A stretch of DNA of 64,000 bases from Acinetobacter calcoaceticus (lineage in GTDB: Bacteria; Pseudomonadota; Gammaproteobacteria; Pseudomonadales; Moraxellaceae). Of this stretch, positions 1 through 64,000 are shown piece after piece. The DNA lies in contig NZ_LS999521.1 in the NCBI RefSeq assembly GCF_900520355.1, positions 2,728,001-2,792,000 on the forward strand, read 5' to 3'. Numbering within the stretch: the stretch's first letter is position 1; the number at the start of each line of letters is the position of its first letter. Under the pieces are notes generated by a model that had not been told where the DNA came from, searched no databases, and saw nothing but the letters and a program-made list of their open reading frames with translations. The translations under genes were made by a program, and so were the position numbers.

Positions 1-227
1 GGAAAAACGTAATAGCCAGCTTCTGCAACAGGCGCCACCACAGTAGGCCAATAACTATAAGTCGCTTTTACATCAGGTGAATCATTGACTGGCGGCAATA
101 CCAAAATCGATTTTGGCATATGCGCTTTATAAGCCGTAATATCTTTATTCGGCGGTGGAGTAACAGCACATCCCGTAAATGCAAGGCTAGAAATAACCAA
201 ACCAGCAATTAAAAATTTCTTAATCAT
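1..227 (-). CDS. DUF799 / GNA1162-family lipoprotein (3' end outside window)
   Basis: The reading frame starts at 227 and runs off the left edge, so about 75 residues are visible. It opens with a lipoprotein signal: a short basic start, a hydrophobic stretch, and LAFTGC with the lipidated Cys at residue 20. The mature part contains SILVLPPVNDSPDV, typical of the DUF799 (GNA1162) family, whose structure resembles TolB or CsgG-type N-terminal domains. The start codon overlaps the stop of the upstream DUF4810 gene as ATGA, so translation is coupled. With the CsgG-like gene it forms a three-lipoprotein operon that is thought to build an envelope complex. Its exact role is unknown. Confidence 0.8.
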   Translation of the reverse strand, partial: MIKKFLIAGLVISSLAFTGCAVTPPPNKDITAYKAHMPKSILVLPPVNDSPDVKATYSYWPTVVAPVAEAGYYVF

Positions 228-592
228 GATTTTGTATACCCACCATTTGCATTCATTTTTTGCAATAAACGATCCATTAAAACTGTAGACTCTGGATATA
301 CTTGACGTTCAAGCTGGAAATACTCGATTGCTTTTTGAGAATTATTTTCTTGTAAATATAATAATCCCAAATGAGCATATAAACCTGGTGGAACAGCTAA
401 GCCCTTACCTTTAGTTTTTTCAATTTCAGCTTCTAATTTTGTGATTTGCGCACTTGGTGTAGCTTTCTCAGGTGCGTTATACATCAAATAGGTTTGATGA
501 GTATAAGTTCCCCAATTATATAAAGGTTGAGGACCTGCGGCACAACCAACCAATCCCATAGCAAGAAAACTGCTTAAAAGAATTTTTTTCAT
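224..592 (-). CDS. DUF4810 lipoprotein
   Basis: This is a 122-residue protein with a lipobox (LVGC, Cys17). After a short linker it has two helical segments; residues about 68-100 (GLYAHLGLLYLQENNSQKAI) read like a tetratricopeptide helix pair. This matches DUF4810, which is almost always encoded between a CsgG-like lipoprotein and a DUF799 lipoprotein, as here. The gap to the CsgG-like gene is 17 bp, and its stop overlaps the DUF799 start. It is inferred to be a periplasmic-face partner within a three-part outer-membrane-anchored assembly. No biochemical activity is known to me. Confidence 0.82.
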   Translation of the reverse strand: MKKILLSSFLAMGLVGCAAGPQPLYNWGTYTHQTYLMYNAPEKATPSAQITKLEAEIEKTKGKGLAVPPGLYAHLGLLYLQENNSQKAIEYFQLERQVYPESTVLMDRLLQKMNANGGYTKS

Positions 593-609
593 CTAACACA
601 TATCCAAAA

Positions 610-1281
610 TTATTGAACTGACCAACGGTTATTTTGAATATCTGCTACTAGATTATTAACTGCTTCACGAACAGCTAAATCGAGTACTTTGCCATTTAAA
701 GTAGAATCATAAGAAGCTGTAGAGCCAAAACCTAATACTTCACGAGCACCTAATGCATATTCACCCGCACCTTGTACTGAATGCACAACTTCTGATGTTT
801 TTACATCAACAACATTTAAATTAACTTTTGCATAAGCAACTTGCTCTTTACCGCGACCTAAAATACCAAATAATTGCTGATCGCCTACTTCTTTACGACC
901 AAACTCAGATACATCACCAGTAATGACATAACGAGCGCCTTTAATAGATTGGCTTGTATTGCTATAATCAACTTCTTGTTTAATCTCAGATAAGTTGTCG
1001 CGATTTAAAACTGTAAAATAACCAGTTTGCTGTAAATGTGTCTCAAGAATAGTTTTCGCTTGCCCACCTAGACGATCTACATTGTCAGAGAAAACACCTC
1101 TCATATAACTAGAGCGATTATCAAATTTACCAATAGAAACTGGAGCTTTTACTCCGGTATATTTAATTTGAGATGTAGCTACAGCTACTTGTGGGCTTTG
1201 GATCGTTCTTGAAGTTTCAGTAGTTGAACACGCAATTAAACTGAAAGAACTCAAAGTAGTAATGATTAATATTTTTTTCAT
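610..1281 (-). CDS. CsgG/HfaB-family outer-membrane lipoprotein
   Basis: This 223-residue protein has a signal peptide ending at SLIAC (Cys18). The mature domain resembles the nucleotide-binding-like N-terminal fold of CsgG/HfaB: VSIGKFDNRSS near residue 50, FTVLNRDNLSEIKQE in the middle, and a GDVSEFGR strand. It ends soon after the helix VREAVNNLVADI. True CsgG forms the curli secretion pore. Here there are no curli genes and the partners are DUF4810 and DUF799 lipoproteins, so curli export is unlikely. It is the first gene of the operon, so the promoter should lie above 1281. The family call is firm; the function is not. Confidence 0.85.
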   Translation of the reverse strand: MKKILIITTLSSFSLIACSTTETSRTIQSPQVAVATSQIKYTGVKAPVSIGKFDNRSSYMRGVFSDNVDRLGGQAKTILETHLQQTGYFTVLNRDNLSEIKQEVDYSNTSQSIKGARYVITGDVSEFGRKEVGDQQLFGILGRGKEQVAYAKVNLNVVDVKTSEVVHSVQGAGEYALGAREVLGFGSTASYDSTLNGKVLDLAVREAVNNLVADIQNNRWSVQ

Positions 1282-1410
1282 GGTTACTCTATAATGGTTA
1301 CAAAATATAAAGAATACATATTATATACAAAAAGACTGTCAAACAATCCAGCAATTTAACCATTGAGTAAAAAATGCTATTTTTATTTTAGAAATATTTA
1401 ATTAATAAAA

Positions 1411-1435
1411 ACTCCTATTTTTATAGGAGCTTTTT
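1411..1435 (-). terminator. Rho-independent terminator of the TetR gene
   Basis: CTCCTAT (1412-1418) pairs with ATAGGAG (1423-1429) around a 4-nt loop, with T-runs on both sides. It lies 142 bp past the stop of the minus-strand TetR gene and upstream of the lipoprotein operon, so it should insulate the two. Confidence 0.65.
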
Positions 1436-1570
1436 GAATTTGGTTACAGTGATATATGTGTGCAAGCAATCTTATAAAATATTATAAATATAATGATAAA
1501 TCGAGCAGCGATTATTGCTGGCCTTAGCTAAGCTTTTTAGTATCTTTTCTTAGCTCTGTTCTCACCACAC

Positions 1571-2125
1571 CTACCCTAGAGTAATTAAAAAATAATCTAA
1601 CAACCTTTCTCTTTCATCTGGCTTGTTTGGATCTAAAAGCTGAACCATTGCCCCATCAATCACAAATAAAAACATGTGTGCATCTTGTTTTGAAGCATTT
1701 ACATGGGTTGCTAAAAGCAAATTATAGATTTCATTGATGAACCAGTTTCGATATTCAACGACCACCTGATACGCCTTTGGATGTGTCTTTGAAATCTCAA
1801 AAATAGCTTTAAAAGGCAAATGGTAGAGCCCTTCTAAATCGGCATGTAAAAAGTAAATTTTGCGAAGCTTTTCAAGCAGCGTTAAGTCTTTTTGAACATA
1901 GATGATTGAAAGCACTTCTTGTTTTAGACCATCTTTTTGGAAAGTCAGGCTCATTTCAATCAGCCTTTCTTTTGAGTGAAAGTAATTATAAAAAGTGGCT
2001 TTGGGAACTTTTACTGACTCAATAATTCGGTCAACCCCGACATTATGAAAACCATAGTTGTTAAACAAATATCTGGAAGTGTGAAGCACACTTAAAGCAC
2101 GAAATGGGAGATCTGAATGTGGCAT
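1571..2125 (-). CDS. TetR/AcrR-family transcriptional regulator
   Basis: The N-terminal helix-turn-helix is clear: YLFNNYGFHNVGVDRIIESV then KVPKATFYNYFHSKERLIEM, the classic TetR_N pattern. The C-terminal part is a helical ligand domain of about 130 residues. The frame stays open to a GTG at 2182, but that start would add 19 residues that do not fit the family, so the ATG at 2125 (MPHSDL) is preferred. No strong Shine-Dalgarno decides between them. No transporter or enzyme gene is divergent from it, so its target cannot be read from context. It is about 185 residues, normal for the family. Confidence 0.85.
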   Translation of the reverse strand: MPHSDLPFRALSVLHTSRYLFNNYGFHNVGVDRIIESVKVPKATFYNYFHSKERLIEMSLTFQKDGLKQEVLSIIYVQKDLTLLEKLRKIYFLHADLEGLYHLPFKAIFEISKTHPKAYQVVVEYRNWFINEIYNLLLATHVNASKQDAHMFLFVIDGAMVQLLDPNKPDERERLLDYFLITLG

Positions 2126-2325
2126 AGTTTTACCGTTATAAAAAATTCTTGTTGTATATAAATGAGATAAAAATGCCTTCACTCTTTTTTAAGCAAATAA
2201 AAGGCATAGCAAAGCCCATAAAGACTGTGCTTGGCACATCTCAAGTTTTATTGTTGATTAAGTTTTTGGTTAAGACGAATTAAAGTCCGCAAAGCCTAAT
2301 GACTTTCAAACTACCCTAAAAGTTT

Positions 2326-2669
2326 AAGTTGTGTCGTTATAACTTTTGGCAAAGGCTGCCAAGAGATAATGAATGTGCAAAGCCAACTCCTTTTTATTGG
2401 GAGTTCTGCCAAAACATTAAAATTATGGTGGCAGAACGAAAGGGGGTTCGCAGACTGGAAACAAAGGAACCAGCACACCCGAAGGTGTCCCCCTTCCGCC
2501 CTACCGTAGAGAAAAAGGGGGCGAACGAGTTCCCGACACACAAAAACAAGAGTTTTGCATATCGACTTTGTTTTCCCGGTCTGCGACAACCGACTGGCAA
2601 TGTGGCCAGCAGGCAAAGGATAGTGCTCTACCCTATTGCAGTCAAGCACACAAAACGACATTTGCTTTA
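2326..2669. repeat. Structured non-coding island, candidate ncRNA or non-autonomous repeat
   Basis: This GC-richer block sits in a 600-bp gap and is full of paired segments. TGTCGTT (2332-2338) faces AACGACA (2654-2660) at its ends. TTTTGGCA (2344-2351) pairs with TGCCAAAA (2407-2414) around an inner AACTCC/GGAGTT hairpin. CGCAGAC plus AAACAAAG near 2449-2465 pairs with CTTTGTTT plus GTCTGCG near 2566-2585. An ACACC-CGAA-GGTGT hairpin lies near 2477-2490, and CTGGC/GCCAG near 2595-2610. Overlapping frames stay open on both strands but lack ribosome-binding sites and resemble no protein. From memory, similar conceptual peptides are annotated in many Acinetobacter genomes, which suggests a dispersed element. 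Confidence 0.55.
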
Positions 2670-2789
2670 AAATAGATCATTAAAAAGTAAGGATAAATAA
2701 TGAGTGAGTTATTGTTAAAGAAGGGTTTATAAAAGAATTGAAATTTATATAGATATATTAGTTTCGACAGGTAAGATTAGAATATAAAA

Positions 2790-3071
2790 ATGGAAAACCA
2801 TGAAATGAAAATATCTTTATTAGATGTACAACAAGTATTCAATGATCTATTAAACCATAAAATCAGTCGAGACGATGCTGAAGAATGGGCAAGAAAAAGA
2901 ATGAATGCACTGGATAACCAAGACTTAATTTTTGATCCTCCAATTAAAGAGGAGCTTCTTTGGAAAGCGGTAATATATTTAAGTGGTATTGGATTAAAGA
3001 TATCTCCTGATAAGTACATGGAGGATGACATTGGCATTAAAGAAACATTTAATACTTATTGGAATCAATAA
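2790..3071 (+). CDS. Small acidic protein, possible immunity-type protein
   Basis: This 93-residue soluble protein has no signal or membrane segment. The pattern VQQVFNDLLNHKISRDDAEEWARK, followed by LLWKAVIYLSGIG, resembles small helical proteins found as orphan immunity genes near polymorphic toxins; that link is from general resemblance only. An in-frame ATG at 2805 (MKISLLDV) is an equally good start. No toxin gene is intact nearby. About 30 bp upstream of its region, at 2700-2732, a good ribosome-binding site leads into only MSELLLKKGL and a stop, which looks like debris. Treat the function as unknown. Confidence 0.5.
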   Translation: MENHEMKISLLDVQQVFNDLLNHKISRDDAEEWARKRMNALDNQDLIFDPPIKEELLWKAVIYLSGIGLKISPDKYMEDDIGIKETFNTYWNQ

Positions 3072-3416
3072 TTTTTGCGAAGAAAGTTTATATTTTTTTA
3101 AATAGCCTATTTATGACAGACAGTTTGCATAAGGATATATTCTACTAAGTAAAGTGAGTAGTATGAAATGAATGATTCAGAAAAATTTTAGTTCAAATTA
3201 GAGTTACTACTAAATTTAAAATCGCAAGAAAACGCCAATACAACTTAAATCCTAATAAGTATGCTTCTCACGATAAGCTTTTACCTCGAACAAGCCAATA
3301 AGAAGGTAATAACAAATTGTTGTTTGCTTTTCATTCTATTTATTTCAATTTATAAAAAATATATAATATTCTCAATAGCTTTCTAATTATCTATTACTTT
3401 CAATAAAGAGAATAAA
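3072..3416. other. Intergenic stretch with possible gene debris
   Basis: There is no intact gene in this stretch. On the plus strand around 3178-3300, a frame without a start codon reads about 40 residues and ends in a KYASHDKLLPRTSQ-stop. It could be the tail of a lost gene. The last 60 bases are very AT-rich and probably hold the promoter of the DUF898 gene, with a weak GAGAA ribosome-binding site before 3417. Confidence 0.3.
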
Positions 3417-4505
3417 ATGCAAGAACAAGCTTTACCCTCATCTCCTCAAGATTTGAATGAGGATCAAAATATTACGTCCCCACCCATTTCACAATCAGGA
3501 ATTTATCATTTTAAGTTTCATGGTAAAGCCTCAGAATATTTTGGAATCTGGATCGTTAATATCCTTTTGACTATTATTACTTTAAGCTTATATGCACCGT
3601 GGGCTAAAGTTCGTCGCTTACGCTATTTCTATGGCAATACAGAATTTTTTGAACGTCGCTTTGATTTTACAGGGATTCCAACCAAGATTTTGATTGGACG
3701 TTTAATTGCATTAGGAATTTACGTCGTATTTGCAATTTCATCACAGTATTCAATGATTGCGACTGTGGTTGGACTAGTTGCGTTATATACAGCAGTACCT
3801 TGGTTAATTCGGGCTACTTTGCGTTTTACGGCAAGAAATAGTAAGTTCGGCAACACACGTTTTTATTTTGGTGGAACGATAAAAGAATCTTATAAAGTCT
3901 TTCTTTTGAGTATATTGGTATATATTTTCACATTAGGAATCTTTACACCAGTAGCTATTTGGCTATATAAAAAATATTATCTTAACAACTTATATGCTGG
4001 ACAATTAAATTTTAAATTAAACGCAAATTGGTCTGCATACATGGCTGCATTTTATATACCCGTTTTTATTGCGCTTGGTGTAATTGCTATCTTTTCAATC
4101 TTTTACTTTGGTATTATCGGAACAATTTCTGGATTCTCATCGAACTCTGTAGTCTTCGGAATGTTTATGGTATATGCATTTATTGGATTATTTATTTATC
4201 CATTAATTGCTGCACGTCTTTTTATTACGACATGGAACAATACTACTGTTGGAAACAGTCAATTTAAAACAGACTGTAATCAATGGCGTTTTGCATGGAT
4301 TGTAGCTTCAAACTGGATTGTAAAAATCTTAACTATAGGCTTAATGTCTGCTTGGGCTGCAGTTCGTATCCACAAATATCAGATTGAATCGATGAGTTTA
4401 ATTTTATTAGATGATCCAGATCAAATGATGAATCTAGCTCAGCAAGAACAAAGTGCTTTAGCTGAAGAAATCAGTGATATTTTTGATATTGACATCTCTC
4501 TATAA
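3417..4505 (+). CDS. YjgN/DUF898-family inner-membrane protein
   Basis: This is a 362-residue polytopic membrane protein. It has the DUF898 hallmark repeats: FKFHGKASEYFGIWIVN near residue 31, LYAPWAKVRRLRYFYGNTEF near residue 58, FTARNSKFGNTRFYFGGTIKES near residue 140, and LMSAWAAVRIHKYQIESM near residue 315. At least six hydrophobic segments are visible. The last 35 residues are acidic and cytoplasmic. The gene lies 20 bp upstream of an M48 metalloprotease; DUF898 and M48 genes are often paired, so they probably act together in membrane-protein processing, but the substrate is unknown. Confidence 0.85.
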   Translation: MQEQALPSSPQDLNEDQNITSPPISQSGIYHFKFHGKASEYFGIWIVNILLTIITLSLYAPWAKVRRLRYFYGNTEFFERRFDFTGIPTKILIGRLIALGIYVVFAISSQYSMIATVVGLVALYTAVPWLIRATLRFTARNSKFGNTRFYFGGTIKESYKVFLLSILVYIFTLGIFTPVAIWLYKKYYLNNLYAGQLNFKLNANWSAYMAAFYIPVFIALGVIAIFSIFYFGIIGTISGFSSNSVVFGMFMVYAFIGLFIYPLIAARLFITTWNNTTVGNSQFKTDCNQWRFAWIVASNWIVKILTIGLMSAWAAVRIHKYQIESMSLILLDDPDQMMNLAQQEQSALAEEISDIFDIDISL

Positions 4506-4525
4506 TAATCTGAGTTTAATAATTT

Positions 4526-5620
4526 ATGTCCCAAGCAGTAGATATCATTTTCTATGATGGCATAGTCTCTAAACCTCACCGTGCTCAGATTTCAGCTCAA
4601 TCTGAATCTGAAGTTCTAATTCGGTATGGTGAGCAATTAGAACTTCAGTGTCATTATCAATATACTGATATGAAATTGATTGGTGCGCTGGGGCAGTTAC
4701 ATCCAGTAATTGAATTATCTGATGATGCACGGATTGAATTTCATAGTGCATTACCTGAATGGTTTAATTATGCAACTAAAAAGGTTCAACATTCGATCTG
4801 GAAATTTGAACGCTCTCCAGCTCTTATTCTTTTTAGTGTAATTTTTGTGATTACTTTCGCGATCAGTCTCGTGAAATGGGGTGTTCCAGCTACATCCCAT
4901 TATCTTGCTTTTCAATTACCTGAGAATACTTTAAAGAAACTAGGTGATGAAGCCGAGAATTATGTATTAAATAATTGGACTGCACCCAGCCAATTAGCAC
5001 AAACTCAAAAAGACCAAATTACTAAACAATATTTGAATACTATTGCTGAAAACAGACCAGCCAAATTAGTCTTCCGTCAAGGTAATCAATTAGGAGCAAA
5101 TGCTGTAGCATTACCTAATAATACGATCATCATCACAGATGAACTGATCAAAATGGCACATACTAATCAGGAAATCTTAGGCGTATTAGCCCATGAACAA
5201 GGCCATTTGATTTATCGCCATAGTTTACAACAAGGGTTAACTAGTTTAGGCCTAAGTGTATTATATATTGCAATGACAGGAGATAATTCAGACTTATTTA
5301 CCTCATTACCTGCCGCTATGATTGGTGCAAATTATTCACGTAAATTTGAGTCCGAAGCCGATCTATATGCTTTACAGCTGATGGATAGGAAGCACATAGA
5401 AGTCTCGCACTTCGCAAATTTCTTACAACGTTTAAGCGATACAACAGAAGAAGGTATCGATAAAAAAAATCAGTCCAACCCGCCAACTTCTCAAGAAGAA
5501 TCTTCAGCTAATAAACTATCTACAGCTGTTCTTGATACTTTATCTTCTCATCCTGCAACTGAAGAGCGTATTCGAATGGTCCATGATTTTGAGAAAAAAC
5601 AAAAGCTAAATATTAAATAG
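4526..5620 (+). CDS. M48-family membrane-anchored metalloprotease
   Basis: The 364 residues have three parts. An N-terminal strand-rich domain covers residues 1-95. One membrane span lies at about 98-118. The M48 peptidase domain carries the zinc motif HEQGH at 223-227, with a third ligand Glu expected in KFESEADLYALQLM near residue 278. The C-terminus ends with the usual LSSHPATEERIR box. E. coli relatives include LoiP/BepA-type proteases, but here the enzyme is anchored by an internal span instead of a lipoprotein signal. It lies 20 bp after the DUF898 gene, which indicates an operon. The activity call is firm; the substrate is not known. Confidence 0.88.
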   Translation: MSQAVDIIFYDGIVSKPHRAQISAQSESEVLIRYGEQLELQCHYQYTDMKLIGALGQLHPVIELSDDARIEFHSALPEWFNYATKKVQHSIWKFERSPALILFSVIFVITFAISLVKWGVPATSHYLAFQLPENTLKKLGDEAENYVLNNWTAPSQLAQTQKDQITKQYLNTIAENRPAKLVFRQGNQLGANAVALPNNTIIITDELIKMAHTNQEILGVLAHEQGHLIYRHSLQQGLTSLGLSVLYIAMTGDNSDLFTSLPAAMIGANYSRKFESEADLYALQLMDRKHIEVSHFANFLQRLSDTTEEGIDKKNQSNPPTSQEESSANKLSTAVLDTLSSHPATEERIRMVHDFEKKQKLNIK

Positions 5621-5653
5621 TAGAAAGTGAGGATTCAGTCCCAAGACACTATG

Positions 5654-5731
5654 AAATATAAAATTAAGCTGAAGTCTTAATCTGCCCAACTCAATCCAAA
5701 TTTTTATATGGGTTTCTAAGTACTAAAACAT
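5654..5731. repeat. Direct repeat, copy 1
   Basis: About 78 bp, closely matching 6338-6417. Shared blocks include AAATATAAAATTAAGCTG, ACTCAATCCAAATTTTTATA and GGTTTCTAAGTACTAAAA. The two copies are in the same orientation, 684 bp apart, and bracket the small secreted-protein gene. Confidence 0.8.
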
Positions 5732-5772
5732 TTTTTTAAAGGCGCACAAAATAATTTATAGATTCACAAGCT

Positions 5773-6144
5773 CTATCTAGAAAATTTATGGTCTTTAGGA
5801 AGTGGAGCATCACATGGTTGATCCGTCTTTACATTGACCATTTTCACAGGCCCATCGTTGTAGATTGTTACCTTACAGCCTTTTACGACATATTCCTGTT
5901 GAATTCCACCATACATTTCATCCTCAGGAACAGCTGATGCAACATCACACGCCTCGTCAGCACGGCATGCAGCCTCATCTTCACCAACCTCTACAGCTTC
6001 TGCTCCAACTGCTTCCATTGCGTCTACAGCGCTCTCCTGCACTTCAGCATCTACAGCCTGTATCTTTGCTGCATATGTATTTGAAAGATTCATCATAAGA
6101 AAAATTGCAAGAAATGACTTACTACAGTGATTTATTAAATTCAT
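5773..6144 (-). CDS. Small secreted acidic cysteine-containing protein
   Basis: This is a 123-residue protein with a signal peptide (hydrophobic core AIFLMMNL, likely cut after NTYAA). The mature part is an Ala/Glu/Val-rich acidic stretch (residues about 28-70) followed by a compact domain holding CKVTIYNDGPVKMVNV. Four cysteines remain in the mature chain (in AACR, EACD, KGCK and QPCD), enough for two disulfides in the periplasm. I do not recognise the family. The gene stands alone on its strand and is bracketed by 78-bp direct repeats, which suggests it arrived or was duplicated as a unit. Confidence 0.6.
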   Translation of the reverse strand: MNLINHCSKSFLAIFLMMNLSNTYAAKIQAVDAEVQESAVDAMEAVGAEAVEVGEDEAACRADEACDVASAVPEDEMYGGIQQEYVVKGCKVTIYNDGPVKMVNVKTDQPCDAPLPKDHKFSR

Positions 6145-6239
6145 GAACTATCCATATCTATTAATTTAAATTCAGCGTATACCGAGATCGATTTTACTTT
6201 GCAAGTTAGGGATGCAAAGGGGTTAGTATTATAAGGAGC

Positions 6240-6363
6240 TATTCTACCCATAATTATACATATAGCAGCAATAGTTGACCCGAAAGAATTCTTCAAACAA
6301 TTACAAGATATTGACCATTATGAAGGTGTATTAACTAAAAATATAAAATTAAGCTGCATCTAA
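6240..6363 (+). pseudogene. 3' remnant of an unidentified gene
   Basis: A plus-strand frame without a start codon reads PIIIHIAAIVDPKEFFKQLQ and continues to a TAA at 6361-6363. Its last dozen codons are the beginning of direct-repeat copy 2. The peptide looks protein-like, but the 5' part is gone. The matching segment in copy 1 is out of frame. It is probably the tail of a gene disrupted when the repeat-bounded segment was inserted or rearranged. Confidence 0.35.
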
Positions 6364-6417
6364 ATCTGCCTAACTCAATCCAAATTTTTATACAGGTTTC
6401 TAAGTACTAAAAAACAT
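6338..6417. repeat. Direct repeat, copy 2
   Basis: This is the second copy of the 78-bp repeat at 5654-5731, with a few substitutions and two extra A residues. It ends just before the tRNA-Ser terminator, so the repeat-bounded segment abuts a tRNA gene. Confidence 0.8.
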
Positions 6418-6421
6418 ACAT

Positions 6422-6453
6422 ATAAAAAAAGCCCCTGCTTTTAACAGGGGCTT
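6422..6453 (-). terminator. Terminator of tRNA-Ser
   Basis: AGCCCCTG (6430-6437) pairs with CAGGGGCT (6445-6452). Read on the minus strand, the hairpin is followed by seven T residues (complement of 6423-6429). It sits immediately after the 3' end of the tRNA-Ser gene. Confidence 0.85.
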
Positions 6454-6461
6454 TTCGAATT

Positions 6462-6551
6462 TGGCGGAAGCGGTGAGATTCGAACTCACGGAGGACTCAC
6501 ACCCTCGTCGGTTTTCAAGACCGGTGCATTAAACCGCTCTGCCACGCTTCC
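6462..6551 (-). tRNA. tRNA-Ser (UGA anticodon)
   Basis: This is a 90-nt gene including an encoded CCA. The acceptor stem is GGAAGCG/CGCTTCC. The D-arm reads GGCAGAGCGGTTTAATGCACC, the anticodon loop CTTGAAA gives UGA, there is a long class-II variable arm (ACGAGGGTGTGAGTCCTCCGT), and the T-loop is GTTCGAATC. All of these are as expected for serine tRNA. Confidence 0.95.
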
Positions 6552-6637
6552 ATGTGCGTAAGAATACAAAGCTTATTCATTTTATTCAAGAAAAAAATCA
6601 CTGCTTTGTGTTCAAGTGCGTATTGTTTCATCAAATA

Positions 6638-8857
<2,220 letters not shown>

Positions 8858-9020
8858 TCATTCCAAAAATGGTGACGCTTCATATTCATCCTATTTTCTT
8901 TTTAAGTTATTAAAAGTCTTTTCTTATTTGGACAACAATACTTCACTTACTTCTTCTCATTCTATAAGTGCGCTTAGTTTTTTATCAAATTAAAACTTCA
9001 AAGCAGAACAAGCGAATTAA

Positions 9021-9062
9021 TGCTTTTTTTGCCAAAAAAAGCACCATGAATAGTGCTACAAT
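9021..9062 (+). promoter_or_regulatory. argG promoter with upstream palindrome
   Basis: An extended -10 element, TGCTACAAT (9054-9062), predicts transcription from about 9069. Just upstream, 9021-9043 is a perfect odd palindrome: TGCTTTTTTTG, a central C, then CAAAAAAAGCA. It occupies the -35 area, so it could be an operator. It could also act as a terminator for upstream transcription, since the arms are T/A runs. Confidence 0.5.
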
Positions 9063-9083
9063 AGCCGCCATTCAGAATTCTCG

Positions 9084-9108
9084 AGACCACCTGTACGGGG
9101 TCTTTTTT
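9084..9108 (+). promoter_or_regulatory. Terminator-like hairpin in the argG leader
   Basis: AGACC (9084-9088) pairs with GGTCT (9099-9103), followed by six T residues. It lies between the predicted argG start of transcription and the ATG at 9128, so it looks like an attenuator or a processed leader RNA end. Confidence 0.5.
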
Positions 9109-9112
9109 ATAA

Positions 9113-10471
<1,359 letters not shown>

Positions 10472-10485
10472 TTTTCTTAGCTCAT

Positions 10486-10516
10486 AAAAAAGCCACCTAC
10501 AAAGGTGGCTTTTTTA
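10486..10516 (+). terminator. argG terminator (bidirectional)
   Basis: AGCCACC (10491-10497) pairs with GGTGGCT (10504-10510). A-runs before it and T-runs after it allow it to serve argG and the convergent diguanylate cyclase gene. Confidence 0.9.
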
Positions 10517-10531
10517 TTTGAATGCTTTTAC

Positions 10532-11794
10532 TTAAGCAATTTCTGGTAACTGTAAAGGCTGATAATAAATCTGATTACGTCCAAGCTGCTTAGCTCGATA
10601 TAAAGCTTGATCAGCAGCATGAATTAAATTTTCCTGAGTGACTTTTAAGCCTTCTGTATAAACAGTAAAGCCTAAACTAATGGTAACCTGCTTAGAAACC
10701 AAAGATGCAGCATGAGGAATCGCTTGACGCTCAATGGCTTTATAAATATTGGCAGCCACAGCATAGGCACCTTGAGCGGGTGTTTTCGGTAAAAGAACGA
10801 CAAACTCTTCTCCGCCATAACGGGCAACAAAATCAACATGTCGAATCGAATTTTTAATTGCAGAGGCAATAGATGAGATGACTTTGTCCCCCATCTGATG
10901 TCCATAAAAGTCGTTATAATTTTTAAAAAAATCGATATCAATAAATAAAACAGCCAATGGGCGCTGTTCTTGCTTTGCACGATAGTAAAAGAAGTCGAAC
11001 ATCTCATCAAAAGTACGTCGATTAGGAATTTTAGTAAGCGCATCTTGCTGACTTAAATGAAGCAATTCAGATGCCTCAATACGTAAAATCTGCTCGTTAA
11101 GTTCAGCAAGCTGATTATTTAAAAAAAGGCTTCTTTCTCTAGATGTGAGCATCGTGCTAATTGAAAAACCTAAAATACAGCTACCAAATAAAGCCCTTCC
11201 CAAAGCAATATAATCACAATTGGCTTGCAATAATAACAATAGAGAAAAAACAGCAATCGCTGCGATCAAACCTACATAAAGCATATGCAAAGGCTTTATA
11301 CCGCTCAAAATAAAGCCAAGCATATATAGAAAAGAAAGCAGTAACATCGACTGATTTTTAAGAGCTGCATTTCCGACACTAAGAAGCAACATTGCATTGA
11401 CAATAATGGTAAAAAATACAATCCCGCACGCAGCAATATAAAAATAATCGGTGAGTTTCTTAAACTTTGCAAAAACCCAAAATAGCAGTAGCGCACCTGC
11501 AATATTAATTGCACTTAATATGCAGTAAATAAAATCCCAAGTGATGTAAGGTACACCTATCACCAAATAGTCAGTAGGTAGCGCTAGCAAAATAAAAATG
11601 AGATAGGTTAAAACACCACTTGCTAAAAACTTGGAGATGTTTTGTTTGGTTCGTTCAAGATTTAAATGCCAGAACTTTTTTTCTAATTGATGAGGCAAAG
11701 GTGTATTGGCATAACGATGAGTATGTAGAGTTACCAGATATTCTATTTCTTCTTTTGCTTTGAGTAATTCATGTACATTCCCCCTATTTACCAC
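10532..11794 (-). CDS. Membrane-bound diguanylate cyclase (GGDEF domain)
   Basis: It makes cyclic di-GMP from two GTP. Six hydrophobic spans fill residues about 55-215, followed by a short coiled linker and a C-terminal GGDEF domain. The active-site loop is RYGGEEF (GGEEF at 327-331), intact for catalysis. The inhibitory I-site RxxD is present as RHVD at 318-321, exactly five residues before GGEEF, so product feedback is expected. The N-terminal domain has no recognised ligand site. The frame begins with GTG at 11794, and no in-frame ATG is available nearby. It is convergent with argG and divergent from pyrC. Confidence 0.9.
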   Translation of the reverse strand: MVNRGNVHELLKAKEEIEYLVTLHTHRYANTPLPHQLEKKFWHLNLERTKQNISKFLASGVLTYLIFILLALPTDYLVIGVPYITWDFIYCILSAINIAGALLLFWVFAKFKKLTDYFYIAACGIVFFTIIVNAMLLLSVGNAALKNQSMLLLSFLYMLGFILSGIKPLHMLYVGLIAAIAVFSLLLLLQANCDYIALGRALFGSCILGFSISTMLTSRERSLFLNNQLAELNEQILRIEASELLHLSQQDALTKIPNRRTFDEMFDFFYYRAKQEQRPLAVLFIDIDFFKNYNDFYGHQMGDKVISSIASAIKNSIRHVDFVARYGGEEFVVLLPKTPAQGAYAVAANIYKAIERQAIPHAASLVSKQVTISLGFTVYTEGLKVTQENLIHAADQALYRAKQLGRNQIYYQPLQLPEIA

Positions 11795-11943
11795 TACTCA
11801 ATTCCTAGCTCTTACACATTAACAAAATATAACATTATTTTTTAAGGCCTCTTGCGCTTTATTTTGCCATTTGTCCGTAATTCTCGTTACCATTTTCACA
11901 CTTTATCGATTATCATTTGTTTTATTTCGAAGTTTGAACTGCC

Positions 11944-12978
11944 TTGAACTCTATTACCCTGCTCCAGCCAGATGATTGGCATGCACATTTACGTGATGGT
12001 TTAGCATTAAAACGTACCGTACCTGATTTGGCTAAACAGTTTGCTCGTGCGATCTGTATGCCAAACCTTGTTCCGCCAGTAAAAACTGTGGAAGAAGCAT
12101 TGGCTTACCGTGAACGTATTCTTGCTCATGTTCCAGAGGGTCTCAATTTTGACCCGCGTATGGTGCTTTATTTTACTGACTTCACCTCACCAGATGAAGT
12201 TCGTAAAATTAAAGAATCTGGACATGTGAATGCCATTAAACTTTACCCAGCTGGCGCAACCACCAATTCTGATAATGGTGTGAGTGATATCCGTAAAGTT
12301 TATGCGGTTATTGAGCAATTAGAAGAGCATCAAGTGCCGTTATTACTTCATGGTGAAGTGACTCATAACCACGTCGATATTTTTGACCGTGAAAAACGTT
12401 TCCTTGACGAAGTACTCAACCCGCTTTTAAAACAGTTTCCAAAACTTAAAGTGGTACTTGAGCACATTACAACAAGCGATGCGGCTCATTTTGTTTTAGA
12501 ACATGATCGAAATGTTGCTGCAACAATCACGCCTCAACATTTATTATTTAACCGTAATGACATGCTGGTCGGTGGTATTAAACCGCATTTCTATTGTTTA
12601 CCAATTTTAAAGCGCCAAACACACCAAACAACTTTACTTGAAGTTGCGACGAGTGGTAACCCTAAATTTTTCTTGGGTACAGACAGTGCGCCGCACTCGC
12701 AAGATGCAAAAGAAAATGCGTGTGGCTGTGCAGGCTGTTATAGTGCACCTAATGCAATTGAACTTTATGCTCAAGCATTTGACCAAGTAGGTAAATTAGA
12801 ACGCCTAGAAGGTTTCGCTAGCCATTTTGGTGCGGACTTCTACGGTCTACCACGTAATACTTCTACCATTACCTTGGTAAAAGAAGATAACCTTGTACCA
12901 GAATCTTTTGATTATTTAGATGATCAAAAAATTATCCCGCTGCATGCCGGGAAAACGCTGCAATGGAGAAAAGTGTGA
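11944..12978 (+). CDS. pyrC: Dihydroorotase, class II
   Basis: It cyclises carbamoyl-aspartate to dihydroorotate in pyrimidine synthesis. The metal-binding HAHLRDG lies at residues 13-19. The lysine expected to be carboxylated is in [15 protein letters not shown] near residue 100. Further ligands lie in LLLHGEVTH and VVLEHITT, and the catalytic Asp in [10 protein letters not shown]. At 344 residues it matches the E. coli enzyme. The start is TTG at 11944: no ATG or GTG lies closer to the conserved PDDWHAHL, and the ribosome-binding site is weak, so initiation is probably inefficient. Its 3' end overlaps rnt by 16 bp. Confidence 0.95.
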
Positions 12979-13625
12979 CACAAGAAACCTCTGTCCCGGT
13001 CATTGGCCAACGTTTTCGTGGCTTCTTACCTGTTGTTGTTGACGTTGAAACGGCAGGTTTTAATGCCCAGACAGATGCATTGCTAGAAATTGCGTGCATT
13101 CCAATTGTGTATGATGCTCAGGGACAATTTGTCCCTGGTCCAGCATTCCATGCACATATTAACCCGTTTGAAGGGGCTAACCTCGACCGCCGTTCGCTAG
13201 ACTTTATTGGTATTGATCCATTCAATCCAATGCGTATGGCAATGGCTGAAGATGAACGGACTGCATTACGCCGTATTTTTAAATCGGTCAATGAAGTTCG
13301 TAAACAGCAACATTGTACGCATGCAGTGTTGGTCGGCCATAACGCCCATTTTGATCTTGGTTTTGTTCAAGCAGCGATTGCACGTACAAGCACAAAAAAC
13401 CAGAACCCATTTCATAGTTTTTCAGTGATGGATACGGTTACTTTAAGTGCTGTTATGTTTGGACAAACTGTCCTTGCCAAAGCCTGCATTCAAGCTGGAA
13501 TTGAGTTCGATGGTAAAGAAGCCCACTCTGCTTTATACGATACTCAGAAGACTGCTGAACTGTTTTGCTATATTTTGAACAAACTGTCTCCTTACCTACT
13601 TGACAGTTTGGTGGCGGCTTCTTAA
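12963..13625 (+). CDS. rnt: Ribonuclease T
   Basis: This is a 3'-exoribonuclease of the DEDDh group that trims tRNA and other stable RNA ends. Exo motifs are visible: VVDVETAGF near residue 27 (D, E), [12 protein letters not shown] near residue 122 (D), and the final H-x4-D in [15 protein letters not shown] near residue 188. Length (220) is normal. It starts inside the end of pyrC, so the two are cotranscribed and probably translationally coupled. The pyrC-rnt linkage is typical for Acinetobacter and Pseudomonas. A tRNA-Glu gene follows by 18 bp, a possible substrate on the same transcript. Confidence 0.94.
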
Positions 13626-13643
13626 GATACCGCCATCCTCAAC

Positions 13644-13719
13644 GTCCCTATCGTCTAGAGGCCTAGGACATCGCCCTTTCACGGCGGTAACCGGGGTTCG
13701 AATCCCCGTAGGGACGCCA
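13644..13719 (+). tRNA. tRNA-Glu (UUC anticodon)
   Basis: This is a 76-nt gene: acceptor GTCCCTA/TAGGGAC, anticodon loop CCTTTCACG giving UUC, T-loop GGTTCGAAT, and encoded CCA at 13717-13719. It is 18 bp downstream of rnt. A weak hairpin (AATTTCTT/AAGAAATT, 13719-13738) follows and may be its terminator. Confidence 0.96.
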
Positions 13720-13817
13720 ATTTCTTTTATAAGAAATTCATTTCATAATCAGATCATTTAAATTACATTATCTCACTTCAAATTTTATCCATGAGATAAC
13801 TTAGTATTTTTCAAAAT

Positions 13818-14411
13818 TTAAGATTTCAACTTTATTTCATCAATATGTGATAAAGGTTGTACTGTCGGATCATCTCTCTCAATAGTTATTGCATCAGCGA
13901 CAAATTTTGTTTTTGTTTCACTTGAGTTTGATTCTATTGAAACTTGTAGTAACGAAACGGACGAAATCTTAAAATCAGCATGTATCTGTGCAAGCTCTGG
14001 TGTTCTTTTATAACGTATAACTTTAAAACCAGCTTCACGAATTAAAGCATCACGTTCTGCATCAAATTTCTCTTTTCCCTTATGACTTGAATCATCTAGT
14101 TCAACAATAGCGACAATATTGAATGATTTATCTAATACGACAAAATCAGCTACTTTCCGATTAAATAGATTACGTGTTGCGTATCCTTGTGCAGTCATAA
14201 AAGCGCTAAAAGCAACTTGTGCCAAAATAATATGTTCAGGTAAAGCTTCTTTTAGCTTCATAAATGTCGGTTGTTCATTCATGGTAATGATACGTTTTCC
14301 TTTGATTGGATTACGCTTTCCATTTCCACCTTTGCTTTCCCCTTTCTTTAAAATACTTAAAACTGCCAATATAATTATGACCAACAAAAACATGCCAATA
14401 AGCATAGACAT
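13818..14411 (-). CDS. DUF2726 nuclease-like membrane-anchored protein
   Basis: Residues 1-21 form one membrane span (LIGMFLLVIIILAVLSIL), then a basic linker, then a DUF2726 domain. That domain carries the restriction-endonuclease-like pattern KVADFVVLDKSFNIVAIVELDDSSHKG and DALIREAGFKVIRYKR. The acidic residues (the D in ADF, and ELDD) correspond to the PD-(D/E)xK core. Catalysis is plausible but unproven for this family. The ribosome-binding site AAGGGGAA precedes the ATG at 14411. The last 40 residues are outside the domain and not conserved to my eye. It stands alone, facing away from the TonB receptor gene. Confidence 0.75.
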   Translation of the reverse strand: MSMLIGMFLLVIIILAVLSILKKGESKGGNGKRNPIKGKRIITMNEQPTFMKLKEALPEHIILAQVAFSAFMTAQGYATRNLFNRKVADFVVLDKSFNIVAIVELDDSSHKGKEKFDAERDALIREAGFKVIRYKRTPELAQIHADFKISSVSLLQVSIESNSSETKTKFVADAITIERDDPTVQPLSHIDEIKLKS

Positions 14412-14673
14412 TAAACTTCCCCTTGATAAAAGTAAAAAACATCTTAATTTTCAAAAAATCTAATTTAAAACGATTAGCTATGAAATATTCAATTGATTTT
14501 AAAGCTATTGTTTATATATTTGATGCTCTATTTTAAACTGTAATTTATACTTATTTAAGCCCATCTGTTTATACTTTTAATTTTTATATTCCTAAATAAA
14601 ATACACTTGTCTAGATTTATCACTGCTTTAGTATTCCTTTTACACACATTTACAATATAATAATTCTTATTTT

Positions 14674-14692
14674 TATACTGATATTTATTATC
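14674..14692 (+). promoter_or_regulatory. Fur box upstream of the TonB receptor
   Basis: The 19 bases read TATACTGATATTTATTATC and match the consensus GATAATGATAATCATTATC at 15 of 19 positions. A TATAAT lies at 14656-14661, and the box sits directly before the AAAAGG ribosome-binding site. Iron repression of the receptor is expected. Confidence 0.6.
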
Positions 14693-14704
14693 AAAAGGTT
14701 TTAA

Positions 14705-16819
14705 ATGGATCTTAAGCTTCGCCTCCTCTCCCTCAGCATTGCTCAATTCTGCTGTTTATCAACTGCTTTTGCAGAAACTGATAGTTCTTCCACGACTCTT
14801 GCTACGATTAAAATTAAAGCTCAACAGGCTTCTGACCAAACTTACAAAGTCGATAGCTCGAGTAGCGCGACACGTAGTGAAGTCGCATTAAAAGACACAC
14901 CGCAATCGGTAAGTGTTGTAACCCAAAAAGTAATTGAAGATATTGGTGCGACACGCTTAATTGAAGCGCTTGATTTGGCAGGCGGTGTTGGACGAGCGAA
15001 TAACTTTGGTGGTCAAGGCTTAACTGGTTTTAACCTTCGTGGTTTCACCAGTGGTGAGTTTTACCGTAACGGCTTCCCCATTAACCGTGGCTATCCAAAT
15101 GCGCCAGACAGCAACACGATTGAACGTATAGATGTTTTACGTGGCCCCTCGTCTAGCTTATATGGTCGTGGTGATCCAGGCGGTACTTTTAATTTAATTT
15201 CAAAAACACCAAAGTCTGAGCAACAAACAACTTTAGGCGCTCAGCTTAACAGTGAAGGTTTATACCGCACCACTGTAGACACTACAGGCACCATTCCAAA
15301 TGCAGAAAATATCGGTTATCGCCTAAATGTGATTGCAGAAGGCGGCGATAGTTATCGTGACCATATCGAATCTAAACGATACGGAATTGCGCCAGTCATT
15401 CAATGGCAAGCGACTGATGCAACTAAAGTAACCTTTGAAGCCGATATTTTACGGAATCAACATCCGCTTGATCGTGGGCATACGCGTTATCCTGCACAGA
15501 AGTCTTTTAATAGTTCACCAGAAACCTATTTGTGGGAAACAGGTAAATATAACAATCGACTCTACAATGATAACAACATGACTCAATTACGAGTTGAACA
15601 TGACCTTGGAAATGACTGGAAGCTTAATGCGGGTGTGCAATATTTAAATGGCAAATTGCATGGCTATGCCGTAGAAGCAAATGGAATTCAGTCTGATGGA
15701 GAAACACTCGAAAGAAATTACAACTATCGCGAATTAAAATGGCAAGATACCGATGCCCAAATTAATTTAACAGGTAATTTCCAACTTTTAGGTTTAGCAC
15801 ATACCTTAGTGACTGGACTCGAATACGAAAACTATGATTACAAGTCATACATTATTCGTTCAGATCTAAAGTCAAATAACTACCCAATCAATATTTATAA
15901 TCCTGTTTTAGGCCAACCTCTACCTGAGCTTAAAAATGTTACTACCCATGATCGTGAAAATTTAAAAACAACTGCCCTTTTTGTACAAGACCAAATCGAT
16001 TTAAATGAACGTTTAAGTGCTTTATTGGGTTTACGCTTTGAGCACTATGAGCATGACTATAAAAACCTATTACCAAATACTGCAAACTGGAATACTAGTC
16101 ACGATGCCTTTATTCCCCGTTTAGGGTTAGTTTTTAAAGCCCGTGACGATCTTTCAATCTATAGTAATGCAGCAAAGTCTTTTAAACCAAACACTGGCGC
16201 TAGCCGTAATGGAGAGGGATTTGATCCAGAAGAAGGCATGGCTTACGAGTTAGGTTTTAAATGGCAAGCGCTAGACAATATGTTGTCGGTTGACTCTGCT
16301 ATTTTTTATGCTGAAAAAGAAAATGTATTAACTATCGATCCTGTTGATTCAGCTTACAAGGTTTCTGCTGGTGAAGTCCGTAGTCGTGGTATTGAGCTAA
16401 ATATTACAGGTCAACTTACACCTGCTTGGAAAATTATTGGTGGATACGCATATACAGATGCTGAAGTGACTAAAGACAACACTTTGCAAAAAGGAACGTC
16501 TTTAGCCAATATTCCAAAGAACAGTTTTAACCTGTTAAATATGTATGAGTTTCAGGATGGTCCTTTACAAGGTTTAGGTCTAGGGGTTAATCAAAAATAT
16601 ATTGATAAGCGTGCAGGCCAAACAGCAAATAGTACCTACACCATGAAAGGTTATGCAGTTACCGACTTAGTTTCTTACTATCAAGCAACACCAAAACTTC
16701 GTCTTAACTTAGATCTGAAAAATATTTTCGATAGAACTTATGATGAAAGTGCCTTTAATTTATATGCATACCCAGGCGAACCACGTACTGTTCAGTTTGG
16801 TATGAGCTATACGTTCTAA
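14705..16819 (+). CDS. TonB-dependent siderophore receptor, FhuE/FpvA type
   Basis: This is an outer-membrane importer of ferric siderophores. It has a signal peptide of about 21 residues (cut near AFA-ETD) and a TonB-box-like LATIKIKA near residue 30. The plug domain carries DTPQSVSVVTQKVIEDIG, LRGFTSGEFYRNGFPI and IDVLRGPSSSLYGRGDPGG. A 22-strand barrel follows, ending in the canonical terminal Phe (MSYTF). Length (704) fits hydroxamate-type receptors. A Fur box lies just upstream. The nearest families carry coprogen, ferrichrome or pyoverdine-type ligands, but the ligand cannot be told from sequence alone. No biosynthesis genes are nearby, so it may import a foreign siderophore. Confidence 0.88.
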   Translation: MDLKLRLLSLSIAQFCCLSTAFAETDSSSTTLATIKIKAQQASDQTYKVDSSSSATRSEVALKDTPQSVSVVTQKVIEDIGATRLIEALDLAGGVGRANNFGGQGLTGFNLRGFTSGEFYRNGFPINRGYPNAPDSNTIERIDVLRGPSSSLYGRGDPGGTFNLISKTPKSEQQTTLGAQLNSEGLYRTTVDTTGTIPNAENIGYRLNVIAEGGDSYRDHIESKRYGIAPVIQWQATDATKVTFEADILRNQHPLDRGHTRYPAQKSFNSSPETYLWETGKYNNRLYNDNNMTQLRVEHDLGNDWKLNAGVQYLNGKLHGYAVEANGIQSDGETLERNYNYRELKWQDTDAQINLTGNFQLLGLAHTLVTGLEYENYDYKSYIIRSDLKSNNYPINIYNPVLGQPLPELKNVTTHDRENLKTTALFVQDQIDLNERLSALLGLRFEHYEHDYKNLLPNTANWNTSHDAFIPRLGLVFKARDDLSIYSNAAKSFKPNTGASRNGEGFDPEEGMAYELGFKWQALDNMLSVDSAIFYAEKENVLTIDPVDSAYKVSAGEVRSRGIELNITGQLTPAWKIIGGYAYTDAEVTKDNTLQKGTSLANIPKNSFNLLNMYEFQDGPLQGLGLGVNQKYIDKRAGQTANSTYTMKGYAVTDLVSYYQATPKLRLNLDLKNIFDRTYDESAFNLYAYPGEPRTVQFGMSYTF

Positions 16820-16824
16820 AATAA

Positions 16825-16855
16825 ATGCGCCATTTCAGCTTTTGAAATGGCGCAT
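16825..16855. terminator. Bidirectional terminator between TonB receptor and oxidoreductase
   Basis: A perfect 13-bp stem, ATGCGCCATTTCA (16825-16837) and its complement (16843-16855), with a 5-nt loop. The T-rich tract TTTATTTT is on the minus-strand side, so it mainly serves the oxidoreductase gene. Confidence 0.75.
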
Positions 16856-16859
16856 CGGA

Positions 16860-18104
16860 TTAAGCAGATTTACGTGAATTCACGCGACCTTTTACCACAG
16901 CTGTAATATTGCCTTTGGCATAATTAAAAAAGACGACTAGTGGTGAAAGTTTCGGATTTGGCTTTTTGCCTTTACCAATGGTTTTAAATTGAGCGGCATA
17001 CCAAATAATTTCCATGATTGCCATTTTATCGACAAAAGGTAGGCCTGTTTTAATTGGTTTTACTGCATAGCGTACGTCCTGCCCTGCAATTAAACGGTCT
17101 GTTAAATCAGTCTCAACTGCAAGCGGACGCGCAATACCAATAAAATCACAAGCCCCACTTGCGAGTGCTGCATTCATTCCTTCTACAGTACGGAATCCAC
17201 CTGTCACCATGAGTTTACATTTAACATGTTGGCGGATCTTTTCAGCAAAATCTAAGAAATAAGCTTCACGAGCAATCGTGCTTGTCTTACGCTTATCAGC
17301 TTTAGCCCCTGCCATTGCAGGTGCTTCATAAGTACCGCCTGAAATTTCAATTAAATCAATACCAGCTTCATCAACTGCTTTAAACACTGAAATTACATCT
17401 TCTTCGCTAATTCCACCACGTTGAAAATCGGCAGAGTTCAGTTTGACTGAAATGATAAAATTCTCGGAGGTTGCTTCGCGAACAGCCTTATAAACTTCTA
17501 ATAAAAAGCGGGTACGGTTTTCAACTGAACCACCCCATTGGTCGGTACGCTTATTCGTTAAAGGTGATAAGAACTGGCTAATCAAATAACCATGCGCACC
17601 GTGTAATTGCACTCCTTCAAAACCTGCTTTTTCACAAATACGAGCAGCGGTTGCAAATCGATTAATGATATCTAGAATTTCATCATGAGTTAATTCACGT
17701 GGCGTTCCAAACATAGTGGCTAAAGCTGGACTAAATGGTACTGCTGACGGCGCGACAGTCTCTTTATTTAATCCTTTTGGACACTGACGCCCTGGGTGGG
17801 ACAATTGAATCAATTGCACCATTCCATATTTTTTACCTAATGCTGCCCACCCTTTTAAGCGCTCTAAATCACGTTCGGTTTCAATAACAACAACACCGGG
17901 TTCATTTTTTGCGGCTACATTGACCATGACGTTGCCTGTGATTGCACAGCCAAGCCCACCTTTTGCCCACGCCCCATATAAGCCTAAATGCAAGTCATTT
18001 GGTTGACCTTCATAATTTGCAAGCGCCTCACTCATTGCACCTTTAATAATTCGGTTTTTGAATGTGGTATTGCGAATTGTGATGGGTTGGGCAATCTGGT
18101 TCAT
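16860..18104 (-). CDS. NADH:flavin oxidoreductase, old-yellow-enzyme family
   Basis: This is a 414-residue FMN-dependent TIM-barrel enzyme without the FeS/FAD extension seen in FadH. The substrate-site histidines lie in GVQLHGAHGYLISQFLSP, followed by TNKRTDQWGGSVENRTRF. The phosphate-binding loop near the end is MVTGGFRTVEGMNAAL...IGIARPLA. Enzymes of this kind reduce activated alkenes or nitro compounds; the physiological substrate is unknown. A 60-residue C-terminal tail beyond the barrel is basic. AGAGG precedes the ATG at 18104. A strong promoter with a palindromic operator lies just upstream, so expression is probably inducible by an unlinked repressor. Confidence 0.88.
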   Translation of the reverse strand: MNQIAQPITIRNTTFKNRIIKGAMSEALANYEGQPNDLHLGLYGAWAKGGLGCAITGNVMVNVAAKNEPGVVVIETERDLERLKGWAALGKKYGMVQLIQLSHPGRQCPKGLNKETVAPSAVPFSPALATMFGTPRELTHDEILDIINRFATAARICEKAGFEGVQLHGAHGYLISQFLSPLTNKRTDQWGGSVENRTRFLLEVYKAVREATSENFIISVKLNSADFQRGGISEEDVISVFKAVDEAGIDLIEISGGTYEAPAMAGAKADKRKTSTIAREAYFLDFAEKIRQHVKCKLMVTGGFRTVEGMNAALASGACDFIGIARPLAVETDLTDRLIAGQDVRYAVKPIKTGLPFVDKMAIMEIIWYAAQFKTIGKGKKPNPKLSPLVVFFNYAKGNITAVVKGRVNSRKSA

Positions 18105-18126
18105 GGTTAACCTCTTTTTTAGTTTT

Positions 18127-18170
18127 TTAGAGCAATTGCTCTAATTTAGACGAGTTATAGGGCATGTCAA
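18127..18170 (-). promoter_or_regulatory. Strong promoter with 18-bp perfect palindrome for the oxidoreductase
   Basis: On the minus strand, TTGACA (18165-18170) and TAAATT (18143-18148) are separated by 16 bp. TTAGAGCAATTGCTCTAA (18127-18144) is a perfect palindrome overlapping the -10 end and start site. This is a classic repressor operator layout, for example for a TetR or MarR protein. Confidence 0.65.
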
Positions 18171-18217
18171 GTTATAATCGATAGCTGACAATAGCATATG
18201 TCAATTTCAAAAAACAT

Positions 18218-18240
18218 AAAAATATGCAACTTTTTGCATA
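18218..18240 (-). terminator. Terminator of the yej operon
   Basis: On the minus strand, TATGCAA and TTGCATA (18223-18240) form a 7-bp stem with an AAAG loop, followed by five T residues. It is located 52 bp after yejF. Confidence 0.6.
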
Positions 18241-18291
18241 AAATGCATAAATAAAATATTCCATTTAAAAACAATAATTTAATATTTTATT

Positions 18292-19884
18292 TTAAAAGCT
18301 TGCTTTAATTAATTGTCTTGTATATTCAGTCTTAGGCTTAGAAAACAACAGTTCTGTTTCCTGATATTCAACAACTTGTGCACGGCGCAACACCATAACT
18401 TTATGGCACAACGATTTGACTATATTTAGATCATGACTAATAAAGATATAGCTCAAATGTTCAGTTTTCTGTAATTGTCGTAAAAGTTTAATGATGGCTT
18501 TTTGCGTGGTTCGATCTAATGCAGAAGTGGGCTCATCCAAAATTAAAAGTTTCGGTTGAACGACTAAAGCTCTTGCCAAAGCAACCCGTTGACGTTGTCC
18601 TCCAGAGAGTTCGTGTGGGTAACGATGTTGAAAATCTTCAGGCAGTTCAACCTTCTTGAGAACAGATTTAACTTGTTCTTGAATTTGACTGTTTAATACT
18701 TCTTTTACTTTTAAACCTTCAGCAATAATCTGCCCAACCGTCATTCGAGGGTTCAAACTACCAAACGGATCTTGGAATACAAGTTGAAAATCAGATCTCG
18801 CCAAACGTAAAGCTTTGGGAGCCAACTGATTCAAATCTTGTCCTAAAAAATTAATCCGCCCTTCACTTTTAATGAGCCGCACTAAAGCCAGAGCCAAAGA
18901 TGACTTTCCAGCGCCACTTTCCCCAACGACTCCAAGTGATTCACCTTGAGCAAGATCGAAGCTCAAACCTTCTATTGCAGTCACATAGCCCTGAACGCGA
19001 TTAAAAATACCTTTTCTAATTGGAAATTGCACGCTAAGCTGTTGAACAGACAAAACATTCTTTTCTATTTCAAGAAGTTCTGCATTGCCAAAATCATGTT
19101 CTAATAATTGCTGTGTATAAGCGGTTTTAGGATTTGCAAAAATCTGGCTAAGCTCACCTTGCTCTACAACACACCCACTTTGCAATACAACCAGTTCATC
19201 GGCATATTGACGTACCAAATTTAGGTCATGGCTAATTAAAATAAGTGCCATTCCATATTTTGATTGTAAAGATTTTAAGAGTTCTAAAATCTGGATCTGT
19301 AAAATGATATCAAGTGCTGTAGTCGGCTCATCAGCAATTAAAATTTTAGGTTGCAGTGCCAATGTCATGGCAATCATGACACGTTGCCTTTGACCACCAG
19401 AAAGCTCATGTGGATAGCGTTTTAAAATCTGTTCTGGCTCACTAATTCCTACATCTGTGAGTAACTCAATGACTTGTTGTCGAACATTCTGTTTAGTCAA
19501 ACCTAATAAAAAAAGGTTTTCACCTACAATATTTTCAACCCGATGTAATGGATTTAAAGCGGTGGCAGGTTCTTGAAAAATCATGGCAATTTGTCGGCCA
19601 CGCACATTAGATTGAGCTTTTTCATCTATCTCAAGAATATTTTGGGAGCCAATCCAAACACTACCTGTTATTTCTAATTTTTCTTGTAGTAACCCCATGA
19701 TTGCTAAACAGCTAAGTGATTTACCTGAGCCACTTTCGCCAACAATAGCCAGTGTTTTCCCTTCACTAAGCTGCAAATTAAGGCCTTCTAACAAAATCTT
19801 TTGATCGAGCGTTTGAATCGAAAGATGTTCAACCTTCAACAATGCAGGAGTAACATTTGTATTATTTTCTTGGGTCAAAAGCAT
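18292..19884 (-). CDS. yejF: Oligopeptide ABC importer, duplicated ATPase subunit
   Basis: Two complete ABC modules lie in one chain. Walker A GESGSGKS and signature LSGGQRQRV occur in the first half; GESGAGKS and a second LSGGQRQRV occur in the second, with Walker B LIADEP and LILDEP. E. coli YejF has the same duplicated layout and powers the YejABE importer of peptides such as microcin C. The open frame reaches 19902, but a GGGGAGG ribosome-binding site points to the ATG at 19884 (MLLTQENN). Its start lies inside the end of yejE, so the subunits are coupled. It is the last gene of the operon. Confidence 0.92.
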   Translation of the reverse strand: MLLTQENNTNVTPALLKVEHLSIQTLDQKILLEGLNLQLSEGKTLAIVGESGSGKSLSCLAIMGLLQEKLEITGSVWIGSQNILEIDEKAQSNVRGRQIAMIFQEPATALNPLHRVENIVGENLFLLGLTKQNVRQQVIELLTDVGISEPEQILKRYPHELSGGQRQRVMIAMTLALQPKILIADEPTTALDIILQIQILELLKSLQSKYGMALILISHDLNLVRQYADELVVLQSGCVVEQGELSQIFANPKTAYTQQLLEHDFGNAELLEIEKNVLSVQQLSVQFPIRKGIFNRVQGYVTAIEGLSFDLAQGESLGVVGESGAGKSSLALALVRLIKSEGRINFLGQDLNQLAPKALRLARSDFQLVFQDPFGSLNPRMTVGQIIAEGLKVKEVLNSQIQEQVKSVLKKVELPEDFQHRYPHELSGGQRQRVALARALVVQPKLLILDEPTSALDRTTQKAIIKLLRQLQKTEHLSYIFISHDLNIVKSLCHKVMVLRRAQVVEYQETELLFSKPKTEYTRQLIKASF

Positions 19885-20872
19885 CACGAGCAGCCTCCCC
19901 AATATAAATTAAAAGTGAAAGAACAATAGCCAGACTAAAAAAACCTGAAATCGCTAGCCATGGTGCATCTAAATTATTTTTACCTTGGAGCAACAACTCC
20001 CCTAACGATGCTGCATCGGGTGGTAAGCCATAGCCTAAAAAATCAAGAGCAGTTAAGGCACTAATATTAGTGGTTAAAATAAATGGTAACTGGGACAAGC
20101 TCGAACTGATTGCATTCGGCAAAATATGCTTAAAAATAATAACGCGGTCAGTCACTCCTAACACTTGAGCTGCACGAACATAATCAAGCTGGCGAGCTTT
20201 CAAAAACTCTGCTCTGACAATCCCCACTAAAACTGTCCAGCCAAAAAACAACATAATAAAAAATAGCCAATATACGTTTGGAACAAACATGCTGACCAAA
20301 ATCATGACCATGAATAGCATGGGCAAGCCATTCCAGACTTCAACCAAACGTTGTCCCAATAAATCTACCCAGCCGCCATAGTAACCTTGAATGGCACCCA
20401 CAGTAATGCCAAATAAAGCAGAACAAAAAGTTAAGGCCAAACCAAAAAGCAAAGATACTCTTAAACCATAAAGAATACGGGCAAAAACATCCCTTCCCTG
20501 ATCGTCAGTTCCCAACCAGTTCTGCTTGGAGGGTGGTGATGGCACAGGAACTGCTAAATCTAAATTGGGAGTTTGATATGAAAATTTAATAAGTGGCCAG
20601 ACTGCCCATCCCTGAGCATTAATCAGTTCTTGCACAGCCGGATCTTTATAATCTGCTTCTGTTTCAAACACCCCACCAAACGTCGTTTCTGGATATGTCT
20701 TAAACACGGGAAAATAGTAAGAATCTTCATACTTCACCAGTAAGGGCTTATCGTTAGCAATCAACTCTGCTGCTAATGACAAAATCAAAATTAGACTAAA
20801 TAAAATAAAGCTGGCCCAACCTAATTTATGTTGTCTAAAACGTTGTAACCGTGTGCGCACAATCAAAGACAT
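19862..20872 (-). CDS. yejE: Oligopeptide ABC importer permease
   Basis: This is a 336-residue inner-membrane permease. After one N-terminal span it has a periplasmic insert (residues 40-130) containing FPVFKTYPETTFGGVFETEADY, typical of YejE. The permease core carries NWLGTDDQGRDVFARILYGLR and the coupling-loop motif YVRAAQVLGVTDRVIIFKHILPNA. The start codon shares its last base with the yejB stop region at 20872, and the 3' end overlaps yejF. It pairs with YejB to form the channel for peptides delivered by YejA. Confidence 0.92.
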   Translation of the reverse strand: MSLIVRTRLQRFRQHKLGWASFILFSLILILSLAAELIANDKPLLVKYEDSYYFPVFKTYPETTFGGVFETEADYKDPAVQELINAQGWAVWPLIKFSYQTPNLDLAVPVPSPPSKQNWLGTDDQGRDVFARILYGLRVSLLFGLALTFCSALFGITVGAIQGYYGGWVDLLGQRLVEVWNGLPMLFMVMILVSMFVPNVYWLFFIMLFFGWTVLVGIVRAEFLKARQLDYVRAAQVLGVTDRVIIFKHILPNAISSSLSQLPFILTTNISALTALDFLGYGLPPDAASLGELLLQGKNNLDAPWLAISGFFSLAIVLSLLIYIGEAARDAFDPRK

Positions 20873-21924
20873 TATTTGCCTCCTTGTGCGTCAAAGTGAA
20901 TTCGAGGATCAATCCATTGGTACAGCACATCACAAATGAGACGTAAAATTAGACTAAATAAAGTAAAGAAAAATAAGACACCAAAAATAACAGGATAATC
21001 CCGCTGGACAATTGCTTCAAAGCCTAATAATCCGACACCATCTAAATGAAAAATAATTTCTACAAACAGGTTACCCACAAAGAAAATACCCGCTAACACC
21101 TCTGGTAACCCTGCGAGCACGACTAAAATAGCATTACGAAATACGTGTCTATATAAGACTTGTTGACCATTTAACCCTTTTGCATAAGCAGCTAAAACGT
21201 AGGGTTTATTTAATTCTTCTAAAAATGAATATTTAGTTAAATACGTTAAACTGGCAAAACCACCTAATACCATCGTAATAAGTGGCAAAGTCATATGCCA
21301 TAAATAGTCGGTAACTTTGCCCCAAAGACTGAGTTGATGAAAATTATCTGAAACAAGATTTTGTAATGGAAACCATTGAAAATAAGAGCCGCCTGCAAAA
21401 AAAACAATCAACAAAATGGCAAATACAAAACTGGGTACAGCATATCCCACCACAAGAACTAAAGAAGTTGAGCGATCAAACCATGAACCTTGTTGTCTTG
21501 CCTTCTTAATACCAAGCGGAATCGAAATTAAATAAATCAGAAAAGTACTTATCAGCCCCAATGAAATAGAAACAGGCATTTTGTCCCACAACAATTGCAC
21601 GACTGGTTTATCTTTAAAAAAACTTTGTCCAAAATCTAAAGTTAAATAGCCTTTTAACATGAGAAAAAACCGTTCAGGAGCAGAATGATCAAAACCATAC
21701 TGCGCCTTAATTTGTTCAACCATTTCAGGGCTTAGACCTTGAGCACCTTGATAATAAGTTTCTGAACTTAAGGCACGCCCGATTCCCAAATCGCTTTGTG
21801 CCTGATGTATTGCTTGCTCAACTGGCCCACCTGGCGCAATTTGCACAACCACAAAGTTAATCAATAAAATGACAAATAACGTAGGAATAATTAAAAGAAG
21901 TCGCATGAGAATATATGAACCCAT
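20872..21924 (-). CDS. yejB: Oligopeptide ABC importer permease
   Basis: This is a 350-residue polytopic permease: an N-terminal span (LLLIIPTLFVILLINFVVVQ), then the family FVVVQIAPGGPVEQ block, and the coupling loop PYVLAAYAKGLNGQQVLYRHVFRNA near residue 245. The insert around residues 45-65 (GRALSSETYYQGAQGLSPEM) is a YejB trait distinguishing it from DppB and OppB. It is 31 bp after yejA and overlaps yejE by one base, an unbroken operon. Confidence 0.92.
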   Translation of the reverse strand: MGSYILMRLLLIIPTLFVILLINFVVVQIAPGGPVEQAIHQAQSDLGIGRALSSETYYQGAQGLSPEMVEQIKAQYGFDHSAPERFFLMLKGYLTLDFGQSFFKDKPVVQLLWDKMPVSISLGLISTFLIYLISIPLGIKKARQQGSWFDRSTSLVLVVGYAVPSFVFAILLIVFFAGGSYFQWFPLQNLVSDNFHQLSLWGKVTDYLWHMTLPLITMVLGGFASLTYLTKYSFLEELNKPYVLAAYAKGLNGQQVLYRHVFRNAILVVLAGLPEVLAGIFFVGNLFVEIIFHLDGVGLLGFEAIVQRDYPVIFGVLFFFTLFSLILRLICDVLYQWIDPRIHFDAQGGK

Positions 21925-21955
21925 ATAACAGGATTTCCTTTATGGCAGGTGCTTT

Positions 21956-23791
21956 TTATTGTTGATGTAAATACTTAGCAACTTTTTTGGCTTTGTTTGC
22001 ATCACTCCACCAATAATCTATTCCAGACGAAAGTGCTGGTTTAATTTTAGGTTGTTGATACATATTCCAATAAGCATACCAGTTTTCACCTTTACCATAA
22101 GTCGGAATTTGATAATAACCAGCCCTCAGCAATCGATCGAGAATACGAGTATAAATAATCTGTTGTTCACGATTTTTACTTGCAACGAGCTTGGAAATAA
22201 CTTGATCAATTACTGGGTTGCGAATTCCCGCATAATTGTAATTTCCATCCTGTGCTGCCGCCTTGCTCCCCCAAAACTGAGTCTGCTCATTGCCTGGATT
22301 GAGAGATTGCGGCAGATTCATGGTGGTCATATCAAAGTCATAACGGCGGGTACGTTCTAAATATTGCGGAGCGTCGACTTGTCGTAAATTAACATCAATG
22401 CCTAACTTTTTTAAGTTACGGACAAAAGGCATTAATGTTCGTTGTTTGCCATCCTGTTGAATTAAAAACTCAAGCTGAACTTTTTTACCTTCAGGCGTCA
22501 ACAACTGCCCATCTTTAACTTTATAGCCTGCTTGTATAAGCAGCTGCCGCGCAATTAATAAATTTTGACGGTTAAATCCACTCGCATCCGACACTGGATA
22601 TTTCCAGTCTGCTAAAACACCGTGCTGCATGGTTGGAGATAACTTGGGCAATAACGGTTTTAACAACTCTAATTCAGACTTGGAAGGTCGGCCCGTTGCT
22701 GCTAATTCGCTATTTTCAAAATAACTTTGAAGGCGTTGATATTGACCATAAAACAAAGCTTTATTCTGCCATTCAAAATCATAGGCATAGGTTAAGGCTT
22801 GTCTAAAACGAATATCATTTAAAGATTTACGTCGAGTGTTAAAGACATAACTTTCAGTTGCAATAGGGTTGTGGTGACGAAACTTATATTGAGCAACCAG
22901 TCCTGCTTTTACGGCTGGAAAACGATAATCTGTTACCCATTTTTTAGGGTTAGTTTCTTCATGCAAGGTGTATTGACCAGATTTAAATCCTTCAAAAGCA
23001 ATATCCCAATTTCGATAATAAACATATTTTAATCGGTCAAAATTATAACGTCCTTTATTAATAGGCAAATCTTTTGCCCAATAATTTGGGTTTCTTTTAT
23101 AACTAATGCTTCTACCCGGATCAATTCGTTCAACCACATAAGGTCCCGAGCCAATAATCGCTTGTAAAGTAATTCGGCTAAAATCCCTTGTTTCCCAATC
23201 TGCTTTTGAATAAATGGGTAAGGTTGCCAAAATGAATGGCATTTTAGGGTTGTGCGTAGATTTAAAACTAAACTTTACTTGATGGGCATTTATTACTTCT
23301 GTTTTTGCCAAATCGGCAAGGTACATCTGCAAACCTAAATTTGACTTAGTCTGATAGGCATCAAAACTAAATTTAACATCTGCTGCTGTAACAGGCTGTC
23401 CATTACTAAAACGCGCTTTAGGGTTTAAATAAAAAGTAACAGACTGTGTTTTTTCTGGATCATAAGTAACTTTCTCTGCCAAAAGAGGATATAAAACCCC
23501 GACCTCATCTAGCGATTGGGTCATTAAAGTATCAAAAAGATAATTAACGCCTTCTGTAGCATTCCCCTTACCATTCATACTATTGAGGTTATCAAAAGTT
23601 CCTTGAGCCGCCTGACTTAACAAGCCACCTTTAGATGCATGAGGGTTTGCATATGGCATAGCCATCATTCCTAAATATTTAGGCTTGGAATGAATCGCTA
23701 TATATGAGGTAGTTTGCTGTGCAGAAAAAACAGCATGAGAAACAACACTGAGCCCGACTAGCAGGCTCAGTTGAAAATATGATTTATGCAT
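21956..23791 (-). CDS. yejA: Periplasmic oligopeptide-binding protein
   Basis: This is a 611-residue extracellular solute-binding protein of family 5. It has a Sec signal peptide (LSLLVGLSVVSHAVFSA, no lipobox). SBP_bac_5 hallmarks include YPLLAEKVTYDPEKTQSVTFYL, KARFSNGQPVTAADVKFSFDA and FRQALTYAYDFEWQNKALF. It captures peptides and passes them to YejBE. It lies only 15 bp after the transglycosylase gene on the same strand, which suggests import of peptides freed during wall turnover, although this link is inferred from position alone. Confidence 0.92.
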   Translation of the reverse strand: MHKSYFQLSLLVGLSVVSHAVFSAQQTTSYIAIHSKPKYLGMMAMPYANPHASKGGLLSQAAQGTFDNLNSMNGKGNATEGVNYLFDTLMTQSLDEVGVLYPLLAEKVTYDPEKTQSVTFYLNPKARFSNGQPVTAADVKFSFDAYQTKSNLGLQMYLADLAKTEVINAHQVKFSFKSTHNPKMPFILATLPIYSKADWETRDFSRITLQAIIGSGPYVVERIDPGRSISYKRNPNYWAKDLPINKGRYNFDRLKYVYYRNWDIAFEGFKSGQYTLHEETNPKKWVTDYRFPAVKAGLVAQYKFRHHNPIATESYVFNTRRKSLNDIRFRQALTYAYDFEWQNKALFYGQYQRLQSYFENSELAATGRPSKSELELLKPLLPKLSPTMQHGVLADWKYPVSDASGFNRQNLLIARQLLIQAGYKVKDGQLLTPEGKKVQLEFLIQQDGKQRTLMPFVRNLKKLGIDVNLRQVDAPQYLERTRRYDFDMTTMNLPQSLNPGNEQTQFWGSKAAAQDGNYNYAGIRNPVIDQVISKLVASKNREQQIIYTRILDRLLRAGYYQIPTYGKGENWYAYWNMYQQPKIKPALSSGIDYWWSDANKAKKVAKYLHQQ

Positions 23792-23806
23792 AAGTTGCTA
23801 ATTATT

Positions 23807-26800
23807 TTATAAATTAGGTACTTTAATGACGTCGCCAATGCGAAGCTGAGTAGAAGGTGTCAAATCATTCAGCTCAGCCAAGAAATTGGTTTCTAAACCA
23901 TATTTGCTAGCAAGACCAATTAACGTATCACCACGCTTCACTTTGTATTCCACAACAGTTTTTGGAATCACAATATTTTGACCACGTTGTAAGTTAGCAC
24001 TTGCTTTTAATGCATTCATTTCAGCAAGTTCACGCACTGAAATACCCGCACGGCTCGCAATACTATTTAAAGACTCACCAGATTTAACAGTATATCTTTC
24101 AGTGTTTTTACCAGCCGCAACTGTTTTAGTTGACGACTTAGTATCAACTTTTGCTGTTTCAACGGTAGGCATATCACCTGTTAGCTTTAAACGTTGCCCT
24201 ACACGAACACTACTGTTACGCGAAAGACCATTTAATGCGGCAAGGTAGTCCAACTGCAAGTGGTGACGGTTAGCAATATTACCTAAGCTATCACCAGATT
24301 TGACTGTATAGGTCTCTGGTATTTCTTCTTTCGTATTTTTAGAAGGTTTACTTGATGCTTCTTCAACCGTACCTGTGAGTTTTAAACGTTGACCAGCACG
24401 TAAACCAGCACTACGAGACAAACCATTTAAGTCAGCCAAATAGCCTGTTTGCAAGTTATATTTACTCGCAATCGCATTTAGGCTGTCCCCAGACTGTACA
24501 ACGTATTGTTCCGGTACCCTTAGACCAGCAGGCACTTTTAAAGTTTGCCCAAGCTGTACATAACTACTCGTTTTTAAGTTATTTAACTCGGCTAACTCGG
24601 CTAGGCTAATTTTTGATTTAGTTGCAATACTCGATAAAGTATCACCACGTTGTACTTTATAGCCTTCTGTTTTATAAGAAACACTTAGCGTCGCTTTCTC
24701 AGATTTATTAGACGTCTTAGTTTCAGCAACTTCATCTACCGAAATATCTTGTGTAGGCACATTAATTTTTTGGCCTACCATCAAGTTACTGCCCGCAGTT
24801 AAACCTGGAGTTAATTCAGCAAGCTCCTGATTAGAGAGTGCATAACGGTCTGCAATCAATTTAAGGTATTCACCACGCTTCACAGTATAGCTTTTAGTTG
24901 CTATACGTCGTGCATTTGCCTGAGCCACTTTCGGCTCCGCTTTCGCACTTGAGCGGCTATTCTTCGGCTCTTTCAACTGTAGCTTTTGCCCAACAAATAG
25001 GCCATCGGTCACTGATAAATCGTTATATTCAGCCAATTGTTTGACTGACAAATTAAACTGGTTAGCAACACCGCTTAAGCTGTCGTTAGCCTCCACTACA
25101 TATACATCTGGTTTAGCCGTACTTTTCGAAGTACTTTGAGTTTCTTGTGGTTTCGCATCATAAAGATAAAGACTAGTTCCTACAAACAAAGTCTTTTCTG
25201 GATCAATCTGGTTCCACTTAGCCACATCACGCCAGTTCACACCATTCTTCATGGCAATCACGGCTAAAGTATCACCTGGCTGAATTGTATAAGTACTACG
25301 CTTACCTTTAGGCTGTACAACTACAACATCAGTATCAGTTTTGATATAAGGCTTATCTTTATTACGTTGCCCATCTTCAGAGCTAGCTACAGTCGCATCT
25401 TCAGCTAAAGTTTTTGGATAAGCAAAACCTCTACTTACCTCTTTACCTTGTTGCTCTGCAACTGACTGGCTCGTCTGAATTGCGGTTAACCTAATTTTGC
25501 CATCATAAGGATCGACAATTTCAGTTCCTTGCGGCGCAATTGCTTTTAATTCAGCAACGACTTGATCTTTCTCTGCTTGAGTTGCTTGCGGTTGTAAAGC
25601 TTGATCTACAGTTTCTTTTGCGCCTTCAGCACGAACTGCAGCTAAAATCTTTTCACGTTCAGAAGCCGAAATTGGTGGCTCCATTTTAACAGGCTGCTTA
25701 ATATTAGCTGCATTAGTGACAGCTACAGGAATACGCGGCGCACTCGGTACATCTGCCGATGCGGCAAAGGCAGCCAACGCATCTGAACCACGTGGTGTAG
25801 ATTTTGAAGTCGTTGAACTATTCTTCACAGGTGAAGACGGTTTAACTGGCTGAACTTGCGTTGTAGGAGTTGTTTTTGTTGTTACTGTAGTCGAAGGGCT
25901 AACCGTAGGTGTAGACGGCGAAGTTACATTTGCCCACCAACCTGAGCCACCACCCGTTTTTTTCCCTTTTAATTTATTATCAATTGAAGGACTTAAATCT
26001 GCTGGAAGCAAAATACGCATTGGACTTGCAGGGTCCACTGCTTCACCACGATATCCTGGGTTTAATGCATAAAGTTCTGAACGGCTTAATCCTGCTACAG
26101 AAGCAATTTCATTTAAAGTTAAAGGCGCAGATAAAGTCACTTCACGGAAATGGGGTCTATTTGCAATAGGCGGTAGTTCTACACCATAAGCTTTTGGATT
26201 TTTAATAATTTGAGCAACAGCTAAGAAACGTGGAACATAGTTCATCGTTTCTTGAGGTAATTTTAGTGACCAATAGTCAGTTGGTAAACCCGCAGCTCGG
26301 TTACGGTTAATCGCCTGTTGAATACGTCCCGGGCCAGCATTATAGGCAGCCAAAGCAAGTTCCCAAGAACCGAATTGATTATAAAGGCTTCCTAAAAATT
26401 CATAAGCTGCACGAGTCGACTCAACCACATCGCGGCGCCCATCATACATACCTGTTTGCTTTAAGCCATAAATACGACCAGTACTTGGAATAAATTGCCA
26501 TAGCCCTGCTGCTGCTGCACTACTTGTTGCAGCTGGGTCATAAGAACTTTCAATTACGGGTAATAACGCAAGTTCAGTTGGCAGTCCACGGCGCTCAGCT
26601 TCTTTCACCGTATGGTACAAATAACGACTGGCACGAGCACTCAAGCGATCGAGGTAAGGCTGACGAGAAATAAACCAGCTACGCTGAGCTTCAATACGTG
26701 AATCCCAATGATTCAAGTCCATTTTGAAACCAACAGACATACGCTTCCAGACATCACCGTGCTTTAAAATAAGCAGACGATCACCTTCTACAGCACGCAT

Positions 26801-27016
26801 ATCAGTTGCTGAAAGTAGGTCTTCTAAAGAGTCAAGACTACTTGCATCTAAATAACCTGCACCACTGACCTGTTTCGATTTAGAGGTTTTTGCAGATTGC
26901 GGAGTCGATGAACAGCCTGTTGTAATACCCAACGCAGCTAAAGCAGAGCTAAGTACGGTAATTTTGAACAATGATGCCGCAGATGGCTGCCACACAAATG
27001 TGGTTGGTTTATACAT
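23807..27016 (-). CDS. mltD: MltD-type lytic transglycosylase lipoprotein with many LysM repeats
   Basis: It cleaves peptidoglycan glycan strands. The start is chosen at 27016 (MYKPTTFV), with GGAAG five bases ahead; the frame extends further but without a ribosome-binding site. A hydrophobic leader ends in GITTGC, a lipobox-like site. The SLT domain follows, with ALLPVIESSYDP (catalytic Glu), SAAAAGLWQFIPSTGR and LALAAYNAGPGR. A degenerate LysM-like segment and a Ser/Thr/Pro-rich low-complexity linker come next, then eight LysM repeats, each beginning like YTVKSGDSLGNIA and ending like VGQRLKL. E. coli MltD has two LysM domains, so this C-terminus is greatly enlarged. yejABEF follows directly. 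Confidence 0.9.
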   Translation of the reverse strand: MYKPTTFVWQPSAASLFKITVLSSALAALGITTGCSSTPQSAKTSKSKQVSGAGYLDASSLDSLEDLLSATDMRAVEGDRLLILKHGDVWKRMSVGFKMDLNHWDSRIEAQRSWFISRQPYLDRLSARASRYLYHTVKEAERRGLPTELALLPVIESSYDPAATSSAAAAGLWQFIPSTGRIYGLKQTGMYDGRRDVVESTRAAYEFLGSLYNQFGSWELALAAYNAGPGRIQQAINRNRAAGLPTDYWSLKLPQETMNYVPRFLAVAQIIKNPKAYGVELPPIANRPHFREVTLSAPLTLNEIASVAGLSRSELYALNPGYRGEAVDPASPMRILLPADLSPSIDNKLKGKKTGGGSGWWANVTSPSTPTVSPSTTVTTKTTPTTQVQPVKPSSPVKNSSTTSKSTPRGSDALAAFAASADVPSAPRIPVAVTNAANIKQPVKMEPPISASEREKILAAVRAEGAKETVDQALQPQATQAEKDQVVAELKAIAPQGTEIVDPYDGKIRLTAIQTSQSVAEQQGKEVSRGFAYPKTLAEDATVASSEDGQRNKDKPYIKTDTDVVVVQPKGKRSTYTIQPGDTLAVIAMKNGVNWRDVAKWNQIDPEKTLFVGTSLYLYDAKPQETQSTSKSTAKPDVYVVEANDSLSGVANQFNLSVKQLAEYNDLSVTDGLFVGQKLQLKEPKNSRSSAKAEPKVAQANARRIATKSYTVKRGEYLKLIADRYALSNQELAELTPGLTAGSNLMVGQKINVPTQDISVDEVAETKTSNKSEKATLSVSYKTEGYKVQRGDTLSSIATKSKISLAELAELNNLKTSSYVQLGQTLKVPAGLRVPEQYVVQSGDSLNAIASKYNLQTGYLADLNGLSRSAGLRAGQRLKLTGTVEEASSKPSKNTKEEIPETYTVKSGDSLGNIANRHHLQLDYLAALNGLSRNSSVRVGQRLKLTGDMPTVETAKVDTKSSTKTVAAGKNTERYTVKSGESLNSIASRAGISVRELAEMNALKASANLQRGQNIVIPKTVVEYKVKRGDTLIGLASKYGLETNFLAELNDLTPSTQLRIGDVIKVPNL

Positions 27017-27249
27017 AAAAACTTCCAAACAACTCGCGTAATATTTTTTGGGGGTCTGCCGACAAACCCTAGGTCTTCGATGCCATTGTAGTAAAGCGTG
27101 CAAGATAGACAAGGCAATAAGTTAATGTCATTTGCATGGAAATGTTACAAGAAATTAAAAAAACCTTGCTTTGTTACGATGGAACCGAACTTTTTGCGTA
27201 TACAATACACCATATTCAGTTCTTTTTCTTTTAGTTTAGGTTTCGATTT

Positions 27250-28635
27250 ATGTCTCAAACAATCACACTGTATGTTGATGGTGCATGTCGCGGCAATCCG
27301 GGTTTAGGTGGTTGGGGCGCATATGTCATTACCGAGCAGGGTGAACATAAATTATTTGGCGGTGAACCGGATACAACCAATAACCGCATGGAGCTCACTG
27401 CTGCGATTGAAGGCGTTGCATTTTGCCCAACCGATGCTCATTTAATTATCTGGACAGATTCAAATTATGTGAAGCAAGGGATTACTGAATGGATTCATGG
27501 CTGGAAAAAGAAAAACTGGAAGGATGTAAAAAATCCTGACCTTTGGCAAAAATTAGATGCTGTCTGTGCAGGTCGAAATATTGAGTGGCATTGGATTAAA
27601 GGCCATGCTGGACATGCTGGCAACGAAATGGCCGATGAGCTTGCAAATATCGGAGCTGATCAAACTGCACTGCAAAAAAAAACAGTTCAAGCGACGGCCC
27701 TACAAGATATAAAAAAGCCTGAACAGGATTGGTTACTTGATGACCCCTTTGGGTTTGATATGGCAGAAGTAACCGAAGAAGATAATATTGATCTTGAACA
27801 GCCTGAAGAAGTTGAGATGATTATTGTGGACGAAAAAGTTATTGAAGTTGAACCTGCTGAGTCAAAAAGTAAGCAACCAATTAGTAATATTCATCCTCAA
27901 GTTGTTGTGACCGAAGCCAAACTAAAATTACAAGGGCCTCGACAACTGATTCTTGATACAGAAACCACTGGTTTTTATTTTCAAGATGGTGACCGCATTA
28001 TTGAAGTGGGCGCCATTGAAATGATTAACCGGAAGCTCACCGGTAGCTCGATTCATATTTATATTAACCCGCAAAAACCAGTGGGTGACTCAGAAAATAT
28101 CCATGGTATTAGTGATAATTTCTTAAAAGATAAACCGCTCTATGCAGAGATTGCCGATACGCTTTTTGATTATCTAAAAGGCGCAGAGATTATTGCCCAT
28201 AACGCAACCTTCGATATGAACTTCCTTGATATGGAGTTTAGACGCGCAGGCCTTCCCGCGCTTTCTGAAGTATGTGAGGTAACAGATACGTTAGCCTTAG
28301 CGAAAAGCAAGCATCCAGGACAAAAAAACTCGCTTGATGCCCTTGTAAGACGTTATGAAATTCCAGCACGTGACCGTACTTTCCACGGTGCATTACTCGA
28401 TGCTGAAATTCTTTCAGATGTTTACCTAGCAATGACAGGTGGGCAGGTTTCTTTTGATATAGATGCCTTATCTCAAAGTGAAAATAGCCTGAACACAGCA
28501 AATAAAACCAGAGTTCAAATTGAACTCCCCGTTATTCTTCCTTCCGAAGAAGAGCTAAATACACATGAGACTTGGGTCAAAGAATTTGAGAAAAAACATG
28601 GAGAACCTTGCCTTTTTGCAAAAATAAATTTTTGA
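27250..28635 (+). CDS. rnhA-dnaQ: Ribonuclease HI fused to DNA polymerase III epsilon subunit
   Basis: Two enzymes are joined in one 461-residue chain. Residues 1-145 are RNase HI, with catalytic D10 (YVDGACRGNPG), E48 (NRMELTAA), D70 (IWTDSNYVKQG) and D129 (GNEMADELA), which removes RNA from RNA-DNA hybrids. A 75-residue acidic linker follows. From about residue 230 comes the proofreading exonuclease: LILDTETTGF (D236, E238), IIAHNATFDMNFLD, and HGALLDAEIL. In E. coli these are adjacent divergent genes; here they are translationally fused, as I recall for other Acinetobacter. There is no frameshift or stop between the halves. It is the sole dnaQ candidate in the window. Confidence 0.93.
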   Translation: MSQTITLYVDGACRGNPGLGGWGAYVITEQGEHKLFGGEPDTTNNRMELTAAIEGVAFCPTDAHLIIWTDSNYVKQGITEWIHGWKKKNWKDVKNPDLWQKLDAVCAGRNIEWHWIKGHAGHAGNEMADELANIGADQTALQKKTVQATALQDIKKPEQDWLLDDPFGFDMAEVTEEDNIDLEQPEEVEMIIVDEKVIEVEPAESKSKQPISNIHPQVVVTEAKLKLQGPRQLILDTETTGFYFQDGDRIIEVGAIEMINRKLTGSSIHIYINPQKPVGDSENIHGISDNFLKDKPLYAEIADTLFDYLKGAEIIAHNATFDMNFLDMEFRRAGLPALSEVCEVTDTLALAKSKHPGQKNSLDALVRRYEIPARDRTFHGALLDAEILSDVYLAMTGGQVSFDIDALSQSENSLNTANKTRVQIELPVILPSEEELNTHETWVKEFEKKHGEPCLFAKINF

Positions 28636-28757
28636 TTCTTTAGCGTTTTTAGCTTTTCCCCTTTGTAAGTTAAGTTATATTAGTCACATAGATTTTTAGC
28701 TCAAATTATCGAGCACTACGAATATAACAATTGATTTTTTTGCAAAGGGGAACGTTT

Positions 28758-30401
28758 ATGTCTGAGCATACTTCGATTCATTTCGATCCAACAGCTTTAC
28801 TCATCATTAAACATGAAATTGATCGTTCAATAAAACTGGTTGAAGGCGCAGTAAGTACTTTAATTGAGGAACAAACACTCCCTTTTAGCATTGATGATGC
28901 ATTAGAACAATTTAAGCAATGCACTCAAGTCCTCCATTTAATTGATATCCCCTATCTTGCAAAAATCACTCAATATTCAACTGAGCTGATGCAAAAAATT
29001 ATTGCCAAGCCAACGCAAATTAACACCAATGATGTGGTTGCGCTGAGTGAAGGCACGACCATGGTAAAACGATATATTGATTTTATCTGCCTGCGTGAAT
29101 TACAAGTCCCTCAGTTTCTTCTTAATACTTTAAACAATTTAGAATTAGCTTTAAATAAGCCCCTGACATCTTCAGGACAAGCAATTGTTCCATTAATTGC
29201 AAATACTTCTCTTGAACTTCCTTTACCAGAAGTATTCATTAATGAAACAACTCAGTTTATTCATCAACTTTATAAGCTATCTCTACATCAATTTTTAAAC
29301 AAGACAGAAGCTAATCATAATTTTCAAGCTTTTAAACTGATTGGTACTTATTTGGTTAGCATGGCAAACCATCAGCTAAGCCAACAATATTGGCAACTCG
29401 TAAATTATGCTTTCGACCATATTGATAACCTGCTTTTAAATGATTCACGCCTACGTGTACTCATTAATATTGAAAGTTATATTGGTCAGTTCTTAGCAAG
29501 TCCTAAAACTTTTAAGCCTGATTTGGCTGCACTTGCAGATATTTTAAGTATTGTTATCGCTCAAGAAGATGAAGTTGCGCACCATATTCGCAGCCAACTC
29601 CATATCGGTAAAGAAATACCTACAGACACTCAATTGCTCGTTTTAAGCCGTCATCTTTATGGGCCTGACTTTGATACCATGCACACAGTCAGCCAATTAA
29701 TATTGAGCGAAATGAACAAAGTGCGTAATGATATTGAATATAACTATCAAAATATGTCGCCTGAAAAAGCACAGCAATTACAAACGAGTCTTTTGCAATT
29801 AGCCTATACATTTAAACTGCTTAATCTTGATGAAGCTGCATCTGAGCTTTCTCAACAAGCGAGCAGTTTAAGTCAGCTCAATATATTAAGTAATGAAAAC
29901 TATGCTCAGCAGCTTATGGACAGCATTTTGTCGGCCATGAACTCAATTGGTATTTTGGTACGCCAATATACATCTAGTCGTTTACAGCTTAATGTGAACA
30001 ATACAAATATTTCTTTAGATCGCCTTGATGAGGCACATCAAGCTTTACTCATCGAGACAAAAAATTTAATTGATTTTATTTGTCAGAGCCTTACGTTGTA
30101 TGCAAATGATCCGACACAAAATATTGAAGCAATTGCAGGTTCATTAAAAGAGCTAGCGGGTGCAGCCGAATTTCTAGGAAGTACCATTCAACAAGATGCT
30201 CTACTTCAAACTGCTCAATTTGTTCAACAGCAACTTGAACAAAACCAGCCGTTTAATACAGACCAAATTCACTGTATTTTTAACGTATTAGCAGGCCTTG
30301 ACATGTTGATTGACAATTTAAAAAATAAACAACCTGTTCTACAATCCATGTTTAATGTAGCATTGTCGAGTAGTCAACAACTTCAAAAAAAGGCAGCTTA
30401 A
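28758..30401 (+). CDS. fimL: FimL-like twitching motility regulator
   Basis: This is a 547-residue soluble, all-helical protein resembling the N-terminal PilL/ChpA-like region but without a phosphorylatable histidine motif. That fits FimL of Pseudomonas, a scaffold that links the Chp chemosensory system to adenylate cyclase CyaB and type IV pili. Support is mostly length (about 550) and context: fimL sits directly before nudC in P. aeruginosa, with rnhA, dnaQ and mltD close by, exactly as here. The AAGGGGAA ribosome-binding site selects the ATG at 28758 instead of the upstream 28731. It overlaps nudC by one base (TAATG). Confidence 0.75.
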   Translation: MSEHTSIHFDPTALLIIKHEIDRSIKLVEGAVSTLIEEQTLPFSIDDALEQFKQCTQVLHLIDIPYLAKITQYSTELMQKIIAKPTQINTNDVVALSEGTTMVKRYIDFICLRELQVPQFLLNTLNNLELALNKPLTSSGQAIVPLIANTSLELPLPEVFINETTQFIHQLYKLSLHQFLNKTEANHNFQAFKLIGTYLVSMANHQLSQQYWQLVNYAFDHIDNLLLNDSRLRVLINIESYIGQFLASPKTFKPDLAALADILSIVIAQEDEVAHHIRSQLHIGKEIPTDTQLLVLSRHLYGPDFDTMHTVSQLILSEMNKVRNDIEYNYQNMSPEKAQQLQTSLLQLAYTFKLLNLDEAASELSQQASSLSQLNILSNENYAQQLMDSILSAMNSIGILVRQYTSSRLQLNVNNTNISLDRLDEAHQALLIETKNLIDFICQSLTLYANDPTQNIEAIAGSLKELAGAAEFLGSTIQQDALLQTAQFVQQQLEQNQPFNTDQIHCIFNVLAGLDMLIDNLKNKQPVLQSMFNVALSSSQQLQKKAA

Positions 30402-31144
30402 TGTCTGAATTATCACTTGCTTATATTTTCCATCATCAACAATTACTGGTTGATCAAAACCTTCAACTACCCAAAGTCGAAAAGTTAGCAAGTGATTTAC
30501 TTTTCACTCATGATGAGCAGGTCATTGCACGTGACTTACTTGCTGAGGAAGCTATCCCTGAAGGCTTACAATTAGTTCCAATTCGCCAACTCATTACAAG
30601 TTGGTCGAAAGAACAGTTTTTGCAAGCAAGCCGAGCTGTTCAGTTACTTGAATGGCGACGCAATCATAAGTTTTGTAGTCACTGCGGACACCCAACCGAA
30701 GTTCATCCAACTGAATATGCAATGGTATGCCCTTCTTGTCGTTATCACCAATATCCTCGTGTAAACCCGTGCATTATTACCGTCATTACTCGAGGGGATG
30801 ATGAAATCTTACTGGCAAAGTCAGTCCACAATAAAACCAACATGTATGGTTTGATTGCAGGCTTTGTTGAAGTGGGTGAAACTCTAGAGGAAGCAGTACA
30901 ACGCGAAGCTTTTGAAGAAGTAGGCCTACGACTCAAAAATGTTCAATATATGTCAAGTCAACCTTGGCCTTTCCCAAGTAACCTTATGGTTGCGTTTAGA
31001 GCAGAATATGAGTCTGGTGAAATTAAGCTGCAAGAAGAAGAAATTGCAGATGCACAATTCTTCAAAATTGATCAATTACCTGAAATTCCATTTAAAGGTA
31101 GTATTGCTCATTCAATGATTATGCAGATTACCCAAACTGGGTAA
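30401..31144 (+). CDS. nudC: NADH/NAD+ pyrophosphatase (Nudix)
   Basis: This 247-residue enzyme hydrolyses NADH and removes NAD caps from RNA. It has a zinc ribbon with Cys92, Cys95, Cys110 and Cys113 (FCSHCGHPTE, MVCPSCRY). The Nudix box GFVEVGETLEEAVQREAFEEVG spans residues 154-175. The NADH-specific motif SQPWPFPSNLM follows near residue 186, which separates NudC from other Nudix enzymes. It is translated from the fimL transcript through a TAATG overlap. The stop codon lies in the loop-side stem of a strong hairpin. Confidence 0.94.
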   Translation: MSELSLAYIFHHQQLLVDQNLQLPKVEKLASDLLFTHDEQVIARDLLAEEAIPEGLQLVPIRQLITSWSKEQFLQASRAVQLLEWRRNHKFCSHCGHPTEVHPTEYAMVCPSCRYHQYPRVNPCIITVITRGDDEILLAKSVHNKTNMYGLIAGFVEVGETLEEAVQREAFEEVGLRLKNVQYMSSQPWPFPSNLMVAFRAEYESGEIKLQEEEIADAQFFKIDQLPEIPFKGSIAHSMIMQITQTG

Positions 31145-31181
31145 TCTGTTGTGTTTTAAGCGATACTCTCGTTTAAAACAC
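31124..31181. terminator. Tandem hairpins in the nudC/esterase convergent junction
   Basis: The first hairpin pairs CAGATTACCC (31124-31133) with GGGTAATCTG (31139-31148) and covers the nudC stop codon. The second pairs GTGTTTTAA (31151-31159) with TTAAAACAC (31173-31181) and covers the stop of the minus-strand esterase. Together they separate convergent transcripts. Confidence 0.6.
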
Positions 31182-32036
31182 TTCCTCAAGAAAATGCAAA
31201 ATAGTTCTTTTAGTCCTGAAATAATGACTAATAAAACTAGAAAGGCTGGCCAAGATTGTAATATGGCCAGTTTTAGGAATCACGGCAATATGGCTGTGAT
31301 TTCCACTTTGCCTTAAAGCACGATCCAAATCTAAAGTATTTTCTTTACCGACAAGCTGATCATTTTCAGCCATGAGTAAGTAATGTTTAATACTATTTTG
31401 ATTAACGAAATAATATGGCATCACTTCTTGATAAGAAATACTTTGGTCAAAAGCATCTTCGGCCATTGGATCGCCCTTATAGTCAAAATGATATGGGCCA
31501 GCTAAACCGAAAATCGCTTTGATATTGCCCAAACATTGAATAGCGTTTGGTTTTGGGTGATAAACAGCAGACATCACATTAAATGCCCCTGCCGAATGCC
31601 CCATAAGTACAATATTTTCTGTAGAAATTTCCAGTTTTCCTTGGTTTTGATGCAAATAATTCAATGCCTGAGTCAGGTCATCAACAAAACTTGGGAAAAT
31701 ATTTTTAGGTGCTAACTGGTAGTTAATAACAGCAACGTCATAACCTTCTTTGGCAAATGTCTCACCAATAAAAAGATAATCTCGTTTGTTACCATGCTGC
31801 CAAGCTCCACCATGCACAAAAACAATGAGAGGTTGATGAGTTAGCTTTTTAACTGATCGGTAAATATCCAAACGGTGGCGAGGCTTTAGACCATAACGAA
31901 TATTTGGAACCTGTTCAAAACCATCTTTTGGCGTAAAACGGTTTAAAGCAAAACTCCCCAAATCATACAGGCGGAACTCTTTATAAAGACTTCGCGCCTG
32001 TTCAATTTTGCTTTGCAGTTGTTCAATCAGATTCAT
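31173..32036 (-). CDS. Alpha/beta hydrolase, esterase/lipase-like
   Basis: This 287-residue cytoplasmic hydrolase belongs to the hormone-sensitive-lipase/BD-FAE-like branch. The oxyanion motif is HGG at 75-77 (VFVHGGAWQHGNK). The nucleophile elbow is GHSAG at 146-150 with Ser148. The catalytic His is probably in KTGHITIL near the end, and the acid in LLMAENDQLVG. No signal peptide is seen. It starts 3 bp after the BON lipoprotein stop on the same strand, so the two form an operon, though a common role is not obvious. The substrate is unknown; short acyl esters are the usual guess. Confidence 0.82.
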   Translation of the reverse strand: MNLIEQLQSKIEQARSLYKEFRLYDLGSFALNRFTPKDGFEQVPNIRYGLKPRHRLDIYRSVKKLTHQPLIVFVHGGAWQHGNKRDYLFIGETFAKEGYDVAVINYQLAPKNIFPSFVDDLTQALNYLHQNQGKLEISTENIVLMGHSAGAFNVMSAVYHPKPNAIQCLGNIKAIFGLAGPYHFDYKGDPMAEDAFDQSISYQEVMPYYFVNQNSIKHYLLMAENDQLVGKENTLDLDRALRQSGNHSHIAVIPKTGHITILASLSSFISHYFRTKRTILHFLEEVF

Positions 32037-32039
32037 ATA

Positions 32040-32747
32040 TTACTGTGCAGTCGAAGCAGGAGCTGTTTGGTCAGGATCAATTGCAACAGGTGTTTGAACT
32101 GTTGGCTGAGCAATGACATTATTAATAATCGGTGTAGTCGTTGTGCTACCCGCACTCGCTGCTGGTGCAGGCGCCAAATCAATATTATCAATTAAAGTGA
32201 CAATTTTGGTGACGTTACCGACGTTTTGTAAGACGCTATTTAAATCATTAATTTCAGCTGTATTTAAACGCCCCATTACATAAAGCACGCCGTCTTCGGT
32301 ATGTACCAGAACCTTACTATCAGAAACCACAGGTGCCTTCATTAAAAGAGCACGTGTATTTGCTGTTACACCCGCATCTTGCATGATGGTGTTATAGCTG
32401 ACTTTGTTACCCACCGTAATATAGTTATGTACAGCTTTCACATCACTCATGGCTTTAAGATTATCTTCTGCCAATTGTTTTAAGTACGGGTCTGGAACTT
32501 GGCCAGTTAATAAAACTGTACTATGGAAGCTTTCGATATTAATACGCGACTGCTTGAAACGTTGATCAAGTTTATAAATATTGATATTTGCTGTACGTTT
32601 AATTGAAGAGTCAATGAATACTTGGCCTAGACTACGGACACCACTATCTGTGCCCACTGGAGCTGTGCCTGTTCCACCAGAAATAAAACTTGCGCAACCT
32701 GATAAACTTGCGACACAAAGCATTGTTACAGCAATACGTTTTAACAC
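32040..32747 (-). CDS. BON-domain lipoprotein (YraP/DolP-like)
   Basis: This is a 235-residue lipoprotein: signal ending ASLSGC (Cys18), then two BON domains at about residues 60-130 and 140-205 (SFHSTVLLTGQVPDPYLKQLAEDNLKAM and VLVHTEDGVLYVMGRLNTAEIND). E. coli DolP (YraP) has the same architecture and guards outer-membrane integrity and BAM function. The link to yraN just upstream is shared with E. coli and Pseudomonas, which supports the assignment. A 35-residue Pro/Thr/Ala-rich tail (PAPAASAGSTTTTPI) is an extra feature compared with E. coli DolP, which ends soon after the second BON domain. Confidence 0.85.
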   Translation of the reverse strand: MLKRIAVTMLCVASLSGCASFISGGTGTAPVGTDSGVRSLGQVFIDSSIKRTANINIYKLDQRFKQSRINIESFHSTVLLTGQVPDPYLKQLAEDNLKAMSDVKAVHNYITVGNKVSYNTIMQDAGVTANTRALLMKAPVVSDSKVLVHTEDGVLYVMGRLNTAEINDLNSVLQNVGNVTKIVTLIDNIDLAPAPAASAGSTTTTPIINNVIAQPTVQTPVAIDPDQTAPASTAQ

Positions 32748-32824
32748 TCCACCAGACTCCTATCAATTTCTTGGCTTGATCATAAAGCATCAGACTTAAA
32801 TTTGCTCAAAAGAGTAATGAACTC

Positions 32825-33241
32825 TTAATCCAAAGTAAATGCATTTTCGATCCATTGCAGATCATAATGGAATTTTGAAAAGTCATGCTGTACTGTTTTT
32901 GCAATTTTCTGTGGAAAATCAAAACAAATCACATCAAAACGACAATAAAAATCCTGATAAGATGGATAGCGCTGTAAAAAACGCATCGCAGTTTTGATAA
33001 TTTTCTTCTGTTTTGTCCACGTTACCATTTCACAAGCCTGCCCATAATTTCCTATAGTGCGTGCTTTTACTTCAACAAAAACTAACTCTTGCCCTCTTTT
33101 GACGATTAAATCAACTTCGCCACGGCGTGAATGGTAATTACTTGTGACCCACACATAGTTTTGTGCTTGTAAAAGGTTCAAAGCCGTTTGCTCTGCCCAC
33201 TTCCCCAATTGCTGTGCTAATAACATTTTTATTTTCCCCAA
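32825..33241 (-). CDS. yraN: UPF0102 nuclease-fold protein
   Basis: This 138-residue protein has the complete UPF0102 motif set: [19 protein letters not shown], then [26 protein letters not shown]. The E-VD and E-VK residues correspond to a PD-(D/E)xK nuclease-like core related to Holliday junction resolvases. Activity has not been firmly established for the family. It stands divergent to rsmI with 194 bp between them, the same neighbourhood as in most gammaproteobacteria. Confidence 0.92.
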
Positions 33242-33435
33242 TTAAAAAGCATCCCTACATGTCTTTATACGTAACTTATTTTCTTAAATTCATCCGCCCT
33301 ATCAAATCTGAATTGAACAAATGAAAATCAGATCACCTTCGAAAAGCTCAAGCTGGCAGACATTGTTCACGCCCAAATCATAATTTCGGGTAAACTACCC
33401 CATTAAAATTGTTTATCTGTACGGAGTAAAACCAA

Positions 33436-34272
33436 ATGAGTGCTCAGTTATTTGTTGTAGCCACCCCAATCGGGCACTTAGATGATATGACTTTCCGTGC
33501 AATTGATATTTTAAAATCAGTTTCTATTGTAGCTGCCGAAGATACTCGCCAATCTGCACAATTATTTAAACACTATAATATATCGACTCAACTTACTGCA
33601 TGTCATGATCACAATGAAAGTAATAAAATTGAGCAGTTAGTTCAAAAACTACTTGCCGGCGATAGCGTTGCGTTAATTAGTGATGCAGGTACACCGCTCA
33701 TTAGTGATCCAGGGTTTAAATTAGTCCGTGCTGCTCAAGAGCATGGCATTAGAGTCGTTCCTGTACCAGGTGCATGTGCTGCGATTGCTGCTTTAAGTGC
33801 GGTAGGTTTACCGAGTGATCGTTTTAGCTTTGAAGGCTTTTTGCCATCTAGAGCTTCGCAACGTATTTCTCAATTAGAAAAACTTAAAAACGAAACCCAA
33901 ACCTTAATTTTCTATGAAGCACCCCATCGTATTTTAGAGTCTGTTAAAGATATGGCTCAGGTATTTGGTGAAGACCGTCCTGTAGGGTTTGCACGTGAAA
34001 TTACTAAAACCTTTGAAACCATCAAAAAAATGACGTTAAAAGATTTGGTCAGCTTCATTGAAAATGACCATAACCAAGAAAAAGGTGAAATTGTAGTGGT
34101 TGTGGGTGGTGCAGCTGCAAAAACAGATCTAGAGCAAGAAAAACTAGATGAGCTTTTAAAGCGCTTACTTCAAGACTTATCTGTTAAAGCAGCATCTCAA
34201 CTTGCTGCCGATTTAACAGGCATTAAGAAAAAAATCGCTTATCAACGCGCGCTTGAATTAACTCAAGCTTAG
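33436..34272 (+). CDS. rsmI: 16S rRNA 2'-O-ribose C1402 methyltransferase
   Basis: This 278-residue SAM-dependent enzyme methylates C1402 in the ribosomal decoding centre. It is of the tetrapyrrole-methylase fold: LFVVATPIGHLDDMTFRAI at the start, AAEDTRQSAQLFKHY, SVALISDAGTPLISDPGF, VVPVPGACAAIAALSAVGLPSD, and LIFYEAPHRILESVKDM. Length is typical. It is divergent from yraN. A ribosome-binding site GGAG lies 9 bases upstream. Confidence 0.96.
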   Translation: MSAQLFVVATPIGHLDDMTFRAIDILKSVSIVAAEDTRQSAQLFKHYNISTQLTACHDHNESNKIEQLVQKLLAGDSVALISDAGTPLISDPGFKLVRAAQEHGIRVVPVPGACAAIAALSAVGLPSDRFSFEGFLPSRASQRISQLEKLKNETQTLIFYEAPHRILESVKDMAQVFGEDRPVGFAREITKTFETIKKMTLKDLVSFIENDHNQEKGEIVVVVGGAAAKTDLEQEKLDELLKRLLQDLSVKAASQLAADLTGIKKKIAYQRALELTQA

Positions 34273-34283
34273 TTAAAAATTAA

Positions 34284-34320
34284 GCATGGTGATGATGAAT
34301 AGTCTGTGTCATCACCATGC
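34284..34320 (+). terminator. Hairpin after rsmI
   Basis: A 12-bp perfect stem: GCATGGTGATGA (34284-34295) with TCATCACCATGC (34309-34320). No proper T-run follows (CAAAATTTTG), so it may be a stability element or a weak terminator. Confidence 0.5.
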
Positions 34321-34402
34321 CAAAATTTTGCATAATAATATTAAAGATAAAAACAACTTCAAAACTGGAATAAACTTTATGGCTTTTAAAAATACCTAAA
34401 CG

Positions 34403-35293
34403 CTATCTCAATATGTGTTTTGCTGACTCCACAATAGTCTCCGTCAGTGCATCTAACTGTCTAGACTGCCTTTTCCAATGGTGCCAATATAACGGGATGT
34501 CGAGCTCAGCTTTGGGTATTACGTCCACTAAAGTTCCATTGGTTAATAAAGATTGCACCTGAAGCTCGGGTACCATGCCATATCCCAAACCCAACTGGAT
34601 TGCTTTCACAAAGGCATCTGTAGCAGGGATAAAACTATAAGGATAGCTTTGCAAGGACAATCCATAATATTTCAGTAAGACCTCTGAATGCATAAGGTCT
34701 TTATGGTTAAAAATGACAGCTGGTGCATTTCTTAAAGTTTCTCGGTTTACGCCATGTTTGAACCAGTCGGCAGCAAATTCGGCCGAAGCCAACATTTTAT
34801 AACGCATTTTCCCGAGCGGTTGAGCTAAACAGCCTGACATGACCTGCTCTTCTGCCGAGATACAGGCGTTGACTTGTCCAGTTTCTAATAAAGTATGAGT
34901 ATGAGATTGATCATCAATTTTTAGTTCTAAAACTATTTTTTCTTTAAAAAGCGTTTGCTGGATGGTAGGTAAAAGCCAAGTGGCTAACGAATCTGCATTT
35001 GAAGCTAGAGCAATTTTATAGAACTCTGATTCAGATGATTTACCCATCAAACCTTGTAATAAGTTTTGCTCCATTAATCGTGTATGACGTAAATGCTGTA
35101 GTAGCGTTTGCCCAGCTTGTGTGAGTACACATGGACGACCACGTATAATTAAAATTTGGCCTAAATACTTTTCTAAGGCCTGCACACGTAAGGATACTGC
35201 CGAGGGCGTAATATATAAATGCTCTCCTGCCGCATCAAAACTTCCTGCTTCTGCTACTGCAAGAAAGGCTTCACATTGTTTGCTATCTAACAT
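34403..35293 (-). CDS. argP: LysR-family regulator, ArgP/LysG type
   Basis: This 296-residue protein has an N-terminal winged helix (CEAFLAVAEAGSFDAAGEHLYITPSAVSLRVQALEKYLG) that is nearly a family signature for ArgP/IciA/LysG. A C-terminal periplasmic-binding-like effector domain follows. ArgP senses arginine or lysine and activates the exporter ArgO/LysE. The divergent neighbour here is a LysE-family exporter, which fits that pairing well. Two identical 14-bp direct repeats start 3 bp from its start codon and probably mediate autoregulation. The effector (lysine, arginine or both) is not known. Confidence 0.85.
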   Translation of the reverse strand: MLDSKQCEAFLAVAEAGSFDAAGEHLYITPSAVSLRVQALEKYLGQILIIRGRPCVLTQAGQTLLQHLRHTRLMEQNLLQGLMGKSSESEFYKIALASNADSLATWLLPTIQQTLFKEKIVLELKIDDQSHTHTLLETGQVNACISAEEQVMSGCLAQPLGKMRYKMLASAEFAADWFKHGVNRETLRNAPAVIFNHKDLMHSEVLLKYYGLSLQSYPYSFIPATDAFVKAIQLGLGYGMVPELQVQSLLTNGTLVDVIPKAELDIPLYWHHWKRQSRQLDALTETIVESAKHILR

Positions 35294-35295
35294 AT

Positions 35296-35330
35296 CAAAC
35301 CTAAATATTTTTTAGCCAAACCTAAATATT
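35296..35330. promoter_or_regulatory. Tandem operator, two direct repeats
   Basis: CAAACCTAAATATT occurs at 35296-35309 and again at 35317-35330, repeat-to-repeat distance 21 bp (two helical turns). It lies between the divergent argP and lysE genes, touching the argP start, and is the probable ArgP binding site. Confidence 0.6.
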
Positions 35331-35359
35331 CTTAATTTTACTTATTTCTTAATAAAAAG

Positions 35360-35386
35360 TCAGATAATTCCTACATCTGATTTTTT
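35360..35386 (+). promoter_or_regulatory. Terminator-like hairpin in the lysE leader
   Basis: TCAGAT (35360-35365) pairs with ATCTGA (35375-35380), followed by six T residues, 12 bases before the ATG at 35399. No Shine-Dalgarno is evident after it. It may attenuate or limit translation of the exporter. Confidence 0.4.
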
Positions 35387-35398
35387 CACCTTATTGTT

Positions 35399-36001
35399 AT
35401 GTTCTCTCTTAGTATATTTTTTAAAGGTTTCGGTATTGGTAGCGGACTTATTGTAGCAATTGGAGCTCAAAATGCTTTTGTTTTAAAACAAGGCCTTAAA
35501 CAGCAATATGTATTTTGGTTATGTTTAATCTGTGCGCTCTCCGACTCGATTCTAATCGCTTTTGGTGTATTAGGTTTTGCCGAAATCATGACCGCATCAC
35601 CGATCTTAATTACGGTCGCTAAATATTTAGGGGCAACGTTCTTATTGGTTTACGGCGCGAAAGCATTCTACGCGGCCTTTAAGTCCACCCAAAGCATGGA
35701 GCTTGGTAGCGGTCAAAAACAGACTCTAACTCAAGCACTAGTGACCTGTCTTGCCTTTACTTGGCTCAACCCACATGTCTATTTAGATACCATTGTTCTG
35801 ATTGGTTCAGTGGCAACCCAGCTAGAAGACAAAATTAGTTTTGCTTTGGGCAGCATTGTAGCCTCGTGGATTTTCTTTTTCAGTTTGGGCTATGGTGCAA
35901 GATTATTAAAACCGTTATTTACCAATCCAAAAGCTTGGAAGGTTTTAGACTTTATTATTGGTTGCGTTATGTGGAGTATCGCAATATCACTACTCATCTA
36001 G
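35399..36001 (+). CDS. argO: LysE/ArgO-family amino acid exporter
   Basis: This 200-residue inner-membrane protein has six hydrophobic spans. The LysE signature is near the N-terminus: GSGLIVAIGAQNAFVLKQGL. The second half carries FTWLNPHVYLDTIVLIGSV, conserved in ArgO and LysE. It exports basic amino acids when they accumulate, for example during peptide feeding. It is divergent from the ArgP-like gene. The symbol is by family: arginine and lysine cannot be separated by sequence. Confidence 0.88.
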   Translation: MFSLSIFFKGFGIGSGLIVAIGAQNAFVLKQGLKQQYVFWLCLICALSDSILIAFGVLGFAEIMTASPILITVAKYLGATFLLVYGAKAFYAAFKSTQSMELGSGQKQTLTQALVTCLAFTWLNPHVYLDTIVLIGSVATQLEDKISFALGSIVASWIFFFSLGYGARLLKPLFTNPKAWKVLDFIIGCVMWSIAISLLI

Positions 36002-36017
36002 TTCATTTAAAACAGCA

Positions 36018-36045
36018 AAAAGTACCATGTTTGAATGGTACTTTT
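36018..36045. terminator. Bidirectional terminator between lysE and CDF genes
   Basis: AAAAGTACCAT and ATGGTACTTTT (36018-36028 and 36035-36045) pair around a 6-nt loop, with A and T runs at the ends. It lies between convergent genes. Confidence 0.85.
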
Positions 36046-36057
36046 ATGCACTCAAAA

Positions 36058-36699
36058 CTATGCTTCTGAGCCCAACACCAGTTTTGACTGTTTTCTTTCT
36101 TGCTGTGACTGTTTTATAACAGCATAGCCAGAAGATACGCCCAAGTACGCAATGACAAAGGCAACAAATAAATCAGGAAATACACTACCTGTTCCAAATA
36201 CTCCAACCGCCGCTAGAATTACCGCAACATTGGCAATAGAGTCGTTTCTGCTGCACAACCAGACAGAACGCATATTGGCATCTCCATCACGGAATGCGTA
36301 AAGCATAAGCGCGACAGAAACGTTAGCAACTAAAGCCATCACGCCAATTGCGCCCATCACCATAGCTTCGGGTGGAACACCATGAAAATATGACCAGACC
36401 ACTTTTCCAATGACAAAAATACCAAAAGCTGCCATCGTTATTCCTTTCACTAATGCCGCCGTTGCACGCCAATATAAGCTCATCGAAAGAACGACTAACG
36501 ATAACGCATAGTTCGCTGCATCTCCGGCAAAATCTAATGCATCTGCCCACAGTGAAACTGATTGGGCTTTATAACCCCCAAAAATTTCTACCACAAACAT
36601 CAATGCATTAATGACAAGTGCAATCCATAACGCTTTTCTAAATCGTGGACTCACTTTCTTTGAAGGAGAACATGTCGAAGCACAACCACATCCAGCCAT
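36058..36699 (-). CDS. Short CDF-family metal cation exporter
   Basis: This 213-residue protein has about six membrane spans and a cysteine-rich start (MAGCGCASTCSPS). CDF metal-site residues are visible: LWADALDFAGDAANYALS in span 2 and SRNDSIANVAVILAA in span 5. It lacks the C-terminal cytoplasmic domain of about 90 residues found in CzcD or ZitB (usual length near 300), as do several cadmium or cobalt-linked CDF proteins next to MerR genes. The MerR gene is divergent, and this gene has a 19-bp-spacer promoter typical of MerR activation. Export of Cd, Zn or Pb is inferred; the metal is uncertain. Confidence 0.85.
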   Translation of the reverse strand: MAGCGCASTCSPSKKVSPRFRKALWIALVINALMFVVEIFGGYKAQSVSLWADALDFAGDAANYALSLVVLSMSLYWRATAALVKGITMAAFGIFVIGKVVWSYFHGVPPEAMVMGAIGVMALVANVSVALMLYAFRDGDANMRSVWLCSRNDSIANVAVILAAVGVFGTGSVFPDLFVAFVIAYLGVSSGYAVIKQSQQERKQSKLVLGSEA

Positions 36700-36728
36700 T
36701 TTATTTCCTCAAGAACTCTTTTATAGTG

Positions 36729-36759
36729 ATTAGAAACCCTTGAGTAGCTCCAGAGTCAA
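36729..36759 (-). promoter_or_regulatory. MerR-type promoter/operator of the CDF gene
   Basis: On the minus strand, TTGACT (36754-36759) and TCTAAT (36729-36734) are separated by 19 bp, longer than the standard 17. The spacer has an imperfect dyad (ACTCTGGAG...CTCAAGGGT) like known CadR/PbrR operators. MerR proteins untwist such promoters when metal binds. Confidence 0.75.
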
Positions 36760-36764
36760 GCCTT

Positions 36765-37166
36765 ATGAATCTTTCTATTGGTCAATTATCAAAAAAAGCG
36801 GATGTTCCAATTGATACGATCCGTTATTACGAAAAAGTAGGTGTACTTGATCGTATCCAACGTTCAGAAAATAATTATCGTGTTTATACTGAGCAAACAC
36901 TGGGTGACCTATTGTTTATTAAGCATTGCCGTGAACTCGATATTTCACTCAGTGATATTAAAACATTAAAAGAAATGAAAACTCAGCCTAAACAGGCATG
37001 TACAAAAATTGATAACTTAGTAGATAAATACTTAAATGAAGTATCAGAAAAAATTGAACGATTATTGCTTTTAAAGGAATCTTTAATTGATTTAAAACAG
37101 CACTGCTCTACCAATCGAACAGTAGATGAATGTGGGATTTTAAAAGAACTGCAAAGCTCTCTTTAA
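36765..37166 (+). CDS. cadR: MerR-family Cd/Pb-responsive regulator
   Basis: This 133-residue protein has the MerR DNA-binding head (LSIGQLSKKADVPIDTIRYYEKVGVL) followed by a dimerisation helix and a metal-binding loop. Cysteines are at 55, 79, 114 and 123; the last three match the Cys trio near 77, 112 and 119 in CadR/PbrR-type proteins. It should activate the divergent CDF gene through the 19-bp-spacer promoter in the 65-bp gap. Cd(II) or Pb(II) is the likely inducer by family; Zn(II) is not excluded. Confidence 0.85.
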   Translation: MNLSIGQLSKKADVPIDTIRYYEKVGVLDRIQRSENNYRVYTEQTLGDLLFIKHCRELDISLSDIKTLKEMKTQPKQACTKIDNLVDKYLNEVSEKIERLLLLKESLIDLKQHCSTNRTVDECGILKELQSSL

Positions 37167-37192
37167 ATCTATTTTGATAAATTCATACAAAT

Positions 37193-37221
37193 AAAAAAGC
37201 ACCACTCATGTGATGCTTTTT
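37193..37221. terminator. Bidirectional terminator between cadR and sutA
   Basis: AAAAAGCA and TGCTTTTT flank a CAC-TCAT-GTG inner stem (37193-37221). It is placed between convergent genes. Confidence 0.8.
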
Positions 37222-37225
37222 AAGA

Positions 37226-37477
37226 TTAATGATCGCTATGTTCATCTGGGGGAACTTCGGTAATTCTCCCACCCCGAGCTAAAAATGCGGCGATTTCATC
37301 TTCCAGCGCTTGGCGCTGTTTCTGTTTAGCAGTGACAGTCAGCGTTTCTGCCGCAGCAAGATCAGTATCACTCATACTGCCTGCTTCTTCATCAGCCGCA
37401 CCGCTTTCAGCTGCTTTCGCTTCATCTTCATCTACAGCAGAATCTTCTGCATCTTCATAATCATTGATATCTGACAT
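37226..37477 (-). CDS. sutA: SutA-like RNA polymerase-associated small protein
   Basis: This 83-residue, highly acidic protein has a disordered N-terminal half rich in Asp, Glu and Ala. It is followed by TAKQKQRQALEDEIAAFLARGGRITEVPP, which matches the conserved helix-plus-RGG block of Pseudomonas SutA. SutA binds RNA polymerase and upregulates ribosomal and housekeeping genes in slow-growing cells. Length is similar and its acidic tail arrangement is the same. The assignment rests on this one block and on composition, so it is likely but not certain. It appears monocistronic. Confidence 0.65.
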   Translation of the reverse strand: MSDINDYEDAEDSAVDEDEAKAAESGAADEEAGSMSDTDLAAAETLTVTAKQKQRQALEDEIAAFLARGGRITEVPPDEHSDH

Positions 37478-37681
37478 TTCACACTCCCCAGAATGATTTT
37501 ATTGCATCATTGCTATGGTCCCAAGACCTCAGAAATTTAGCAACCTCTTTGCATTTAGCAAAGAGCCAATTTGGTCAATTACGTATCTTTTATAACCAAA
37601 TTGGTAATGATATATAAATGATTGTTCAAAAATTATCTACTGGCATTTAATTCGCTCAGTAGAATAGGCCCAGTAAATATT

Positions 37682-38914
37682 TTAATGCCTATAGCGGGTA
37701 CTTTGTAAAGCCCCTAAACCATTTGCTTGTTGCATAAATCGCTCTTTTAAAGCAGGAGTCTGCTCAACCTGCTTAAGCCCCATATTGCGAGCCCAAACTA
37801 TTGGAAATAATTCACTACTTTCAAGCCAACCAATTGCCGACATGCTATGCATCATTGCATCATTCTGACCTTTACGGCGATGCTCATAACGCATTAAAGT
37901 TTGTTCATGAGCCCATGCACCACGGTTTAAATCGTGAAGCAGTGCATCACACAGCACTGCTGCATCCAGACAGCCGATATTTACCCCTTGTCCAGCAAGT
38001 GGGTGAATCACATGTGCAGCATCACCAAGCAAAGCTAAGCCTGCTTTTACATATTGTTTTGCAGCACGAGCTTTCAGCGGAAATTGTGCTCTAGAACGAA
38101 CTTCTAACACCTCACCCAACATGTGTTGACTTTGTTGAGTTAAAAGCTGCATAAAATCGGTATCGTTTAAAGCTGAATATTCATCGGCATAATCATCTGG
38201 TAGTGTCCAGACAATTGATTGCCAGTAGCCGTTTTCAGTTTCTTCAAGACTTGCCATAGGTAAGTATGCCAAAGGTCCTGTAGGTAAGAAAATTTGACGG
38301 GCAACATAATGATGAGGTTTTGCAGTTCTAATGGCACAGCTAATCGCTGCTTGTTTGTAATCCAGTACATCGAGGTCAATAAAAGCCTGTTCACGAACAA
38401 ATGAATTAGCGCCATCTGCACCAATAAGCAGTTTAGTTTTAAGCGTAGTACCATCTGCCAATTGAATATGCCAACAACCAACACCCTGCTCAATACGAGT
38501 AACACGCACTTGGGTACGGTAATCTGTAAGCTGTTGCAACATTTTTTGTTGAATAGCGACATTCAGTACACTTGGCTCTACCATAGAACCCAAGGCTTGC
38601 TCTGGCATCGGTCTTTGTTGCGACTCTTGGCCAAAATTAATTTCACCATAGCCATTAAGATTCCAGACTTGCATGCCTGTATAAGGCATTTGGCGTGCAA
38701 GATCATCCCAAACATTTACCGTTTTCAGCAAATGAATAGTCGCTTGGCTGAGCGCTAAAACACGTGGATTCATCACGCTTAATGTTTTCTCAACATCAAG
38801 TACAGGAGCCGCATCAAGCACTGTGGGCTGTACGCCACCTTGCGCAAGTAATAAAGCAGTTAAACCACCAACCAATCCACCACCAACAATGACGACATCC
38901 AACACTTCACTCAT
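37682..38914 (-). CDS. ubiI: UbiH/UbiF/VisC-family FAD hydroxylase (likely UbiI)
   Basis: This 410-residue flavoprotein monooxygenase of the ubiquinone pathway has the FAD-binding VVIVGGGLVGGLTALLLAQGG at the start. The middle motif is LLIGADGANSFVREQ. The second FAD motif is GLALLGDAAHVIHPLAGQGVNIGCLDAAVL, the ubiH/COQ6 signature. Its start overlaps the ubiH stop as ATGA, so the pair is coupled in a pepP-ubiH-visC-like order seen in gammaproteobacteria. UbiI hydroxylates C5 of the octaprenylphenol ring; the choice between UbiI and another paralogue is by gene order. Confidence 0.83.
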   Translation of the reverse strand: MSEVLDVVIVGGGLVGGLTALLLAQGGVQPTVLDAAPVLDVEKTLSVMNPRVLALSQATIHLLKTVNVWDDLARQMPYTGMQVWNLNGYGEINFGQESQQRPMPEQALGSMVEPSVLNVAIQQKMLQQLTDYRTQVRVTRIEQGVGCWHIQLADGTTLKTKLLIGADGANSFVREQAFIDLDVLDYKQAAISCAIRTAKPHHYVARQIFLPTGPLAYLPMASLEETENGYWQSIVWTLPDDYADEYSALNDTDFMQLLTQQSQHMLGEVLEVRSRAQFPLKARAAKQYVKAGLALLGDAAHVIHPLAGQGVNIGCLDAAVLCDALLHDLNRGAWAHEQTLMRYEHRRKGQNDAMMHSMSAIGWLESSELFPIVWARNMGLKQVEQTPALKERFMQQANGLGALQSTRYRH

Positions 38915-40119
38915 GCTTTTAACCCCATTGCATAGTTAGCCACCAATGGTTTTACACCCGGAATGACATCAAATGCGATTAAACCCGTATTACGAATTAA
39001 TTTTAATAATGGATTTTGGTTACTAAAACCACGGACTACAGTGTCACAGAACTTAATTACTCGCTGCTGATCTGATAATCGAGCTTGTTCATAGGCAAGT
39101 AAGTTATCAGGGGCACCTAGATCATCAGAACTGGTTAACTGATTCACTAAATAACGCACTAAAACATCTGCATCACGTAGGCATAAATTAAAACCTTGTC
39201 CTGCAACCGGATGAATTGTATGTGCTGCATTCCCCATTAAAATAACGCGGCCAACAGCTTGTTTATGGGCAAGCACTTGTGAAAGTGGATAACTAAAACG
39301 CTTACCCGTTTTTTCAAATTTACCCGCTCGATCACCGTAGGTTTGTTGCAAAGCACTTAAAAAGTGTTGGTCATTTTCTTCACCTAGCCATTCATTTTCG
39401 GTGCCTTTTTTCACAGGCCATACGACCGAGCGGCGGTACTCACCAGGCAAAGGCAATAAGGCTAAAGGGCCTAAAGCACTAAACCGTTCAAAACCTACCT
39501 GCTCATGCGGTTTTGATGTCTGAACCGTAGTGACAATTGCAACCTGATCATAATCATGGACATCCACACCAACGCCAATTGCCTGACGACAAAAAGAATC
39601 GCGTCCATCAGCCGCAATTAATAATTTTGACTCAAGTTTTAAGGTTTCTTCACCACGTTGAGCTTCAATATGCACTTGTTCAGCATCTTGAGTTAAAGCC
39701 GTAACTTGTACGCCATCAATCAGCTCAATCAAAGGTTGTTGACGCACTTGAGTTAACAGAACACGACCAAGCCAAGCATTTTCAATCACTTGCCCAAAGC
39801 TTTCAACTTTTTCTTGCTCTGCGATTAAGCGTGCTTTACCAAAACTGCCTTGCTCAGTAATGTGAACTTGTAAAATTGGAGTAGCATGTTGCTGTAATGC
39901 ATCCCACAACCCTAGCTTCTGATAAATCTGTACGCTACGACGTGATAAAGCCGTATTACGTGCATCAAAACTCGAATGGTAAGGGGCAACATTTTGATCA
40001 TCATAGTTTGGGTATTTCACAGCTTCTAATAGCTTTACCGCAATATTGGCCTTCGCCAGCATGAGCGAAAGGCTCAAACCAACCATACCCCCACCTACAA
40101 TAATCACTTGTTGTTGCAT
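38911..40119 (-). CDS. ubiH: 2-octaprenyl-6-methoxyphenol hydroxylase
   Basis: This 402-residue FAD enzyme has VIIVGGGMVGLSLSLMLAKANI at the N-terminus, LLIAADGRDSFCRQ in the middle, and RVILMGNAAHTIHPVAGQGFNLCLRDADVL near the end. It hydroxylates the quinone ring in ubiquinone synthesis. Its position directly after pepP is characteristic of ubiH. It is 31 bp after pepP and overlaps the next hydroxylase by 4 bp. Confidence 0.88.
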   Translation of the reverse strand: MQQQVIIVGGGMVGLSLSLMLAKANIAVKLLEAVKYPNYDDQNVAPYHSSFDARNTALSRRSVQIYQKLGLWDALQQHATPILQVHITEQGSFGKARLIAEQEKVESFGQVIENAWLGRVLLTQVRQQPLIELIDGVQVTALTQDAEQVHIEAQRGEETLKLESKLLIAADGRDSFCRQAIGVGVDVHDYDQVAIVTTVQTSKPHEQVGFERFSALGPLALLPLPGEYRRSVVWPVKKGTENEWLGEENDQHFLSALQQTYGDRAGKFEKTGKRFSYPLSQVLAHKQAVGRVILMGNAAHTIHPVAGQGFNLCLRDADVLVRYLVNQLTSSDDLGAPDNLLAYEQARLSDQQRVIKFCDTVVRGFSNQNPLLKLIRNTGLIAFDVIPGVKPLVANYAMGLKA

Positions 40120-40150
40120 CGAGTTTTGCTCCTTGGGCGAATACGTTTAA

Positions 40151-41470
40151 TTATGCTTTAGCTTGCGCCATTAAATGTTCAATATCTGCAATATCTTTAA
40201 CTACATTAGCAGTTAAAACTCGTGGCCCTTTCGATGTTGCGACCACATCATCTTCAATACGAATACCGATACCACGCCATTTTTCATCTACAGTTTCATC
40301 ATCTGGCGCAATGTATAAACCAGGTTCCACTGTAATAACCATACCCTCTTCGTATTGACGCCAGTCTTCACCTTTTTTGTAAGATCCAACATCGTGTACA
40401 TCCATACCTAACCAATGTCCTGTGCCATGCATATAAAACTGACGGTATGCTTCGGTTTGGATAAGTTCGTTAACTTCGCCTTTGAGCAAACCTAAATTAA
40501 CTAAGCCTTCAGTTAAAATTTTGACTGCAACTTCATGAGGTTCACGGTAAGAATTACCAATACGAACTGCGTCAATGGCCGCATATTGGGAAGCCAATAC
40601 AACTTCATATAATGCTTTTTGCTCAGCACTAAATTTACCATTTACTGGAAAAGTACGGGTAATATCCGAAGCATAGAATTCATATTCACATGCAGCATCA
40701 ATCAAGACTAAATCACCATTTTTTAATGGCTTATTATTTTCAACATAGTGCAAAACACAAGCATTCGCACCACCGCCTACAATACTGTTATAAGACGGGA
40801 CACAACCATTTTTCCCAAAAATATAATTGAGTTCAGCTTCAAGAGCATATTCCATCATTTCTGGGTGTACCGTTTGCATCGCACGAGTATGTGCCTCGGC
40901 ACTAATGTTTGCAGCAATTTGCATTAGCTCAAGTTCTTGTGGTGACTTGACCAAACGCATTTCATCAACAATACGGTCGAGCTGGAGCAATTGAGCTGGA
41001 GCACTCTCATGTCGGTGTTCGTCATCTGCTTTTTTAATCCACTGACTCACCCGCGCATCAAACGCAGCATTGTGCCCAATTCGATAATAAAGACGCTCTT
41101 TATTTAATAATTTTTCAATAATCTCTTCATCAAGCAAATCAATTACGTATGCTTCATCAGCATCATAGTCTTCAACTGCACCATCAACTCCAGCACGAAA
41201 ACCATTCCAGATTTCCATCTCACGATTGCGTTCACGGCAAAAAAGACTATAGCTATAATCATCGTCCTCGAAAGTTTCAATGACAGCAACCGCCTCAGGC
41301 TCAGCAAAGCCCGTCAAATAGAAAAAACTACTATCGGCGCGGAATTTATAATCCGCATCACGATTACGGTACATTTCCTCACGCGTTGCAATAATTGCAA
41401 TACTGTTTGGACCCATTTTTTCTGCCAGACGGTCTCTACGATGTCGAAAATCAGCTTGAGGCAATTTCAT
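40151..41470 (-). CDS. pepP: Xaa-Pro aminopeptidase P
   Basis: This 439-residue dinuclear metallopeptidase of family M24 releases N-terminal residues before proline. The creatinase-like N-domain (FRHRRDRLAEKMGPNSIAII) is followed by the pita-bread domain with metal ligands: DAACEYEFYASDITRTFP (two Asp), GTGHWLGMDVHDVG (His), VITVEPGLY (Glu) and GIGIRIEDDV (Glu). Length and motifs match E. coli PepP. It lies between ygfB and ubiH in the conserved cluster. Confidence 0.96.
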   Translation of the reverse strand: MKLPQADFRHRRDRLAEKMGPNSIAIIATREEMYRNRDADYKFRADSSFFYLTGFAEPEAVAVIETFEDDDYSYSLFCRERNREMEIWNGFRAGVDGAVEDYDADEAYVIDLLDEEIIEKLLNKERLYYRIGHNAAFDARVSQWIKKADDEHRHESAPAQLLQLDRIVDEMRLVKSPQELELMQIAANISAEAHTRAMQTVHPEMMEYALEAELNYIFGKNGCVPSYNSIVGGGANACVLHYVENNKPLKNGDLVLIDAACEYEFYASDITRTFPVNGKFSAEQKALYEVVLASQYAAIDAVRIGNSYREPHEVAVKILTEGLVNLGLLKGEVNELIQTEAYRQFYMHGTGHWLGMDVHDVGSYKKGEDWRQYEEGMVITVEPGLYIAPDDETVDEKWRGIGIRIEDDVVATSKGPRVLTANVVKDIADIEHLMAQAKA

Positions 41471-41537
41471 AATGATCTACTTGATTTAGAATTTTAAAGT
41501 TAAAAAATAAAATACAACCAATAACACATCGCCTCAA

Positions 41538-42179
41538 TTAACTTGGGCGATGTGGAGTAAACATTTCTACAATAGTTTGCTCTGTGTCTACAGCAGCAGA
41601 TTTAATTTTTGCATGAAAGTTTTTCAATAAAGAACTTTCAGATACAGTGATTTTTTTTCTACCAATAGACAAGCTTACAGGTATTAAGCGTACAAATTCA
41701 TACAATTCTTCGTAACTGCTTTCACCTTCCTCATCATTATCAGAGTCTTCAAATTCGACTGCTGCAATATCTTGAAGGTTCTCAATCAACTCACGTTCAT
41801 CATCACGAATATGACCCGATGCCAACCCAAAACCTAATACAACACCTGCACACCAATCTGATAATGCTTGTACACGCTCTTGAAGTGGGTGCTCATCATC
41901 AGGAAGCATTGGTAAATAATCTAATTCATCATCAGATATAGCGTGCACAACATCTTCTGCTTCATCAGTTAAAAGTACTAAAGCATCTTCACTTAACGCT
42001 GGCACATTAAGGGTTGTTAAAATTTGTGACCATTCTTCACGCGTTGGCGCTTCTGTCACACAAACAATACCTGTTAACAAACCATGTAACTCACTAGGGC
42101 TTGAAATTTCTTCAATTCCTTCAAAATGAGCGTTCCAATCTGTCCAGCCTGAAATATCGTCTTGCATTCGTTTATCCAA
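41538..42179 (-). CDS. ygfB: UPF0149 family protein YgfB
   Basis: This 213-residue acidic helical protein contains GLLTGIVCVTEAPTREEW, WCAGVVLGFGLASGH and YEELYEFVRLIPVSL, all in UPF0149. The last 30 residues (KKITVSESSLLKNFHAKIKSA) are longer than in E. coli YgfB. In Pseudomonas, YgfB affects beta-lactam resistance through ampDh3 control; whether this holds here is unknown. It is first in the ygfB-pepP-ubiH-ubiI operon and divergent from the coiled-coil/zapA genes. Confidence 0.88.
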   Translation of the reverse strand: MDKRMQDDISGWTDWNAHFEGIEEISSPSELHGLLTGIVCVTEAPTREEWSQILTTLNVPALSEDALVLLTDEAEDVVHAISDDELDYLPMLPDDEHPLQERVQALSDWCAGVVLGFGLASGHIRDDERELIENLQDIAAVEFEDSDNDEEGESSYEELYEFVRLIPVSLSIGRKKITVSESSLLKNFHAKIKSAAVDTEQTIVEMFTPHRPS

Positions 42180-42231
42180 TCTCTATACTTTGTATATATT
42201 ACCTTTGATTGCAATTCTGTGCGACCTCGTT

Positions 42232-42792
42232 ATGTTAGAACAATTACAGCGGCTACAAGCGCATATTAGCGTATTAAAAACACGCTTACATCATTTAGAG
42301 AGTGAACATGCGACACTCTCAGAAGCTAAAGAACTGGCTGAAACAGAGCATCACGCACAAGTTGTGCAAAAAAATAGTATTATCACTAAAAAACAAGAGG
42401 AAATTGAGTCGGTAACTGAGCAACTATCTCAGTTAAAAGGTCAATTTCAGCAATTGAATCAGGATGCTAACACACTTGCTGAACGTTATAGCCGACTAGA
42501 AAAAAGTACGACTGATTTAAAAAATCGTTTTCAAGAAATTCTTGCCGAACGCAATGAATTACGTGTGGCAAAAGAAAAGTTACAAGCCCACCAGCGTCAA
42601 ACCCAACAGGAGCTTCATGATTTACAACAAGATCGTGATCGTTTGTTACAAAAAAATGAGCTTGCTAAATCAAAAGTTGAAGCCATTATTCAACGTTTAG
42701 GAATTTTAGGTACTGCCCAAGATCAGCATACTCAAGAAATTCAGCAACTTGCCCATCCAAATGCTGAAACTGGTGAGGAGACCCAATCATGA
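42232..42792 (+). CDS. Coiled-coil protein upstream of zapA
   Basis: This 186-residue protein is almost entirely heptad-repeat coiled coil (LEQLQRLQAHISVLKTRLHH, then long Gln/Glu/Lys-rich helices to residue 170). There is no signal or membrane span. The frame opens at a TTG at 42190, but ATG at 42232 starts the coiled coil directly and fits related proteins. It overlaps zapA by 4 bp (ATGA). In Pseudomonas a similar coiled-coil gene precedes zapA, and a role in cell division or Z-ring bundling is a reasonable guess only. Confidence 0.7.
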   Translation: MLEQLQRLQAHISVLKTRLHHLESEHATLSEAKELAETEHHAQVVQKNSIITKKQEEIESVTEQLSQLKGQFQQLNQDANTLAERYSRLEKSTTDLKNRFQEILAERNELRVAKEKLQAHQRQTQQELHDLQQDRDRLLQKNELAKSKVEAIIQRLGILGTAQDQHTQEIQQLAHPNAETGEETQS

Positions 42793-43073
42793 GTGAACAA
42801 GTCATGGTAGAGCTTAGGCTGATTGAGCAGACCTTTAGACTCGCGACTACTTTAGATAAAAAAGATGAACTTGAACGTGCAGCAGAACTTCTCAATGAGA
42901 AATTTAATGAAATGCGCCGTAGTGCTCCACGTGTTGAGCACAATAAACTGGTCATTATGGTTGCTCTACAATTGACTCAAGAAGTACTAAGCCTTAATAA
43001 GTCTTTGCAAGAATACACTCACTGTGAACGTTTACTGCAAACAATATTGGATGATGTTGAACAAATTGTTTAA
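42789..43073 (+). CDS. zapA: Cell division protein ZapA
   Basis: This 94-residue protein stabilises FtsZ rings by binding and crosslinking filaments. The family start VELRLIEQTFRLATTLDKKDELERAAELLNEKFNEMR is followed by HNKLVIMVALQLTQEVLSL, and a C-terminal coiled coil. Placement between ygfB and 6S RNA is standard for gammaproteobacteria. Translation is coupled to the coiled-coil gene before it. Confidence 0.92.
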   Translation: MSEQVMVELRLIEQTFRLATTLDKKDELERAAELLNEKFNEMRRSAPRVEHNKLVIMVALQLTQEVLSLNKSLQEYTHCERLLQTILDDVEQIV

Positions 43074-43093
43074 TAAACAATCTACAAGAAAAT

Positions 43094-43130
43094 GCCTTGC
43101 TCTATGAATAATAGATGCAAGGCGTTTTTT
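43094..43130 (+). terminator. zapA terminator
   Basis: GCCTTGC (43094-43100) pairs with GCAAGGC (43117-43123), and TTTTTT follows at 43125-43130. Confidence 0.85.
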
Positions 43131-43229
43131 ATTGAGGCTATCTAGCACATTGAAAATTAATTTATGCTTGTGAGTGTACAAAGCTTCATCAAACGCAAAC
43201 TAAGTTTACAGTTCCAGAGGTTTAGGTGA

Positions 43230-43257
43230 TTGCCAATAGGGTCAGATCGGTTATACT
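43230..43257 (+). promoter_or_regulatory. 6S RNA promoter
   Basis: TTGCCA (43230-43235), a 16-bp spacer, and TATACT (43252-43257) place the transcription start at about 43264, at the start of the 6S RNA terminal stem. Confidence 0.7.
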
Positions 43258-43263
43258 TAAGTT

Positions 43264-43442
43264 GTCTCTGGGATGTTCGCCAGCGGGTCTATTCCCCTGC
43301 CGATACTTAAACTTATGGATGTGTTCTGTATATTTAGAGTGTATGCCTACCTTCGTGTAGGAAACCCAGCAAGTATACGTCGCGTCCACCTTGAACTCAT
43401 CGGGTTCAGGGTAACGACACATGCAGCGGCATCTTCGGAGCA
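43264..43442 (+). ncRNA. ssrS: 6S RNA
   Basis: This RNA of about 180 nt sequesters sigma-70 RNA polymerase in stationary phase. Blocks shared with E. coli 6S RNA are CTCTGGGATGTTCGCCAGCG at the 5' side, CCCCTGCCGATACTT, CACCTTGAACTCATCGGGTT then CAGGGTAACGACACA, and CAGCGGCATCTTCGGAGC at the 3' side. The 5' and 3' ends pair to form the terminal stem. Location downstream of zapA is the conserved one. The gene normally followed by ygfA (5-formyl-THF cyclo-ligase) is here followed by a phage integrase, so the prophage probably recombined at the 3' end of this gene and restored it. Confidence 0.93.
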
Positions 43443-43594
43443 TTTATTTACTTATAAAAACAATAACTTAAGACCAGCAACACCCTTTTAAAAACCTATT
43501 ATTGTCCACCCAAACAATCAAAAATAGGCTTATAGTAGGCTTCAAAAATATTGTGGTATATTGCTGCGTATCGTTTCGTACTTTCTAAGTCACC
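43400..43594. other. Probable prophage attachment region (attL/attR side)
   Basis: The chromosome-prophage junction must lie between the conserved 6S RNA 3' half and the integrase start at 43595. The core sequence cannot be fixed because the other end is outside the window. The likely core is within the 6S terminal stem, around 43425-43442. Confidence 0.4.
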
Positions 43595-44947
43595 ATGACC
43601 CAAAGATATAAACTTACAAAAACATTTATCGACAACATCCCGCTCGAAGAAACGGGAACTAAATTTTATCGTGACTCAGTTACTATTGGTTTTGGTTTAA
43701 TTGCAACAAAGTCAAAAACTTATTTTGTTGAAACGAGAATGCCCGATGGCCGAAACAAAAGGAAGTCCATTGGTAAACATGGCGTATATACTCTTGAGCA
43801 AGCACGCACGGAAGCTAAAAAAATATTGTTAATGATGCACCAAGGCATTGATCCAGTTGCTCAAAAAAGACAATTAAAGAATGACTTTAAATCCGAAAAG
43901 GAAGCAAACGAATTAATTCCAACGCTTGAACAGGCCTATGAAGTCTACAAAACTAAAAAGAAGCTAAGCGCTAATACGATTGATGCTTATGACCGATGTG
44001 CCAATGATTATTTTAAAGATTGGAAAAACATCAAAATTACTGAAATTACTCAGAAAATGACTTTAAATAAGCATATGGATTTATCTGAGCGAAGTTTAGC
44101 GCAGGCAAATCTTGCAATGAAGTTTTTATCAGCTGTTTATAACTTCAATGCCTCAATTCTATATAACGATAATGATGAAAAAATTATCACAGAAAAAAGC
44201 CCTGTTGGGGTTATCTATAAAGAGAAGAAATGGAACAAGATAAAACGCCGTAAGGGATATATTCGAGCAGACCAGATACATGACTGGTCACTTGCTGTGT
44301 GTACAACATGGTGGGCAGGCAACCAAAATCTAAATCATCGTGCATACACAAATCAGGACTTCTTACTCCTATTGATCCTAACCGGATTCCGCAGAGAAGA
44401 AGGCGAAACACTGGAATGGGCAAATGTTGACTTAAAATATGGAACTATAAAAATTCAGGACCCTAAAAATCATGAAGATCTTCTCCTACCGATGGGAGAA
44501 ATGCTTTGGTATATATTGGCTGAACGAAAAAAACTTACTGGCAATAATAAATACGTGTTCGCTGGCGATACGCTTGATTCACATATCGTTGATAAGCGTG
44601 AAGCTCGCCATACGATTACTGAAACAACTGGTATTCAATTTACATTTCATGACTTGCGGAGAACCTTCGGAACAATCGCAAATAGTTTAGCGATTGGTAG
44701 TTACACAATTAAAAAACTCATTAATCACATGGTTGGTGATGATGATAATGATGTAACCGATGGGTATGTCCAAGTGACTTTTGATGATCTTCGTAAAGCT
44801 ATGAATATGATTGAAAATGTTGTGTTATCTGATATTTCAAAAGCTTTGATAAAAAACAGAATCTACTTTGAACAAAAATCAATAAGGAATATGAAAGAAA
44901 AATGGATTGAGCATAACAATATTATTATAAGCAGATATTCTGAATAG
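43595..44947 (+). CDS. int: Phage tyrosine integrase
   Basis: This 450-residue site-specific recombinase has an arm-binding DUF4102-like N-domain (residues 1-95, YFVETRMPDGRNKRKSIGKHG), a SAM-like core-binding domain (about 110-200) and a catalytic domain. Catalytic residues fit R266 (GFRREEGETLEW), H352 and R355 (FHDLRRTF), H378 (LINHMVG) and Y391 (DGYVQ). The spacing H378 to Y391 is longer than usual by a few residues (GDDDNDVTD insert). The target should be the adjacent 6S RNA gene. The start at 43595 begins the arm domain immediately. Confidence 0.95.
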   Translation: MTQRYKLTKTFIDNIPLEETGTKFYRDSVTIGFGLIATKSKTYFVETRMPDGRNKRKSIGKHGVYTLEQARTEAKKILLMMHQGIDPVAQKRQLKNDFKSEKEANELIPTLEQAYEVYKTKKKLSANTIDAYDRCANDYFKDWKNIKITEITQKMTLNKHMDLSERSLAQANLAMKFLSAVYNFNASILYNDNDEKIITEKSPVGVIYKEKKWNKIKRRKGYIRADQIHDWSLAVCTTWWAGNQNLNHRAYTNQDFLLLLILTGFRREEGETLEWANVDLKYGTIKIQDPKNHEDLLLPMGEMLWYILAERKKLTGNNKYVFAGDTLDSHIVDKREARHTITETTGIQFTFHDLRRTFGTIANSLAIGSYTIKKLINHMVGDDDNDVTDGYVQVTFDDLRKAMNMIENVVLSDISKALIKNRIYFEQKSIRNMKEKWIEHNNIIISRYSE

Positions 44948-45008
44948 TTGGGCTGATTACGATGGTCCTAAATATTAAATTACTTACTAAAAAGTTGAGA
45001 AATAGCAA

Positions 45009-45134
45009 ATGAAAGATTGGGTTTACTTTTATATCGAACACACAATTAAATATGGTGAACCATTCTATAAAGAAATAGGCTGGTCATTAGGTTTGAAAAA
45101 TAACTACATAGTTATGAGCATAACTCAAAATTAA
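45009..45134 (+). CDS. Possible 41-residue peptide
   Basis: A short frame starting MKDWVYFYIEHTIKYGEPFY and ending at 45134, with GAGA seven bases before the ATG. It is rich in aromatic residues and has no recognised relative. It lies just after the integrase and before a strong hairpin, so it could be the last gene of that transcript, or chance. Confidence 0.3.
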   Translation: MKDWVYFYIEHTIKYGEPFYKEIGWSLGLKNNYIVMSITQN

Positions 45135-45150
45135 AAAGGATGATGTAGAG

Positions 45151-45187
45151 TTTAAAGCTATTAACTGATAAAATTAATAGCTTTAAA
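45151..45187. terminator. Bidirectional terminator, 14-bp stem
   Basis: TTTAAAGCTATTAA (45151-45164) pairs perfectly with TTAATAGCTTTAAA (45174-45187). It separates the plus-strand integrase transcript from the minus-strand gene ending at 45194. Confidence 0.65.
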
Positions 45188-45193
45188 TTTATA

Positions 45194-45940
45194 TTATACT
45201 GGCTTACTTAAAACTAGAATATATTTTCCATTTATAAGTTTCGAAATAGAATAATTTGTCATTACTTCAGAATACCCTTGTTCAATTAAAAAATTATTTA
45301 TAAGACTTTCATTTAACTCTTGCCCTTGCAAGTTAATACCGTTAAAAGGAAAATTCCACTCGTGCTCTAAAAATCCTGCTTTATTTATAAACGTAGTCTT
45401 TAGCTCACCATTTGTAAAATATGTCAATACATAAGGATGCCTACCAGCGTGCACCACCCCATTAAAGCTATTTGTAAACTTTCCTATTTGTTTAAAATCT
45501 GGACTTCCAATTAAATTCTTTTTATATGATTTGCATTTAATCATTTTCCCAACTGAATCCAACAATAATGTAGCTTCCATATAATCAGGTTTATATTCAT
45601 CCTCATTTATATATAATTTACTATGTGGTTTTGTTTTTATACTTACTGAGCCATAAGGTTCAATAATTATTGGTGGATCACACTTTTCAACCTCAAGTAT
45701 GTATTGTTTATCAAATACAGCATATATACCAAAAATAGGAACTGGTTTATCTTTATAGTTTATTAATACAATATCGTCAATTCTCTCTGCAGATAAAGAA
45801 TTCCAAGAACTATTATAATATGCAGCTACGGAGTTCCCTATTTTTTTCGAGGATAAAAGAATTGTTATTGCTGTTGATAAAACTATGATTAAAGGTCTAA
45901 AGTAGTCATCAACAATCTGAATTATTTCTGCTATATCCAT
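45194..45940 (-). CDS. Membrane-anchored prophage protein of unknown function
   Basis: This 248-residue protein has one membrane span at residues about 14-30 (FRPLIIVLSTAITILLS), then a soluble domain rich in beta strands. It contains PVPIFGIYAVFDKQYILEVE and PPIIIEPYGSVSIKTKPHSKLYI. A small, strongly predicted C-terminal domain ends in KYILVLSKPV. No family is recognised. It lies between integrase and SRAP on the opposite strand to both, the typical slot of lysogeny-expressed accessory genes. Exclusion of other phages is possible but unsupported. Base composition is more AT-rich than the tail genes. Confidence 0.6.
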   Translation of the reverse strand: MDIAEIIQIVDDYFRPLIIVLSTAITILLSSKKIGNSVAAYYNSSWNSLSAERIDDIVLINYKDKPVPIFGIYAVFDKQYILEVEKCDPPIIIEPYGSVSIKTKPHSKLYINEDEYKPDYMEATLLLDSVGKMIKCKSYKKNLIGSPDFKQIGKFTNSFNGVVHAGRHPYVLTYFTNGELKTTFINKAGFLEHEWNFPFNGINLQGQELNESLINNFLIEQGYSEVMTNYSISKLINGKYILVLSKPV

Positions 45941-46056
45941 TGCTTTTACCCCATAAATGACAATTTTAAAATGTTTATATCATACAAAAATTCTAAAGAT
46001 ATTAATTATTTTCTCTTGCATAGTAATTACTAGAAGATAGAAATGGGGTAATGATA

Positions 46057-46695
46057 ATGTGTGCAAACTATGAACCTATATCAAAAGACCGGGTACACCT
46101 ACTAGATCTCTTTGAACCTACTTTCGAATATAAAGCGGATGTTTACCCGGGTTACGACTGCCCTCTTATATTTTCCAATGATGGCCATATCGAATGGCGG
46201 CAAGTAAAGTTCGGTATGATTCCGCCGTGGAACCATGATCTTAAGTTTTCTAAGTTCACATATAACGCTAGAACAGAAACAGTAAATAAAAAGCCTAGCT
46301 TTCGTCATGCATGGGCTAAAAGTCAGTTTGCATTAATACCAGTCGAAAAGATTTATGAACCAAGATATGTAAATGGCAAAGCAGAACGCTGGGGAATTTA
46401 TAGAGAAGACGGCTTACCTTTTACTGTTGCAGCAATTTACGATTCAACTGTTATTGATGGGCAGCAAGTTCGATCAATGTCGATGTTGACTATCAATGCA
46501 GATAACCACCCTTTCATGAGTCAATTCCATAAGCCGGAAGATGAAAAGAGATCTATCATCGTTATTCCTGAGGAGTATCGAGAAGATTGGTTGAACTGCA
46601 AGAAAGAAGATGCAGATCAATTTTTCTTTGAGATGCCTATCGCGGAATTTACGTCGAATTATTTTCCAAAGACCAATAAAAAACCGCCAGCCTAA
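46057..46695 (+). CDS. SRAP (HMCES/YedK-like) abasic-site-shielding protein
   Basis: This 212-residue SOS-response-associated peptidase-fold protein crosslinks to abasic sites in single-stranded DNA. The catalytic Cys must be residue 2, so the ATG at 46057 (MCANYEP) is right, and the upstream ATG at 46051 would block it. Family blocks are WRQVKFGMIPPW, TYNARTETVNKKPSF, FALIPVEKIYEPRY and SMSMLTINADNHPF. The usual HxRMP motif is altered to FHKPEDEKRSII; the histidine is kept. Its neighbour umuDC also handles damaged DNA, so this forms a phage DNA-damage cluster. Confidence 0.88.
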   Translation: MCANYEPISKDRVHLLDLFEPTFEYKADVYPGYDCPLIFSNDGHIEWRQVKFGMIPPWNHDLKFSKFTYNARTETVNKKPSFRHAWAKSQFALIPVEKIYEPRYVNGKAERWGIYREDGLPFTVAAIYDSTVIDGQQVRSMSMLTINADNHPFMSQFHKPEDEKRSIIVIPEEYREDWLNCKKEDADQFFFEMPIAEFTSNYFPKTNKKPPA

Positions 46696-46704
46696 GCCAG
46701 CGGT
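46677..46704 (-). terminator. Minus-strand terminator overlapping the SRAP stop
   Basis: ACCGC/GCGGT (46683-46687 and 46700-46704) with an inner GC-rich stem. Read on the minus strand, the hairpin is followed by six T residues. It stands 31 bases past the stop of the 28-residue peptide frame, so it could end that transcript. Confidence 0.6.
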
Positions 46705-46734
46705 CTTAAAATTAGTTAATATAAAACAATTTAG

Positions 46735-46821
46735 TTAGTACAGCTTGAAGTAATCAGCCACTTGAAGTAAGTCAGCTATTAAGCTTAATACTTTCACGCC
46801 GAAGATAAATATCTTCGTCAT
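46735..46821 (-). CDS. Candidate 28-residue hydrophobic peptide
   Basis: The frame begins MTKIFIFGVKVLSLIADLLQ and ends in a basic/aromatic tail (FKLY). A consensus GGAG ribosome-binding site lies exactly six bases before the ATG. A terminator follows its stop. The peptide has one hydrophobic stretch after a lysine, like type I toxin peptides or small membrane regulators. No homology is recognised, and it is too short for certainty. Confidence 0.45.
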   Translation of the reverse strand: MTKIFIFGVKVLSLIADLLQVADYFKLY

Positions 46822-46833
46822 AGCAATCTCCGT

Positions 46834-46947
46834 CTAATGAAGCATTGCCTTATGCCAAGTTTTGCGCTTTAATAACGTTACTGCGTAGCGAATTTTATCG
46901 CCGAAGTCAGCGTCGAAAACGTCGCGGACTAGAGTTAAATTTCACAT
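46834..46947 (-). pseudogene. Small frame with same ribosome-binding cassette but a TGA second codon
   Basis: GACGGAGATTGC-ATG occurs here exactly as before the 28-residue peptide, apart from one base. The ATG is followed at once by TGA. Past that stop, the frame continues as NLTLVRDVFDADFGDKIRYA to a TAG that sits against the next ribosome-binding site. It could be a nonsense-mutated small gene, or an ATG-stop regulatory element. Confidence 0.35.
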
Positions 46948-47033
46948 CGCAATCTCCGTCGTTAAAGTCAATAACGTTGTCAGCGTTACAGACTTCAGCG
47001 AACTGTGTTGTAAAGCAATGCAGATAAGTTTTA

Positions 47034-47081
47034 CTACCCTCAGTTGATAAGTTCCGGCAAGAAGTAGTCAACTGAGGGTAG
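47034..47081. repeat. Perfect 14-bp inverted repeat
   Basis: CTACCCTCAGTTGA (47034-47047) and TCAACTGAGGGTAG (47068-47081) with a 20-nt loop. It lies inside the candidate minus-strand transcript and could fold into a stable leader hairpin, or be a protein-binding dyad. Confidence 0.75.
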
Positions 47082-47164
47082 CTCCAATTCCTTCCAAAAT
47101 TAATCAATAATAAATTACCGAGTTTCATGGCTTGGAATATAGAAGCATTGTGCCCTATGTGCTT

Positions 47165-47193
47165 AAGATATGGGATTTTTTCTAGTAGAGCAA
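47165..47193 (-). promoter_or_regulatory. Candidate minus-strand promoter
   Basis: TTGCTC (complement of 47188-47193), a 17-bp spacer and TATCTT (complement of 47165-47170). It would start the small-peptide unit near 47158. The boxes match 4 of 6 bases each, so the support is moderate. Confidence 0.35.
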
Positions 47194-47278
47194 TCTTGAC
47201 TTTATAGTAATTTTTTATCTTTTTGATATATCGGTATATACCATAGCAAAACTATTAAAAAACATGTTTAGATAACTT

Positions 47279-47456
47279 TGTGGATAAGTCAAAAATCAAT
47301 AACTTACGCAAGAATTAATGTTTACTGAAATTTCTTGATATAAATTCATTTTAACTTTCATACACTTTATTTCGTGTTTTACTTATTTTTAGAGTAATTT
47401 CCGACCAAATACATTTTTGGCAACGACACTCTTTGACTTCTATTTGTTTATCCACA
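47279..47456. other. Two consensus DnaA boxes in inverse orientation
   Basis: TGTGGATAA (47279-47287) and TTATCCACA (47448-47456) are both perfect matches to the DnaA 9-mer. They lie about 160 bp apart in AT-rich DNA between the small-peptide unit and umuD. They could belong to a phage replication origin remnant, or tie umuDC expression to DnaA. Confidence 0.5.
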
Positions 47457-47498
47457 ACTTTTTAAATTTGAATTTCAACTGTGCTCTAGCATATCATC

Positions 47499-47519
47499 TT
47501 GAATACGTTACAAATTCAA
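47499..47519 (+). promoter_or_regulatory. SOS-type operator (UmuDAb/DdrR box) of umuDC
   Basis: TTGAA-N11-TTCAA with 5-bp inverted arms, at 47499-47519, 15 bases before the umuD ATG. It fits the 21-bp palindrome known to bind UmuDAb upstream of error-prone polymerase genes in A. baumannii. Induction by DNA damage is expected. Confidence 0.65.
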
Positions 47520-47534
47520 GCTAGGGGATATTCT

Positions 47535-48032
47535 ATGAGCGAAATTGCACCATCCATTATCCAGATAAAACCGTACCTTACCCAAGGTATTGTTTTATCT
47601 GAGGCCTTATCTATCAAGCAAGTTGTTCCAACAACACACATGCTTGTGCCTTATGCTTTAGAGAAGATCAACGCTGGCTTTCCATCCCCTGCCCAAGATT
47701 ACATCGACAAAGCTCTCGATATGAACGAGCACTTAATAAAAAATGAAACTGCTACGTTTATTGTCAAAGTTGCTTCGCTTTCTATGTTAAATGCAGGCAT
47801 TGATATTGATGATGAACTAATTGTCGATCGCAGTCTCGATGCAAAACACGGTGATATTGTTGTTGCGCTTATTGATAATGATTTTACTGTTAAGCGTCTA
47901 ATGATCGATGAAAAAGGCCAATGGCTAAAAGCAGAAAATCCAGATTACAAAGATATTCATTTATTAGATGGTCAAGAGCTGCTTATTTGGGGCGTTGTCA
48001 CCTGCATCATTAAAATGATTAGAAACTCATGA
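47535..48032 (+). CDS. umuD: UmuD-like translesion polymerase subunit
   Basis: This is a 165-residue S24 autoprotease. The cleavage site Ala-Gly lies in [15 protein letters not shown] near residue 50. The catalytic Ser is in [11 protein letters not shown] (family GDSM here changed to SLSM), and the catalytic Lys in FTVKRL. After RecA-stimulated cleavage it joins UmuC to form DNA polymerase V. Ribosome-binding site AGGGGA selects ATG 47535; the earlier TTG at 47499 falls inside the operator. Its stop overlaps umuC (ATGA). It is normal size for UmuD, unlike the larger chromosomal UmuDAb. Confidence 0.9.
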
Positions 48033-49327
48033 AACATGAGAACAAAGTCTTTTTCTTGATTGACGTCAATAACATGTATGTTTCATGTGAGAGAGTCTTT
48101 GACCCAAGTTTGAACAATAAGCCTGTAATTGTTCTGAGCAATAATGACGGTTGCGCCGTGGCGCGCAGCAACGAATCCAAAGCCCTAAATATAAAAATGG
48201 GTGTGCCGTTATTCCAGATCAAAGATATTGTTCAACAACATAACGTAATCGTACTTTCAAGCAACTATGCAATGTACGCAGAAATGTCACGGCGCTTTCA
48301 TAAGATTCTTAGCTCGTACGTAACCGCAGAGGAAGTTGAACCTTATTCGATTGATGAGTGCTTTGTTGATTTCACCGCTTATGAAAAGAACTTTGATTTA
48401 GAAAAAGTTGGCCAAGAGATGCGTCAACAAATATGGAAATGGCTAGGTCTTCCAGTCTGCGTAGGTATCGGCAGAAGTAAAACAGAATCAAAGATTGCCA
48501 ATCATATAGCGAAAAAGAATGCTGGTTTTAACGGTGTTTGTGATTTAGTAAATATGGATCCTTGCAATAAAGAATATTACTTTTCACAGATCGATGTGGG
48601 CGAGGTTTGGGGAGTTGGCCGCAAGCATGCTAAAAAACTTCACAGCATGGGAGTTAGAAGTGTTTTAGATTTAGCCTGCACAGAGGCTAGAGAAATGCAG
48701 AGACAGTTTTCTATTGTTATGGCAAGGACGATAAACGAATTACAAGGCATCTCATGCATTGAAATTGAAGACACCCCACCCTCTAAAAAGCAAATAATAA
48801 AGTCATGTTCATTTGGTGCCAAAGTTACAGAGCTCTATGACCTAAAAGAAGCAATCGGGATGCATGCTCAAGAAGCCTGTAAAAGGCTAAGAGATGATGA
48901 GTCTCTATGCGGCTGTTTAATTGTTTTTGTTCAATCAAGCCCATTTGATGAAAGTGCTCCTTTTTATAATAAATCCATAAGTTATGCGTTTCCTGAGCCT
49001 ACCGATTGCGCCTTGGATTTTGTTAAGGCCGCAGTGGTTATGGTAAGCCACATATTTAAAGAAGGTATCAAATACAAAAAATGTGGCGTTGTGCTGACAT
49101 GCTTAGAGCCAAAATCAGGCCACACATATGGCCTTCTCACTGACTTTGAACAAATAGAAAAGAAAGAACAGCTAATGGAGGCCCTTGATAGTGTTCATAC
49201 AAGGTTCGGCAAGAAGAAGATAGGTATTGGGACTTGCTATGTGCCTAGCCGAAATTGGTCGATGTCTAGAGATAAGTTAAGCAATGATCCTTTTAGGTGG
49301 GATGAGTTATTGACAATTAAAAACTAA
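48029..49327 (+). CDS. umuC: Translesion DNA polymerase V catalytic subunit
   Basis: This 432-residue Y-family polymerase has catalytic acids in [19 protein letters not shown] (Asp) and [10 protein letters not shown] (Asp-Glu). The N-terminal block [27 protein letters not shown] is standard. The HhH finger ([21 protein letters not shown]) and the C-terminal little-finger domain are present. It copies damaged DNA at the cost of mutations. Carried on a prophage, it can make the host hypermutable. It is fully coupled with umuD. Confidence 0.96.
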
Positions 49328-49367
49328 TTATCAAATATATATCAAACTTCTTTAGAAAAATTATGAC

Positions 49368-50570
49368 ATGAACCAAATTGAACAGACTCAAAGTGATATT
49401 GATACATTAATAGGAGAAGTTGATAGTTTTTCAGCACTCATCCAGAATAAAGCAAAAGAATATAATCAAATGTATTCTGGAATAGGAATGAGTAATCCAT
49501 GGGATGCTGAAATAAAACCTTATATTGATAACTTTATTACAACTTACAAAATAAAAAAGAACTTATACTCATATGCAAGTCTTACAAAAATTAAAGATGA
49601 TTTAAACCGTATAGTAAATAAATTAATGAAACTACACGATTCCTTTGAATCAGATATACCCCTTGTAGAAGGTATTGATTTACTAAGAAAAATTCAATAT
49701 GAAACTAAAGAAACATTAAACCAATTTTATGAATATGGCACAGAGAACGAGTTATCTGAAACGGAATTTAATTATTTACTAGAAGAAATTTCAAGAATTA
49801 GGCCAGATATTACCAGCTCAATAAACAATGAATTATACAACAAACTAAATAAAACCAACAAAATAAAACTTTCCAAAAATTTAATAAAAATTTTTAACAA
49901 ATTAAATAATACTAAAACTAGTAATGACATTGAAGAAATCAATGACTTAGTAACCAATATTGAAAATATATTTCTATGGGTTGAACTAGATGACAAATCA
50001 AAAGAAATACAACAATCCCTAACACAAATGAGCGAAAATTCAATAATTTATAACATTTCACCCATAACAACAGGTTATGAAGATGAATGTGAAAAATTAA
50101 CAAAGAAAATAGATGCTCTAAATGTAATTATAATCATATTATTATGCTTATTAATTACAGTATTTTTAATCAAGATTATTGCACCATTTATTATTGCATT
50201 AATTCTTAAAGTTATGAAAGTAGATTTCAATTATTCTAATGATATTTACTCTTATGTTAGTTTCATTTCATTAATATTATCAATATCTGCTTTGACTGCT
50301 TATTTTGTAAGGGACAGAAATAGATTAATTAAAATTCATGATCAATATAAAATAAATGTTTTAGAACTTTCAACTTTACCTAAATACATGGGTGATTTAG
50401 ATCGAGTTCAAAAAAGACAATTATATATTGACCTTTCACATAATTTTTTCCGTGGGTCAGCACCTAATCAAGATAACAATAAAAACTCAAATAATGAATT
50501 AGAAGGATTATCAAAGTCCATAGCTGAACTTTCTAAAATAGTTTCAAATTTAAAAGGAATAATAAAATGA
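49368..50570 (+). CDS. Membrane coiled-coil protein, first gene of accessory pair
   Basis: This 400-residue protein is not recognised. Residues 1-250 are helical and coiled-coil rich, probably cytoplasmic, with several Asn/Lys-rich heptads. Two membrane segments follow at about 252-281 (NVIIIILLCLLITVFLIKII) and 295-315. The last 85 residues return to the cytoplasm with a charged tail (RGSAPNQDNNKNSNNELEG) and end in a short helix. It is much more AT-rich than neighbours and its stop overlaps the HNH gene as ATGA, so the two act together. The layout, a membrane sensor plus a nuclease, recalls abortive-infection systems. Confidence 0.6.
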   Translation: MNQIEQTQSDIDTLIGEVDSFSALIQNKAKEYNQMYSGIGMSNPWDAEIKPYIDNFITTYKIKKNLYSYASLTKIKDDLNRIVNKLMKLHDSFESDIPLVEGIDLLRKIQYETKETLNQFYEYGTENELSETEFNYLLEEISRIRPDITSSINNELYNKLNKTNKIKLSKNLIKIFNKLNNTKTSNDIEEINDLVTNIENIFLWVELDDKSKEIQQSLTQMSENSIIYNISPITTGYEDECEKLTKKIDALNVIIIILLCLLITVFLIKIIAPFIIALILKVMKVDFNYSNDIYSYVSFISLILSISALTAYFVRDRNRLIKIHDQYKINVLELSTLPKYMGDLDRVQKRQLYIDLSHNFFRGSAPNQDNNKNSNNELEGLSKSIAELSKIVSNLKGIIK

Positions 50571-51343
50571 AGTGTATATATTGTAAAAAAGAAGTAATAG
50601 GTAAAGAAAAAACTAATGAACATGTAATTCCTCAATGGATAATAAAAAAATTAGATATAAAAAAAAAGCAGTTATCTTTTACCTCAATATCAGAAAAGCT
50701 TGAAGTCTTTAAACCAACCACTCCTATTCCACATACTTTTACCCATAAAGTTTGTGCAACCTGTAATAATGGATGGTTATGTGATATTGATGAATCATGT
50801 AAAGATCTCCTAGAAGTTATGATAGATGGAAAGGAGGCTAAAGACTTTCTTAATCGAGAGAGTGTAGAAAAACTAAGAACTCTTATATATAAGATTTTTC
50901 TAAATTTCTTCGCTACTAGTCCAAGCTCTTTTAAAGAAAAAAAATTAAACTTTTATCATGATTTTTTTAAAACAAAAAAACCTCCAGAAAATGTCTACCT
51001 CTTTGTTACACCATTTATAAATGACAAAATTTTCAGTATGAATCATTTAGATGGATGGCAACAATTATATGAGAATCAAATTATTGATGATGATGGGTCA
51101 GGTTTAAGATTTAAATTTTATTTACAATTAGGTGAAACAGCTTTGGTTTTGTGCAGTTCGGGTGATAAAAGAAATATGATTGTTTACGATGAGAGATATT
51201 TAATCCCATTATATATAAGCCGTTTTTCTATACCTACAAATTTCGAACAGACTACACCTGACTTTCATCCAGCTCTAAGAACTGAAGTTAATCATTTTTT
51301 ATATGATTCTATTCGTGTTTCGAGAGCATTAATTTTTAAGTAA
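50567..51343 (+). CDS. HNH-type nuclease, second gene of accessory pair
   Basis: This 258-residue protein opens with a zinc/HNH core: C3-x2-C6, His19 in KTNEHVIPQW, and C63-x2-C66 in KVCATCNNGWL. This is the HNH_5-like arrangement CxxC, EHxIPxW, CxxCNNGW found in many uncharacterised defence proteins. The rest (residues 75-258) is helical then beta-rich and ends with no membrane span. It would cut DNA or RNA, but the metal-binding pattern gives no target. Its ATG overlaps the stop of the membrane protein. Low GC and location between umuC and lysis genes mark it as an accessory gene, possibly expressed in the lysogen. Confidence 0.7.
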   Translation: MKCIYCKKEVIGKEKTNEHVIPQWIIKKLDIKKKQLSFTSISEKLEVFKPTTPIPHTFTHKVCATCNNGWLCDIDESCKDLLEVMIDGKEAKDFLNRESVEKLRTLIYKIFLNFFATSPSSFKEKKLNFYHDFFKTKKPPENVYLFVTPFINDKIFSMNHLDGWQQLYENQIIDDDGSGLRFKFYLQLGETALVLCSSGDKRNMIVYDERYLIPLYISRFSIPTNFEQTTPDFHPALRTEVNHFLYDSIRVSRALIFK

Positions 51344-51400
51344 ACATTCACATATATTTTGCTAGACTAAAATTCGTCTAGCAAAATAATTTTTAATAGA

Positions 51401-51943
51401 TCATGAAATACGATTAGCAATCCAGCCATAAAAGAATTGCTCTTGCGTTGGATTTCGCTCACAGATTTCGATGTAGCGTTGACCTTGCATGATATTCAGC
51501 ACTCGAACTAATACCTTTTCGCCCTCTTTCCCACGTTTGGCCAAATAGGTCTTTAGAGCTCCCAAAGTTGTTGAGCCATAAACTCCATCAACAACAAGAT
51601 CAGGAAAACCAGCTTTACCTTGGTTATTCAGCAAGTTCAATGCACGTTGTAATAGTGGTTTAGTAAATCCGGTACCACAATTCACACCTGTATCTAAAAG
51701 CTCTTCAGCAACTAACGAGCTAATTACATTCACCTGATCAAACCGTGGATCTGTCCAGTACTGTTTTTTATAAATTGCCTTTGCAGTTTCAAGCGGCAAA
51801 TCCTTCATGTTTCCTTTAAATCCGTTTGCTCGAGCAACTGCTTCAGTAATACCGTATTTAGTAGCACCACCTCGATCAGCAGGGTTATTTACATAACCAC
51901 CTTCACGTTTAATAAGTTCTTCAAGATATTGTTCAATATTCAT
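51401..51943 (-). CDS. Phage endolysin, GH108 muramidase
   Basis: This 180-residue lysozyme cuts the glycan strand at the end of infection. The catalytic Glu is in LIKREGGYVNNPADRGGATKYGIT. A C-terminal peptidoglycan-binding part (PDLVVDGVYGSTTLGALKTYL) follows. The open frame extends upstream to 52066, but AAAGGAAA with ATG 51943 (MNIEQYLEE) gives the known length. No signal peptide, so export needs a holin. It is last of the lysis cassette and lies after a terminator that follows the holin-like genes. Confidence 0.93.
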   Translation of the reverse strand: MNIEQYLEELIKREGGYVNNPADRGGATKYGITEAVARANGFKGNMKDLPLETAKAIYKKQYWTDPRFDQVNVISSLVAEELLDTGVNCGTGFTKPLLQRALNLLNNQGKAGFPDLVVDGVYGSTTLGALKTYLAKRGKEGEKVLVRVLNIMQGQRYIEICERNPTQEQFFYGWIANRIS

Positions 51944-51962
51944 TTCAATTTCCTTTAGATGT

Positions 51963-51984
51963 AAAAAAAACCGCCCGAAGGCGG
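51963..51984 (-). terminator. UUCG-loop terminator between holin-like gene and endolysin
   Basis: On the minus strand CCGCC-TTCG-GGCGG, followed by eight T residues (complement 51963-51970). It would stop transcription before the endolysin unless read-through is arranged. Confidence 0.85.
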
Positions 51985-52001
51985 CATTTAAAGTTGAATA
52001 G

Positions 52002-52223
52002 TTACTGTTGATTTGAATCTTCAGTTTCTTTCTTTTGTTTATTGGTAGATCCAAAATAGAAGGCAATCACAGCACTTGATAACCCAAGCAACGTGCCTAG
52101 TGACACGTTTAATAAATCACGGTTTTTGTCTGGATATTCAATAAAGAACAAACCAAGAACACAGAGGAATGACATGGCAATAACCATGTACGCCAAATAT
52201 GTCCGAGTGTTTTCACTACTCAT
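52002..52223 (-). CDS. Small two-span phage membrane protein (holin or antiholin candidate)
   Basis: This 73-residue protein has two hydrophobic segments (YMVIAMSFLCVLGLFFIEY and LGTLLGLSSAVIAFYFG) and a charged tail, as in small holins or spanin-like helpers. AAGGGG ahead of the ATG at 52223 sets the start. It overlaps the gene upstream by 8 bp, so they are coupled. It is not matched to a named holin class with certainty. Confidence 0.65.
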   Translation of the reverse strand: MSSENTRTYLAYMVIAMSFLCVLGLFFIEYPDKNRDLLNVSLGTLLGLSSAVIAFYFGSTNKQKKETEDSNQQ

Positions 52224-52497
52224 CACCATCCCCTTTTAAACGTTTTTTAGTCAGCTCATATTGCTTCGTTTGAAGCGCATGAATTTCGTCCTTACGCTTC
52301 TCATCTCGTTTTTTGAAATAAAGATTTGTTAGGTAGGTTGCTATACCGATTAAGATTGAAAAGACAACGGCCCAATCAATTTTGCCTATTACACCGATCA
52401 AGCTGCCTCCTACTACATAGCCATAAGTAAATTTTGTTGCAGTAGCAGCCGCCGTACTTGCAGCAGCTTCTACTACACTATTTGTTTGATCGTTCAT
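52216..52497 (-). CDS. Phage holin, class II-like
   Basis: This 93-residue protein has an Ala-rich soluble start, then two hydrophobic stretches (YVVGGSLIGVIGKI and WAVVFSILIGIATYLTNLYF) and a long basic C-terminal helix, the pattern of class II holins. It permeabilises the inner membrane so that the endolysin reaches the wall. TGGAGG lies eight bases before ATG 52497. It comes just after the tail-tip gene and its terminator. Confidence 0.75.
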   Translation of the reverse strand: MNDQTNSVVEAAASTAAATATKFTYGYVVGGSLIGVIGKIDWAVVFSILIGIATYLTNLYFKKRDEKRKDEIHALQTKQYELTKKRLKGDGDE

Positions 52498-52522
52498 GCA
52501 TGCCTTCCTCCAGATCGTAGGC

Positions 52523-52544
52523 AAAAAAAACACCCGTTTGGGTG
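52523..52544 (-). terminator. Terminator after the tail-tip gene
   Basis: CACCC (52531-52535) pairs with GGGTG (52540-52544); on the minus strand eight T residues follow. Confidence 0.8.
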
Positions 52545-52561
52545 CTAAGAATTAATTTAAA

Positions 52562-55051
52562 TTAACCTTCAGAAGTACTTTGAGTAATCTGATTAGTATA
52601 GTTCCAGACTGTGTTTTCCCATACATCACGTACTGCTACACGAATGTAATATGGTGTTGTTGGTTGTAACCCTCCAAAAGTAGTTGTTAATTCTGTGCCC
52701 GTCCATGAAGGCGGCATTTGTGTAGGATCGAAATTAGAAGTACTGCTGAGCCATACTGCATAATCTTTCAGGTCTGGTACTTCGCTCGGTACCCAATTCA
52801 ATGTAATAGAATCTACCATTGCGGCTGTATAAACATTTAGGAGTACTGGCGGTACCGGATTACTAATACTTAGTTCAGCATACGTGCTGATCTGGTCACC
52901 GTTCTTACTTGCTACACGGATTGTATAAGCTCGGCCTATTCCATCAGTTTTAGCCTCTTCAATCGAATAGCTGTAATCCGTATTTGTTGTATCAACTTGA
53001 CGAATCATTGCCCCATTCGACCAAACTTGCACTCGATAACCATCTGCCCCGGTTGAGCTTTGCCATTGAACCTTAAACGTGGTACCAACAAACGGCGATT
53101 GCAGCGATAGACCTTTCACACCCGCAGGACGTCCACCAGACAATGTATAGCTATAAGCGGTTACCTCATCTAATGTTTGCTCTTTTCGCTCCAATCCATT
53201 AAAGCTAGTGAACTTTAAGAAGATCTGTTTACCTACCAGATTTTCATTATATGGATATTCAAAAATAGCTCGATCAAGACGAACAAAAGGCTCACCAGCA
53301 TTATGAATCTGAGCATCATCAAAGCGTCCACGCAGGACATCACTTAATGTATAAAGGCCTGTCCCGGTTAACGTAGCCACTTGATAATTAAAATACTCGT
53401 CACCTACTTTACATAGCGTTTGATCGGCTTGAGCATCTTGTAAGGTCCCGCTGAAGATGCGACTTGCTGTATTGAGCTCAACTTGCAAGGCTGTATCATC
53501 TGCATCAATCGCTGTGACAAGCTGGCCATAACGTGCTGAACCATAAATAGTACCGATCATTTCATAAGTCGTATTATCAAGGCTGGCCCAAACGTTACAA
53601 CCACCCCAATTAATACCACCTGAAACAGCCACCCAAACTTGATTCTTGCCATCTGTTAGATCTAGCGGAGGTTCGAATATAGCTGGAGCATTCACATTAC
53701 CCGGTTCTTCGTTGCCGCCTTGATAACCATTAGAAGCTTGTGAATCATATTCAATAGCGGATCTTGAACCAACGGCTAATTCTTCAGCCGTGATCGTTAA
53801 TTCACCGAACTCATCTTCCTCAATACGTGTGATACGTACAGGAAATTGATTTAGGCCCAGAGCTTCATCAGTAATGGTGACAATATCCATTGGTTCTAAA
53901 CGGCAATACTTCCACCCCAAAGAAAATTCATATTCATTACGCACATAAAGCAGTCGCTGTAAGCGAAGTTGCGCCGCATGACGGGCTATTTTTGGCTCAC
54001 AAAAGTAATGGCTTTCTACTGGATCCTCAGTACGTAAGCCGAACATTTCAATGTTTGCTTGGTCCTTGGCCTCAGTCGTTTCTGTGTTGTACTGGTTGTA
54101 ACGATTGATGTATTCAATCTGCACATGATTATAAGCATCCGTATCACGACTACGGCGTACTCGTACTGGCTCATCGTCACTAATAAAATCATCATCAGTT
54201 AAGTGATAAACCGGTGTGAGATCCGGAGTAAAAGTAATGCCGTTACCAGTAATTGCAGAATCACCAAAGGATCTAATTTTTAAACCATCTGGACTTGGTA
54301 CAACAGCACAATTTACAGCTTCGACAATCTCATTGATTGTTTCATATGCTGGCCGTTGTTCAGTAAATGCTGGGCTAATTAAAAGATTTGCTGCACGGCA
54401 ATATGTGCGGAACTCTTCTAAATCTGCCATATTCAAATTAGGTGCAGCACCGTGCCGAGGATGTGTAATAAAGTCTTCTATCACATCAGCCGGATTAGCA
54501 TCATCAATAGAATCTGACAGAGTAATTGTGCTAATCACTTCAAAGTTGTGATTTGAAAGACTGGCACTATTTCCCATCTCATAATTAGCACATGCTACAT
54601 ATCCCAAAAATGGATAGTTAATTGCCTGATCTGGATGCTTAGAAACTAACCAGCCCCACGGCGGGTTATTGTTCCCATCATATAATTCAAACTTTAGCTG
54701 ATCGATTGGATCTAGCGTAATAGATCCCTCCAGCTTTGGTATGTACTGTTCTTTATCAACCCAAATCAGGCCAATCTTTTTAATCTGATTTTCACACAAT
54801 CCAAGCATGAGTGAAGCACTATAACTAAATGTTGTATTGCTGGTTTTAGTACTCCCACCTTTACCGCCTGATTTCTCAACAGTAGTGTGAGGCGTTGCTA
54901 AGAAATCACCGTACCAGAACATGTTCGCAGCCACACGAGTTTTACCATACACAAGAGGCTGGCAAAGCCCGTAAGCTGATTGTTGAATCCGCATAGAGTT
55001 AATACGGGTATCAGTAGTACTAATCGTGGTACCGCCAAATAATCCACCCAT
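52562..55051 (-). CDS. Phage tail tip / host-specificity protein with fibronectin III domains
   Basis: This 829-residue J-like protein forms the tail tip. The N-terminal half (MGGLFGGTTISTTDTRINS, LVYGKTRVAANMFWYGDF) matches the tail-tip baseplate family next to NlpC/P60 genes. The middle is beta-rich (VLRGRFDDAQIHNAGEPFVRLD). Two fibronectin type III-like repeats lie at about 650-735 (KVQWQSSTGADGYRVQVW) and 740-829 (SITLNWVPSEVPDLKDYAVW). The frame reaches 55195, but GAGG with ATG 55051 fits and overlaps the NlpC stop as TAATG. Host range may depend on it, together with the SGNH protein two genes upstream. Confidence 0.88.
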   Translation of the reverse strand: MGGLFGGTTISTTDTRINSMRIQQSAYGLCQPLVYGKTRVAANMFWYGDFLATPHTTVEKSGGKGGSTKTSNTTFSYSASLMLGLCENQIKKIGLIWVDKEQYIPKLEGSITLDPIDQLKFELYDGNNNPPWGWLVSKHPDQAINYPFLGYVACANYEMGNSASLSNHNFEVISTITLSDSIDDANPADVIEDFITHPRHGAAPNLNMADLEEFRTYCRAANLLISPAFTEQRPAYETINEIVEAVNCAVVPSPDGLKIRSFGDSAITGNGITFTPDLTPVYHLTDDDFISDDEPVRVRRSRDTDAYNHVQIEYINRYNQYNTETTEAKDQANIEMFGLRTEDPVESHYFCEPKIARHAAQLRLQRLLYVRNEYEFSLGWKYCRLEPMDIVTITDEALGLNQFPVRITRIEEDEFGELTITAEELAVGSRSAIEYDSQASNGYQGGNEEPGNVNAPAIFEPPLDLTDGKNQVWVAVSGGINWGGCNVWASLDNTTYEMIGTIYGSARYGQLVTAIDADDTALQVELNTASRIFSGTLQDAQADQTLCKVGDEYFNYQVATLTGTGLYTLSDVLRGRFDDAQIHNAGEPFVRLDRAIFEYPYNENLVGKQIFLKFTSFNGLERKEQTLDEVTAYSYTLSGGRPAGVKGLSLQSPFVGTTFKVQWQSSTGADGYRVQVWSNGAMIRQVDTTNTDYSYSIEEAKTDGIGRAYTIRVASKNGDQISTYAELSISNPVPPVLLNVYTAAMVDSITLNWVPSEVPDLKDYAVWLSSTSNFDPTQMPPSWTGTELTTTFGGLQPTTPYYIRVAVRDVWENTVWNYTNQITQSTSEG

Positions 55052-55473
55052 TATTTCAGCCTCTTCATACGAAAAAAGCCCGCTATACGGCGGGCTAAAC
55101 TTCCTTTTGTTCCATCTTGGATAATGACTCCCTGATGGAGATAACTGTGAATGACCTGCGGCCATTCGATGACAATTGCACCATGACTGATACATTTGCC
55201 AAATTGATATAAAACGATGTCACCCGGTTGTGGTGGCCCTTCTACTGGATCACATACACCTAAGATAAGTTCTAAATAACGTTGCCCCATCTGATGCATG
55301 TGCCAATCAGGAGGATATGGCCGTGGGTCTAAATGATCAATAAGCCCTACTTTCTCGTAAACCTCACAGATTAAAGTTCCACAATCTACCCCAACTCCTT
55401 TTACTCGCCCTTGGTGATGATATGGAGTACCTAGCCATTTAAGCGCCTCTTTTACTGCTTCAAGGTTCTTCAT
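55051..55473 (-). CDS. Phage NlpC/P60 tail peptidase
   Basis: This 140-residue cysteine peptidase softens the cell wall during DNA injection. Catalytic Cys31 is in GVGVDCGTLICEVY; the His is in CISHGAIVIEW and the third polar residue is in VIHSYLH. The central PPQPGDIVLYQFG is typical. It overlaps the tail-tip gene by one base (TAATG) and starts 2 bp after the SGNH tail protein stop. A terminator-like hairpin lies in its last codons. Confidence 0.88.
   Translation of the reverse strand: MKNLEAVKEALKWLGTPYHHQGRVKGVGVDCGTLICEVYEKVGLIDHLDPRPYPPDWHMHQMGQRYLELILGVCDPVEGPPQPGDIVLYQFGKCISHGAIVIEWPQVIHSYLHQGVIIQDGTKGSLARRIAGFFRMKRLK
55071..55096 (-). terminator. Terminator-like hairpin inside the 3' end of the NlpC gene
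   Basis: AGCCCGC (55077-55083) pairs with GCGGGCT (55090-55096); on the minus strand six T residues follow. It precedes the tail-tip start by about 25 bases. Confidence 0.65.
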
Positions 55474-55475
55474 AG

Positions 55476-57506
55476 TTAATACATCATGCGTTGAATGATT
55501 TGGCTACAAATATAGTTCGACTGTAACTGTTTACCTGCTGAGTTAGGATGAAGTCCATCGCGCAAGAATGTTCCCGCATCTGGATCAGATGGGTTTTGTT
55601 TCCATATTTCAAGCTCTTTGATAATCCCTGAATTACTATATTGATCAATAACATTGAAACAATAACGTTTAGCCATTTTGACTAAATTTTCATTCATGTT
55701 TTTACGTGCGACTGTTTCTTCATCAGCCCGCTGCAAGGGGTTACAGTAAAAGCATACAGCGTTAGGAAATGCCAATTTTAATGACCATAATGCCCAACGC
55801 ATCGCCTCTAGTGTCAATGCACGATTAAGATCAGTTAGCGAGGTTTTGCTCATTGCTGTATCAAAGTCACCGGTGTTAACACCAGCATCATTAGTGCCGC
55901 AGGCCATCACGATAATTTCAGGAACATAACCGCTATTAATTAACCAATTCACCTGATTCGACATAACTTGCCAAGTTAATTGACCTGAATACTCACGAAA
56001 CGCAGCTCCACTTCTTGCCGTGTTTCGTAAGTCTGCCATTTTTAATTGATCAAAAGCATAAGTAACCCAATTCTCGTACCAGTTATGACTGTCAAATATT
56101 TGATTATCTACATCTGAAGTTACTGTAATGGAATCACCAAGAGTCGCCACTCTTCTATTATATGCACGTGATACTTGTGAAGATGAACCTGTACCACTCC
56201 CTTTTATCAACTCAATTCCATTAATAGATGACACACCAGCTTTATATGGCTCATATGCCGAAGCAGTAGGCCCTTTCTCAATTTGGGTACTGCTGGTATC
56301 TAATACAGTTGCACTCCTTTGTAGCAAACTGATTTGAATATATTTTGCATTAGATGGAATTGTTATGGTGTGAGTGGTATTAGGATTTGGAACCTGTCCA
56401 CGACTTATGTAAACCTTATTTTCATCAAGGAAACGATAATAGCGAGGAATTTCTGGGTTCGGCTGTAGTCCACTAAGAGTAATATTTTGAACACCACCAA
56501 CATTAATTAGATCTGTAGTGACACTTTGAGCTTGAGGCAATAAAGATCCATCATTATAAACTTCAATACCCATTAAAAGAGTACTGGAATTAAGCATGTT
56601 TTTAGCTAACGCATCATAACCTAGCTTTAATTCTGTCTGTTTAATGTGTGTGCCATGAATACCCAAAATATCGCCACGACTAAATGCAGAAAATGGAGTA
56701 ATTACGCTTCCGTATTCAATTTGGGCAGTCGAAATGTTTAATGGATCTGGGTTCCGCTGTTTGATTGAAAGTTGAAACCATTCAGCATTAGCGGGAACTG
56801 TCAGAACTTTCTGGTTTACCGCCCCGATATTTGAAACCGCACCGACCACATTCTCATCTTTATCTAAAAATCGATACAAACGAGCAATTTGAGTGTTAGT
56901 TTGCAAACCTGAAATCGCAATTGAGGTTGCACCGCGAACATCAATATATTCAGTAGTAACACTGTTGGCTTCAGCAATGACACCATTCGTACTATGAATT
57001 TCAAACCCTACTAATAAATTGCTTGGATCAAGCACATTCTTAGATTTAGAACCATATATAGGACGAGTTAGGGTTTTAATAATTGACTTTATTGAAGCAG
57101 TAATTGAAGTGGTTAAAACACTATCATCAGAAAAATATTTCCAAGTGGTCCAAGTATTATCAGCTAAACATAGTGTCATAGCCATTGCGTTAGCATTTGG
57201 GCAAATTACTAGTTGAGCTACTACAACCGACGAAACAGGGAAAACAATTACATGGCCCCATTGGTTGGTAAAGTTCGGGCGATTAGCGCTGTTATTCCAA
57301 ACAGTCCCATCTATAAATGTATAGATTCCTAAAGATTTAAATGTACGAAAATCGGTAGCTGTATTTACTACAGTAGGTTTAATAAATTTATTAGCATTAA
57401 ATGCATCTAAACCAACCACATTATCTAAAAACTGTTTTAGTGCAGTTTTAAAACCTTCTTCAGTAACAGCGGATCCTGTCAACTGATCAATATTAGGTAA
57501 AGCCAT
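55476..57506 (-). CDS. Phage tail/receptor-binding protein with C-terminal SGNH hydrolase
   Basis: This 676-residue protein has a modular form. Residues 1-150 are a phage-specific attachment region. Two related beta-rich units follow at about 155-275 and 300-425; each starts like NVLDPSNLLVGFE or NMLNSSTLLMGIE, contains a YRFLD strand and ends in TAQIEYG or STQIEKG. The C-terminal 226 residues are an SGNH esterase with GDS (Ser459), GTND (537-540) and DGLHPN (D650, H653). It probably deacetylates capsule or O-antigen during adsorption. It sits between DUF2163 and NlpC genes, which are normally adjacent, so it seems to be an inserted host-range module. Confidence 0.8.
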   Translation of the reverse strand: MALPNIDQLTGSAVTEEGFKTALKQFLDNVVGLDAFNANKFIKPTVVNTATDFRTFKSLGIYTFIDGTVWNNSANRPNFTNQWGHVIVFPVSSVVVAQLVICPNANAMAMTLCLADNTWTTWKYFSDDSVLTTSITASIKSIIKTLTRPIYGSKSKNVLDPSNLLVGFEIHSTNGVIAEANSVTTEYIDVRGATSIAISGLQTNTQIARLYRFLDKDENVVGAVSNIGAVNQKVLTVPANAEWFQLSIKQRNPDPLNISTAQIEYGSVITPFSAFSRGDILGIHGTHIKQTELKLGYDALAKNMLNSSTLLMGIEVYNDGSLLPQAQSVTTDLINVGGVQNITLSGLQPNPEIPRYYRFLDENKVYISRGQVPNPNTTHTITIPSNAKYIQISLLQRSATVLDTSSTQIEKGPTASAYEPYKAGVSSINGIELIKGSGTGSSSQVSRAYNRRVATLGDSITVTSDVDNQIFDSHNWYENWVTYAFDQLKMADLRNTARSGAAFREYSGQLTWQVMSNQVNWLINSGYVPEIIVMACGTNDAGVNTGDFDTAMSKTSLTDLNRALTLEAMRWALWSLKLAFPNAVCFYCNPLQRADEETVARKNMNENLVKMAKRYCFNVIDQYSNSGIIKELEIWKQNPSDPDAGTFLRDGLHPNSAGKQLQSNYICSQIIQRMMY

Positions 57507-57518
57507 CTTATAGCCCCA

Positions 57519-57546
57519 TAAAAAAAGCCCCGCTAAATGCAGGGCT
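57519..57546 (-). terminator. Terminator between DUF2163 and SGNH genes
   Basis: On the minus strand AGCCCTGC pairs with GCGGGGCT (one G-U pair) around ATTTA, followed by seven T residues (complement 57519-57525). Confidence 0.8.
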
Positions 57547-57566
57547 TTGGTTAAAGATAAATATGT

Positions 57567-58424
57567 TTAAACAGAAGTTTCAGGAACTGGTACAAATGGC
57601 GCACCACGAAAGCGAGCACGGTTATTAAATCGATTCGTACAAGTATCAAGGCGCTTATCACAACCAGGATAAACACGAATGGCTTCACCTATTTCAGGCA
57701 TGTCTAATAGAGGTAAAGTAAGAAGCAATGCACCAGCCTCATGCAAACGTACGGTACGTTTAATACCGATATTTGCACCCTCTAAAAACTCTACAACCCC
57801 TTGCGTAAACCATCCTTGTGGCTGACTCAACTCACATATGATTCGGTTAGGTGTGCTATTTACGCCAATAGTGGTATTTATGGCGAAATCAGAATTGAGT
57901 AAGCCACATGCGCTATCAAACAATGTATTTAAGCAGCCGGGCGTATATAAGTTTCTCGGCATCTGAAGCTTTAAGTTATCAACGTCAGAAACTACACTTG
58001 CGTTAATTTCATAGCGATCGAGCTCAGGCTCAACAATACGACCTTCAAATAAAACTAACGTGCCGGCACTGGTGTCAGTTGGTGTGTACATATCCATAAA
58101 TATACGTTCCAACTTAAACCGTGCGCCGTCTAATATACCGTTGTGAAAAGCCTGAGCTACAGGCACATCGCCGAATTTGGTACTTTCATTGGTTTCAATC
58201 GTGATAGATAAATTGTCCACCTCAATCCCCAAAGAAAGGCTAATTCCATCTCGGCTAATGACTGGACCATCAGCACGAAATTCCTTGCCCTGAACAATTA
58301 AATTAACGTCATAGCTTGTATAGCGATACTCAATACCTTGAATAGTCGTGATAGTGTACAGATCGGCCATAATGAACTGATCAGCATCTAACAAAGCTAT
58401 AAGTTGTGGTGATGCTTGTCTCAT
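57567..58424 (-). CDS. DUF2163/BR0599-family phage tail protein
   Basis: This 285-residue distal tail component contains the DUF2163 N-part (YTITTIQGIEYRYTSYDVN, VEDNLSITI-like VDNLSITIETN) and the BR0599 C-part (PGCDKRLDTCTNRFNNRARFRGAPFVP). Its conserved cysteines (CLNTLFDSAC, CDKRLDTC) match related proteins that hold an iron-sulfur or metal site at the tail hub of gene-transfer agents. It overlaps DUF2460 by 4 bp (ATGA). Confidence 0.87.
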   Translation of the reverse strand: MRQASPQLIALLDADQFIMADLYTITTIQGIEYRYTSYDVNLIVQGKEFRADGPVISRDGISLSLGIEVDNLSITIETNESTKFGDVPVAQAFHNGILDGARFKLERIFMDMYTPTDTSAGTLVLFEGRIVEPELDRYEINASVVSDVDNLKLQMPRNLYTPGCLNTLFDSACGLLNSDFAINTTIGVNSTPNRIICELSQPQGWFTQGVVEFLEGANIGIKRTVRLHEAGALLLTLPLLDMPEIGEAIRVYPGCDKRLDTCTNRFNNRARFRGAPFVPVPETSV

Positions 58425-59074
58425 ATCTTTGTACCTAACGATCCAATTAACTCGACTTTTCCAGCCTTCCAGAGCTTATGCATAAAGTTGACGTATTGTT
58501 GCGTGTCATCTTTAAAACGGCATCGATAGTAATAGGTGCCGGTGATGTTCAATTCGATACCTGCTTCGACTGGCTGGGAAAGAATATATTTTCCATCAGC
58601 AGTAATTTGTGCAGTAGCTGTATTCCACATACGTTTAGATGTATTCGTATCCCACATCGATTTAACAGGTGTTTGGTTCCACATATTCGGATCTACAGCA
58701 ACCACCGTCTGCTCTTCGGTGTTGCCTAGTGGCAAAGGTGTGTCGTACATCAATTTGTAGAGCTGGTAAATAGTTGTGGCACCATCCCCAACAAATGAAC
58801 AATCAAACTGATTGTCGTCTGGTAACTTATAAAGAAATGAATCAAACGCCCCACGGCGTTCTAAATAAAAACCTTGTAGTTGCTGCAATTCTTTTCTCCC
58901 CTTATTTTCCCGCAAGAATGCGTAAGACAACGAGATTTCATATTTCGGTATGGCCTGAAAGCTTGCACGAAGCTCTCGGCCATTAATGGATGTCATGATC
59001 TTTGTATTGAACATGGGGGTAATTGATGTATCCCATTCAAGACCGGGTAACTCTGGAAATAAAACGTTAGACAC
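58421..59074 (-). CDS. DUF2460-family phage distal tail protein
   Basis: This 217-residue structural protein has the DUF2460 opening (NVLFPELPGLEWDTSITPMFNTKIM) and LQGFYLERRGAFDSFLYKLPDDN. It probably forms the distal tail ring between tube and hub. It lies 10 bp after the tape-measure gene and overlaps DUF2163, all in the expected order for this tail type. Confidence 0.87.
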   Translation of the reverse strand: MSNVLFPELPGLEWDTSITPMFNTKIMTSINGRELRASFQAIPKYEISLSYAFLRENKGRKELQQLQGFYLERRGAFDSFLYKLPDDNQFDCSFVGDGATTIYQLYKLMYDTPLPLGNTEEQTVVAVDPNMWNQTPVKSMWDTNTSKRMWNTATAQITADGKYILSQPVEAGIELNITGTYYYRCRFKDDTQQYVNFMHKLWKAGKVELIGSLGTKI

Positions 59075-59084
59075 TTATACCCCC

Positions 59085-61871
59085 TTATTTACCATTCTTA
59101 CCGAATCCACGAGCGTAACTATTCAAACCATTAGCGACCGCACGACCATTTTTCTTTAATAAACGCTCAATACTTTTTGCATCAACTGCGCTGATATGAA
59201 TACTCGGCCCACCTCCACCACCTTCAGCCGCTGCGGCTGCTCCAAAACTAGCACCACTACGCATAGCTTTACCCATTTCACGGATTGTATTTGCATGTTG
59301 TGAAGGTAAAACCATTTCGTCTTCATGAAGCTGTGTAACAGGGTTCACACCGGATGGAATGTCGTAACCGCCTCGAGCAGATTTGATCTTGCCGGCTAAG
59401 CCAGCAACTAAGCCGAACGCCGCAGCACCGGCACCCACGGCGAGAACTGGACCAATATAAGGAATAGAAACCATGGCTTTAAATGCGCCCGCCATCGCCT
59501 CCCAAGCTGACATCATGATGCCTTTGACAGCTTCAGCAGCTTTTAAACCTAAACGAGTTAAACCACCTGCAGCAGTAACACCAGTTCGTGTTGCTTCACC
59601 TGCGATCGTTGCCCCCGTTTGAGCCGCTTGACCAGTAGCTTCAGCCGCCGTTTCAGCACCAACGAAACCAAGCTTTCGAGCTAACTTAATCGCTTGGATT
59701 CTGAGCCAGCCTTGGAGCTCCTTAGTAGCCGATTGCAATGCAAATGCCCCCATGTCAGCAAGTACCGCTTTAGTTGCGTTACTCCATGTCAGTGTGCCAT
59801 TCATTAAAGATTGAATGCCTTGATCCCAAAGATTAGAAAGTCGAGAAGTGAAGCCGCCAAACTTATCCTCAAAATCCTTCATTTCTGCGTCACTGATTAG
59901 GCCCATAGACTTAGTATCAGCAACACCTTGGTCAGTCTCTAAGTCCGAAATGTTGTTTGTGATTTGGTTTTGATTGCCCTGTTTTCCAGTGATTCCTGTT
60001 TGCTCGTTCTCAAGTGCTAGACGCTCTAAAAGACCTTGCCGCTTAATTTCACGTAATTGATCTTCGAGCTGCTTCTCTAATTGAACTTTGCGAACATTCG
60101 ATATTTTCTTGGCATCATATTCAGCCTGAATTCGTGCCGCCTCAATTTCATATAGGCGCTGTGCTTGCTGTTGATAATTTTCTATCTGTTCTTCACGAGC
60201 TTTTTTGTATTCCTCAAACTCTTTTAAACGGATAGTAATGATCTTGTCTGAAGCATCCTTTTCAGCTTTAACCTTTGCAGCAGCTTTTTCATCGGCAGTC
60301 ATCTTAGATTTTTCAATCTCATCTAATGCCTTTTGAAGATCTAAAGCGACTTTCTTTTCTTCAGATGCATATTTATACCGAATATCAGCAAGTGCTTTAG
60401 CTGCCTGTTCAGCTTGACGCACAGCATCGGATTTGCCCTGTTTTGACTTATCTGATTTACCACCATCAGGATTGAGTGCCTTATTTTGTCCGATACCAGA
60501 AGTAACCCCTTTACTGCCACCTCTGCTACCAAGTTGAGCATTTTGGATATCTATTTTTGCTTGAGATAAACGATCAAATGAGGGTGTACCACTAAAGATA
60601 CTGGATGCTGAGTTAATTGCGGCTTTGGTGGTACCGGCAATATCAACAACGGTATCTTTGGTTTCAGTCCAGATTGCCTTAACTCCACCAGCCAGAGCCT
60701 TACCTTTAGCCAGAATCCCATCCGCATTTACAAAGTTTACAGCAGTACTTCCAATGGTCCTTAGGTTACTCATCACACCAGACATTAAACGCACAAGATT
60801 TTGCAACCCAGCTCCAAGCCCAACAATAACAACCGCTACGCCTTTGGCAACTGAGCCTAACGCCTGAATAACACCTGTAAAAGCTCCACCTTTTGTGGTG
60901 CCATTCATAAAATGGCTAATAACACCGCTTAAAGCGGGCATCACTGCTTGAGCCAATTGATTTTTTAAACCAGCGTACTGCATTTGAAGTACTTCGGTTT
61001 GTGCCTTCAATTCAATGGACTTTTGTATTGCCTCATCACCAGTAATAATCCCTGCTTCTTCCATCGCTGACTGGTATTCTTTCCAAAGCTTACCGCCATC
61101 CTGCAAAATAGGAATCATAGCTGTAAGATCAGATCCCATACTTTCTAAATAAAATGACATTTGCTGCTGGTTGACTCCAGCTTCTTCCAGCTTATCAACA
61201 TACGTTTGTAATGCCTCCACGCCATCCATCTTGGACATTTCTTCTGCAAGCTTTTTCGCACCTGCCGCACCACCTTCTGTTTTAACGGCAATTTGCTCAA
61301 AAAAGTCCATTGCACCACCAGAACCTACAGATGCAAATTCTCCAAGTTTTTCATTGAAGTCTTTCATCATGTCTGAGACTTTTTCTTGGGAAAACCCTAA
61401 AGTTTGGGCTGCGCCAGATAATCCCTGAAATGTTTGTATCGAAGTATTCGCCAGAGCTGAAAATCTTGCGAGTTCAACATTATTATTTGCAACTTCAATC
61501 GCTAGCGTCGCCATACCTGCAGCAGCTACTGCTGCTCCTCCCACAGCTAAACCCGCAACTGCCCCAGCCGCAACCAGTGCACCGCCACGTAGAACTCCTA
61601 ACTTGGAAGCAATACCATCAAATGCTGAACCTATTTTTGAACCGCCGAATGCTTCACTAATTTGGTTACTAAATCCTTCTGAGATAGACTTAGAAACATC
61701 ATCGAACTGTTGCTTAACACTTGAAAGGTCAAATTTAAATTTAACCCCTTTGGTAGAATTTTCAATTTGTTTGGCAGAAGCAGAAACAATTTTTTCTGCA
61801 TCATCCATGCCTTTTTTAAGCTCGGATGTTTTCGCACCCACATGTACTTCTACGCGATTGTTACTTGCCAT
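59085..61871 (-). CDS. Phage tail tape measure protein
   Basis: This 928-residue protein sets tail length and is ejected into the host envelope. It starts with MASNNRVEVHVGAKTSELKKGMDDAEKIV, then an Ala/Gly-rich membrane-active segment (GALVAAGAVAGLAVGGAAVAAA near residue 95), coiled coils at about 480-600, and a second hydrophobic region near 830-850 (IGPVLAVGAGAAAFGLVAG). Gly/Ala-rich ends are typical. Its length predicts a siphovirus tail of medium length (about 140 nm by the usual 1.5 angstroms per residue; an estimate only). Confidence 0.9.
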   Translation of the reverse strand: MASNNRVEVHVGAKTSELKKGMDDAEKIVSASAKQIENSTKGVKFKFDLSSVKQQFDDVSKSISEGFSNQISEAFGGSKIGSAFDGIASKLGVLRGGALVAAGAVAGLAVGGAAVAAAGMATLAIEVANNNVELARFSALANTSIQTFQGLSGAAQTLGFSQEKVSDMMKDFNEKLGEFASVGSGGAMDFFEQIAVKTEGGAAGAKKLAEEMSKMDGVEALQTYVDKLEEAGVNQQQMSFYLESMGSDLTAMIPILQDGGKLWKEYQSAMEEAGIITGDEAIQKSIELKAQTEVLQMQYAGLKNQLAQAVMPALSGVISHFMNGTTKGGAFTGVIQALGSVAKGVAVVIVGLGAGLQNLVRLMSGVMSNLRTIGSTAVNFVNADGILAKGKALAGGVKAIWTETKDTVVDIAGTTKAAINSASSIFSGTPSFDRLSQAKIDIQNAQLGSRGGSKGVTSGIGQNKALNPDGGKSDKSKQGKSDAVRQAEQAAKALADIRYKYASEEKKVALDLQKALDEIEKSKMTADEKAAAKVKAEKDASDKIITIRLKEFEEYKKAREEQIENYQQQAQRLYEIEAARIQAEYDAKKISNVRKVQLEKQLEDQLREIKRQGLLERLALENEQTGITGKQGNQNQITNNISDLETDQGVADTKSMGLISDAEMKDFEDKFGGFTSRLSNLWDQGIQSLMNGTLTWSNATKAVLADMGAFALQSATKELQGWLRIQAIKLARKLGFVGAETAAEATGQAAQTGATIAGEATRTGVTAAGGLTRLGLKAAEAVKGIMMSAWEAMAGAFKAMVSIPYIGPVLAVGAGAAAFGLVAGLAGKIKSARGGYDIPSGVNPVTQLHEDEMVLPSQHANTIREMGKAMRSGASFGAAAAAEGGGGGPSIHISAVDAKSIERLLKKNGRAVANGLNSYARGFGKNGK

Positions 61872-61888
61872 ACGAACCTCTTAGGCAT

Positions 61889-61910
61889 TAAAAAACCACC
61901 CGAAGGTGGT
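61889..61910 (-). terminator. UUCG-loop terminator after the moron
   Basis: On the minus strand ACCACC-TTCG-GGTGGT, followed by a T-run (complement of 61889-61894). It is between the secreted-protein gene and the tape measure gene. Confidence 0.85.
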
Positions 61911-61948
61911 CTAGTTGAATTAAAAAGCACTGGAAGATGCTATATATT

Positions 61949-62722
61949 TTATGAATCTGGAAATACTGCGTTCTTAAATAGATTTATGCTTTTCGCCTTT
62001 TTGTTTATTTCAATTTTTTCAAGGATCACACCCATCTTCTCGTCATGACTTCTTTTGTGAAAAATTTCAATCTTTTCTGCTTTCTTAAAATCTTCAAATG
62101 CAGGGTAAACAGTATTGTTAAAAAAATAAGGCTTTAATTGTTTATTATCGACTTTATAAGCCACAACGGCATTCTTTAATTCATTAACTCGGTAATCATC
62201 ACCGTAACTCTTAGCTTCCTTAAGAGCAAAATTCCTCTCAACTAACCATAAATTTTCTAAATTGATTTGATAACCACTACTGACATAATCCACCCTAATA
62301 TTTGGATATTTATAGTTCCCAGCTGTGAATAACGGAATAGCTCCTCTATTCTCATAAACTTCCTTGAATGGCCCACTGTCAAACTTTGCATAGGCTTCAT
62401 CTTTAAATAATTTATATATTCTATTTAGATCATCTGCCTTAATAAATAATTCATTGCCGTTATATGCGACTTCATAATCTGGGCATTTAAATTTATATTT
62501 CTTTTGATTAGAGGTAATAAAATCACCCAAAACAACTTCACGTGAAGAATTTGGAAATTCTGCAATGGTTTTATATTTGGCAAAAATATAAACTTTGTCA
62601 TTCACACCAGATATTTCAATTTTAACATTGTTGCAATTTACTCCCTCAATTATTGGTAAATCTTCCCCATAAACAAAACTGTTAAATAATCCCAATACAC
62701 CTATTAATAACATCTTTTTCAT
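61949..62722 (-). CDS. Secreted protein of unknown function in the tail module (moron)
   Basis: This 257-residue protein has a Sec signal peptide (MKKMLLIGVLGLFNSFVYGE). The mature part has two Cys (VNCNN and FKCPDY) that could form a disulfide, many Lys and Tyr residues, and no membrane span. No family is recognised. It stands between the tail chaperones and the tape measure, which are adjacent in most phages; it is more AT-rich than both and is followed by its own terminator. This is the structure of a moron expressed in lysogens. Surface change or superinfection exclusion in the periplasm is a guess. Confidence 0.65.
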   Translation of the reverse strand: MKKMLLIGVLGLFNSFVYGEDLPIIEGVNCNNVKIEISGVNDKVYIFAKYKTIAEFPNSSREVVLGDFITSNQKKYKFKCPDYEVAYNGNELFIKADDLNRIYKLFKDEAYAKFDSGPFKEVYENRGAIPLFTAGNYKYPNIRVDYVSSGYQINLENLWLVERNFALKEAKSYGDDYRVNELKNAVVAYKVDNKQLKPYFFNNTVYPAFEDFKKAEKIEIFHKRSHDEKMGVILEKIEINKKAKSINLFKNAVFPDS

Positions 62723-62802
62723 GATTTCACCGATTGTTATAAATTAAGAGTAATTTAACAAACCAATTACATTTTGTCATACCAAGTTAAATCAGGGCAG
62801 CC

Positions 62803-63075
62803 TTAACCACCCTGTGGGAAACCTTCCAAAACTTCCAGCATATCGACTTCGTCATCATCTGAGATGGTGATTGCTGGGCTTGTCTCTTCAATTCCAGCGA
62901 AAGCTTCTAAGATACGGCAAAGACGCTGTATTCCAATATGTGCGGGAGGGTTACTTTGCTGATATGCACTTAGTGCTCTCAATCTAGGCAGATCCATTTC
63001 ATCACGAACATAGTCATAATCTTTACCCATGGTTAGCACTAAATGCGTGTACAGCTCCTCCCAGTTTATTCCCCC
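62803..63075 (-). CDS. Tail assembly chaperone, frameshifted C-terminal part (gpT-like)
   Basis: Read in the -1 frame after the slippery site at 63071-63075, this part continues the preceding chaperone as GINWEELYTHLVLTMGKDYD then YVRDEMDLPRLRALSAYQQ, ending at 62803. There is no plausible independent start: the only initiators are a GTG at 63039 and an ATG a few codons later, without a ribosome-binding site. The helical GxxxxYTHL...G pattern is standard for gpGT-type fusion chaperones that load the tape measure protein for tail building. Confidence 0.78.
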   Translation of the reverse strand, partial: GGINWEELYTHLVLTMGKDYDYVRDEMDLPRLRALSAYQQSNPPAHIGIQRLCRILEAFAGIEETSPAITISDDDEVDMLEVLEGFPQGG

Positions 63076-63386
63076 GAAGATTCACCTGCTGGTTTACCTG
63101 AACCTGTATATTCCAAACCTGAGGTCTTTGTTACTATTGATAATACCTCTTCCATGTTACCCATATCTAAGAGCTCATCAGAAACATATTCACGGGTAAT
63201 ATCTGGATAATTCCGCTTTAAACAAACATGAGCCATATCCACAATTACAGATGTCGGAACATTGTTTGAGCTTAATTGTTCTTGGAAACGCTCAATCGTA
63301 CCCAATGGTGCCGGAGCAAAAATCCAAGTCTGGCCAGCAATTTCTTTACTATTACCACGCGGGTTTTCAACTTGCTTAAATTGCAT
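63066..63386 (-). CDS. Tail assembly chaperone, N-terminal part (gpG-like)
   Basis: This 106-residue protein (MQFKQVENPRGNSKEIAGQT) is an acidic helical chaperone with PLGTIERFQEQL. It lies between tail tube and tape-measure genes, the fixed slot of gpG. Its last codons are TCG GGG GAA TAA, where a -1 slip on the G-run produces a longer gpGT-like fusion. It binds the tape measure during tail tube growth. Confidence 0.82.
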   Translation of the reverse strand: MQFKQVENPRGNSKEIAGQTWIFAPAPLGTIERFQEQLSSNNVPTSVIVDMAHVCLKRNYPDITREYVSDELLDMGNMEEVLSIVTKTSGLEYTGSGKPAGESSGE

Positions 63387-63392
63387 TTGGTA

Positions 63393-64000
63393 TTACTCCG
63401 ATAAATCGATTTTGAAAACACGGTTAAGGTCATCAGCCATAGGCTGGAATTCAAACTCAGGAATGTCGTAATCGTCCTGTTTTGAACTAAACCCAAGCTT
63501 GTTACTGGTACAGCGGTAAAAATTCATCTGCATGAATTTACCCTTGTAATCCCGCTGAAGATCTAAGGCAAACTCAGGGGTATAGCCCATATCTAAGTTA
63601 GATACAGTGATTGACTTTCCACCTGCGACCGTTGCGGAATAACGGAAGCTAATAAAAACTATCTTCCCTACATCGGCAGTAGCAAATGTATACGCACCTG
63701 TTGCGTTATCCACGCTGTATTGCCCTGTCGTTGGTGCTGAAGCTACACGCTTAAGTGGAATTGCCTTCCCATCTGTAACACCCAAATCCTTTACAAAAGT
63801 GCCAGCATTAGGAACTACAGGTGTAACCAATCCACCCGCTAGAATAGTTTCACCATTAATTGTTTGGGATACTGTCTCGATTCCACCTTCAGCAACAACG
63901 CCACCGAAGAAAATAGAATTGAGTAATGTTCCGTTAATACGGCCGAACGATGCTTTACCTTTAATAGATCCTTTACCACGTGCAGCATCTACGGCGAACT
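63393..64000 (-). CDS. Phage major tail tube protein (5' end outside window)
   Basis: The frame is open to the right edge (visible about 202 residues). It reads FAVDAARGKGSIKGKASFGR near the edge, then NGTLLNSIFFGGVVAEGGIE, and ends with FRYSATVAGGKSITVSNLDM and EFEFQPMADDLNRVFKIDLS. The beta-rich repeats and position 7 bp before the tail chaperones indicate the tube subunit. The N-terminus is missing, so the domain count cannot be judged. Confidence 0.8.
   Translation of the reverse strand, partial: FAVDAARGKGSIKGKASFGRINGTLLNSIFFGGVVAEGGIETVSQTINGETILAGGLVTPVVPNAGTFVKDLGVTDGKAIPLKRVASAPTTGQYSVDNATGAYTFATADVGKIVFISFRYSATVAGGKSITVSNLDMGYTPEFALDLQRDYKGKFMQMNFYRCTSNKLGFSSKQDDYDIPEFEFQPMADDLNRVFKIDLSE

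Follow-up and report, generated by a model that had tools for sequence, protein, structure and literature searches.

Two AT-rich genes of an Acinetobacter calcoaceticus prophage, here called A and B, lie end to end in a hypervariable slot between a umuC-like gene and a lysozyme gene, downstream of an operator for the regulator UmuDAb. Gene A belongs to a membrane protein family found beside different enzymes in different loci, gene B encodes a protein with an HNH core, and the association of the two is facultative. It is very likely that the pair is cargo of a defence-rich prophage slot, and an anti-phage function is probable. The more specific explanation that we favour, at about even chances, is that A and B are interchangeable, DNA-damage-linked prophage defence cargo, in which A would anchor, sense or recruit and B would cut DNA. 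The original prediction of an anti-phage membrane protein and nuclease in a prophage slot holds for the setting and for the types of gene. It does not hold for a fixed two-gene system, since close relatives of B were found without A in four of four DNA contexts.

The pair, its neighbours and the UmuDAb operator

The window, that is, the whole stretch of DNA analysed, comprises 64,000 nucleotides (positions 2,728,001 to 2,792,000 of NZ_LS999521.1). The coordinates, the protein sizes and the four-base ATGA overlap predicted for A and B all proved exact (Table 1). Gene A begins 40 bases after umuC, and a Shine-Dalgarno-like AAAGGA precedes the start of gene B. The GC content is 0.249 in gene A and 0.283 in gene B, compared to 0.383 in the window, and the two genes, described beforehand as AT-rich, have the lowest GC among the 45 script-called window ORFs of at least 150 aa. 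Their neighbours are also those predicted: Pfam recognises SRAP, UmuD (Peptidase_S24) and UmuC (IMS) on the left and a convergent GH108 lysozyme on the right. Further left, a 248-aa gene between the integrase and SRAP genes (45194-45940, minus strand) matches phrog_14996 at 1.2e-15.

Table 1. Positions in the window of genes A and B and of the elements around them
Feature	Position	Strand	Basis
UmuDAb operator match, exact, 15 bases 5' of umuD ATG	47499..47519	.	Published motif
umuD-like gene, Peptidase_S24, head of putative operon	47535..48032	+	Pfam E 3.2e-26
umuC-like Y-family polymerase gene, left border of slot	48029..49327	+	Pfam IMS E 4.9e-39; slot census
Gene A, 400-aa membrane protein with two transmembrane spans (2TM)	49368..50570	+	ORF call, spans, tail conservation, family
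Gene B, predicted 258-aa HNH_5-type nuclease	50567..51343	+	ORF, invariant core, HNH_5 matches, dN/dS
Intrinsic-terminator-like hairpin, 13 pairs, 3' of B, closing the putative umuD-umuC-A-B unit	51355..51388	.	
GH108 lysozyme gene, convergent, right border of slot	51401..52066	-	Pfam E 1.7e-24

Passages of PMC11332147 describe the UmuDAb operator as TTGA and TCAA arms with a GTnAC core. The pattern TTGA-N4-GTnAC-N4-TCAA occurs exactly once in the window (shuffle mean, 0.01), and the operator that marks membership of the UmuDAb regulon is thus present in the promoter region, at 47499-47519. There are six sites in the 3.93-Mb genome and none for the reversed control. Four of the exact matches lie beyond the two umuDC loci of the genome (G000:C1 at 1107568, 1527026, 1755906 and 2331700). 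Among the best 80 of 224 umuC loci, the operator is present in all 65 that have at least 600 bp of upstream sequence, 482-534 bases 5' of umuC; the other 15 have fewer than 600 bases upstream.

Several features bear on transcription of the pair. On the plus strand, no terminator separates umuC from A; B is followed by one of 13 pairs. Promoter-like matches in the region are no commoner than in shuffles (23 vs 21.5). From this arrangement we infer that A and B would be cotranscribed with umuDC, under UmuDAb control. In the parts of PMC3978071 that deal with A. baumannii 17978, umuD and umuC of each operon, prophage ones included, are induced by mitomycin C.

The slot between the umuC and lysozyme genes

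Stretches encoding the umuC protein were confirmed 224 times on viral contigs. The best 80 of these 224, together with five loci added as carriers of A or B (L003, L022, L023, L054 and L055), make up 85 slot loci, in which L054 and L153 are one and the same contig. Judged by the strand and length of the ORFs only, the slot has 63 layouts in the 85 loci. Eight of the best 80 of 224 have no ORF of at least 70 aa between umuC and lysozyme. In the same 80 loci, B is absent from the slot, and the A family is inside it in three (L153, L166 and L173). One more of the 80 has an A-family gene outside the slot, directly before SRAP (L152:1645-2820), and another contig has an extra A-family copy between SRAP and umuD (L015:9305-10450).

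The slot elsewhere holds recognisable defence genes, which bears out the anti-phage setting that had been proposed. Five of 15 slot proteins, hand-picked without a random control, match PADLOC models at E<1e-20 (from L167, L195, L054, L219 and L178). They include a member of a NucC-like/DUF6602 cluster found in five loci (L167, 2.3e-38), Abi_2/PD-T4-5 (L195), FRG/PDC-S15 on the opposite strand (L054), Trypsin_2/PDC-S45 (L219, 6e-97) and an AbiL/AriA-like ATPase (L178). There was no PADLOC match at E<=0.01 for the slot proteins scanned from L154, L159, L161 and L022 (233 aa) or for the Mrr-type gene of L226. The hypervariability of the slot and the frequency of recognised defence genes in it are new here.

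The genome that holds the window has a second umuDC locus, L226. There, AbiH separates SRAP from umuD (L226:8311-9633), and the Mrr-type nuclease gene is past umuC, on the opposite strand. Some 4 kb from umuC in this locus is a gene (L226:1373-2215) that we take to be OXA-beta-lactamase-like. In 39 of the 85 loci, the slot encodes proteins of 180-300 aa that carry the motif [FY]x[DN]W[RK] close to the N-terminus (e.g., L161:5582-6253, L022:6959-7657 and L055:3913-4707), many of them with N-terminal membrane spans. The largest BLAST cluster of these proteins covers 26 loci, and neither of the two that were scanned (L161 and L022) matched Pfam or PADLOC at E<=0.01.

A and B share their umuC-lysozyme slot with Acinetobacter prophage "moron" cargo; in passages of PMC3978071, three genes of A. 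baumannii prophage CP5 are labelled morons: umuD, rumB and one for an aspartate kinase. A literature search of titles and the starts of abstracts found none describing the pair, the A family, or the slot as a defence hotspot. The terms umuC, umuD and cargo are absent from PMC12421847, on A. baumannii prophages and defence, and the pair is unnamed in passages of PMC13092281, on DefensePredictor.

The position of the slot could also suggest that A and B are not defence genes and instead serve the lytic phase of the phage itself, by breaking down host DNA or timing lysis when the prophage is induced. The upstream UmuDAb operator and the adjoining lysozyme gene fit such a role, as does the induction by mitomycin C of 99% of cryptic prophage-region genes in A. 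baumannii 17978, given in passages of PMC3978071. However, the content of the slot varies from phage to phage, members of the A family occur outside the slot too, and the varying content together with the cargo-free slots indicates that these phages can do without slot cargo. We consider a lytic-phase role improbable.

The gene A family and its partners

Gene A encodes a helical N-terminus (residues 1-252), hydrophobic spans at about 253-271 and 296-314, and an 86-residue tail (315-400) after the second span. The two predicted spans are thus confirmed; their placement near the C-terminus has to be corrected, since the conserved tail comes after them. Residues 315-330 contain five K/R compared to two D/E, and by the positive-inside rule both termini would be in the cytoplasm. 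The tail is the most conserved part of the protein. Identity to the three closest relatives that differ in sequence (P0029-P0031) is 79-88% for the tail and 49-76% for residues 1-235; for 12 relatives further away, a comparison that leaves out L017 (13 aligned N-terminal residues), the values are 21-53% for the tail and 7-27% for residues 1-235. This pattern indicates that the family combines a shared tail with a variable N-terminus. The long coiled coil that had been proposed has moderate support. The 3.5-residue periodicity of residues 1-60 was reached by none of 500 shuffles and that of residues 60-235 by five of 500, but the periodicity is unexceptional for residues 50-130 (111 of 500), 130-235 (80 of 500) and 1-235 (44 of 500).

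Database matches to A are weak. Pfam gave only sub-cut-off matches (Het-C 0.005, SUR7 0.019, DUF2207_C 0.1 and Imm70 0.22), as did PHROGs and NCBIfam (phrog_28290 0.18 and YknW 0.097). With no Pfam match above cut-off, membership of putAbiC or of a SLATT-type 2TM family was rejected; Pfam presumably contains SLATT models. Matches in the PDB were to coiled coils only (best E 0.018) and were taken as chance, and tblastn found no match in annotated phages. The sole match in annotated plasmids is on A. johnsonii plasmid NZ_CP121778.1 (37922-38188), to A residues 308-398 (38.5%, E 2e-9). This partial tail match suggests that plasmids may carry the family as well.

The A family is large and mostly from Acinetobacter, and its neighbouring enzymes differ from locus to locus. 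A direct protein search with A found nine proteins, the window's own cluster included. A profile made from these relatives and from members found in genome scans (A3) matches 45 of the 175 Acinetobacter species genomes and, in a sample of 292 further genomes from the order, four (5 of 293 with the window's own). As a guard against coiled-coil drift, a C-terminal-only profile was made from A residue 236 onward, using the window's sequence and its close relatives (10 sequences in all). Run on the 675 ORFs from the window and 47 loci, this profile picks up 41 of the 51 A-family ORFs and none of the 624 others. A profile of only the part after the second span recovers 34 of the 51 and nothing else. 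The two profiles therefore miss 10 and 17 family members.

Relatives of A adjoin TIR, SIR2, KAP and HNH genes, which again supports an anti-phage setting. The next downstream genes were listed for all 51 A-family ORFs; the partners scanned were hand-picked without a random control, and the fractions that follow are not unbiased. Above Pfam cut-offs, partners were recognised in six of 11 hand-picked loci, the window included: HNH (PF01844) in the same umuC slot (L015), putAbiC (L018), TIR (L019), KAP NTPase (L109), SIR2 (L112) and NA37 (L122). Sub-cut-off matches were found for a STAND-like NTPase 3' of the TIR gene (L019), a HATPase (L119) and the window's B itself, and no Pfam domain was found in the scanned partners at L020, L103 and L107. 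PADLOC, run on 12 hand-picked downstream partners, gave three strong matches: ThsB for the TIR protein (8e-40), PDC-S20 for the KAP NTPase (1e-76) and SIR2-pAgo models for the SIR2 protein (1.9e-63). Partners at L020 (276 aa), L103, L107, L115, L116 and L122 had no PADLOC match. In L019 (3845-7621), the A-family gene, the ThsB-like TIR gene and the STAND-like NTPase gene form a candidate three-gene defence locus, and in L112 (2542-6428) the A-family gene is followed by the gene for a 920-aa SIR2-domain protein.

The commonest recognised neighbour of the A family is a second 2TM protein of about 230-250 aa, in which no defence domain was recognised. Its profile has matches in 12 of the 48 sources, which comprise the window and 47 loci. 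Its gene is within 200 bp and on the same strand in eight loci (L020, L103, L105, L111, L117, L132, L133 and L138). Members of this second family near A-family genes are at L103:5247-5987, L105:5059-5757, L117:4616-5377, L138:3921-4631, L109:7844-8536 and L020:7726-8412, and in L133 and L111; in L109 the KAP NTPase gene is between the A-family gene and the second 2TM gene.

Some members of the family might have a role other than defence. A small, putatively lipoprotein-like gene precedes five of them (L120, L121, L123, L127 and L130), and the gene downstream of the L113 member is common to L120 and L121. Together with L113, these lipoprotein-linked members probably occupy one fixed chromosomal site, which suggests a non-defence function for them.

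Gene B, its pairing with A and a possible mechanism

A protein search with B found 27 proteins. The predicted zinc/HNH core (C3-x2-C6, H19, C63-x2-C66) is complete: an alignment of 23 sequences shows no variation at E18, H19, C63, C66, N67 and D75 and almost none at C3 and C6. Pfam HNH_5 (PF14279) is matched at E<=0.01 by 22 of the 23 (best, 9.6e-6). B resembles HNH_5 in its C-x2-C, E-H, C-x2-C-N and D core, all or nearly all of it invariant, and differs in that the window's B scores below the curated cut-off (17.4 bits vs 27.5) and has about 180 further residues with no Pfam match. B is thus a predicted nuclease. Against 93%-identical DNA of another contig, L001, dN is 0.041 and dS 0.251 (dN/dS about 0.16), indicating that the B protein is under purifying selection.

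B is rare in the genus. Its profile matches two of 175 species genomes, the window and one weak 25-bit match. Matches in PHROGs and NCBIfam were weak only (best, phrog_38451 at 0.013), and there was none in annotated phages (tblastn) or annotated plasmids and no sequence relative in the PDB. A scan of GTDB contigs with the single sequence confirmed nothing. The profile found 12 loci there, at 21-32% identity, and 34 loci on viral contigs. Contexts were read for six of the 34 (L001, L022, L023, L024, L026 and L029) and for one of the 12 (L056).

One record (L002/L003) is identical to the window's A-B pair. Close relatives of B (42-91% identity) are in four other DNA contexts, L001, L022, L023 and L024, and in none of these does the A profile match any ORF (E<=10). 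In L022, B is directly 3' of umuC, and the window's lysozyme comes after one more gene. In L023 the order is umuC, a 72-aa ORF and then B, with a GH24-type lysozyme on the right side. In L024, B follows a 209-aa 2TM gene at the contig edge, and the window's lysozyme is next on the right. In L001, B follows a 148-aa gene, and the right flank shares with the window the terminator and part of the lysozyme end. The BLAST alignment with L001 starts at 50537, 5' of B; a remnant of A was considered there and rejected, as no frame of the three reads A's tail. Conversely, the B profile run on the 675 ORFs found only the window's B, so that none of the other 50 A-family ORFs has a B next to it. An obligate two-gene system is rejected on these two counts.

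Homologous pairs do seem to recur. Identical contig counts and longest-contig values in the protein database suggest two further, diverged A+B pairs: P0030 with P0005 (11 contigs, longest 146074) and P0031 with P0002 (one contig of 3468). The A subfamily with the window-type N-terminus (the window, P0029, P0030 and P0031) would then be with B in three of four cases, two of them resting on these statistics. Recurrence of the pair, which the original prediction had proposed as a check, is suggested by the two diverged cases; in the four close contexts B is without A. Independent occurrence of the genes, which that prediction had set as one of its refutations, disposes of an obligate pair and leaves a facultative, modular one standing. 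The contexts that lack A, together with the varied partners of the A family, indicate that pairing is modular and not obligate.

These contexts also show B to be a slot cassette that can do without A. It is possible that A and B are independent cargo, with B a stand-alone nuclease defence gene, A a separate protein of superinfection-exclusion type, and the ATGA overlap a result of tight packing. Such independence fits the four contexts that lack A, in which relatives of B keep the HNH core residues, and the absence of B beside other A-family ORFs; the low dN/dS of B was also measured against an A-less context, L001. In contrast, the apparent pairing within the window-type subfamily argues for association, and elsewhere in the A family, too, the next gene overlaps or starts within a few bases (gaps of -4 to 6 in L103, L105, L107, L116, L118 and L020). 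We regard independence as possible and hold it as the less favoured explanation. Functional coupling is favoured by the translational overlap, the two presumed recurrences and the habit of the A family of adjoining effector genes, and we are evenly divided as to whether A and B work together.

The coupling could also be of a toxin-antitoxin-like kind, with one protein restraining the other. In its favour, the pair forms a small operon in which the gene for a putative nuclease overlaps that for a second protein. However, other phages keep B in the absence of A, so A is not an obligatory antitoxin, and we consider an arrangement of this kind highly improbable.

The original prediction could assign the pair to no named system, and in PADLOC 2.0.0 neither A nor B matches any model at E<=1. 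We take PADLOC to include models for Zorya. Homology of A to the MotAB-like motor ZorA/ZorB was rejected, with sub-cut-off, unrelated Pfam matches only and no PADLOC match at E<=1, and the same lack of a PADLOC match led us to reject B as a ZorE-type effector by sequence. Kiwa consists of KwaA, a membrane protein with four spans, and the effector KwaB. A-B resembles Kiwa in having two genes, for a membrane protein and a DNA-acting protein, and differs in that A has two spans and KwaA four. Homology to KwaA and KwaB was rejected, as PADLOC matched neither protein.

The closest likeness in architecture that we compared is to Zorya II (ZorA, ZorB and ZorE), which also combines a membrane component with a long cytoplasmic part and an HNH nuclease effector. 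A differs in being a single membrane protein with no ZorA-ZorB motor. According to passages of PMC11890865, the membrane complex of Zorya II guides ZorE, an HNH nickase, to the membrane in the course of infection, and the Zorya membrane core is combined with different effectors in different types.

Based on this analogy, we propose that A senses or anchors and that B cuts. A and B, at the end of the umuDC operon, would be under the UmuDAb operator of the Acinetobacter SOS response. DNA damage would release UmuDAb and increase expression of A and B. A would reside in the inner membrane, where its variable N-terminal helices might respond to an invading phage or to a disturbance of the envelope. 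The conserved tail of A, or proximity due to translational coupling, could then recruit or activate B, and B would nick or cut DNA so that the infection is stopped or the cell is killed. The A-less relatives of B in the four close contexts count against this explanation, because they indicate that B does not need A everywhere.

We speculate, tentatively and with less confidence than we have in the role of the pair itself, that the A family is an unnamed, Acinetobacter-centred immunity membrane module with exchangeable effectors. The 2TM region and tail would be its common part, and HNH, HNH_5, TIR, SIR2, KAP, NA37, putAbiC and the second 2TM protein its effectors. The prophage version would be inducible in the LexA-less DNA-damage response of these bacteria, through the UmuDAb operator and the umuDC slot.

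If this is true, a membrane protein family with members in 45 of the 175 Acinetobacter species genomes, whose window member has no PADLOC match, would be added to the known components of immunity, and such immunity would be tied to DNA damage. The umuC-to-lysozyme slot behind the UmuDAb operator would be a place to seek new Acinetobacter prophage defence genes. Prophage-borne defence also bears on phage therapy against Acinetobacter.
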